Part shown: piece after piece, positions 1 to 35,623 of the stretch | How positions within the stretch are numbered: the stretch's first letter is position 1 | How the letters are laid out: the number at the start of each line of letters is the position of its first letter | Assembly (NCBI GenBank): GCA_014730185.1 | Contig: WJIP01000185.1 | Span: 1-35,623 of the forward strand | Direction: 5' to 3' | Length of the DNA stretch: 35,623 bases | Origin: Caldithrix sp. | Lineage (GTDB): Bacteria > Calditrichota > Calditrichia > Calditrichales > Calditrichaceae | Translations under genes and position numbers: made by a program | The notes under the pieces: model-generated | The model's input: only the letters and a program-made list of their open reading frames with translations | What the model was told of the DNA's origin: nothing | Database searches by the model: none

Positions 1-1251
1 CGATACGGTTATATGCCCTACCCGGCAATCGCGGAAAAGCAGTTTATTCTCTCCGCTGGCTGTACTCAGTACATGGATATCCCGAAATAGTTTATTGTTA
101 TTGGTGGTGTAAAACAAAAGACGATTGCGACGGTCGAAGGCTGTGGAAGCAATGCCCACCATACTGGGGGAGGGCAGAGAACCTATTTTCTGGTAGGTTT
201 TACTTTTTAGATCAAATCGTACCAGTTTGGTAAGTTGATGGGGTCGGTGAAAGCCGAAAATAAGCGCATTCCGGTCCGGTTCATGATAAGCCTTGGTCAC
301 CCATCCCAAAGGTTGATCCGTAAGCGGGTACATTTCCGTCAATGGTTCGCTCTTAAGGATGTTGATATTGGATCCCTGAAAGGCCTTCTCATTGGCTATG
401 AAGTTGGTCCACGCTGTCTGCAAGCTTGTTTTGAATACCCTCTTGAACTTTTGTTCAAAATGCAGATATTCGTATGAATTGCGTACCCGAAACCACTCGA
501 CCAGCTTATCCGAGCCATAATGATGAGCAAGATAGGCGCTGAAACGGGCGCCATATAAGTAGAACAGGGTTTGCAGTAAAAAGGAATTATGACTGGTTTT
601 GGCTTCCAGATACCGGGGAGTCGGGAAATCACGGTTTTCGAAAACCATAGAACGGTAATACATCTCATCAAAATTACCCAGCACACGCCCAAAACCGCCG
701 CTCAACCAAGTCTCCATAAAAATAGCAATGGATTCCTGATGCCAGCGCGGTGAATAGCGCTGGGTATTGGTCAGATGACTATACAAAACGGTAAGCGGCT
801 GCGCTTTTTCCGGCGGCACTTTGGAAAATAGTGATCGGTTGAATGTTTCCACCCGGCCGGCCTGATCGTTTACGATGACATGCACCAGTTCATGGCTGAT
901 GATCCACTGGATACGACCGTTAAAGGGCATGGTTTCGTAACTGAGTTGTAAAGGAGCGATTTCCAAACGGATAAAATTTTGTGGAAGGGTAGTGGTTCCT
1001 GCTTTACCGTAATCGCTGAAATCATAAGTGTTGATGATTATTTTTTCACTTGGGGTGTAGTCGAAGAGTTGGCTTAGTGGCTTGAACGCTTTTTCTGCCG
1101 CATCCAGGATTTGGGGCACTAATACGGCGTGCTCGGCACGATAAACCACTTTAAAGTGCCTGCTTTCGCTTTCAAACCAGTCCCGGGCCCGGGCAGGATG
1201 CAAGAGCAGGATTAATAAGACAACAATGGGTAAAAGGGTCCGCAAGCGCAT
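1..1251 (-). CDS. Secreted HExxH zinc metallopeptidase with propeller-like C-terminus (3' end outside window)
   Basis: An uninterrupted minus-strand reading frame of 417 codons starts at ATG 1251 and runs off the left edge, so the C-terminus is missing. The N-terminus (MRLRTLLPIVVLLILLLHPA) is a signal peptide, so the protein is exported. The zinc-binding motif HELVH lies at about residues 127-131, and a downstream WHQESIAIF segment at about 172-180 supplies the likely third ligand glutamate. This pattern fits gluzincins of the peptidase MA/M1-like group. The last ~110 visible residues contain short strand-turn stretches (for example 'RNALIFGF', 'RNRLLFYTTNN') that resemble TolB/WD-type beta-propeller blades; this is inference. 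A terminator-like hairpin separates it from the repeat-protein gene upstream, so it probably has its own promoter. Substrate cannot be told. Confidence 0.8.
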   Translation of the reverse strand, partial: MRLRTLLPIVVLLILLLHPARARDWFESESRHFKVVYRAEHAVLVPQILDAAEKAFKPLSQLFDYTPSEKIIINTYDFSDYGKAGTTTLPQNFIRLEIAPLQLSYETMPFNGRIQWIISHELVHVIVNDQAGRVETFNRSLFSKVPPEKAQPLTVLYSHLTNTQRYSPRWHQESIAIFMETWLSGGFGRVLGNFDEMYYRSMVFENRDFPTPRYLEAKTSHNSFLLQTLFYLYGARFSAYLAHHYGSDKLVEWFRVRNSYEYLHFEQKFKRVFKTSLQTAWTNFIANEKAFQGSNINILKSEPLTEMYPLTDQPLGWVTKAYHEPDRNALIFGFHRPHQLTKLVRFDLKSKTYQKIGSLPSPSMVGIASTAFDRRNRLLFYTTNNNKLFRDIHVLSTASGENKLLFRDCRVGHITVS

Positions 1252-1270
1252 GTGGTTGTTATTATTTTTG

Positions 1271-1310
1271 TTTTAAAAGAAAGCCCTCATTCTGTTGAAC
1301 AAGGGCTTTG
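1271..1310 (-). terminator. Rho-independent terminator of the 18-residue-repeat gene
   Basis: An 8-bp perfect stem (AAAGCCCT at 1280-1287 with AGGGCTTT at 1302-1309) has a 14-base loop. On the minus strand it is followed by a run of T (complement of 1275-1278). It sits about 45 bases past the stop of the gene ending at 1356 and just upstream of the peptidase start at 1251. Confidence 0.6.
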
Positions 1311-1355
1311 TGTAATTAGAAACTAATGTACTGAAAAAATATTTTTTTTGAAAAT

Positions 1356-1904
1356 CTATTCAGCACTTATTCCGAACTGACCGATAATTGCCGCATTGCG
1401 ACCGTAAGCCACGGCATAGCGGCTGCCGAGTTCTTCAATCTGTGCGGCGTTGCGACCATAGGCTACCGCATAACGGCTGCCGAGTTCTTCAATCTGTGCG
1501 GCATTGCGACCGTAAGCTACAGCGTAGCGACTACCCAGCTCTTCGATCTGTGCGGCGTTGCGGCCGTAAGCCACGGCATAGCGACTACCCAGCTCTTCAA
1601 TCTGTGCGGCATTGTTGGCGAGGCCGAGGGCATAGCGCGAGCCTAATGCTTCTAATACAGCTGCATTGTTGTCGTATCCCAGGGCATAACGGCTGCCAAG
1701 CATGTTAATCTGTCTGCCATTGGTGTAAACGGCTGACGGACGGATACCCAGTGTGTGTGTTGCATCTTCCACAGACGCCATCTGATCAGTGGATGATGCG
1801 ATCACCCGAAATCGATCCGCCTTATCCACATTGGCAGGCGCCTGAGCGAAAGCACCGTTCATCAAGAGCGCTGCTGCAAAAAGAAGAAGCAAGAAATGTT
1901 TCAT
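1356..1904 (-). CDS. Small secreted protein made of 18-residue tandem repeats
   Basis: This 182-residue protein has a signal peptide (about residues 1-20, cut after AFA). After a short unique segment it carries about six tandem 18-residue units. The consensus is QIEELGSRYAVAYGRNAA. The first two units are divergent (ALGYDNN, ALGLANN) and the last four are identical in protein. The LGSRYA core occurs in every unit. The tail is GQFGISAE with no membrane anchor or sorting domain. A strong ribosome site (GGGAGG, six bases before the ATG) supports the start. I do not recognise a family. The repeat could be a solenoid coil or a surface/matrix polymer; 18 residues also equals five alpha-helical turns, but the Gly-Ser step argues against a continuous helix. 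Confidence 0.8.
   Translation of the reverse strand: MKHFLLLLFAAALLMNGAFAQAPANVDKADRFRVIASSTDQMASVEDATHTLGIRPSAVYTNGRQINMLGSRYALGYDNNAAVLEALGSRYALGLANNAAQIEELGSRYAVAYGRNAAQIEELGSRYAVAYGRNAAQIEELGSRYAVAYGRNAAQIEELGSRYAVAYGRNAAIIGQFGISAE
1393..1734 (-). repeat. 54-bp coding tandem repeats
   Basis: Units begin at 1393, 1447, 1501, 1555, 1609, 1663 and 1717 (the last partial and degenerate), an exact 54-bp period. Adjacent copies among the four best differ at about six or more positions, and these differences are synonymous. Confidence 0.9.
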
Positions 1905-1918
1905 GAGTTCCTCCCATG

Positions 1919-1958
1919 TTAATTAAAGTTCTGACCTGATTCACATCCCTTTAATTAA
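1919..1958. promoter_or_regulatory. 10-bp perfect inverted repeat upstream of the repeat-protein gene
   Basis: TTAATTAAAG at 1919-1928 pairs perfectly with CTTTAATTAA at 1949-1958 across a 20-base spacer. It lies directly upstream of the ribosome site of the gene starting at 1904. It could be an operator dyad or a weak 5'-leader hairpin. The function is inferred from position only. Confidence 0.4.
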
Positions 1959-2224
1959 TGCAGAAGTTCCCTCTTCTTTCAGGTCGTTGGTTTTATTTAG
2001 GTCGTTTACTACTATATGTCGGAGAAAGGCCTCAAAAAGTCACATTTTTTGAAATTTTTTTTGCATTAATTTGATGAATTATACATAAATGATTGAAAAT
2101 ACTACATTTGAAAAGGATAAAATTTTCTGGAATTTATAAAAAGATTCACTGAATTATAAATGTATTTAATAAAGTTACATCACAAACCGAATCTGATGTT
2201 CTTTTGGTTGAATCTACTTTCAAA
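1959..2224. other. AT-rich divergent intergenic region
   Basis: This is part of the ~430-base gap between the divergent genes starting at 1904 and 2336. It is strongly AT-rich with T and A tracts around 2043-2070 and must hold promoters for both directions. I could not assign a confident -35/-10 pair, and no small gene or RNA is visible. Confidence 0.4.
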
Positions 2225-2309
2225 AATGAATTTAGAGATAATGATGAAAATTCATTAACTTGCCGCTATTACGTAACATTTTAATTGACCTGACGTAGAT
2301 AATAGCAAG
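2225..2309 (+). promoter_or_regulatory. Two dyads in the leader of the envelope operon
   Basis: First dyad: AATGAATTT (2225-2233) and AAATTCATT (2248-2256), a perfect 9-bp inverted repeat. Second dyad: GCTATTACGT (2265-2274) pairs with ACGTA...AATAGC (2293-2306) with a small bulge, extended loosely by CTTG/CAAG. Both lie within 110 bases upstream of the ATG at 2336. They may be an operator and a leader hairpin. Confidence 0.4.
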
Positions 2310-2335
2310 CTTAAAGGGTAATTACGGAGGATTCG

Positions 2336-3955
2336 ATGAAAAGCACTATAAACTTGCTCATAATAATTTTCTGCATAAGCACCCCGCTCCCCATATTCGG
2401 GCAATGGAATGATGATTACGATGATATTTCGGCAAAGGAAATTGAGAAGCGGGCCTATGAAAAATATATTCAGGATAAAAATAAAAGCGATTTCCGATTT
2501 TATAATGATAAAAGTATCCATTCAAAAGAAATTATAGATGGCAATGTGATCGTCCTGGAAGGCGATTTAAATATTAGTGGTCAGATTAATGGTGATGTGC
2601 TGGTCGTCCGTGGCGATGTCAATATCCACGCAGATGCGGTGGTTAATGGCGATGTGATCAGTATTAACGGAAAAATTTACCAGGATCGTCAGAGTCTGGT
2701 AAATGGAAATCAAATTGAGACACGGGCCCGCAACCTCTATGCTAAAAAAGAATTGAGTTATTACGATGAAGACCGGGAAAGTAAATGGGGGAAGGTTAAT
2801 AGAAGATATTACGAATCTTACAGCACTTTGAATTTAAGCAGGCTTGATGAATCCATACTTTTCAGGTATAATCGGGTTCAGGGTTTATTTCTTGGCTTAA
2901 CTTTTCCTAAAAATATCGGTGGTAAACACAATATTTTTTCCCTGCATGGCTTTGGGGGATATGGTTTTCAGGATAATAAGTGGCGTTATCTTATCGGTAT
3001 CGATCGATGGTTGTTTAACCAAAAGAAATATCGCTTTGAAATCGGTGCCAAAGCCTATGACCTGACCGATACTAAAGATAACTGGAAAATTAACCCGCTG
3101 GAGAACAGCTTGGCTGCTCTGTTGATCCATGAGGATTTTCAGGATTATTATCGTCGTAATGGATATGAAATCCATGCCACTCAAAACATTTCCATTTTTT
3201 TCAAAGGAACGATTGCTTACCGCAATGATGATTATCATAGTGTGCAAAAAAATACTGACTGGGCTATTTTCGGCGGCAAGAAAAAGTTTGCTGAAAATCC
3301 GGCTATACCGGAAGGGAATATGCGCAGTATTTATGGTGAACTCTATTGGGATAACCGGGATAATAAAGAATTACCCAAAAGAGGCTGGTATGGCAAATTG
3401 ACCGGCGAAACTTCGAATAGCGGCCTGGATAGTGATTATTCCTTTAATAAGTATGTTTTTGAATTGCGGGGATACCAGAAACTGGGACACTATGAGAGGT
3501 TGGATTTCAGAATCAAAGCCGGTTCAGCCGAAGGGGATCTACCTTTACAAAAGTCTTACGAATTGGGTGGTATAAGTACACTTAGAGGGTATGATTATAA
3601 AGAGTTCAGCTATGTAGTTGATGAGGATGGACAGATTAAAACACGGGATCGCATGTTGCTGGCCAATATCGAGTATAATATAAATCCCCGGATTTTGAAT
3701 ACAAGTTTCTTGTTTTTTGATGATGTTCGGTATATGTTGTTTTTTGATGCAGGCAGTGCCTGGAGCCGGACCAATGTGAGCGCTAAAGATAAGTGGAATG
3801 CCGGTTTTTCTCACTTAACCTGGTCAGACATTAAAAGCGATTTTGGTGTTGCACTTGTATCCTGGTCAGGACGAGCTCGATTGAGTATTGCCAAAAGACT
3901 TGATACAGGAAAAGATCCAATCCGGGTAACTTTTAGGATAAGTAAACCTTTTTAG
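2336..3955 (+). CDS. Outer-membrane beta-barrel protein (Omp85/surface-antigen-like) with bactofilin-like solenoid
   Basis: This 539-residue protein has a signal peptide (about 1-22). Residues ~66-115 are a short beta-solenoid of the polymer-forming (bactofilin) type with repeats such as 'INGDVLVVRGDVNI' and 'VNGDVISINGKI'. The remainder is rich in alternating aromatic strands and carries the 'GGISTLRGY' signature at about 409-417, typical of the barrel of Omp85/ShlB/surface-antigen proteins. It ends in a C-terminal phenylalanine (ISKPF), as outer-membrane barrels often do. GGAGG five bases before the ATG supports the start. It is first in a probable four-frame operon to 6559. No POTRA domains are evident, so a BamA-type assembly role is unlikely. 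A structural or tethering role of the solenoid is inference. Confidence 0.75.
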   Translation: MKSTINLLIIIFCISTPLPIFGQWNDDYDDISAKEIEKRAYEKYIQDKNKSDFRFYNDKSIHSKEIIDGNVIVLEGDLNISGQINGDVLVVRGDVNIHADAVVNGDVISINGKIYQDRQSLVNGNQIETRARNLYAKKELSYYDEDRESKWGKVNRRYYESYSTLNLSRLDESILFRYNRVQGLFLGLTFPKNIGGKHNIFSLHGFGGYGFQDNKWRYLIGIDRWLFNQKKYRFEIGAKAYDLTDTKDNWKINPLENSLAALLIHEDFQDYYRRNGYEIHATQNISIFFKGTIAYRNDDYHSVQKNTDWAIFGGKKKFAENPAIPEGNMRSIYGELYWDNRDNKELPKRGWYGKLTGETSNSGLDSDYSFNKYVFELRGYQKLGHYERLDFRIKAGSAEGDLPLQKSYELGGISTLRGYDYKEFSYVVDEDGQIKTRDRMLLANIEYNINPRILNTSFLFFDDVRYMLFFDAGSAWSRTNVSAKDKWNAGFSHLTWSDIKSDFGVALVSWSGRARLSIAKRLDTGKDPIRVTFRISKPF

Positions 3956-3971
3956 AAATGCAGGAAGCATT

Positions 3972-5731
3972 ATGAGAAACAATATTAAAAGTATCGCGGT
4001 TTTTGTCCTCATAAATATACTGCTCATCGGAGTTGGCCAACGAGCATATTCAGGGGATAAAACATTGAAGCTGCGTCACTTAACTTATGGACAAATTCAT
4101 TATGCCGGATTTGCCTCAACCAACCTACAAGTTTACAAATTGAAGCGACAGGAGCGGGAAGCGACAAGTGGATCAGGCGTTTACATAACCATTGGCTGGA
4201 CAAGTATAATCAGTATGCTTATGCCTGGATTTTGAATGCCGAAACTAGAGAATTGGTCTGGCGTATGGATATCGATAATACCGAAGAAGCCAGGTGGCAA
4301 AAATGGATGCGACAGTTTAATGGTGAAGTCAAATTGAATGAAGGTACTTATGAGGTCTATTTTTCCACAGTAAGACCTCAGTATTTTTCCTTTGAAGATG
4401 AGTTTTTCAGTATTGACAAATTGTTAAAAAAATTGCTTGGTGAAGAAGAAGATTGGCGGGATCAATCGGATAAGTGGCATATAACCATCAAAGGTGTGGA
4501 TGAAGTATATGAGGAAAGTGATGTTAGAAAATTTGTTCGGGCTAAAAAGCAGGCAGCTATCGCTGACCTGACAATGGCAGAAGATGATGCTAACTTGAAG
4601 GAGGGTTTTACATTAACCCAACAACTGGAAATTGACCTTTATGGTATTGGTGAAGGTTTTAAAGGTAAAATGTATGATTACGGATGGATGATAAATGCCA
4701 AAACCCGGGAAAAAGTATGGGAAATGAATGAAGGCCATTCGGAATACGCCGGGGGAGCCGTTAAGAACCGTCTGTTTAAGGATAGACTTAATCTGGCTGC
4801 AGGATCATATTTGATTTATTTTAAAACAGATGATAGCCACAGTACCGAGAGCTGGAATGCCAATCCGCCTTATGATCCTATGTTCTGGGGCATTATGGTT
4901 TCAGCCGCTGATAAAGATATCGATCCCGGCAGTATCCGCAAATATGAAATTGAAGAAGAGAAACCTCTCGTTAGCATCAACCGTGTCGGTGATTATGCTT
5001 ATAAAGAGGAAGCATTTAAATTAAAACAACGGGCAAAAATTCGAATAGAAGCACTGGGCGAGGGCATATCAGGTGATATGTATGATTTTGGATGGATAAC
5101 CAAAGCCAACACAGGTGAAATTGTCTGGAAGATGCGGTATTACTCTACCAAACATGCTGGCGGTGCATCAAAAAACCGTTTGTTTGACGATGTCATCATA
5201 TTGGATGAAGGCAATTATATCCTCCATTACCAATCGGATGATTCACATTCTTTTGAAGATTGGAATCAATCACCTCCACAGAATCCGGATAGATGGGGTA
5301 TATCAGTTTACCCTATTGGAAATTCCGATGTCTATGAGACGTTGAAAAGTGCTGAGATTAATAACAACCAGATAATCGCTCAATTAACCCGTGTAGGCAA
5401 CGATGAATATTTACGTAAACAATTTCGGATTGATCAGCCTATTCGGGTACGGATCTATGCAATAGGAGAAGGCGACTGGGATGAAATGTATGACTATGGA
5501 TGGTTAAAAAATGTGGATTCGGGTAACATTGTGTGGAAAATGCGTTACAGAGAAACCCGCAATGCCGGCGGCGCGGAAAAAAACCGTATGATCAATACGA
5601 CAATCCATTTGCGTCCCGGAGTGTATCGCATTCATTATAGATCCGATGACAGCCACTCTTTCAATAATTGGAACAGTCCGCCCCCATACGATCAACAAAA
5701 TTGGGGGATAACAATCTATCGTATACCTTAA
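3972..5731 (+). pseudogene. Secreted protein of four ~136-residue repeats, split by an apparent -1 frameshift near 4115-4122
   Basis: Two overlapping frames form one gene. Frame A (3972-4235) gives a signal peptide (MRNNIKSIAVFVLINILLIG) and the start of the first repeat. Frame B is open from 4061 to 5731 and carries the rest. Aligning to the later repeats (pattern F, nine residues, IEA/IDL/IRIY, then G.GEG) shows that repeat 1 reads 'GFAST' in frame A then 'QPTSLQIEATGAG' in frame B, placing the shift at about 4115-4122. The repeats share YDYGW, (I/K)VW(K/E)M, AGGA.KNR, SDDSHSFE.WN..PP and WGI.VY motifs; the YDYGW sites at 4673, 5081 and 5489 are exactly 408 bases apart. I know no named family. 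The shift may be a sequencing error, a real mutation or programmed. Because frame B shows no other decay, error or recent change is most likely. Confidence 0.7.
4210..5728 (+). repeat. Four tandem protein repeats (YDYGW / DDSHS domain)
   Basis: Copies centre on YxYxW motifs at 4214, 4673, 5081 and 5489. Copies 2 to 4 have an exact 136-residue period; copy 1 is 153 residues from copy 2 and is the most divergent (YAYAW, with no DDSHS motif). Confidence 0.8.
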
Positions 5732-5752
5732 ATTTATTGGAAAGGAATAGGT

Positions 5753-6559
5753 ATGAAACATTCCGGTAGAATCTTTTTATGGTCGGTAGCAATATGTGTA
5801 TTTGTTTCACAAAGCATTTTTGCGGTCACCCAAGAAGAAACCTTGGAAAAACGCATTCAGATCGATAATCAAAAAGCCCTGCAATTAAAAAATATTAACG
5901 GCAATATAGAAATAAACAGCTGGGATCGCCCGGAAATCGAGATTTTAGCGTTTAAAAAAGCACACGGCAGTTCTGAGCGTAAAGTGAAACGTTTGCTTCA
6001 GGAAATCGAAATAACAATTGATCGGTCAGGCGAAACAATTATCGTAGAAACCCTCTTACCCCATCAAAAAGAAGAATCAAGAGGTTTTTTTTCAGCTCTA
6101 TTCAACATCGGAGATTATGGCACTGCTGTTCGTTTTGAATTAAAGGTGCCCTCCCAATTTGATTTAAAAATTGCTTCAACCAATGGAAATCTTGAGATAT
6201 CAGGTTGTCAGGGGCAACATGATTTTTCCACAACCAATGGAAATATCTCTGCGAAAGCTCTCAAGGGTGAAGTTGATTGTCAGTCAACCAATGGGCGCAT
6301 AGAGGCTGAGTTGCTTGAATTCAATAATGGGGCCTCCATTGATTGTAAAACCACTAATGGATCCATTTATTTAACATTGCCTGCTGATGTACGTGCGGAT
6401 GTTAATGCAAAAACTACCAATGGAAGTATTGATCTGGCATATCCAGAAAAAGTAATTCATGATCAATCAAGAAATAGCATCAAGGCTTCGATTAATGGTG
6501 GTGGGCCGCTTATCTGGTTAAAAACAACCAACGGTAATATCAATATTGCATCATTATAA
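5753..6559 (+). CDS. DUF4097-type secreted beta-solenoid protein
   Basis: This 268-residue protein has a signal peptide (about 1-25, ending FA) and a body of short strand repeats punctuated by 'TTNG' or 'STNG' (about residues 142, 161, 179, 203, 223 and 262). This pattern is typical of the DUF4097/GIN-like adhesin-fold family found widely in FCB envelopes; biochemical roles are mostly unknown. It begins 22 bases after the preceding gene with a GGAAAGGA ribosome site, and is the last gene before a strong terminator, so it closes the operon started at 2336. The shared context with a barrel protein and a secreted repeat protein suggests a cell-envelope function. Confidence 0.75.
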   Translation: MKHSGRIFLWSVAICVFVSQSIFAVTQEETLEKRIQIDNQKALQLKNINGNIEINSWDRPEIEILAFKKAHGSSERKVKRLLQEIEITIDRSGETIIVETLLPHQKEESRGFFSALFNIGDYGTAVRFELKVPSQFDLKIASTNGNLEISGCQGQHDFSTTNGNISAKALKGEVDCQSTNGRIEAELLEFNNGASIDCKTTNGSIYLTLPADVRADVNAKTTNGSIDLAYPEKVIHDQSRNSIKASINGGGPLIWLKTTNGNINIASL

Positions 6560-6651
6560 TTCAGTTATCACTGCTAATAAAAAGCCCTGGAATTTATCGA
6601 GAGCTCTTTCAGGCTTTCGGGAAGATTAGGGGTATCTTCAAATGAATAATC

Positions 6652-6680
6652 AACCTTCTACCGTTTGGTAGAAGGTTTTT
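6652..6680 (+). terminator. Strong rho-independent terminator of the envelope operon
   Basis: An 11-bp perfect stem (AACCTTCTACC at 6652-6662, GGTAGAAGGTT at 6667-6677) has a GTTT tetraloop and a following T run. A weaker interrupted hairpin lies just upstream (AAAGCCCTG near 6581 with CAGGCTTT near 6610). Confidence 0.8.
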
Positions 6681-6833
6681 CACATCAATTCTTTCACCTA
6701 ACTCCAATAAAAATAAGATATTCTTCATATTAATTCATCGAATTCGTGGTTGCCAATATTCCAAATAGATTGTAAATTTGATCTTATTCGATTACAGCTG
6801 TACTACTTTACTTAAAATACAAGGAATCATATT

Positions 6834-8039
6834 ATGAAAACACAGGATTATATCGAATTGGAAAACCGCTACGGCGCCCACAATTATCATCCACTGGATG
6901 TGGTTATCTCCAAAGCGGATGGCGTTTGGGTGGAAGATGTCGATGGTAAGAAGTATATGGATTTTCTGGCGGCTTATTCTGCAGTTAATCAGGGACATTG
7001 CCATCCCCGTATTTATAAAGCAATGGCGGAGCAGGCGAAACGTGTTACGCTTACATCTCGGGCTTTCCGGAACGATCAATTGGGGCGTTTTTATGAAAAA
7101 GTTAATGAAATAACCGGATTGGAAATGGTATTGCCCATGAATACTGGGGCCGAAGCTGTGGAAACGGCTATAAAGGCCAGCCGAAAATGGGGCGAAAAAG
7201 TAAAAAACGTACCCGCCAGTCAAAGCGAAATAATTGTTTGTGATAATAATTTTCATGGCAGAACAACCACCATCATAAGTTTTGCCACCGAACAACAATA
7301 CCGAGAAGGATTTGGCCCGTATACACCCGGATTCAAATCCATACCGTTTGGCGATGCCGATGCCCTTGCTGATGCTGTTTCAGCCAATACGGTGGCGTTT
7401 TTGGTTGAACCTATCCAGGGTGAAGGGGGCATCATAATACCGGAAGATGGGTTCCTGAAAAAAGCCCAGGATATTTGTCACAAAAATAATATACTTTTAA
7501 TAACCGATGAGATCCAATCCGGCCTGGGACGTACCGGCAAAATGTTTGCTTATCAGCATGAGGACGGAGTTCAACCCGATGGTATAATTATGGGTAAAGC
7601 CCTGTCCGGGGGGTTTTATCCGGTATCAGCGGTGGCCTCCCGCAAAGAATTACTGGGTGTATTTAAACCGGGTGATCATGGCAGCACTTTTGGCGGTAAT
7701 CCGCTGGCAGCTGCTGTGGCTGTTGAAGCACTTAATGTTTTACAGGATGAAAATCTTGTGGAAAAATCGGCGGAACTGGGCAGTTCCTTTCATTCCCGAC
7801 TGAATACCATTAAAAGCGATTATATCAAAGAAATAAGAGGGCGGGGCTTATGGTACGGTATTGAACTTCATCCCCGGGCCGGTCGCGCCCGGAAGTTTAC
7901 GGAGGAACTGAAAAATAGGGGCTTATTGTGTAAAGGAACGCACGAGCATACCTTGCGTCTGGCTCCACCCCTTATTATACAAAAAGACGAACTGGATTGG
8001 GCTTTTGATAGAATTGAAAGTGTACTTAGCACCCAGTAA
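6834..8039 (+). CDS. rocD: Ornithine aminotransferase (ornithine-oxoacid transaminase)
   Basis: This 401-residue PLP class III aminotransferase transfers the delta-amino group of ornithine to 2-oxoglutarate, giving glutamate-5-semialdehyde and glutamate in arginine/ornithine catabolism or proline synthesis. The N-terminus ('RYGAHNYHPLDVV') is characteristic of ornithine aminotransferases. 'NTGAEAVETAIKASRKWG' follows at about 103-120, the cofactor aspartate lies in 'LLITDEIQSGLGRTG', and the Schiff-base lysine is K255 in 'MGKALSGGFYP'. Length is typical for the bacterial family. The ATG has an AAGGAA ribosome site. It is monocistronic between a terminator at 6652 and the shared one at 8054. 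The convergent neighbour is an acidic amino acid symporter, a plausible partner through glutamate. Cytosolic. Confidence 0.93.
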   Translation: MKTQDYIELENRYGAHNYHPLDVVISKADGVWVEDVDGKKYMDFLAAYSAVNQGHCHPRIYKAMAEQAKRVTLTSRAFRNDQLGRFYEKVNEITGLEMVLPMNTGAEAVETAIKASRKWGEKVKNVPASQSEIIVCDNNFHGRTTTIISFATEQQYREGFGPYTPGFKSIPFGDADALADAVSANTVAFLVEPIQGEGGIIIPEDGFLKKAQDICHKNNILLITDEIQSGLGRTGKMFAYQHEDGVQPDGIIMGKALSGGFYPVSAVASRKELLGVFKPGDHGSTFGGNPLAAAVAVEALNVLQDENLVEKSAELGSSFHSRLNTIKSDYIKEIRGRGLWYGIELHPRAGRARKFTEELKNRGLLCKGTHEHTLRLAPPLIIQKDELDWAFDRIESVLSTQ

Positions 8040-8053
8040 TGAATGGTTACCCT

Positions 8054-8095
8054 GAAATAACGACATGGTTGCAGTAAAAAACATGTCGTTATTTC
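8054..8095. terminator. Bidirectional terminator shared by rocD and the symporter
   Basis: A 14-bp perfect stem (GAAATAACGACATG at 8054-8067, CATGTCGTTATTTC at 8082-8095) has a 14-base loop. The right arm contains the stop codon of the minus-strand gene (8089-8091), so coding end and terminator coincide. Confidence 0.75.
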
Positions 8096-9342
8096 GTTAC
8101 CGGTTGATTTAACCCTCTTAAAACTTTTAGATCGGTTTCTCCCTCACTCCGGGCAATTAGAACGGTACCGCAGCTGTCACTCCACACATTGGTCGCCGTA
8201 CGCATCATATCCAGTATACGATCGACCGATAATATCAGTCCCACACCTTCCAGGGGCAGGCCCACGGCCCGCAATATAATGGTAATCATAACCAGGCCGG
8301 CCATCGGAATACCAGCCGCGCCGATACTGGCTAATAGGGCCGTAAGTACGACAATGAATTGCTGCCCGATAGCCAATTCGATGCCGTAAGCCTGGGCAAT
8401 AAACATCGCAGCCACACACTCATAAAGGGCCGTACCATCCATGTTGATGGTGGCCCCAAGGGGTAGTACGAAAGAACTCACCCGATTGGAGGCTCCGGCG
8501 TTATTTTCAATGGAATCTATGGTTAAAGGTAAGGTGGCCGAAGATGAAGAAGTAGAAAAGGCTGTCAACAATGCAGCAGACATCGCTTTGAAATGGGCTA
8601 AGGGGGAAATGCCCCCGATGATGGATAGCAATAAAGGCAATGTTATAAAGGCATGAATAAGCAGCCCCGAAATAACGGTCACCATATATCCGGCCAAAGG
8701 TATGAAAACATCCACACCCGTTTCCGCCACCAGTTTAGCAATGATAGCGAAAACCCCGACTGGTGTAAAACGGATGATCAGATGCGTTAGCTTCATCATA
8801 ACTTCAAATATGGCCTGAAAAAAATTGGTGAGTTGGGTTTTATACGGTTCTGACACGCGGGTTATGAAAAAACCAAAAAGCAGAGAGAAAAAGATAATGG
8901 ATAAAATATCACCTTCCACCATCGCCCGGATGGGATTGGTGGGGATAATGTTGAGAAGCGTATCGCCGATCTTCTCCACATTGGCATTTAAATCCTCCGG
9001 CATCCGGTCCAGACCAAGATTAGCGCCCACACCCGGACGGAAAATATTCACCAGAATCAAGCCCGTCACGATGGCAAACAGACTGGTCATGACATAATAA
9101 CCGATCGTTTTTAAACTTAAACGTCCAAAATTTTGAGCACTACCGATACTGGTAACCCCGGAAATAATTGAGGACATAATGAGGGGCACAATAATCATAC
9201 GGAGAGCTCTCAGAAAAATATCTCCCAATACCGATATTTTTGTGGTAATTATGGTTTCAAAATCAAAGCTTCTACCAACAAAAGCAAACAATACACCTGC
9301 TATCAGAGCAATAAAAATTTGCCAGTGTAGCTTCAACTTCAT
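8089..9342 (-). CDS. Sodium/proton:dicarboxylate or acidic amino acid symporter (DAACS/SDF family)
   Basis: This is a glutamate-transporter-homologue membrane protein of about 417 residues. It shows the two hairpin signatures: the serine-rich 'STSSSSATLPLTI' and the 'LGATINMDGTALYE' sodium-binding stretch. Near the C-terminus, 'DRILDMMRTATNVWSD' keeps the D, R, T and N that in GltPh bind aspartate (D394, R397, T398, N401). The arginine predicts an acidic substrate such as glutamate, aspartate or a C4-dicarboxylate. A TTG lies at 9348, but the ATG at 9342 has GGAG eight bases upstream and is the better start. It converges on rocD and shares its terminator. Substrate choice among acids is not resolved. 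Confidence 0.9.
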   Translation of the reverse strand: MKLKLHWQIFIALIAGVLFAFVGRSFDFETIITTKISVLGDIFLRALRMIIVPLIMSSIISGVTSIGSAQNFGRLSLKTIGYYVMTSLFAIVTGLILVNIFRPGVGANLGLDRMPEDLNANVEKIGDTLLNIIPTNPIRAMVEGDILSIIFFSLLFGFFITRVSEPYKTQLTNFFQAIFEVMMKLTHLIIRFTPVGVFAIIAKLVAETGVDVFIPLAGYMVTVISGLLIHAFITLPLLLSIIGGISPLAHFKAMSAALLTAFSTSSSSATLPLTIDSIENNAGASNRVSSFVLPLGATINMDGTALYECVAAMFIAQAYGIELAIGQQFIVVLTALLASIGAAGIPMAGLVMITIILRAVGLPLEGVGLILSVDRILDMMRTATNVWSDSCGTVLIARSEGETDLKVLRGLNQPVTK

Positions 9343-9348
9343 AGACAA

Positions 9349-9702
9349 TTCTCCATCAGCAATTTTCGTTTACTACATTCAGTTAATAACGCGGTCTTTA
9401 TAATATAGTGAATTCCTAAATATCAAACAAAAAGCATTTTGAGTAGAAAACCGACTAATGTCTAAATTAATATCGTATATACTGATGGTCCGGGCAGAGG
9501 TGTGCGTCAAGTTTCTTCTTTTTACGATGAGAGTATGACTTATTGATTACTGATCAGGCAAAGTTCTTTTTATGTTAATATGCGATCAATCTATTGATAG
9601 GAAAGAGGCTAACGGCTGATCGTCTCATCATAATAATTTAGCAGGGTGGTGCTATAATTACTTTATAAAGTATAAAATATTAAATACATAATGCGAGATA
9701 AT
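9349..9702. other. AT-rich intergenic region between symporter and PilZ gene
   Basis: This 354-base gap holds the promoter region of the minus-strand symporter and the 3' flank of the PilZ gene. The only structure noticed is a small dyad, ATCAAT (9585-9590) with ATTGAT (9593-9598). No gene or RNA is recognisable. Confidence 0.4.
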
Positions 9703-10077
9703 TTATGCAGTCATGACCATGGATTGGCCGGAAAGTTCTCGTAGTTGTTGCAAAGCGGTTAATGAATTATATTGGCTGTATTCACCGAATGGTAAAAACT
9801 GAATACCGACCCGATAATGACCATTATTTTCACTTGGCTGTGACCATCGGATCCGTCCTTTAACCGTTAACGGTTTGGTTTCTATAAATTCAATTCGCAT
9901 CTGCAAAAGATCTCCTTTTTGCAGCTGCTCATGAGTTACCATTCCCAAGCCACTTTTGGAAATGTCCTTCAAAACGGCTTCTTTTTTATATGGTCTGAAA
10001 AGAAATTTATTGGATGATTTTTTATAATGGACAACTAAACCATCCATCGCAATACGATGTAATGCACGTTTTTCCAT
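9703..10077 (-). CDS. Stand-alone PilZ-domain protein (c-di-GMP receptor)
   Basis: This 124-residue cytosolic protein is a single PilZ domain. Both c-di-GMP-binding signatures are intact: RxxxR at residues 4-8 (RALHR) and D/NxSxxG at 38-43 (DISKSG). Later strands include 'VKGRIRWSQP' and 'YRVGIQFLPF', the usual barrel core. It has no output domain, so it must act by binding a partner. It is a single gene flanked by long non-coding regions, so the partner cannot be read from context. PilZ proteins commonly control motility or exopolysaccharide. Confidence 0.85.
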   Translation of the reverse strand: MEKRALHRIAMDGLVVHYKKSSNKFLFRPYKKEAVLKDISKSGLGMVTHEQLQKGDLLQMRIEFIETKPLTVKGRIRWSQPSENNGHYRVGIQFLPFGEYSQYNSLTALQQLRELSGQSMVMTA

Positions 10078-10568
10078 AAATATGTTTCCGGGACTAATCG
10101 TTAGGTCGTTAGGTCAAACATATCGTAATTGGAGCAATAAAGTCAGTGATATTCATCAATTTACGTTTTAAGTGCAGACCCATGAGAAAATATTAAAACC
10201 CGAATTAAAATCCAATTTATTTTTTGGGCTTCCGTCGGATGCAGGAACATGATCAGAAATTATTTGATAAAATTATTTCTGATTATTGATCATATTGTTA
10301 TAAATTAGTATCATTCCATTATGAAAAAGGGAATCAAAAACTCTCCAGTTTACAGAAATGAAGTATAAATGTGAATCCATTTGGATTAACCGATGGTTTT
10401 TATTCAAATTCCTTCACAAATTTAACAGTAAGCACGTTCGTACAGGTAATAGAAATTAAAATTACAACATAACATGCTTCGTTTTGCAATTTTGTTAATC
10501 GATGCTACTCCTTATTTAGGCTGTTGTTGGTAATTTTATCATACAGTTAAACCAAAATTCAGGAGGAA
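10078..10568. other. ~490-base AT-rich divergent intergenic region
   Basis: This separates the divergent PilZ gene and beta-helix lipoprotein gene. A perfect 9-bp inverted repeat, ATCAGAAAT (10252-10260) and ATTTCTGAT (10275-10283), lies near the middle and could be an operator or hairpin. No coding frame or recognisable RNA was seen. Promoters for both genes should be here, but I could not place them with confidence. Confidence 0.4.
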
Positions 10569-10574
10569 ATGAAT

Positions 10575-12764
10575 ATGTATGAAATTAAAGAGCTCGTTAA
10601 AGACACATTCAGTGAGCGTATTGTAATCTTTCTTTCACTGGCTTTTTTATTTGTAGCTTTGCAAAGCTGTGATCAGGTAACCAATAATGAAGAGGATGAT
10701 GATAACGGTAATGGCAATATTGTATATCATCAATCTACCATTAACTCAAATGAAACATGGACCAGTGATAAACTCCATGTAATCGATGGCTGGTTAAATA
10801 TAGAGAGCGCCACGGTTACCATTGAAGCCGGAACCGTTGTTGAATTTACCGCCGGAGCCTACATCCAGGTAAGAACGGGAGGAGGCATTTTGGCCGATGG
10901 TTCGAACGGTTCGATTATTTTTACCGGCCAAACCGAACAAAAGGGTTATTGGGATTTTATTAAATTTGAAGACGATGCCAATAGTAGTCAATGCCAGTTT
11001 CTCAATTGTGTTTTTAAATATGGCGGGGGAAAGGATGCTAACAGTGCTATATTGATAATCAATGGAAGTAATCCGTCCATTCAAAATTCAACGGTAAGTC
11101 ACAGCGGATCGCATGGTATACTTATTAATGACGCCGCGGATCCCGAACTGATGGATCTTTCGTTTGCTGAGATCACGGGAAACAATATTCAAAACACTCA
11201 CTCCGGATATTTAAAGAAAACGATGACCTGGAAAGCGGATCAGGTTCATTTAATCACCAGTTGGTTATATATTGAAGAAAAAACCGTGACTATTGAAGCC
11301 GGAGCTACGATTCAATTGGCCCAGGGTGCGGAAATGATAGTGCGTGAGGGTGGTGGATTAATTGCCGATGGAAGTACAAATGCAATTACATTCACAGGAA
11401 CCACCCAACAAGCCGGTTACTGGGATTATCTGGAAATCGAGGATGATGCCAATTTTAATGATTGTAAACTGATAAATTGTGTTATTGAGTATGGTGGCGG
11501 CTACAGTGATGAAGGGGCTATGCTTTATGTAGAGGGAGACCCCACAATTACCAATTCAATTATCCGTCATAGTGCATCAAACGGAGTCCTTCTGGATAAG
11601 GGCTCTGAACCACAGTTTTCTCAAAATACCATTACCTCAAATGCCTTATCACCTATTGAAGGGCATTTTACCAATGCAGGATTTATCGGATCAGGAACGT
11701 ATACCGGTAACACCAATGATTTTATATATCTGAATGGCGGAGCCTATTTGCAGAAAGATGCCACATGGTTAAAGCATGACGTACCATACAGGCTAAACAG
11801 CTGGAATTATGTTGAGAATAGCTCTATTCTAACCCTCTCACCGGGTATAACAGCAGAAATGGCTGACGGGGCCGATATCACCGTGCGCGATGGTGGAGGG
11901 CTTGTAGCCGACGGCAGCACTGAGCAGATTACAATCACTTCATCAATTCAACAAAATGGATACTGGGATTATATCGAATTTGAGGATAACGCAAGTGATG
12001 TTAATTCCAAACTCATCAACTGCATTGTGGAATATGGCGGGGGATACGGCGATAATAGTGCGGCAATTATTATTGAAAATAATGCGAGGGTTAAGAATTC
12101 AACCATCCGGTACAGCGGAGCCCATGGTGTAAAAATTGATGATGCTGCAGGTCCCGATTTTTCCGGTAATATTATTACAGGCAATGATAAATCACCCGTC
12201 AATGGAGCCTTCGAAATAGTCGGTTACATAGGAGATTGTACTTATACCGGAAATGCAGATGATTTTATTTTACTGGACGGCGGATCCTATTTAAAGGAAA
12301 ATGCAACCCTGCTTAAACAGGATGTACCTTACCGAGTGAACAGCTGGAATTATGTGGAGGATAATGCTACTCTGACCATCGAAGCCGGAACGCATATTGA
12401 GTTTGGATCGGGAGCCGATATCACGGTACGCAATGGTGGTGGTTTGATCGCTGATGGAACTTCCGAATCGATTACATTTACCGGTGCCGTCAAACAAAAA
12501 GGATTTTGGGATTATATAGAATTCGATTCCGACGCGGCAGATGCCAATTGTAAATTGATAAATTGCGTTTTAGAGTATGGCGGCGGTTATGGATCCAATA
12601 GCGCCATCGTCTGGTTGGATAGTAATGATCCGACCATCGAAGACAATAGCATTCGATACAGTTCCAGTTACGGGTTGAGTTATGATGATGCCAACGGCAC
12701 AAGAGACTATGAGAGCAATAATACGTTTACCGATAATGATGCCGGTGCTGTGCGGGTCAGATAA
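10575..12764 (+). CDS. Lipoprotein with four parallel beta-helix repeats
   Basis: This protein of about 729 residues has an N-terminal signal ending in 'FVALQSC', a likely lipobox with Cys32 as the lipidated residue, followed by an acidic D/E/N/G-rich linker. The rest is four repeats of a right-handed beta-helix-like module. Each contains a 'TWK.D..H/PY..SWLYIE..TVTIEAG' entry, 'GGGLIADGS..ITFTG', 'GYWDYIEFEDDA', 'LINCV.EYGGG' and 'IRYS...GV'. The GGG-L-ADG motif recurs at spacings of 157, 181 and 181 residues. The ATG at 10569 is only two bases after AGGAGG, so the ATG at 10575 (eight bases) is preferred. Such modules often bind or cleave polysaccharide, but no catalytic residues can be assigned; adhesion is equally possible. 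It ends at a terminator. Confidence 0.8.
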   Translation: MYEIKELVKDTFSERIVIFLSLAFLFVALQSCDQVTNNEEDDDNGNGNIVYHQSTINSNETWTSDKLHVIDGWLNIESATVTIEAGTVVEFTAGAYIQVRTGGGILADGSNGSIIFTGQTEQKGYWDFIKFEDDANSSQCQFLNCVFKYGGGKDANSAILIINGSNPSIQNSTVSHSGSHGILINDAADPELMDLSFAEITGNNIQNTHSGYLKKTMTWKADQVHLITSWLYIEEKTVTIEAGATIQLAQGAEMIVREGGGLIADGSTNAITFTGTTQQAGYWDYLEIEDDANFNDCKLINCVIEYGGGYSDEGAMLYVEGDPTITNSIIRHSASNGVLLDKGSEPQFSQNTITSNALSPIEGHFTNAGFIGSGTYTGNTNDFIYLNGGAYLQKDATWLKHDVPYRLNSWNYVENSSILTLSPGITAEMADGADITVRDGGGLVADGSTEQITITSSIQQNGYWDYIEFEDNASDVNSKLINCIVEYGGGYGDNSAAIIIENNARVKNSTIRYSGAHGVKIDDAAGPDFSGNIITGNDKSPVNGAFEIVGYIGDCTYTGNADDFILLDGGSYLKENATLLKQDVPYRVNSWNYVEDNATLTIEAGTHIEFGSGADITVRNGGGLIADGTSESITFTGAVKQKGFWDYIEFDSDAADANCKLINCVLEYGGGYGSNSAIVWLDSNDPTIEDNSIRYSSSYGLSYDDANGTRDYESNNTFTDNDAGAVRVR
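10735..12750 (+). repeat. Four tandem beta-helix modules
   Basis: Equivalent motif positions are 10869, 11340, 11883 and 12426. The last three copies have an exact 543-bp period, and copies 3 and 4 are near-identical locally (the SWNYVE segments at ~11800 and ~12340), indicating recent duplication. Confidence 0.8.
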
Positions 12765-12782
12765 TATTTTTTTATAAAGCAT

Positions 12783-12820
12783 AAAAGACGCGTTATATTT
12801 GTTTAACGCGTCTTTTTTAT
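12783..12820. terminator. Bidirectional terminator shared by the beta-helix lipoprotein and MFS genes
   Basis: A 13-bp perfect stem (AAAAGACGCGTTA at 12783-12795, TAACGCGTCTTTT at 12804-12816) has an 8-base loop and flanking A and T tracts. The stop codon of the minus-strand MFS gene (12803-12805) overlaps the edge of the right arm. Confidence 0.8.
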
Positions 12821-13990
12821 ATCATAAATTTTGATTAAAATTAATATTATAACGGCAATGCCACCCCCCCCAAAAAAAGCCATGTTAAGCCCTCGCCAAC
12901 TATAAAATAATCCGATAATTAGTGGACCGAGGGTTTGACCTAATCGTAGAATCATACCATTTAAAGACATAAAGACAGCTCTGTTTTCCATAGGAGCATA
13001 GCTTGCCAGCTCAGTCTGAACGGAAGGCATGTTAAATCCCATAGCCAATCCAAAGAAAAACATAGGTAAAGCTAATAAATATAAATTAAGGGTAACGGGA
13101 ATAATCAAGCAGGCGGCTGTGTAAAAAATAAATGCAATAAGGATGACATTTGTCGGACGTATGATTTTATGAATACGGCCTATCATGGCTGCTGCAAAGG
13201 CGGTTGTTACGGATTGTATAAATAATAATAAGCCTATAGCTACTGAGCTGCCCGCAAAACGTCGATCTACCAGAATAGGGAAGTAGGTAATAATCGATCC
13301 GTAAAGTATGATAAAAGTGGCCATTGTAATTAAAAATAGCAGCAGCACACGCTTGTTTTTTAAGCCGCTTAACATACTTGACAAATAACTATGCGAGGAT
13401 TGTTCATTATCTGGTTCCGGGTTTTTTAATGTGCATAAAACGATTACCGCAAGAGGCACAGCTGCAAGGGGTAAAATAAACGGAAAATTCCATCCTAAAA
13501 CGGCCAGTGCTCCGCCTAATACCGGATAACTGGCCGTTCCAATACTTAATATACTGGCATTATAACCCATGGCTTGAAGTCGATCGGAACCCGTATACAT
13601 ATCACCAATAAGCGTAATATTAAGCGAACCCAGAACAGCAGCACCAACACCCTGCAGGGATCGCAAAATAATCAATTGGGTAAAGGTTTGAGCAAATATG
13701 CAGGCACCGCCTCCAATACCAAAAACAATGAGGGAAGGCACTATTACTTTTTTCCGTCCCCAGCGGTCGGCCAGAATACCTAAAATAGGTGTTAAAAAAA
13801 TACCGGGCAGGGTAAAAACGGTAATTAATAGGCCCACTTCTTTTTCGGATATACCAAATGTCTCGATAATTTTAGGGAAAGCAGGGGCCACACTGGATAC
13901 TCCCAAAACGGCCATTAATGTGATGGCGAATATTAAATGCAGATTATAGTCGGCCAGCAGACTCTTTTTTTTATGGATTGTATCACTCAA
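12803..13990 (-). CDS. Major facilitator superfamily transporter (DHA1-like efflux)
   Basis: This 395-residue integral membrane protein has about 12 hydrophobic segments. MFS motif A is clear between helices 2 and 3 ('GILADRWGRKKVI', about residues 61-73). A motif C-like glycine-rich stretch 'YPVLGGALAVLGW' lies in helix 5. Length and motif order match 12-helix drug:proton antiporters, but the substrate is unknown. The only in-frame start is TTG at 13990, since a stop codon lies two codons upstream. It is preceded by MarC-family and DUF1893 genes on the same strand. Confidence 0.85.
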   Translation of the reverse strand: MSDTIHKKKSLLADYNLHLIFAITLMAVLGVSSVAPAFPKIIETFGISEKEVGLLITVFTLPGIFLTPILGILADRWGRKKVIVPSLIVFGIGGGACIFAQTFTQLIILRSLQGVGAAVLGSLNITLIGDMYTGSDRLQAMGYNASILSIGTASYPVLGGALAVLGWNFPFILPLAAVPLAVIVLCTLKNPEPDNEQSSHSYLSSMLSGLKNKRVLLLFLITMATFIILYGSIITYFPILVDRRFAGSSVAIGLLLFIQSVTTAFAAAMIGRIHKIIRPTNVILIAFIFYTAACLIIPVTLNLYLLALPMFFFGLAMGFNMPSVQTELASYAPMENRAVFMSLNGMILRLGQTLGPLIIGLFYSWRGLNMAFFGGGGIAVIILILIKIYDIKKTR

Positions 13991-14066
13991 ACTTTAAGTT
14001 TCCGTTCATTTTCTGCGGGTCTTAGTTCTATGACCAACGTATCATGGACATCATGACACAGTGCTG

Positions 14067-14696
14067 TCATAGTCCAATACGTTCGATCCAGTTTTTAATA
14101 CCTTTCATCAGCATTTCAACCGCAAAAGTACCCACAATCAATGCCCCGATTTTACTGCTGATTTCCACATAATATTCAATAATTTTTTCATTACGGGGCT
14201 TTACAATATCATGCAGTTTTTTGAGTAACATGATAATCGCTATGGAGATCACAATAGCCAAAAAAATTGAGAGAATTTCAAAAGGGAAGAATAATTCCTT
14301 GCCGGCCAGAATACTGGCACTCACCGTACCGGGTCCCACCATTATGGGCATGGCTATGGAGCCGGCTATATGTTCCGGATTTCCCCGCAATGACCGAATA
14401 GCCTCATAACCGGAAAAAACAAACCGGGCACCGATAATCAGGAATATGATACCGCCGAAAATCTGGAAGGAAGCAAAACTGGATTGAAATACATAACGAA
14501 AAACCGCATCGCCTAATAATGCAAAGACGGAGAAAATACTAAAACTAATCCAGGCAGCTCTAATCAATATTTGCCGGAACATAGCAGAATCAAGGCCTTC
14601 CACCAGGTCCAACAAATATAAAATGATGAGAAATGGATTTAATAATACCAGCATCAGCAGCATGGAGTTTAACATGGATATTATATTCAACTGCAA
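14067..14696 (-). CDS. MarC/UPF0056-family integral membrane protein
   Basis: This 209-residue protein has about six membrane segments. It carries the family hallmarks 'LLNPFLIILYLLDL' near the start and 'SIAMPIMVGPGT' in the middle. The MarC family (once linked to multiple antibiotic resistance, a link later withdrawn) has no firm substrate. Length is typical. It lies 76 bases upstream of the MFS gene in the same direction, with an imperfect dyad at 14045-14076 overlapping its stop. ATG start. Confidence 0.85.
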   Translation of the reverse strand: MQLNIISMLNSMLLMLVLLNPFLIILYLLDLVEGLDSAMFRQILIRAAWISFSIFSVFALLGDAVFRYVFQSSFASFQIFGGIIFLIIGARFVFSGYEAIRSLRGNPEHIAGSIAMPIMVGPGTVSASILAGKELFFPFEILSIFLAIVISIAIIMLLKKLHDIVKPRNEKIIEYYVEISSKIGALIVGTFAVEMLMKGIKNWIERIGL

Positions 14697-14750
14697 CTTA
14701 CGCCCCTATTTGATTTGATATCTGTACTAAACTGATTTTAATAAAGCGCA

Positions 14751-15149
14751 CTATCCTTGTTTTTTAACTTGACTTTGAGGCTGATCCTCTATGCGTTTCT
14801 GAATGATTTGCCAGGCTTTTAACGGATCCCATTCATGCATTAACAGGTCTTCTGTCTTACAATGAATACGGTCGATGAGTTTCCGGTAGGTGTACCGCCT
14901 GTTAAATTTTATCAGTACTTTCTCGGCCGGAACACTTAATGTATAGCCCTCGATCGTATCCAGCTTGAGATACACTAAAATTAAGGCAGCTGCCTTACCG
15001 ATAATTTTATCTTTGACAATTAAACTGCTGCGATCCTGAATTCCATTTTCGGTTAAAAAGGTATGCAATTCAAAGAGCGGGTAAAGCCACTTGCCTTCAC
15101 TGCTAAATATTATTTGACCATTACGATATAATTGCAGACTAGGGTTCAT
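14751..15149 (-). CDS. DUF1893-family protein (cytidine-deaminase-like fold)
   Basis: This protein of about 132 residues has the central signature 'SSLIVKDKIIGKAAALILVYL', which I recognise from DUF1893, a family of unknown function with a deaminase-like fold. A segment equivalent to 'SEPALEVL' is visible as 'SVPAEKVLIKF'. The C-terminal ~40 residues ('KTEDLLMHEWDPLKAWQIIQ...') extend beyond the core. A TTG start two codons earlier (15155) is possible, but no clear ribosome site favours either. The neighbouring minus-strand genes are MarC and MFS transporters; no functional link is evident. Confidence 0.65.
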   Translation of the reverse strand: MNPSLQLYRNGQIIFSSEGKWLYPLFELHTFLTENGIQDRSSLIVKDKIIGKAAALILVYLKLDTIEGYTLSVPAEKVLIKFNRRYTYRKLIDRIHCKTEDLLMHEWDPLKAWQIIQKRIEDQPQSQVKKQG

Positions 15150-15217
15150 ATTCAAAAACTGGATTCTGCGAAAATTTATTTTTTTACATCACCGATGTTT
15201 CTTAAGTTGGCATCATT

Positions 15218-15676
15218 ATGTTATCGGCAAAACAATCCGCCACCATAGCTTTGAGCGGCCTTATGATCAGTATTATACTGCATCTTTTAACGGTATTGCA
15301 AATTTTCCATATCACCTACACGCCGGCAATGGTATTAACAGCGGGTATGTTAATCATGTGGCTGCAAAGTAGCAAATTTTTAAAGGCCGGATACCAATTA
15401 CAACCGGGCTTAAATCCTTGGAAAAATATTTTTGCTCAGTTACATCCGCTGAGTAAATATTTTATTTATTTTCTTTTTATCTATGCGCTAATCAATTTTG
15501 TTTATACCATGTCGTTCGAAGCCGAAAAAGGATTTATTGAGACATCGTTATCTCCGGTTAAATTACGCGGCTTATCCGGGTTTTGGCTGGCATTTTACGG
15601 AATGGGATGGGCATTTGCCCGAGGTTATGATAAAATGTCCGGAAGGAATAACTCTCCAGGTGGAAACCATGAATAA
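15218..15676 (+). CDS. Small hypothetical membrane protein coupled to the aminotransferase
   Basis: This 152-residue protein has about four hydrophobic segments (about 8-28, 33-50, 78-100 and 118-134) and a polar tail. I do not recognise a family. Its stop overlaps the next gene by eight bases (ATGAATAA, 15669-15676), so it is translationally coupled to the aminotransferase at 15669. That suggests joint expression but not a known joint function. No strong ribosome site precedes its ATG. Confidence 0.65.
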   Translation: MLSAKQSATIALSGLMISIILHLLTVLQIFHITYTPAMVLTAGMLIMWLQSSKFLKAGYQLQPGLNPWKNIFAQLHPLSKYFIYFLFIYALINFVYTMSFEAEKGFIETSLSPVKLRGLSGFWLAFYGMGWAFARGYDKMSGRNNSPGGNHE

Positions 15677-16829
15677 AACACACCAATTGGTAAAATCCAA
15701 GCACCCCAACCTGCAGTTATCCATTTTTGCGGTTATGAGTCAGATGGCCAGTGAATATGGTGCAATTAATTTATCGCAAGGTTTTCCGGATTTTAATTGC
15801 TCTAACCGACTCATTGAACGCGTAAACCATTACATGGAGAAAGGTAAAAACCAGTATGCACCGATGCCCGGAATTCTGAAACTGCGGGAAGCTCTTGCGG
15901 AGAAGGTTGAAGAACTCTATGGTGCTCAATTTCATCCAGATACTGAAATAACCATTACCGCCGGTGCGACCCAAGCCCTTTATACTGCCATAACAACATT
16001 GATACATCCAGGCGATGAGGTTATAGTTTTTGAACCTGCTTATGACGCTTACGGTCCGGTTATCGAGTATAATGCCGGTAAACCTGTGTATATTAACATG
16101 CGTTATCCGGATTATCGAATAAACTGGGATGAAGTGCAGGATGCGATCTCAGACAAGACCCGCATGATCATTATAAATTCTCCGCATAATCCTACAGGGG
16201 CTGTTCTGTCTCCCGAAGATATCAAATATCTGATCCAAATCGTTCAAGGTACCGGTATTTTCATTGTTAGTGATGAGGTATACGAGCATATAATTTTTGA
16301 TGACATCAGGCATGAAAGTGTGGCACGTTATCCGGAGTTAACCGATCGCGGTCTAATCATTAGTTCCTTTGGTAAAACCTATCATACAACCGGATGGAAA
16401 ATTGGTTATTGCTTAGCACCGGAACATATCATGACAGAATTCCGCAAGCTACATCAATTCATAACCTTTGCCGTCAATACGCCGGTGCAGTGGGCTTTTG
16501 CCGATTATATTAAAGACGATTCCCACTATGAACAACTACGGGAGTTTTACCAGCATAAACGCGATTTACTAAAGAACCTGATAACCGGATCCCGGTTCAG
16601 GATTTTACCCTGCAAAGGTACTTATTTCCAGATGGTTGATTACGAACAAATCAGCCAGGTGCCGGATATGGACTTTGCCAAACAATTAATCCGGGAACAT
16701 AAAATAGCTACCGTACCTATATCCCCATTTTACGAAAGCGCCCGGAATGCAAGGCATGTTTTACGATTATGTTTCGCTAAAAAGGATGATACCTTAAAAA
16801 AAGCAGCGGAGGTGTTATGCAGGATTTAA
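15669..16829 (+). CDS. Class I/II PLP aminotransferase, methionine/glutamine type (YbdL-like)
   Basis: This 386-residue protein has the fold-type I signatures 'INLSQGFPDF' (~35-44), 'YAPMPGILKLREALAEK' (~62-78) and 'INSPHNPTGAVL' (~175-186). The PLP lysine is K236 in 'SSFGKTYHTTGWKIGYC'. This set matches YbdL and glutamine transaminase K/kynurenine aminotransferases, which transaminate methionine or its keto acid using glutamine-like donors. The true start is ATG 15669 with AGGTGG upstream; the open frame extends upstream to 15498 only as an overlap with the previous gene. It overlaps the omega-amidase-like gene by 13 bases. That pairing is known from methionine salvage and the glutamine transaminase-omega-amidase pathway. 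Confidence 0.85.
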   Translation: MNKTHQLVKSKHPNLQLSIFAVMSQMASEYGAINLSQGFPDFNCSNRLIERVNHYMEKGKNQYAPMPGILKLREALAEKVEELYGAQFHPDTEITITAGATQALYTAITTLIHPGDEVIVFEPAYDAYGPVIEYNAGKPVYINMRYPDYRINWDEVQDAISDKTRMIIINSPHNPTGAVLSPEDIKYLIQIVQGTGIFIVSDEVYEHIIFDDIRHESVARYPELTDRGLIISSFGKTYHTTGWKIGYCLAPEHIMTEFRKLHQFITFAVNTPVQWAFADYIKDDSHYEQLREFYQHKRDLLKNLITGSRFRILPCKGTYFQMVDYEQISQVPDMDFAKQLIREHKIATVPISPFYESARNARHVLRLCFAKKDDTLKKAAEVLCRI

Positions 16830-17608
16830 TGGTGACTATGATACAGTCTGATCTGGACTGGGAAGACGCATCCAAAAATCGTTCTAAGTTTGATGCCAAA
16901 ATCGATACAATTACACAAGACACCCATCTTATTATTCTGCCGGAAATGTTTAGCACGGGTTTTACCATGGAGGCAGAGACCTTAGCGGAAAGTATGGATG
17001 GTCCGACGATACAATGGATGAAAGAAAAGGCCCGGGATAAAGAGGCATATCTACTGGGCAGTATAATTATTGAGGAAAAAGGCGCATTTTATAATCGTTT
17101 ATTATCGGTTGGGCCTGAAGGCCAATTCCATTATTATGATAAAGCACATCTGTTTCGCATGGCCCGGGAAAATGATGTTTATCAAAAAGGAAAGAGCCAT
17201 CTGACCTTTACAGTGAATGGATGGAAAATACGCCCCTTTGTGTGTTACGATTTACGTTTCCCGGTATGGAACCGAAATGTACAACTGTCCTTTGATCTGG
17301 CAGTATTTATTGCCAACTGGCCGGAGCGCAGAAGTCATCATTGGCGAACACTGTTAGCCGCCAGAGCCATTGAAAATCAGTGCTATGTCGCTGGTCTGAA
17401 TCGTGTGGGGAGGGATGGTAAGGATATTCATTATAAGGGGGATTCTATGGTTATAGATCCCCTGGGCAATGTTCTTTTACATCAACGTAATATGGAATCG
17501 ATAGAAAATGTGCGTCTATCTGCCCATTCGATGAAAAACTATCGCGCAAAATTTCCCGCCTGGAAGGATGCCGAACGGTTTGAAATCATACCCGCGAATG
17601 AAGCCTGA
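16817..17608 (+). CDS. Omega-amidase-type nitrilase-superfamily hydrolase (YafV/Nit2-like)
   Basis: This 263-residue carbon-nitrogen hydrolase has the catalytic triad in place: E43 in 'LPEMFSTGF', K109 in 'YDKAHLF' and C143 in 'VCYDLRFP'. The 'LPEMFSTGFTM' and 'CYDLRFPVW' stretches are typical of YafV/omega-amidases, which hydrolyse 2-oxoglutaramate to 2-oxoglutarate and ammonia. This pulls glutamine-driven transamination forward. GGAGG at 16808-16812 lies inside the end of the aminotransferase gene, giving coupled translation. Together the two genes plausibly regenerate methionine from its keto acid; substrate specificity is inferred from family and context. Confidence 0.87.
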   Translation: MQDLMVTMIQSDLDWEDASKNRSKFDAKIDTITQDTHLIILPEMFSTGFTMEAETLAESMDGPTIQWMKEKARDKEAYLLGSIIIEEKGAFYNRLLSVGPEGQFHYYDKAHLFRMARENDVYQKGKSHLTFTVNGWKIRPFVCYDLRFPVWNRNVQLSFDLAVFIANWPERRSHHWRTLLAARAIENQCYVAGLNRVGRDGKDIHYKGDSMVIDPLGNVLLHQRNMESIENVRLSAHSMKNYRAKFPAWKDAERFEIIPANEA

Positions 17609-17626
17609 CTCGGTTGAGGAGCGGCG

Positions 17627-18475
17627 ATGAAATTAATATTCTTACTGATCCTTTTTTTATTTATACCGCTTGGGGGCCAATCCCTATTTACAGAAAAAGA
17701 TACAAGCAACGAGAGCCTCGAAACTATTGCCCAAAGGTTTCCACCTCCGGAAGGATTTCAAAGAATTAATATACCCTCCAATAGTTTTGGAGCCTGGTTG
17801 CGAAAGATGCCGCTGCAAAAAGCCGGAAATCCGGTTTTGGATTATCGGGGACACATTCATCTAGAAAGTAAGGATACTACGCTGGCTGCCGTAACCGCAA
17901 TGGATATCGCCGGCCGGAAGCTGCATCAGTGTATGGATGTAATTCTAAGGTTATATGCCGAATTTCAAATCGAAAAATCCAATATCCGGGCCATTGGCTT
18001 TCCCCTTCCGGATGGCTTACGCTTACCGTTATGGAGCTGGATTAACGGTTATCGGCCAACATTCCGTGGCCTGCATTTCAGGCTGAAAAGGTCAGCTGGG
18101 GCCGATTCCAGCCTGAAGAGTATCCAGGAGTACCTTCGCACCATTTTTTATTATTCCAATACACAAACATTTTATCATCATTATAAACCCATTGACCGAA
18201 CCGATCTTCAAATTGGTGATTTCATCGTCAAAAAAGGTAAACAGGGACATGCTGTTTTATTTGTTGATCTGGTACAAAATCCGGATGGTAAGATGAAGGC
18301 TTTGGTGGGTCAAGGCGATACACCAGCCTGTCAATTTTATCTTTTGAATAGTGACCATGGCAGTCCATGGATTTCTCTGGACTTAACCAGTGATGCTCTA
18401 TCCCTACCGATCTCCAAAAAAATGTTTTGGGATGGATTACGTCGGTTCCCCACCATCGACAATACTAACCAATAA
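17627..18475 (+). CDS. DUF4846-family exported protein
   Basis: This 282-residue protein has a signal peptide (about 1-18, 'LFIPLGGQS'). Family features seen are 'FGAWLRKMPLQ' (~56-66), 'AVTAMDIAGRKLHQCMDVILRLYAEF' (~87-112) and 'GDFIVKKGKQGHAVLFVDLV' (~204-223), followed by a PACQFYLL segment (~236). These match DUF4846 as I know it from FCB genomes. The HAV-type strand resembles a cysteine/histidine hydrolase core, but no catalytic cysteine can be assigned. It starts 18 bases after the omega-amidase gene with a GAGGAG ribosome site, so it is probably in the same transcript. Confidence 0.7.
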   Translation: MKLIFLLILFLFIPLGGQSLFTEKDTSNESLETIAQRFPPPEGFQRINIPSNSFGAWLRKMPLQKAGNPVLDYRGHIHLESKDTTLAAVTAMDIAGRKLHQCMDVILRLYAEFQIEKSNIRAIGFPLPDGLRLPLWSWINGYRPTFRGLHFRLKRSAGADSSLKSIQEYLRTIFYYSNTQTFYHHYKPIDRTDLQIGDFIVKKGKQGHAVLFVDLVQNPDGKMKALVGQGDTPACQFYLLNSDHGSPWISLDLTSDALSLPISKKMFWDGLRRFPTIDNTNQ

Positions 18476-18645
18476 ACTAAATTTTCCCGTTTACTGCCCG
18501 AATATTTAATCCATAACAAGGAATTTGAAAAAAATGATGCTATGGGGCGTGATTTGCAGATTAATCACAATCTCCCCATTCTAAATTATTATTTTTAATC
18601 CATTGGATCATTTAATCTGTAAAGTAAATGGAAAGGATGGAACCA

Positions 18646-20496
18646 ATGCTGTCTTTTGTCAAACCGGTTTTGGTATTTGTAGTGGTGTGGAGTGGGATAT
18701 TGTTCGCCCAGTCCGAACAACATACTTTTATGCATCCGCCTGAGGAAGTGCAGGCCGTAACCAAAATTGAGAATGCCCAGATTTCGTGGGCCTTCAATTT
18801 ACCCGACACGGTTTTTACCTATAATGACGGGACACCGAATGGCATATACGGCCCCCGCAAGGGACATGCCCTCGGGGTAGTTTTCGATCTCAGTGCCATG
18901 AATGATGCTCACCTTAAAATGATTGACTTTGTTCATTATTCAGATGCGAAACTGGAAGGACCATATCAATACCGTGTGTTAATTTTTGATATGGATAACG
19001 ATTCGTTGATTGCGGTCACCGATACACTAACCGCTAAAGATGCAAATATGAATCCGGGCATAGAAGTAGCGGTGGATATCGGATCTATTGGTGTTGAAGG
19101 TAAGACCGGTGTGTTCATCGAAGGCTTAAGCACGACAATAAATAATAACGGCGATACTCTGTCATTTCCGGCTTTAATGACAGATACATCACCGCTTGTG
19201 TCAGAAACCAGTTATTATTGTACAAGCACAAAAGATCCCTTTAAAGCAGATGACCCTAATTTTACTAACATATTTGAGTTAACACAGATTGCCTCCAACC
19301 CTACTAATTTTATTTTGGACCTCTGGGTGAGCGAAGGCCCCGGGGGCGAAGCCTTTATTGCCAGTAAATCTAATACTTCAGATGTATCCCGATATATAGA
19401 TGGATTTCATATCTACAGGGGCAAAGACATTCAATCGCTCGAAACCATTGCCTCTGTGGGACCGCAGGATCGTCAATTTTTAGATAACGAACCTCACGTT
19501 GACAGTAGTTACGTATATGCGGTTTCCAGTTATAAAGATACAGTAGAGTCCTTTCGGACATTGTCGGATGTTTATAAACATCCTCAGCTTTATACAATAA
19601 GTGAAGCGCGATTGGATGATGATGGCGACTACCAACCAGATCGTGCGGGTGAGGTGATAGCGGTATCCGGCATTGTTAATTCCCCGAACTTCAGCTCTAA
19701 CACACATTTTTTCCTACAGGATCAAACGGCTGGCATAAGTCTCTTTGCCGATGCATTTACGGCCGGATTACAAGTGGGAGATAGTGTTTATGTGAAAGGT
19801 ACGGTTACACAATATAATGGCCTAACTGAAATTAGGCCCAACAGAAATTCAGACCTGATGGTTTTGAGTAAGGGAAACAGCCTCGATACCCTTAATCTTG
19901 CTATTGGAGACATAGATGAATCTAAAGAAGGATGCCTGATCGCATTAGAGAATGTAAAATTAACCAACACAGAAAGCTGGCCCGCTGAAGGCAGTAATGG
20001 CCGTGATGTTACCGTTTCGAAAGGACAGTCGTCCATCCCACTGTTTATAGATAAGGATACGAATCTGGACGGATACGACTGGAATCCGCCTTCCGGTGAA
20101 ATTATACTGGTCGGAATCGTTGACCAATACACGGAGTCGGATATTCCGGATGACAATTACAGCATACGACCCCGCTATCAAACGGATTTCATAACGGTAA
20201 CAGCCATCCAGCGCATGGATGGGCAAAAACCGGCTAATTATAATCTATCCCAGAATTATCCGAACCCATTTAATCCGGCCACCACAATCCATTTTGCTTT
20301 GCCTGTAAAAAAACAGGTATCTATAGACCTTTTCAATGCCCTGGGCCAGAAATTGAAACAGATTTTATACAAGGAAATGCCTGCAGGATCATATCAATTA
20401 ACGATTAATGCGAATCATCTTGCCTCCGGTATTTATTACTATCGTATGCAGGCTGGTGAGTATCAGGCAACCAAAAAGATGATTGTGGTCAAATGA
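18646..20496 (+). CDS. T9SS-type secreted protein with OB-fold-like domain and C-terminal sorting domain
   Basis: A protein of about 616 residues. A signal peptide ('MLSFVKPVLVFVVVWSGILF', then AQS) is followed by an N-terminal beta-rich domain (~25-215). Next comes a short fibronectin-like segment ('IDGFHIYRGKD...'), then a ~130-residue OB-fold-like domain beginning 'AGEVIAVSGIVNSPNF' with 'LQVGDSVYVKGTVTQYNGLTEI', as in YhcR/DUF5689-type secreted nuclease partners. The last ~80 residues are a type A sorting domain: 'YNLSQNYPNPFNPATTI' to 'GIYYYRMQAG...KKMIVVK'. ATGs at 18628 and 18637 lack usable ribosome sites, whereas AAAGGA lies eight bases before 18646. It probably reaches the cell surface via type IX secretion. 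No catalytic motif is seen. Confidence 0.8.
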   Translation: MLSFVKPVLVFVVVWSGILFAQSEQHTFMHPPEEVQAVTKIENAQISWAFNLPDTVFTYNDGTPNGIYGPRKGHALGVVFDLSAMNDAHLKMIDFVHYSDAKLEGPYQYRVLIFDMDNDSLIAVTDTLTAKDANMNPGIEVAVDIGSIGVEGKTGVFIEGLSTTINNNGDTLSFPALMTDTSPLVSETSYYCTSTKDPFKADDPNFTNIFELTQIASNPTNFILDLWVSEGPGGEAFIASKSNTSDVSRYIDGFHIYRGKDIQSLETIASVGPQDRQFLDNEPHVDSSYVYAVSSYKDTVESFRTLSDVYKHPQLYTISEARLDDDGDYQPDRAGEVIAVSGIVNSPNFSSNTHFFLQDQTAGISLFADAFTAGLQVGDSVYVKGTVTQYNGLTEIRPNRNSDLMVLSKGNSLDTLNLAIGDIDESKEGCLIALENVKLTNTESWPAEGSNGRDVTVSKGQSSIPLFIDKDTNLDGYDWNPPSGEIILVGIVDQYTESDIPDDNYSIRPRYQTDFITVTAIQRMDGQKPANYNLSQNYPNPFNPATTIHFALPVKKQVSIDLFNALGQKLKQILYKEMPAGSYQLTINANHLASGIYYYRMQAGEYQATKKMIVVK

Positions 20497-20540
20497 TGTT
20501 TGCCGACATCATAAGTGATTATTTATTATAGTTAAGGAAG

Positions 20541-20574
20541 ATGGCTGTCTTACACAATGGCAGCCATTTTTTTT
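20541..20574 (+). terminator. Rho-independent terminator
   Basis: ATGGCTG (20541-20547) pairs with CAGCCAT (20561-20567), with a 13-base loop and eight T. It lies 45 bases after the stop of the secreted protein gene. Confidence 0.8.
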
Positions 20575-20814
20575 GGGGGGATGGACAACCTTTGCCCCGG
20601 TTTACATAGCAGCTCCATCAGAGGATGTGATTATTTTACAGGAAACCCCAAAACACGGCATTCTGCAATGTTAGAACAACTCTCTTGATTGGGTATAAAT
20701 GGACAAAAATACCTTGAGTAAGCTTTTCAAGGCGTTACCAATATTATCCAAAAATAATTAGGATATCTTTTATGATTCCAAGGCTGATAGTCCGTCGGTT
20801 GACCCTGTTAATTA
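20575..20814. other. Convergent intergenic spacer without visible genes
   Basis: About 240 bases separate the terminator from the 3' end of the response-regulator gene. No coding frame, RNA or repeat was noticed. Confidence 0.4.
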
Positions 20815-22185
20815 TTAATCATTATAAAAAATGTCGTATTTTTTTATAAGACGGTGAATAGTGCGCCGATCGATCCCACATTGTTCGGCTGCTTTGGAAA
20901 TATTACCTTTATGTTTTTTTAACAGATGGGAAATATAATACTGTTCGAAATTTTCCATGACTTTGTCTTTGGCGTCCTTATAACATAATTCCAGAATATT
21001 TTCGGACAGAAACTCTGTTTGCTGATACAGCATTTGCGGTAAATCTTTTAATTTTATCTCGGCATTTTGAGCCATGTAATAGGCCCTTGTAATCATATTT
21101 TGCAGCTCCCTCACATTGCCCGGCCAATGATACTTCATGAGGGCCGACATGGCCTCTTCGGATAGAGAAACAATATTTTTGCCTTCACGATTGACCAGAT
21201 CGTCGAGGGTATGTTCTGCCAGTACGATGATATCTTCCGGACGTTCACGGAGGGGCGGGATATGAACATTGATGGTGTTCAAACGGTATAGCAATTCCTG
21301 TCTAAAACGATTTTCGCTGACCATATTTTCCAGATCTCGGTTGGTGGCACTGATCACCCGGATATTTACCGGAATTTCCTTCTGGCCGCCAATCCGCCTG
21401 ATTTTGCGCTCTTCCAGCATGCGAAGCAGTTTGACCTGTAAACCGAGACTTAAATCGCCTATTTCATCGAGAAAAAAAGTTCCATTATCGGCAAACTCCA
21501 CCAATCCCGGCTTAGTGCGGCTTGCGCCTGTAAAAGCACCTTTCTCATGACCAAATAATTCGCTTTCAAACAAATTTGCCGGAAGGGCGGCGCAGTTGAC
21601 AGGGATAAATGAGGAGGTCGTCCGGCGACTCAGACGATGAATATTACGGGCTATCAGTTCCTTCCCGGTTCCGCTTTCGCCGGTAATCATAATATTGGCC
21701 TCTCCCACGGCCACTTTCATGACCATGTCCAGCACATTCTTCATTTTCTGGCTTTTAAAAATAATATCCGGAAACGATAGTTCTACATTATCTGTTTTTG
21801 AACCTTTCGGTTTATCAGGTTGATGCCGCTGTAAAGCTGCATCAAGCGTGGACAATAATTTTTTTGAGCTGAATGGTTTTTCGATAAAATCAGAGGCACC
21901 TAATCGCATGGCTTCCACACTGGATTCTATTGTACCATAGCCTGAAATCATTATAAAAAAAGCTTCGGGTTGCGCTTCACCGGCTTTTTTTAACAAATCC
22001 AATCCGGAAATTTCAGGCATCTTTAAGTCACAAATGATGCCATCATAATGGCCCTGAGTTATCAGTTGCAGCGCTTTTTTCCCATCATTGATCAACTGGA
22101 TATCAAATTGTCCGTGCTTTTTTAGAATTTTATTAAGACTGTCCAGCATATCCTGTTCATCGTCTATAACCAGTAAACGTATCAT
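20815..22185 (-). CDS. NtrC-family sigma-54-dependent response regulator
   Basis: This 456-residue, three-domain activator pairs with the sensor kinase encoded just upstream. The receiver domain (~1-118) has D8/D9, phospho-acceptor D53 ('ICDLKMPE') and K103. The AAA+ domain (~140-375) has Walker A GESGTGKE (169-176), the sigma-54 contact loop GAFTGA (216-221), Walker B FFLDE (237-241) and 'LNTINVHIPPLRERPEDI'. The C-terminal Fis-type helix-turn-helix ends the protein ('GNISKAAEQCGIDRRTIHRL'). All catalytic elements are intact, so it should open sigma-54 promoters when phosphorylated. Its ATG overlaps the kinase stop by four bases (ATGA). The likely target is the divergent region 23664-23967, which has a sigma-54-like element. 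Confidence 0.95.
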   Translation of the reverse strand: MIRLLVIDDEQDMLDSLNKILKKHGQFDIQLINDGKKALQLITQGHYDGIICDLKMPEISGLDLLKKAGEAQPEAFFIMISGYGTIESSVEAMRLGASDFIEKPFSSKKLLSTLDAALQRHQPDKPKGSKTDNVELSFPDIIFKSQKMKNVLDMVMKVAVGEANIMITGESGTGKELIARNIHRLSRRTTSSFIPVNCAALPANLFESELFGHEKGAFTGASRTKPGLVEFADNGTFFLDEIGDLSLGLQVKLLRMLEERKIRRIGGQKEIPVNIRVISATNRDLENMVSENRFRQELLYRLNTINVHIPPLRERPEDIIVLAEHTLDDLVNREGKNIVSLSEEAMSALMKYHWPGNVRELQNMITRAYYMAQNAEIKLKDLPQMLYQQTEFLSENILELCYKDAKDKVMENFEQYYISHLLKKHKGNISKAAEQCGIDRRTIHRLIKKYDIFYND

Positions 22186-23663
22186 GATTGGTATTCCTGA
22201 AAAATAATATTAAAAGTTGTTCCTTCATCAGGGACGCTTTGGCATTCGATATCCGCCCCATGATTGTGTAAGATATTTTTGACAATATATAATCCCAGAC
22301 CGGTACCCCGGCCCACAGGTTTTGTTGTATAAAATGGTTCAAAAATGTGTAGAATTTCTTCGTCATTCATACCGCTTCCGAAATCGGTAATGCTTAAAAG
22401 GATTTCTTTTCTGCCTCCGGTCTCCCTGGATTTACAACGGATCTCGATGATTCCCTTTTTTGGAGAAGCGTCGATAGCATTATTAATCAAATTGGCTAGC
22501 ACCTGTTCGATTTGAATACTTTCGGCCCAAATCATAAAGGACTTTTGTTTCAGATCTAATTTGGTTTGGATGGAAAATTTTTCCAGACGGGGTTCAAGCA
22601 CTTTAATACTTTCCTGAATCATCTCGTTAAGATTAACTGCTCTGAAATTTTTAGGCAGTTTTCTGCTGTATCTTAATATACTTCGGGTTATGCGGCTAAG
22701 TTTTTCGACCTGCCGGTTAACGGTGTCAAAATCATCATTAAATTCTTTAAATCCGGGGCGATCTTCCATCTCGGTTTTTAAATAATCCACCCTTGCTGAT
22801 ATGATACCAAGTGGATTGTTAATTTCGTGCGCCAGCTCCGAAGTAAGTTCGCCGAGAGTCACCAGTCGGTCGGCTCGATGGAGTTGTTCCAGATGGTATT
22901 CTTCAATTTGTTCTCTATTTTGTTTTAATTCTTTAACCATGTTTAAAAACTTTTGCTGTAAATTTTTCATTTCAAGGGTGTTTTCTGGTTTCAGTTGAAT
23001 ATCAAATGAACCCTCCTCTACACGTCCCATGGCGGAAATGAGATCCAAAAGGGGTCTGTTTACAAAGCGGCTGAAAAGCGTAATGAGAATGAGTATGAGA
23101 ATTACCGCCATGGCGATACCCGCAAACAGGGTATGGTTGATACCGGCTTCAAAATGCTCTTTGGCTTTAATACGTTCTAAATCCACATCGATGTATCCGA
23201 TTACCGGTCTGGCGGGATCGTGACATGTTTGACAGCGCGGCGTGTTTTGGATGGGAAAATAGGCGGAATGGAAAGTGTTTCCTCCGGCTAATTGAATTTT
23301 TTTGCTTTGCAACTGTTTTTCCGCAAAAGAATGCCCGGGTATATCGGCAATGGATTTATCCAAAAGGGAATCGACGGAAGAATAACTGATACGGCCGTGA
23401 ACGTCAATGATGTTAATGCGATGGATACCTGATATTTTATTAAATTCCTTCAAGTGGGTTTGTATGTTATGAGGTTCACCAATGGACATCATTTGCCGGA
23501 TATCCTGATTAATGAACTCTATGGTCGTCGTGAACAGAGTTTCGTATGTTTTATTAAAATCATTCCTCAGCAGATTCATTACTATAAGCAGGGGCAGTTC
23601 CAGAACAAGGAAGAATAGTATAATAGTGATAACAATAAAACGGGCTTTTAACGATTTAAGCAT
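22182..23663 (-). CDS. Haem c-binding membrane sensor histidine kinase
   Basis: This 493-residue kinase has TM1 at ~9-29, a periplasmic sensor domain at ~30-175 and TM2 at ~176-199. A HAMP domain (~200-250), a HisKA domain with phospho-acceptor H279 ('LTSELAHEINNPLG') and an HATPase domain with N ('LINNAIDA'), 'DFGSGM' and 'GRGTGLGLYIVK' follow. The periplasmic domain contains CQTCH at 144-148 inside 'FPIQNTPRCQTCHDPARPVIGYIDV', a consensus site for covalent haem c. The layout resembles periplasmic haem-binding sensors known from metal-reducing Deltaproteobacteria. It probably senses redox state or a haem ligand (NO, CO or O2; not resolvable). GGAG precedes the ATG by 10 bases. It is the first gene of the kinase-regulator operon, divergent from a receiver protein and a multihaem cytochrome. 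Confidence 0.93.
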   Translation of the reverse strand: MLKSLKARFIVITIILFFLVLELPLLIVMNLLRNDFNKTYETLFTTTIEFINQDIRQMMSIGEPHNIQTHLKEFNKISGIHRINIIDVHGRISYSSVDSLLDKSIADIPGHSFAEKQLQSKKIQLAGGNTFHSAYFPIQNTPRCQTCHDPARPVIGYIDVDLERIKAKEHFEAGINHTLFAGIAMAVILILILITLFSRFVNRPLLDLISAMGRVEEGSFDIQLKPENTLEMKNLQQKFLNMVKELKQNREQIEEYHLEQLHRADRLVTLGELTSELAHEINNPLGIISARVDYLKTEMEDRPGFKEFNDDFDTVNRQVEKLSRITRSILRYSRKLPKNFRAVNLNEMIQESIKVLEPRLEKFSIQTKLDLKQKSFMIWAESIQIEQVLANLINNAIDASPKKGIIEIRCKSRETGGRKEILLSITDFGSGMNDEEILHIFEPFYTTKPVGRGTGLGLYIVKNILHNHGADIECQSVPDEGTTFNIIFQEYQS

Positions 23664-23763
23664 ATCAACCGATCTCCATAAATTAAATGTTCTATCTAAA
23701 ATACGACAAAAAGGGTAAGAATTTCAATCGTATATCTATGGTGTGCTACTTATGCCCCATAGA

Positions 23764-23775
23764 GACATATATGTC
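23764..23775. promoter_or_regulatory. Perfect 12-bp palindrome, candidate activator site
   Basis: GACATATATGTC at 23764-23775 is fully palindromic. A related sequence (GACATATATTTGGGAC) occurs near 23819-23834. Both sit roughly 100-190 bases upstream of the putative sigma-54 promoter, the usual distance for NtrC-type enhancers. Assignment to the neighbouring regulator is inference. Confidence 0.45.
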
Positions 23776-23836
23776 ACAACATTATAATTTGTTGTTTATT
23801 ATGAGGTTAAGCTATATCGACATATATTTGGGACAC

Positions 23837-23906
23837 ATATTGCAGTTAATAAACTATGCACAACTAAAATATGAATTTTATAACTTATAGTAAATATTGC
23901 AGTTAA
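23837..23906. repeat. 13-bp direct repeat in the divergent promoter region
   Basis: ATATTGCAGTTAA occurs identically at 23837-23849 and 23894-23906, 57 bases apart, upstream of the receiver-cytochrome operon. This could be a second regulator's binding site. Confidence 0.5.
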
Positions 23907-23922
23907 GTTTGTTCCATTGGTT

Positions 23923-23938
23923 TGGCATGATTTGTGAA
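23923..23938 (+). promoter_or_regulatory. Sigma-54-like -24/-12 promoter
   Basis: TTTGGCATGATTTGTGAA (23921-23938) fits the GG-N10-GC spacing. The -24 element TTGGCA is good, while the -12 has GA instead of GC, so the match is partial. It would start transcription about 20 bases before the ATG at 23968. The intact GAFTGA activator next door makes a sigma-54 promoter plausible. Confidence 0.45.
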
Positions 23939-23967
23939 AGTAGCAATTATCCAATGGGGAGTGAAGT

Positions 23968-24333
23968 ATGCAGCAAATTTTGACGCTTGCTGATAATCCA
24001 ATCATGGAGTTACACAAAAACGATTTAGTTAAGAATGAAGTTATGAATTTAATTCATTTTGATACATGTTGTGAACTTATTGAGCACATTCTTACCAAAC
24101 GCTCGGATTTGGTTGTTATAGATATCGATTATTTAAAAGACCGCACCATAAAGTTAATGCGGGTTATCAAACTTCTTAATGACTCAATGCGGGTTGTGCT
24201 GCTGTGCTCTGAAGAAAATATAAGACAATTAAAAGAGGCGCTTTCATTTGGAGTGGTTGCTTATCTTATGAAACCGTTTAATGAAAAAGAGTTCTCAAAA
24301 ATATTAGATAACTTAACTATTGCGCATCATTAA
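23968..24333 (+). CDS. Degenerate stand-alone receiver (REC-like) protein
   Basis: This 121-residue cytosolic protein has the length and strand order of a response-regulator receiver. D52 in 'LVVIDID' sits at the phospho-acceptor position, S81 in 'VVLLCSEE' at the switch Ser/Thr position and K102 in 'YLMKPF' at the conserved lysine. The N-terminal acidic pair that binds magnesium is reduced to D9 ('LTLADNP'), and the usual MP after D52 is missing. It may be a pseudo-receiver or weakly phosphorylated. It has no output domain. It lies directly between the haem sensor kinase (divergent) and the multihaem cytochrome, 17 bases before the latter's ATG, so it may modulate the same signalling pathway. 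GGGGAG precedes the start. Confidence 0.75.
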   Translation: MQQILTLADNPIMELHKNDLVKNEVMNLIHFDTCCELIEHILTKRSDLVVIDIDYLKDRTIKLMRVIKLLNDSMRVVLLCSEENIRQLKEALSFGVVAYLMKPFNEKEFSKILDNLTIAHH

Positions 24334-24350
24334 AATTGAGGAGGTACAGT

Positions 24351-25844
24351 ATGTACTTTAATATTATACGGAAGATTTTCATTTTTATGCTGATTACATT
24401 TCCGGTTCTATTGATTGGTCAGCATTCAAATGAATATCTGGGTGCTGAAAATTGTGTTTGCCATAGCACCGTCATTGATATGTGGGCCGAAACCAAACAT
24501 GCCGTTGCATATGACTCAGTTGGTGTCATCCAGGATAATGACCATTGTTTGCCATGCCATACCACCGGTTGGGACACGACTGAAAACGCTATCCCTGGTG
24601 GGTTTGATGACTTCTATTACGCAGAAGATCAGGATGGTATCGATAAAATGAAAAACGTACAGTGCGAATCCTGCCATACACCCACCGATGGGGCCCCTGA
24701 AGTAACCTATGCTGCTGAAAATTGCGGAGCCTGTCATGACGGTTCTCATCATCCCACCTATTCTGATTGGGAAAAATCTTTACACGCGGTCTCCCGGGAA
24801 ACCAGCAGACCGGAGATATTCGGATGGATTGATGAAGATCCCGGGTGTGCCGGCTGTCATACAGCAGAAGGGTTTATTCAGTTTATCGAACAGAGTGAAT
24901 TGGAACCCAATGTAGATGCCCCGGGTGATGCCGGTGCCGATATAACCTGTGCAGCATGCCATGCTACACACGATGGTTCTATCGAGGGGCAATTGCGTAT
25001 GGATAAAACAGAATTGTGTTCCAAATGCCATAATCCGGAATACAACCCTGAATCTCCCCCGGAACCCGATGGATCAGCAGTACATCATTCCACCGCGTAT
25101 ATGTTTGAAGGTAAAGGCGGTTACGAATACGATGGTTACACATATGAATCTTCGTTGCATACCAATGTAATTACAGATAAATGTGTGGCTTGTCATGTTT
25201 TTATGACGCCATTCGAAGAAGGTCCTCCGGAAGTGCCGGCATATACCGGACATACTTTCGATCCTCATCTGGAGTCCTGTGTTGATTGTCATGGTGATTT
25301 CGAAGTTGCCGATAGTTCGTTCGATTACCGCGGCGTTCAAACCGAAATTGATAGTTTAATGAATGTATTGCATGAAGAACTGGCTATGGCTTCCAGTGCC
25401 GATTCTACAACGGATGCCTTTTATCGCGCAAAATTTAATTATGAGTTTGTATACGCCGATGGCAGTCATGGTATCCATAATACTGCCTATGCTGAGGGAT
25501 TACTCACTTCTTCTATCGATAACTTTGAGCCGTCTGCTCTGGAACCTGTGGAAGGGGTTATGCCGGAAGCTTTCGCCCTGCAGCAGAATTATCCCAATCC
25601 ATTCAATCCGGTTACAACTATCGGATTCAATATCCGCAATGCGGGCAAAGTGACATTGACCATTTATAACAGCGTGGGGCAGCGCATTAAAACATTAGTT
25701 GATGAATCCATGAACGCCGGTCAATATGAAGTAAAGTTTAATGGACAGCAACTATCTTCGGGTGTTTATTTCTACCGAATTGAAGTTTCGGATGAAGGAC
25801 AAATGATTTTCCAGAAAACCCACAAAATGATTCTCATGAAATAA
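24351..25844 (+). CDS. Multihaem c-type cytochrome (c554-like) with T9SS sorting domain
   Basis: A protein of 497 residues from the ATG at 24351 (GGAGG six bases upstream; an upstream TTG at 24336 is less likely). A signal peptide (~1-23) is followed by eight CxxCH haem sites starting at residues 66, 105, 125, 166, 200, 223, 278 and 310. There is also an unusual CVCH at 35-38 where a first haem site is expected. The opening 'YLGAENCVCHSTVIDMWAETKHAVA' resembles the cytochrome c554/octahaem family ('Y.G...C..CH.....W..T.HA'). Residues ~330-410 lack haems. The last ~85 residues are a type IX sorting domain ('LQQNYPNPFNPVTTI'). I infer a surface-exposed or released electron-transfer protein; a catalytic role (nitrogen or sulfur oxyanions) cannot be excluded. 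Confidence 0.88.
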   Translation: MYFNIIRKIFIFMLITFPVLLIGQHSNEYLGAENCVCHSTVIDMWAETKHAVAYDSVGVIQDNDHCLPCHTTGWDTTENAIPGGFDDFYYAEDQDGIDKMKNVQCESCHTPTDGAPEVTYAAENCGACHDGSHHPTYSDWEKSLHAVSRETSRPEIFGWIDEDPGCAGCHTAEGFIQFIEQSELEPNVDAPGDAGADITCAACHATHDGSIEGQLRMDKTELCSKCHNPEYNPESPPEPDGSAVHHSTAYMFEGKGGYEYDGYTYESSLHTNVITDKCVACHVFMTPFEEGPPEVPAYTGHTFDPHLESCVDCHGDFEVADSSFDYRGVQTEIDSLMNVLHEELAMASSADSTTDAFYRAKFNYEFVYADGSHGIHNTAYAEGLLTSSIDNFEPSALEPVEGVMPEAFALQQNYPNPFNPVTTIGFNIRNAGKVTLTIYNSVGQRIKTLVDESMNAGQYEVKFNGQQLSSGVYFYRIEVSDEGQMIFQKTHKMILMK

Positions 25845-25867
25845 CCTAAGACCTTCCGTTAAACCGA

Positions 25868-25896
25868 AGCCTCCCCTAACCAGGGAGGCTTTTTTT
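25868..25896 (+). terminator. Rho-independent terminator of the cytochrome operon
   Basis: AGCCTCCC (25868-25875) pairs with GGGAGGCT (25883-25890), with a 7-base loop and a run of T. Confidence 0.88.
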
Positions 25897-25991
25897 ATGT
25901 ACTGAAGCAAATCAATTGTCGTTATCAACATTTGATTTTTAGTATTCGCAGGTCTATTTTTATGCTTTGTTACTGAAAAAGGAAGTCTGAA

Positions 25992-26378
25992 TTGAATACC
26001 GAAATCCGTAATGAACTATCCGGCATAAAAGCAGATCTGTACACATTTATAAAAGAAAAGGAACATCAGGCATTAGCATATTTGCTAAATTTTGAAGCCG
26101 GTGAACGTCGCTTATCATATGAGGTTAAAAAGGATTTGCAGAAACGTTTTGGGAAAGAAATCCTTAGCCCTCAACTGCGCTGGAAAAGTCGATTTGAATA
26201 TATTGGACCCGAATATGAATCAATTCTGGATGACCTCATTAGTGAGTTTCTCAAAGATAAGGGTTATAATGAGGATCCATATTTGATACCCAGGGATCGC
26301 TTAAAGAATTATATTTGGAAAAAATCCCGCCAACAGGCACACGCTATATTGAATGAATTAACGCAAAGAGAAGTATAG
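25992..26378 (+). CDS. Hypothetical 128-residue protein, first gene of the amino-sugar operon
   Basis: This is a highly charged, probably helical cytosolic protein with no signal peptide or membrane segment. The only usable start is TTG at 25992, with GGAAG six bases upstream, because no methionine occurs later in the frame. I recognise no family. Its stop is one base from the ATG of the kinase-RapZ fusion gene, so it is very probably co-transcribed and may act with the amino-sugar pathway. Confidence 0.65.
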   Translation: MNTEIRNELSGIKADLYTFIKEKEHQALAYLLNFEAGERRLSYEVKKDLQKRFGKEILSPQLRWKSRFEYIGPEYESILDDLISEFLKDKGYNEDPYLIPRDRLKNYIWKKSRQQAHAILNELTQREV

Positions 26379-26379
26379 A

Positions 26380-27807
26380 ATGGAAGAGATAAAAAACGAT
26401 TTATTACAAATATATGAACGTTGGGCGGGCCACCAGGGCGTTGAAATAAAACCATTAAAAGCGCATGGTTCGGATCGTCGTTATTTCCGGATTTTCGGAA
26501 AGGATCGGACTGCTATTGGGGTATATAATCCGGATATTAAAGAGAATATTGCCTTTTTAACCTTTTCCAAGCAGTTTGCAGAACATGGTTTGAATGTACC
26601 GCAAATTTACGATCAGGAACTGGATAAGAATATTTATCTGGAAGAAGATCTGGGGGATGAGACCTTATTTTCGTATTTAAGCCGTGTTCGAGAAAAAAAA
26701 GGATTTACGCCCAACATTGTGGAATATTATGAGAAAACCATTAATCAATTACCGCGTTTCCAGGTTGAAGCCGGTCAAAACATTGATTATTCCGTGTGCT
26801 ATCCCCGCAGCAGTTTTGATCGTCAATCCATGCATTGGGATCTGAACTACTTTAAGTATTATTTCCTCAAGTTAGCGAAGGTACCTTTCGACGAACAGCA
26901 TTTGGAGGATGATTTTAAGAAATTTATTGACTTTTTGCTGGAGGCCGATCGCCACTTTTTTCTTTATCGTGATTTTCAATCCCGGAATATCATGTTACGA
27001 AATGGGGAACCATTTTTCATCGATTATCAGGGAGGGCGAAAAGGAGCGCTGCAGTATGATCTGGCTTCACTGTTGTATGATGCCAAAGCAGATATCCCTC
27101 AGGACATTCGTATTCGATTGCTCGATCATTACCTTGATCGATTAAAAGGGTATCGATCCTTTAACAGGGAGCAGTTTTTAGAATATTTCTATGGATATGT
27201 TTTGATTCGGATTATGCAGGCGCTCGGGGCATATGGTTTTCGGGGATTTTATGAACGCAAGGAACATTTTCTCAAAAGTGTGCCGTATGCCATCCAGAAT
27301 TTGGAATGGATACTCCATAATGTGAAATTGCCCGTGGAATTACCGGTTTTAACGGACGCCTGGAGTCGGTTGGTACGGTCCACTTTTTTACGCCAGTTAG
27401 GTAATGTAAAATTGCGGTTAAACGTCCGCATACAGAGCTTTTCTTATAAGCGTGGTATTCCCTGGGATGAAAAAGGGCATGGCGGTGGCTTTGTTTTTGA
27501 TTGCCGGCTGTTACCCAATCCCGGTAGGTATGATCAATATCAGGATGTTACGGGAAACGACCAGCCGGTGATTGAGTTTTTAAGGAAAGAGAACGAAGTG
27601 GATAATTTTTTAAATGATATTAAAAATATTGCCGCCCATGCTATCCGGAATTACAAAGAACGTAATTTCAGTGATTTGATGATAGCCTTCGGCTGCACCG
27701 GAGGACAACATCGCTCGGTATATTGTGCTAATCAATTGGGGCAATTTTTAAAAGATACCTATGATGTGGATGTACAGGTTCGCCACCGCGAACTGGAGAT
27801 GAAGTAG
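26380..27807 (+). CDS. AmgK-like sugar kinase fused to RapZ C-terminal domain
   Basis: This 475-residue fusion has an aminoglycoside-phosphotransferase-fold kinase at residues ~1-320. It shows 'SDRRYFRI' near the nucleotide loop, the catalytic 'YRDFQSRNIM' (D198, N203) and the metal-binding 'FIDYQGGRKG..QYDLASLL' (D215). This arrangement matches AmgK, which phosphorylates the anomeric position of MurNAc/GlcNAc. Residues ~350-473 are a RapZ C-terminal domain: 'IQSFSYKRGIP', 'VFDCRLLPNP', 'GCTGGQHRS' (438-446) and 'VRHREL'. In E. coli RapZ that domain binds glucosamine-6-phosphate and small RNAs; here the RapZ N-terminal nucleotide-binding domain is absent. The following MurU-like gene supports peptidoglycan sugar recycling. 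Similar fusions exist in Bacteroidota, as I recall. Confidence 0.87.
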   Translation: MEEIKNDLLQIYERWAGHQGVEIKPLKAHGSDRRYFRIFGKDRTAIGVYNPDIKENIAFLTFSKQFAEHGLNVPQIYDQELDKNIYLEEDLGDETLFSYLSRVREKKGFTPNIVEYYEKTINQLPRFQVEAGQNIDYSVCYPRSSFDRQSMHWDLNYFKYYFLKLAKVPFDEQHLEDDFKKFIDFLLEADRHFFLYRDFQSRNIMLRNGEPFFIDYQGGRKGALQYDLASLLYDAKADIPQDIRIRLLDHYLDRLKGYRSFNREQFLEYFYGYVLIRIMQALGAYGFRGFYERKEHFLKSVPYAIQNLEWILHNVKLPVELPVLTDAWSRLVRSTFLRQLGNVKLRLNVRIQSFSYKRGIPWDEKGHGGGFVFDCRLLPNPGRYDQYQDVTGNDQPVIEFLRKENEVDNFLNDIKNIAAHAIRNYKERNFSDLMIAFGCTGGQHRSVYCANQLGQFLKDTYDVDVQVRHRELEMK

Positions 27808-27810
27808 AAT

Positions 27811-28542
27811 ATGAAGGCTATGATTTTAGCCGCGGGATTGGGCAGCCGCTTACAACCCCTAACCAATAGTAAACCCAAAGCCCTTATCGAAATTAACGGT
27901 CGGCCACTGTTACAAATAGTCATAGAACGGTTAAAGTACTTTGGTTTTAATGAAATCATCATCAATGTTCATCATTTTAAACAGCAGATTATTGACTTCA
28001 TAGATCACAAAAAAAAATTTAATATTCGCATTGAATTTTCCCGGGAAAAAACACTGCTGGATACCGGCGGGGGGGTACAGAAAGCATCCTGGTTTTTTGA
28101 TGATGATAAACCTTTTCTGCTGCACAATGTGGATATCCTCACAGATGTGGATTACCGCAAATTAATCAAAGACTTTGAAGAAACGAATCCTTTGGCGCTT
28201 TTGGCCGTGAATGCCCGTTCAACCCATCGATTTTTGTTATTTGATCAGGGGACGTTATGCGGATGGGAAAATGTTGAAACGGGTGAAAGAATTCTGCTAA
28301 GAAAGGATATCAATCGGGCGAACCGGGCGGCATTTATGGGTATTCATTTTATATCACCGCAAATTTTCCGTTATTTCCCTGAAGAACAGCAAGCATTTTC
28401 CATCCTTGAAACCTATTTACAGGCCGCCGAAAAAGGTGCTGTAATCCGCAGAATGAATTTCAATAATCATACCTGGATCGATGTGGGGAAAAAAGAATCG
28501 CTCGAACAGGCGGAAACAGTGCTTGAAAAACTTGGTATTTAA
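27811..28542 (+). CDS. murU: MurU-like sugar-1-phosphate nucleotidyltransferase
   Basis: This 243-residue NTP transferase has the signature 'MILAAGLGSRLQPLT..KPKAL' (residues 4-25) and the metal-site region 'LLHNVDILTDVDY' (~103-115). It lacks the C-terminal acyltransferase domain of GlmU, so it is a stand-alone nucleotidyltransferase. Position three bases after the AmgK-RapZ gene points to MurU, which converts MurNAc-1-phosphate to UDP-MurNAc and bypasses de novo synthesis (the fosfomycin-insensitive recycling route known from Pseudomonas). By sequence alone it could also be a mannose- or glucose-1-phosphate transferase; the assignment leans on operon context. Confidence 0.8.
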   Translation: MKAMILAAGLGSRLQPLTNSKPKALIEINGRPLLQIVIERLKYFGFNEIIINVHHFKQQIIDFIDHKKKFNIRIEFSREKTLLDTGGGVQKASWFFDDDKPFLLHNVDILTDVDYRKLIKDFEETNPLALLAVNARSTHRFLLFDQGTLCGWENVETGERILLRKDINRANRAAFMGIHFISPQIFRYFPEEQQAFSILETYLQAAEKGAVIRRMNFNNHTWIDVGKKESLEQAETVLEKLGI

Positions 28543-28752
28543 TCAATTAAATCCTCTGATCCAATATGTATACAAATCATTGATCTTCTACCATCCAAAA
28601 AAAAGTTATATTTTAATTTTAGAACTGTATCGGATACATCAATCAAGGGATGGGCGGCTTCAGCCAAACTTTGTTTTTAATTTCAGACTGATTTTGTTAA
28701 ATTATAGTTTATATTTAATTAAACATTAGAAATTTTCGGGAGTTGTATTGTT

Positions 28753-30015
28753 TTGAAAATGATTAAGCGGATCAAAGGTACACATGACTTATTGCCGGAA
28801 GACAGCCGTGAATGGGTAGCGTTAGAAGACCTGATCAGGCAGATTATGGATAAATACAATTTTTATGAATTAAGAACCCCTGTATTCGAGAACACGGAAC
28901 TTTTTGCCAGAGGTATCGGCCAGCTTACGGATATTGTGTCGAAAGAGATGTATACGTTTTTAGACCGGGGTAAAAAACAAATTACGCTGAAGCCGGAAAT
29001 GACAGCACCGATCATCCGTGCCTATCTGGAAAACAAACTATATGCCAAATCTCAAATCAATAAAATCTATTACATTGCTCCGCTTTTTAGGCAGGAGAAT
29101 CCGCAAGCCGGAAGACTGCGGCAGTTTCATCAATTCGGAGCGGAAACCATTGGAACCGCTGCGCCCGAAGCTGATGCTGAAATGATTGATCTGGCAATGA
29201 CAGTATATGACCGCTTTGGCCTTAAAGGATTGCAACTGACCATAAATTCGGTTGGAGATCCTCAATGTCGTGACCCGTATAAGAAGACTCTACAGGACTA
29301 TATTCGGCCACACCTGCACGAATACTGCCCGGATTGTCAACGTCGATTTGACGAAAATCCTATGCGCATTCTGGATTGTAAAAACGAAGCATGTAGGACG
29401 CTCAATCAGCAGGCCCCTAAAATAGTGGATAATCTCTGTGACGATTGCCAAGCGCATTACGACCGGCTAAGGGATGTATTGCAGGCAATGGGTAGACAAT
29501 ACGAAGAGGATGCATATCTTGTGCGCGGGTTGGATTACTACACCCGTACGGTGTTCGAAATTACAAGTCCGGCATTGGGTGCTCAAAACGCTATTTGTGG
29601 AGGAGGGCGTTACGATTTACTGGCAGAAGAGCTGGGTGGTCCGTCAACGCCGGCCATCGGCTTTGCTTCTGGGATTGAACGGTTGATGATGGTCGCAGCC
29701 GAACAGGTTATTCGCTTGGTTAAAGAACCGCGTTTGGATATTTTTTTTGCTACGGTGGATGATGCAGCCAGACATAAAGCTCCCGAATTTTTACAATGGT
29801 TACGCGGTAATGGGTTCAAATGTGAGATGGATTTTTTACAGCGCAGTATTAAGGCGCAGATGCGTGAGGCAAACCGGCAGAATGCCCGTTTTGTACTTAT
29901 CCTGGGTGAACAGGAATTAGAAGACGACGTTTTGTCAGTTAAAATAATGGAGCAAGGTCAGCAGCAGGTGGTTGCCCGTAAGGAATTAATTCCGTTTCTG
30001 AATCAAAGGATGTAG
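28753..30015 (+). CDS. hisS: Histidyl-tRNA synthetase
   Basis: This 420-residue class II synthetase charges tRNA-His. Seen are 'RIKGTHDLLPED' at the start, motif 2 'FRQENPQAGRLRQFHQFGAE' (~113-132), the histidine-specific 'LVRGLDYYTRTVFEI' (~257-271), motif 3 'AIGFASGIERLMM' (~306-318) and a C-terminal anticodon-binding domain. A cysteine-rich insert (CPDC, LDCKNEAC, LCDDC; ~193-234) may bind zinc. The start is TTG 28753 (GGGAG 10 bases upstream) or ATG 28759 two codons later. It is followed 64 bases on by an RNA methyltransferase gene. No T-box or leader attenuator is evident in the ~210 bases upstream. Confidence 0.96.
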   Translation: MKMIKRIKGTHDLLPEDSREWVALEDLIRQIMDKYNFYELRTPVFENTELFARGIGQLTDIVSKEMYTFLDRGKKQITLKPEMTAPIIRAYLENKLYAKSQINKIYYIAPLFRQENPQAGRLRQFHQFGAETIGTAAPEADAEMIDLAMTVYDRFGLKGLQLTINSVGDPQCRDPYKKTLQDYIRPHLHEYCPDCQRRFDENPMRILDCKNEACRTLNQQAPKIVDNLCDDCQAHYDRLRDVLQAMGRQYEEDAYLVRGLDYYTRTVFEITSPALGAQNAICGGGRYDLLAEELGGPSTPAIGFASGIERLMMVAAEQVIRLVKEPRLDIFFATVDDAARHKAPEFLQWLRGNGFKCEMDFLQRSIKAQMREANRQNARFVLILGEQELEDDVLSVKIMEQGQQQVVARKELIPFLNQRM

Positions 30016-30079
30016 GGAATTTTCAAAATACTGTAAGATGTCGCAATCCATCTTATCCAATAAATAACGGGTATAATAC

Positions 30080-30913
30080 GTGCAGTCTTTATCTAAAAAT
30101 AAAATAAAACAATTAAACAAACTTAAGCAAAAAAAATACCGCGACCAATATGAAATGTACATGGTGAGCGGATTTCGTCATGCACGTGCAGCGGTTAATG
30201 CCCAAAATGTTATCATTGAGTACATCCTTGTAACAGCAGATGGTTTTAAACAAATGGATCAGTTAGGAACCGTTTTCCGTAAAATTTATGATATACCTCT
30301 TTATCAGATAAACGATAATGAAATGAAAAGCTTAAGTGATGAGCAATCCAGCCAGGGCATTGTTATGGTATTACGAAAACCGACGACCGGTGGGCAAAGG
30401 CCGAAACCGTCACCAGGAAACACAGCCATCTATCTGTATCGTATTAATGATCCCGGTAATCTTGGTACAATCATTCGAACGGCACTTTGGTTCGGATTCC
30501 AGAATTTATTATTAAGCCCGGGTTCGGCCGATCCTTATCAGCCCAAAGCTGTGCGTTCTGCAGCCGGATATAGTACTTATGCTACAATTTATGATGATGT
30601 GAATATGGATGACTTAATGCATTTGCGCACCCAGGGATTTCATCTGATAAGTGCTTCGGTTGAAGGGGGACAGCCTCCATCGCAAATTTCCTTATCTCCG
30701 GACGTCCCGTTTATTCTGTTGCTCGGTAGCGAAGCACATGGCCTGCCCGATGAATGCAGAGAAAAGAGCGACCATGTACTTACCATTCCCAAATATGGAT
30801 TCGGTGAATCTTTAAATTTAGGCGTGGCTGCGGGTATTATTCTGTCTCATTTAGCAGGCAATCGTCAAACCACCAACCCTTTGAACAAAGGACTTATTGA
30901 GCATGGAACATAA
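30080..30913 (+). CDS. SpoU/TrmH-family RNA 2'-O-methyltransferase
   Basis: This 277-residue SPOUT enzyme probably methylates ribose 2'-OH of tRNA or rRNA using AdoMet. Motif 1 is 'NDPGNLGTIIRTA' (~128-140), motif 2 'LLLGSEAHGLP' (~213-223) and motif 3 'IPKYGFGESLNLGVAAGI' (~234-251), which together form the knotted cofactor site. The N-terminal ~100 residues ('KQKKYRDQYEMYMVSGFRHARAA') are the usual substrate-binding domain of the RlmB/TsnR type. The exact RNA target cannot be told. The start is GTG 30080; upstream ribosome-site sequence is weak. Its last 11 bases overlap the next gene. Confidence 0.9.
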   Translation: MQSLSKNKIKQLNKLKQKKYRDQYEMYMVSGFRHARAAVNAQNVIIEYILVTADGFKQMDQLGTVFRKIYDIPLYQINDNEMKSLSDEQSSQGIVMVLRKPTTGGQRPKPSPGNTAIYLYRINDPGNLGTIIRTALWFGFQNLLLSPGSADPYQPKAVRSAAGYSTYATIYDDVNMDDLMHLRTQGFHLISASVEGGQPPSQISLSPDVPFILLLGSEAHGLPDECREKSDHVLTIPKYGFGESLNLGVAAGIILSHLAGNRQTTNPLNKGLIEHGT

Positions 30914-31712
30914 ACGTTTTCCGGAACCGGTGGAAGCATTACTATTGATATTGGCGGCTCTTTTCGGACTGTTGGGATTAGTTATACTAATAGGCGCGGT
31001 GTTTGGCTTCGATATGTCCACCCCGGCTTTTGATCAAAATATGCGTTATCTATTTGTTTTCGGGGGCGCTGTATTTTTAATTGTACCTTACGGATATGCC
31101 AAAGCCAAAAATTATGATACACAAACATTATTTCGATTTAACAAGGTTCCTATGCCTGTAGTGTATCTCAGCCTCGTGGTGAGTCTGGCCCTGACAGTGG
31201 TGGGGGATGAGCTGGATCGACTGGTCAATATGGTTTTTCCCATACCGGAATGGATGTTGGAACAGGTTCAGCCTTTGCAGGCCCAGGGGATTGGTGATTG
31301 GGTGCTGGTTATACTGGGGGCGGTTGTAGTAGCCGGCATTGCCGAAGAAGCCTTGTTCAGAGGATTCTTCCAGGTTACACTGGAACAAAAAGGAGATGCA
31401 ACAAGAGCTGTGTTACTCTCTTCTCTGGGATGGACTTTAATTCATATGAATCCATACTGGGCAATTCAAATTTTTATAATGGGTGTATTTATTGGCTTTT
31501 TGGCATGGCGTACCAATTCTATAATTCCGGCCATAATTGTACACGGCACCAATAATTTGATAGCATTATTCTTTTTGAATTTTCATCTGGATCGATGGAT
31601 GTCCTGGTATTTATGGAATGATCATGTATCTCCACCGGTGTTGGTGGTCGCGGTGGGAGCTCTTTATTGGGCCTTACGTCATATCAACCAATTTTATCAA
31701 CCATCTGATTAA
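30903..31712 (+). CDS. CPBP-family intramembrane metalloprotease (Rce1/Abi-like)
   Basis: A membrane protein of about 269 residues with ~7 hydrophobic segments. It has the CPBP motifs in order: EExxxR (E148-E149, R153 in 'GIAEEALFRGFF'), a mid-membrane histidine in 'GWTLIHMNPYW' and 'IIPAIIVHGTNN'. The family includes prenyl-protein proteases and bacteriocin-immunity proteins; the substrate here is unknown. ATG 30903 is preferred over TTG 30897 because AAGGA lies about 10 bases upstream. It overlaps the methyltransferase gene by 11 bases at its start and the convergent SatD-family gene by 29 bases at its end. Confidence 0.87.
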   Translation: MEHKRFPEPVEALLLILAALFGLLGLVILIGAVFGFDMSTPAFDQNMRYLFVFGGAVFLIVPYGYAKAKNYDTQTLFRFNKVPMPVVYLSLVVSLALTVVGDELDRLVNMVFPIPEWMLEQVQPLQAQGIGDWVLVILGAVVVAGIAEEALFRGFFQVTLEQKGDATRAVLLSSLGWTLIHMNPYWAIQIFIMGVFIGFLAWRTNSIIPAIIVHGTNNLIALFFLNFHLDRWMSWYLWNDHVSPPVLVVAVGALYWALRHINQFYQPSD

Positions 31713-32352
31713 TATTATTTTCTACCGGAATATTGAGGAACAGCTCATGCAAAGCCCGCTCAGCATCCATGACATCAATGGCATGGCCATGGTTTAGCGA
31801 ATCCCAAACAGCTTGGGTTGATACGCCTTCCCGTTCGGCTACCTGTTCATACGTTCCCAGTTCAGCGTATTGCCAATGTCTTTTGAAGGTGGTCTCGCTC
31901 CAGCGTGATTTTATAGCGGCTATTAATTGATAAATGGTATTCACCATCAGATCAAATTTCAGGTAACCGGAATTGATATTAACCATTTGTTTTTTTTTCT
32001 TGGCAATTTGCAGGGCAGTATTGGCCCGATGGAATGCTTTACCGTCCATTTCAATGGGGATATTACTCCCCAATCGCTGGATCATTCCGTACCCTATTCC
32101 AAAGCGCAGGTTAAGGGGATAAACCAGTCGTTCAAATTTGGCCACAAGCGAGGGCACGGCAGATATTTTGCGCAACACTCCCTGAAATTCATCACCCTTG
32201 GTAATCATGAATGCTGCCTCGATGTCGGCTTTACAGTCTTCATTAATTTGCACGATTGCTGATTTTAAGAATAACTGCCATTCATGACGGTGGTAATCTG
32301 ACAGTTTTCGTGATCCTTTGATATCCCCGATGATAACGGTATATTGATCCAT
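31684..32352 (-). CDS. SatD-family protein
   Basis: This 222-residue cytosolic protein starts 'YTVIIGDIKGSRKLSDY', the SatD family signature. It continues with 'AAFMITKGDEFQGVL' and 'PLNLRFGIGYG', which recall the fold of class III nucleotide cyclases/GGDEF domains without a complete catalytic set. The C-terminal ~60 residues ('GTYEQVAEREGVSTQAVWDSLNHG') form a helix-turn-helix. SatD was named from a streptococcal operon; its activity is not established as far as I know. It lies four bases after the preceding gene in a coupled minus-strand operon and overlaps the convergent protease gene by 29 bases. Confidence 0.75.
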   Translation of the reverse strand: MDQYTVIIGDIKGSRKLSDYHRHEWQLFLKSAIVQINEDCKADIEAAFMITKGDEFQGVLRKISAVPSLVAKFERLVYPLNLRFGIGYGMIQRLGSNIPIEMDGKAFHRANTALQIAKKKKQMVNINSGYLKFDLMVNTIYQLIAAIKSRWSETTFKRHWQYAELGTYEQVAEREGVSTQAVWDSLNHGHAIDVMDAERALHELFLNIPVENNINQMVDKIG

Positions 32353-32356
32353 TCAA

Positions 32357-32905
32357 CTAACTCCAGCTTAATTCATACTCAATACTGATATCATTGGAAG
32401 TTATATCTTTAGACCGAACCTTGTTGGCGCCGCACATCCGACAGCCTTCTTCCAGAAAACCGCGTTCACTGAGCAGAACCGATTCCAGAAAAGGTTGTCC
32501 ATAATTGATGTAGATGTAATACCGATGGTTATCGACTTCGCTGATCTTCATATCCCCCAATCCAATCAGTAAGGGCCTCATTACAACCATTTGCTGTAGA
32601 AATTTGCCGGGTTGTTTATTTTCCACATAAACCTGAAAATACCGCGGCATTAAATGTTTAGCGTTCCAATGGCCTAATTTCAGAAAATTATTCGTATCAT
32701 CGTCAAAAAATTCCTTTAACATTAGCTCATCAATGGTCTTTAGATAAATTTCCTTATATTCCTTGGAAATTCCAATGGGCTGGATCAGCGGATTTTTTTG
32801 CGGGATATCAATAGCATCTATGAATTTTTTTAGTCGTTCTCTGCCGAATTGTTCTTCTATGAAATCAAAACGGGTTAAGATGACCAAACCTTTTATTCCG
32901 CTCAT
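32357..32905 (-). CDS. V4R/DUF2378-like sensory-fold protein
   Basis: This 182-residue cytosolic protein starts 'IKGLVILTRFDFIEEQFGRERLKKFIDAI', similar in layout to DUF2378/HNOB-type proteins. Its C-terminal 'GFLEEGCRMCGANKVRSKDI...ISIEYELSW' resembles the end of V4R/haem-NO-binding-like domains. A CxxC pair (CRMC, ~156-159) is present. Ligand binding is possible but not shown. GGAGC lies about 10 bases before the ATG, and the gene starts six bases after the alaX stop. The family call is tentative; treat it as a conserved hypothetical if no match is found. Confidence 0.5.
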   Translation of the reverse strand: MSGIKGLVILTRFDFIEEQFGRERLKKFIDAIDIPQKNPLIQPIGISKEYKEIYLKTIDELMLKEFFDDDTNNFLKLGHWNAKHLMPRYFQVYVENKQPGKFLQQMVVMRPLLIGLGDMKISEVDNHRYYIYINYGQPFLESVLLSERGFLEEGCRMCGANKVRSKDITSNDISIEYELSWS

Positions 32906-32911
32906 AGGGCA

Positions 32912-34099
32912 TTAGCTCCTTTCTAACCAGGTATGTAAAGCCTGCTCAATTTGTTCAAGCGGTAAATTTTTCGCCTTACCCTGAACAAAGTCGGGGGACC
33001 CTCCGCCTTTCATGCCAAAACGTTGTCCGTGTTCGTTCATGAATTCCCGTGCATCTTTTTGCGTAAGAGGCGGAACTCCCAAGTAAAATCGTTCATTAGC
33101 CGTTATTAGGGTCGTTTTTTGCAACTCATTCAGAATGAATCGGGCCATGTAAAAAGCTTGTTCGGCGACATGTTCGCCGGGGATATGGTGAACAACCGGA
33201 GCATCGGGTTCTAGCTGAGTCACTAAATCTCTGGCTTTCCACTCCAGTATGGTCTGCTCCAATTTGTTTTTTTCTCGTTTATAGGTTCTCTTGTCAGCCA
33301 GCAGTTGCTTTACGCGTTCAGGAAAATCATCATAATCGGTGTTTAATAATTTTTTTAACGCTTCACTGCTTTGGTGCAGACCCGAAAAATATTCATCAGC
33401 CATTTTACCGATGTAGCACTGAACGCGTACTCGTCCTCTTATTTTTTCCGTACCGGCGATTTTAATATAGCCAATTTCCGAAGTGTTGCGGACGTGGGTT
33501 CCACCACAGGCTACACAATCGGCATCTTCCATTTGCACTATACGTAACTCATCCACCTCAACGGGAGCCCGGCGCAGCGGAAAATGACCTGCCTCACTGG
33601 GAGATGTAATATGCATCTGAATCGGTTTTGCCGCCCGGATTAGGGCATTGGCTTCGGATTCAATTTGGGCCAACTTTTGATCCTCCGGTACACCGTTTTC
33701 GATTTCAATGAGCGTTATGATATCACCGAGATGTACGGAAACGGTAGGGTAGCCAAACCGATTTAGAACCGATGAGAGCAAATGCTGGCCGCTGTGCTGT
33801 TGCATATTGTAATAGCGGTGTGGCCAGTCAATGGATACATTTACCTGCGCACCGGTCTTGATACTATCTGTACTTGAAAGACGGTGCCAGATGTCATCAC
33901 CTTCTCGTTTAACCTCATCCACCGGTAAATGATTAAGTGTACCTTTATCCGATGCCTGTCCGCCTCCGCCCGGATAAAAAACAGTATCATCCAATTTGAT
34001 CCACATGGAATCGTTATCGATATGCTTTATGTCATTTACCCTGGTGGTTAATTTCGTTAAATAACTATCCTTGTAATAAGCATATATTCTCATACTCAT
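32912..34099 (-). CDS. alaX: AlaX-type trans-editing protein with DHHA1 domain
   Basis: This 395-residue stand-alone relative of alanyl-tRNA synthetase hydrolyses mischarged Ser- or Gly-tRNA-Ala. The N-terminal beta-barrel has 'FYPGGGGQASDKG' (~41-53). The zinc/editing site has HxxxH at H102/H106 ('QQHSGQHLLS') and CxxxH at C198/H202 ('CGGTHVRNTSEIG'). A coiled-coil region (~235-280) is followed by a DHHA1-type C-terminal domain ending 'RFGMKGGGSPDFVQGKA' (~362-378), as in long AlaX forms. No aminoacylation core is present. The ATG overlaps the upstream stop by four bases (ATGA), showing coupling to the class V aminotransferase gene. Confidence 0.9.
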   Translation of the reverse strand: MSMRIYAYYKDSYLTKLTTRVNDIKHIDNDSMWIKLDDTVFYPGGGGQASDKGTLNHLPVDEVKREGDDIWHRLSSTDSIKTGAQVNVSIDWPHRYYNMQQHSGQHLLSSVLNRFGYPTVSVHLGDIITLIEIENGVPEDQKLAQIESEANALIRAAKPIQMHITSPSEAGHFPLRRAPVEVDELRIVQMEDADCVACGGTHVRNTSEIGYIKIAGTEKIRGRVRVQCYIGKMADEYFSGLHQSSEALKKLLNTDYDDFPERVKQLLADKRTYKREKNKLEQTILEWKARDLVTQLEPDAPVVHHIPGEHVAEQAFYMARFILNELQKTTLITANERFYLGVPPLTQKDAREFMNEHGQRFGMKGGGSPDFVQGKAKNLPLEQIEQALHTWLERS

Positions 34100-35499
34100 A
34101 GTGTCATAAAATCATTAAAATCAATGGAGTAATTGACGGGTCGGTATTCACCTGTCCGTTTATTAAGCTCGTATTTGCCTTTGAACTCATTACGCGCTAT
34201 GCGATGCAGACGATCCACAAAAAAGTCAATTTCCTTTTCATGATTGTACATGCCAAAGCTCATGCGTACTGCTCCGGGGATTTGACTGCGATCGTGTTGT
34301 ATGATTTGTTGTTCCAGTTTTTCATTTTCTTCCTCCGTAATCCCTAACAGATGTTTTAGATAGGGATGGGCGCAAAAACAGCCGTTACGTACACCAATAC
34401 CGCTTTCAAAATTCAAAATAGCTGCCACCAAAGCATGGGATTTATCCTGCAAATTAAACGGTATAACGCCCAAACGGTTATGTACGTCGTTTTCATCCAT
34501 TGAACCATATATATCAATTCCCGGAACCTGTTTCAGCTTTTTCAGGGTATAGGCCGTAAGCCGAGCTTCATGATCGGCAATTGTATCCATGCCGATTTCC
34601 TGCATGACCTGCAAAGCTTTGCCCAATGCAATCGCTCCTGCAACATTTGGTGTACCAGCTTCTTCCTGCTCCGGAACATCGGCCCACAAGACATGATCGA
34701 TGGAAACCAGTTCGATGGTCCCGCCGCCAACATGATCCGGATTGCCATCTTTAAAAACATCACGGTTAGCGATCAGCACACCCAGGCCAAACGGGGCGTA
34801 AATTTTATGGGCGGAAAATGCCAGGTAATCGATGTGTTCCGGATCATCCTGATCACCCATATCAATGGCTCTGTGGGGGGCTAATTGGGCTGCATCCACC
34901 ATTAATTCGGCGTTGTGGCTGTGCACCAGTCTGGCAATTTCCGGAATTGGATTGATGTAGCCGCTTACGTTGGAGGCTCCTGTAATACTCACCAGGCGCA
35001 CCTTGCCTTTATAGATTTCCAGTTTATTGCGTAAGTCTTGCATATCCAGGCGGCTGTCCGCTTCCAAACCGATATGATCGATCCGTTCTCGCATGCGCCA
35101 GGGAAGGTCGTTGGAATGGTGTTCCATTAATGTTGTCAAAATGATATCGTTTTCGTCAAGGGGTAAACGGCGAGCCAGTTTATTGATAGCTTCCGTCGAA
35201 TTCTTGCCGAAAATGATCGTGTGATTTTCGTCGCGAATATTGAAGAAACGCCTGACGATTTCCCGGCTTTGTTCGTAAAGATGAGTGCTTAACTGTGATT
35301 TAAAACCAGTGCCGCGATGAATACTGGAATACCACTGCATAAACTCATTCAGAGCCTCTAAAACCGGTTTTAGGGTAGGCGTACTTGCTGCATTATCAAA
35401 ATTGATATACCGGGTTTGTTTACCATTGAGCAGCGGCACATGGCGGTCCCAACCTACAATCTGTTCATGAATAGAATTGATATCATACGCTTTAACCAT
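34096..35499 (-). CDS. Class V PLP aminotransferase / cysteine desulfurase (SufS/Csd-like)
   Basis: This 467-residue protein has the PLP lysine K232 in 'FSAHKIYAPFG'. Also visible are 'NFDNAASTP' (~33-41), 'EHHSNDLPW' (~126-134) with the stacking histidine, and 'VDAAQLAPHR'. A candidate catalytic cysteine lies in 'GIGVRNGCFCAHPY' (C374 or C376), where group II desulfurases place the persulfide-forming residue. The 'GCFC' context is not canonical SufS ('R.G.HCA.P'), so another class V lyase or aminotransferase remains possible. GAGGAG precedes the ATG. It is coupled to alaX and lies just downstream of an oxidoreductase gene. No SUF or ISC genes are nearby. Confidence 0.85.
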   Translation of the reverse strand: MVKAYDINSIHEQIVGWDRHVPLLNGKQTRYINFDNAASTPTLKPVLEALNEFMQWYSSIHRGTGFKSQLSTHLYEQSREIVRRFFNIRDENHTIIFGKNSTEAINKLARRLPLDENDIILTTLMEHHSNDLPWRMRERIDHIGLEADSRLDMQDLRNKLEIYKGKVRLVSITGASNVSGYINPIPEIARLVHSHNAELMVDAAQLAPHRAIDMGDQDDPEHIDYLAFSAHKIYAPFGLGVLIANRDVFKDGNPDHVGGGTIELVSIDHVLWADVPEQEEAGTPNVAGAIALGKALQVMQEIGMDTIADHEARLTAYTLKKLKQVPGIDIYGSMDENDVHNRLGVIPFNLQDKSHALVAAILNFESGIGVRNGCFCAHPYLKHLLGITEEENEKLEQQIIQHDRSQIPGAVRMSFGMYNHEKEIDFFVDRLHRIARNEFKGKYELNKRTGEYRPVNYSIDFNDFMTL

Positions 35500-35517
35500 T
35501 AAGTCTCCTCTTAGCGA

Positions 35518-35623
35518 TTAACTGTGCGTTTCCTGACCGGTTACGCTCATCTCATGATTTTTAATTTCTTTCAAAACTTGATTGGCAAGCCGGAGGGCGG
35601 CCAAACCATCTGCGGCAGAAACC
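35518..35623 (-). CDS. C-terminal end of a probable Gfo/Idh/MocA oxidoreductase (partial)
   Basis: An open minus-strand frame enters from the right edge and stops at 35518-35520. The visible 34 residues begin 'VSAADGLAALRLANQVLKEI'. This 'DGL.AL.LA..VL.S' helix is the usual end of Gfo/Idh/MocA sugar dehydrogenases. It lies 18 bases before the class V aminotransferase ATG, so it probably belongs to the same operon. Too little is visible to name a substrate. Confidence 0.6.
   Translation of the reverse strand, partial: VSAADGLAALRLANQVLKEIKNHEMSVTGQETHS

Follow-up and report, generated by a model that had tools for sequence, protein, structure and literature searches.

Cell-surface signalling and regulated intramembrane proteolysis, as represented by FecA/FecR and PrsW/RsiW, are the kind of system with which the locus reported here was compared. 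Like the systems described in PMC5411451 and PMC10202637, most relatives of the locus co-encode an ECF sigma factor, a membrane anti-sigma factor, an outer-membrane protein and a PrsW-like protease. In contrast to those systems, the outer-membrane protein is a peptidase-propeller-barrel protein and not a TonB-dependent receptor, the extracytoplasmic part is a tandem-repeat array, and no PrsW or sigma gene was seen adjoining the locus studied. A TonB-dependent receptor with a signalling domain, the hallmark used for FecA/FecR, was not detected in this outer-membrane protein by the Pfam scan.

Three other described groups resemble parts of the locus. The central propeller of the outer-membrane protein is closest to TolB in the PDB (1crz, E 2e-9, Foldseek, with an orthologue model as query), but the protein adds a peptidase-like domain and a beta barrel and is 11-17% identical in the TolB matches. 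The arrays of several relatives exceed Pfam cut-offs for STI1-HOP_DP (PF17830, matched by 9-residue units) and MgtE_N (PF03448, matched by 12-residue units), whereas the protein studied here matches neither, and low-complexity repeats inflate such scores. Finally, a 1050-residue TPR-CHAT protein is encoded beside three of the loci, recalling TPR-CHAT proteases such as Csx29 of Craspase. Unlike Csx29 (PMC10028731), these proteins appear by eye to have a signal peptide and a C-terminal membrane segment, and no CRISPR effector was noticed among the neighbours read. Sigma/anti-sigma/PrsW signalling is already known; neither the libraries nor the open-access papers searched contained this outer-membrane partner and its tandem-repeat arm.

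The window, the whole stretch of 35,623 nucleotides that was analysed, comes from a Caldithrix sp. genome (contig WJIP01000185.1; genome G000 below). The features considered are the following.

1..1251, minus strand: first 417 residues of the partner gene, with a metallopeptidase-like domain (HELVH ... WHQES) and the start of a propeller (from sequence, profiles and the orthologue model)
1274..1309, minus strand: terminator-like hairpin with a T run after it, in the spacer that separates the repeat gene from the partner (fold energy -17.7 kcal/mol)
1356..1904, minus strand: gene of the repeat protein, 182 residues (the main finding; open reading frame translation)
1377..1700, minus strand: array of six 18-residue units in the LGSRYA register (repeat finding and unit alignment)
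1398..1613, minus strand: four units identical in protein, NAAQIEELGSRYAVAYGR, whose DNA differences are all synonymous (unit comparison)
1845..1904, minus strand: predicted Sec signal peptide MKHFLLLLFAAALLMNGAFA, without a lipobox cysteine (from reading the sequence)

The repeat gene is present in a single copy in its genome, and Tandem Repeats Finder located in it the sole array of the window (1389-1614, period 54, 85% matches). The first-pass annotation had reported four tandem copies identical in protein, with neighbouring 54-bp units differing at about six or more synonymous sites. Our recount agrees: the four NAAQIEELGSRYAVAYGR copies differ pairwise at 6, 10, 6, 11, 8 and 6 of 54 bases, every difference falls at codon position 3, and there is no non-synonymous change. 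The register matters for this count, as only three full identical 18-mers are obtained in the LGSRYA register and four in the register starting at NAAQ. Two more units, LGSRYALGYDNNAAVLEA and LGSRYALGLANNAAQIEE, vary in protein, and the end of the last unit departs from the others. LGSRYA, said to occur in every unit, was found in all six.

At least 14 changes, a minimum count, separate the four units, and all are synonymous. The probability of this outcome is about 3e-9 without selection, 0.02 at a dN/dS of 0.1 and 0.14 at a dN/dS of 0.05, which indicates strong constraint, yet no unique degree of it. The dN/dS check that had been proposed gave the same picture: among the three identical units of the LGSRYA register, pN was 0 and pS 0.53-0.84. 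Codon identity between units at lag one was 0.53 against 0.37 expected from codon usage (z=3.2), so that synonymous sites are far apart and not saturated. The units also back three mutually incompatible site groupings, as is expected from exchange between units or from recurrent change.

Searches with the repeat protein gave no match above cut-off in Pfam, NCBIfam or PADLOC, curli and other known curated repeat families included, and nothing below E 0.17 in a PDB sequence search. The earlier statement that no known family comes to mind is therefore correct for these curated libraries; a wide family is nevertheless recognisable by gene position, as described below. Structure prediction had been suggested as a way to look for a solenoid or fibre. 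The AF2 single-sequence run produced a long helix (residues 57-176), with pLDDT of about 95 in the best model only. The five models scored 78, 66, 58, 37 and 34 and the pTM was 0.39; as only one of the five is confident, the long helix is not evidence for a rod. No similar solved structure was found with Foldseek.

Directly downstream of the repeat gene, on the same strand and 104 bases apart, lies the partner gene; the same arrangement is seen in G032, a genome from a different family of the class. The full-length partner, a predicted outer-membrane peptidase, has about 990 residues and is composed of a metallopeptidase-like domain, a TolB-like propeller and a C-terminal beta barrel. Its remainder in G000 is at the end of contig C156, and we infer the join from an overlap with the window that is 95% identical. 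That the protein identity between window 1-324 and the end of G000:C156 is 95% and not 100% suggests a strain mixture or an assembly fault.

The G032 orthologue (989 residues) is 59% identical to the product of window 1-1251 over the shared part. Its AF2 model, built with 53 sequences, was confident (pTM 0.86). From its secondary structure and the fold search we read three parts: residues from about 30 to 303 form an alpha/beta domain, those from about 325 to 595 a propeller, and those from about 640 to 988 the C-terminal beta barrel. Pfam gave only weak matches to peptidase-MA, PD40 and Omp85 in a relative. H124, E125, H128 and E177, that is HExxH and a downstream Glu, are near-invariant in the 53 partner sequences, and HELVH and WHQES in the window correspond to the zinc metallopeptidase motif of the MA clan; peptidase activity is a prediction. 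A hairpin similar to the one that separates the two genes occupies this position in G032; overall, 37 of 70 loci have one, where shuffled sequences would give 10.4. Its place after the repeat gene suggests, as a prediction, that more repeat protein than partner would be made.

A scan of 85,000 species genomes with the partner alignment recovered at least 414 relatives. By record title, the best 80 of these fall into about a dozen phyla: Calditrichaeota, KSB1, Ignavibacteria, Balneolaceae, Zixiibacteriota, Eisenbacteria, Latescibacterota, Aminicenantes, Acidobacteria, Neomarinimicrobiota, Krumholzibacteriia, Cloacimonadota, Delongbacteria, Armatimonadetes and other groups are represented. A tandem-repeat gene, called at a periodicity z above 5, is located directly upstream of the partner in 66 of 71 loci, compared with 5 of 395 other ORFs in those loci. 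Repeat periods are mostly 9, 18, 12 and 11 residues, and the unit sequence varies between loci. Many of the related repeat proteins open with a membrane segment followed by GTIGGvxKAxKYRxxQM. Positive charges precede the membrane segment in all 38 anchored proteins tested, from which the array is predicted to lie outside the cytoplasm. Despite its recurrence in many phyla with a fixed gene order, the pair is named in no curated library searched and no description of it was found in the open-access literature; it is apparently undescribed.

The window locus resembles this pair in two respects: its repeat gene precedes the partner on the same strand, and it encodes short units in tandem. It lacks the N-terminal anchor motif, in place of which there is a signal peptide, and no adjacent ECF sigma, anti-sigma or PrsW-like genes were seen in the stretch read. 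The sequence NVDKADRFR resembles the family motif, but not significantly, and the N-terminus has no significant match to the profile of the anchored family (rank 13 of 501 with shuffles). Given this N-terminus, the window protein was filed as a variant of the pair and not as a typical member, and its link to the family comes from gene position, the array and a bridge locus.

This bridge, L141 (genome G229, another phylum), carries in one operon a TPR-CHAT protein, an anchored repeat protein and the partner. The repeat protein consists of the anchor, the motif VRGVEKAKKYQAEQM and units DSRYAVAWSNLLADDKFRELMA (DSRYAVAW units). Its pairwise comparison with the window array gave E 3e-6 and exceeded 999 of 1000 unit-permuted controls (rank second of 1001), and the TPR-CHAT protein is 39% identical to that of G000. 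A first scan of genome contigs with the repeat protein as query had given no match. When 40 genomes of the class were compared, a similar array turned up in one other species: G032 has nine near-identical copies of the 17-residue LGSRYALVYANSAQLEE in divergent codons. A close partner homologue is present in only 7 of the 40. G000 and G032, although from different families, share LGSRYA..Y..N.AQ.EE. A separate arrangement was observed at L143:4851-6973 (G117), where three tandem copies of short anchored GTxGGVEKA proteins lie upstream of the partner.

In most relatives the pair has signalling genes as neighbours. The gene that follows the partner is PrsW-like (PF13367) in 65 of 74 loci, and an ECF sigma gene is upstream in 42 of 48; a STAS gene is near in 34 of 42 and an ATPase of the anti-sigma type in 31 of 40. 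With a strict, non-iterated query an anti-sigma domain was found near in 45 of 53 loci, and in 17 the array is fused to the anti-sigma factor. An earlier tally (53 of 55, 39 fused) was dropped as inflated because the iterated profile also matched array proteins. In most relatives the array would thus be the portion of an anti-sigma system that lies outside the cytoplasm. In the stretch read (the window and L043/L139), the window locus has no gene for a sigma factor, an anti-sigma factor or PrsW beside it. The pair in G032 has beside it genes for an ECF sigma factor and an anti-sigma-like TPR membrane protein; a PrsW-like gene was not found at that locus.

On these data, the chances appear about even that the window protein is a soluble exported form of a widespread periplasmic tandem-repeat family that works with the outer-membrane partner in envelope signalling. 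The missing anchor and signalling genes at the window locus, the missing PrsW-like gene in G032 and the small share of class genomes with a close partner homologue count against this reading. The array would then be the periplasmic partner of the peptidase-propeller-barrel protein and would contact it physically. In most relatives it would be held outside the inner membrane on its N-terminal anchor, or by fusion to the anti-sigma factor, and could act as the extracytoplasmic arm of an ECF sigma/anti-sigma pathway. This pathway would probably end in intramembrane cleavage by the neighbouring PrsW-like protease. A single sequence for all units might reflect that each makes the same contact, with either a groove of the partner or the neighbouring unit. 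We infer that the soluble version in the window fulfils this role with no sigma factor encoded next to it. If the pair is an envelope-signalling module, a testable function is provided for a family of large outer-membrane peptidase-propeller-barrel proteins, and also for repeat proteins that profile libraries match weakly or by composition.

Identical units behind a signal peptide, next to a metallopeptidase-like protein and near a caspase-like TPR-CHAT protein, could also be explained by a multi-copy peptide precursor, which the neighbouring peptidase would cut into identical signalling or effector peptides. We consider this very unlikely, given that the arrays of relatives are fused to membrane anti-sigma factors, that their units vary within one array and that neither a dibasic site nor any other conserved cleavage motif is conspicuous; the sole bacteriocin-like profile match scored 20.9 against a cut-off of 40 bits.

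Related arrays allowed codon evolution to be followed outside the window. In many relatives, codon identity under a kept peptide unit is at chance level (for example L062, 0.41 both observed and expected). Together with the pN of 0 and the array of the second species, G032, this supports the earlier proposal that the peptide is under purifying selection. In several pairs of close relatives the arrays are collinear and match, or almost match, in length, indicating slow turnover by duplication there. Array codons were compared with flanking codons, amino acids being matched, in seven close-relative pairs. Synonymous codons of the array diverge faster than those of the partner gene or of the N-terminal part of the same gene in four pairs, the direction is opposite in two and there is no difference in one.

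The first-pass annotation had concluded from the DNA divergence that the repeats are not recent copies. This was not established. With faster synonymous change in the arrays of four of the seven pairs, incompatible groupings and unsaturated codons in the window, synonymous distance is no clean clock in such arrays, and the conclusion does not follow. The same three observations are compatible with recent duplications whose codons were later diversified, by selection against recombining DNA repeats or by unit exchange, so that the identity of the units would mainly reflect common origin. Adjacent units that differ more than by chance in a few arrays (L071, z=-3.4; L078, z=-2.1) point the same way; codon avoidance between neighbouring units as a general rule was rejected, being limited to those few. 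Such an origin is nonetheless decidedly unlikely as the main explanation: that none of at least 14 changes altered an amino acid requires purifying selection whatever the origin, and LGSRYA..Y..N.AQ.EE is kept in two different families.

In one case a residue has changed in all units of an array. The Balneolaceae loci L066:294-1766 and L081:7328-8800 encode collinear arrays of 490 residues and 32 units each. In L066, 31 of the 32 units have P or V at position 9; the corresponding 31 units of L081 have A or S there. The differences arose in place by point changes, and the third base is unchanged in 22 of 32. Against both L081 and L102, the change in L066 runs throughout the array, mostly by a single base and with the third base kept. 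A complete unit switch was found only in the L066/L081/L102 set, other pairs being partial. The propeller of the partner did not change faster on the L066 branch (3 vs 9 sites). There was no enrichment indicating coevolution of the partner with the switch, and this candidate was dropped. The lack of a burst argues against docking in the propeller and slightly favours units packing on their neighbours over docking on the partner.

Packing of this kind is central to a further possibility, that the array is a self-assembling or solenoid scaffold built by units stacking on one another or on further molecules, so that all must share a surface, the partner merely exporting, anchoring or trimming it at the outer membrane. 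The all-helical prediction for the window protein agrees with it, as do the matches of 12-residue units to MgtE_N, a helical superhelix, and of 9-residue units to STI1-HOP_DP, the probable expression of the repeat gene above the partner given the hairpin, and the L066 switch, which came with no faster change in the propeller of the partner. An array fused to an anti-sigma factor, as in 17 loci, would be odd for a bulk structural fibre, and Foldseek shows no solved structure like the window model; we regard a scaffold as unlikely, although it is the strongest of the competing explanations.

The broader form of the signalling reading is put forward tentatively and as less likely than not: about a dozen phyla would share a new kind of envelope-signalling module, with a periplasmic tandem array that evolves as one unit. 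An array read by a single partner, or by itself, would require all its units to switch together. Whatever their role, these arrays provide a natural test of the ways in which repeats keep their protein sequence while their DNA diverges. Many show chance-level codon divergence, some have accelerated synonymous change, and an all-unit residue switch is seen in one case.

The TPR-CHAT genes adjoining the pair are located as follows.

L043:115-3270, plus strand: TPR-CHAT gene of G000
L042:3603-6749, minus strand: TPR-CHAT gene of G032
L141:6948-10103, minus strand: TPR-CHAT gene of G229

Matches of an iterated CHAT profile in other loci were discarded, as the CHAT motif was absent from them. The TPR-CHAT gene and the partner gene lie tail to tail in both G000 and G032. 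On the other side of the repeat gene, the divergent neighbour in the window (2336-3955, plus strand) encodes a barrel of the Omp85 type in which a short stretch close to the N-terminus is bactofilin-like.
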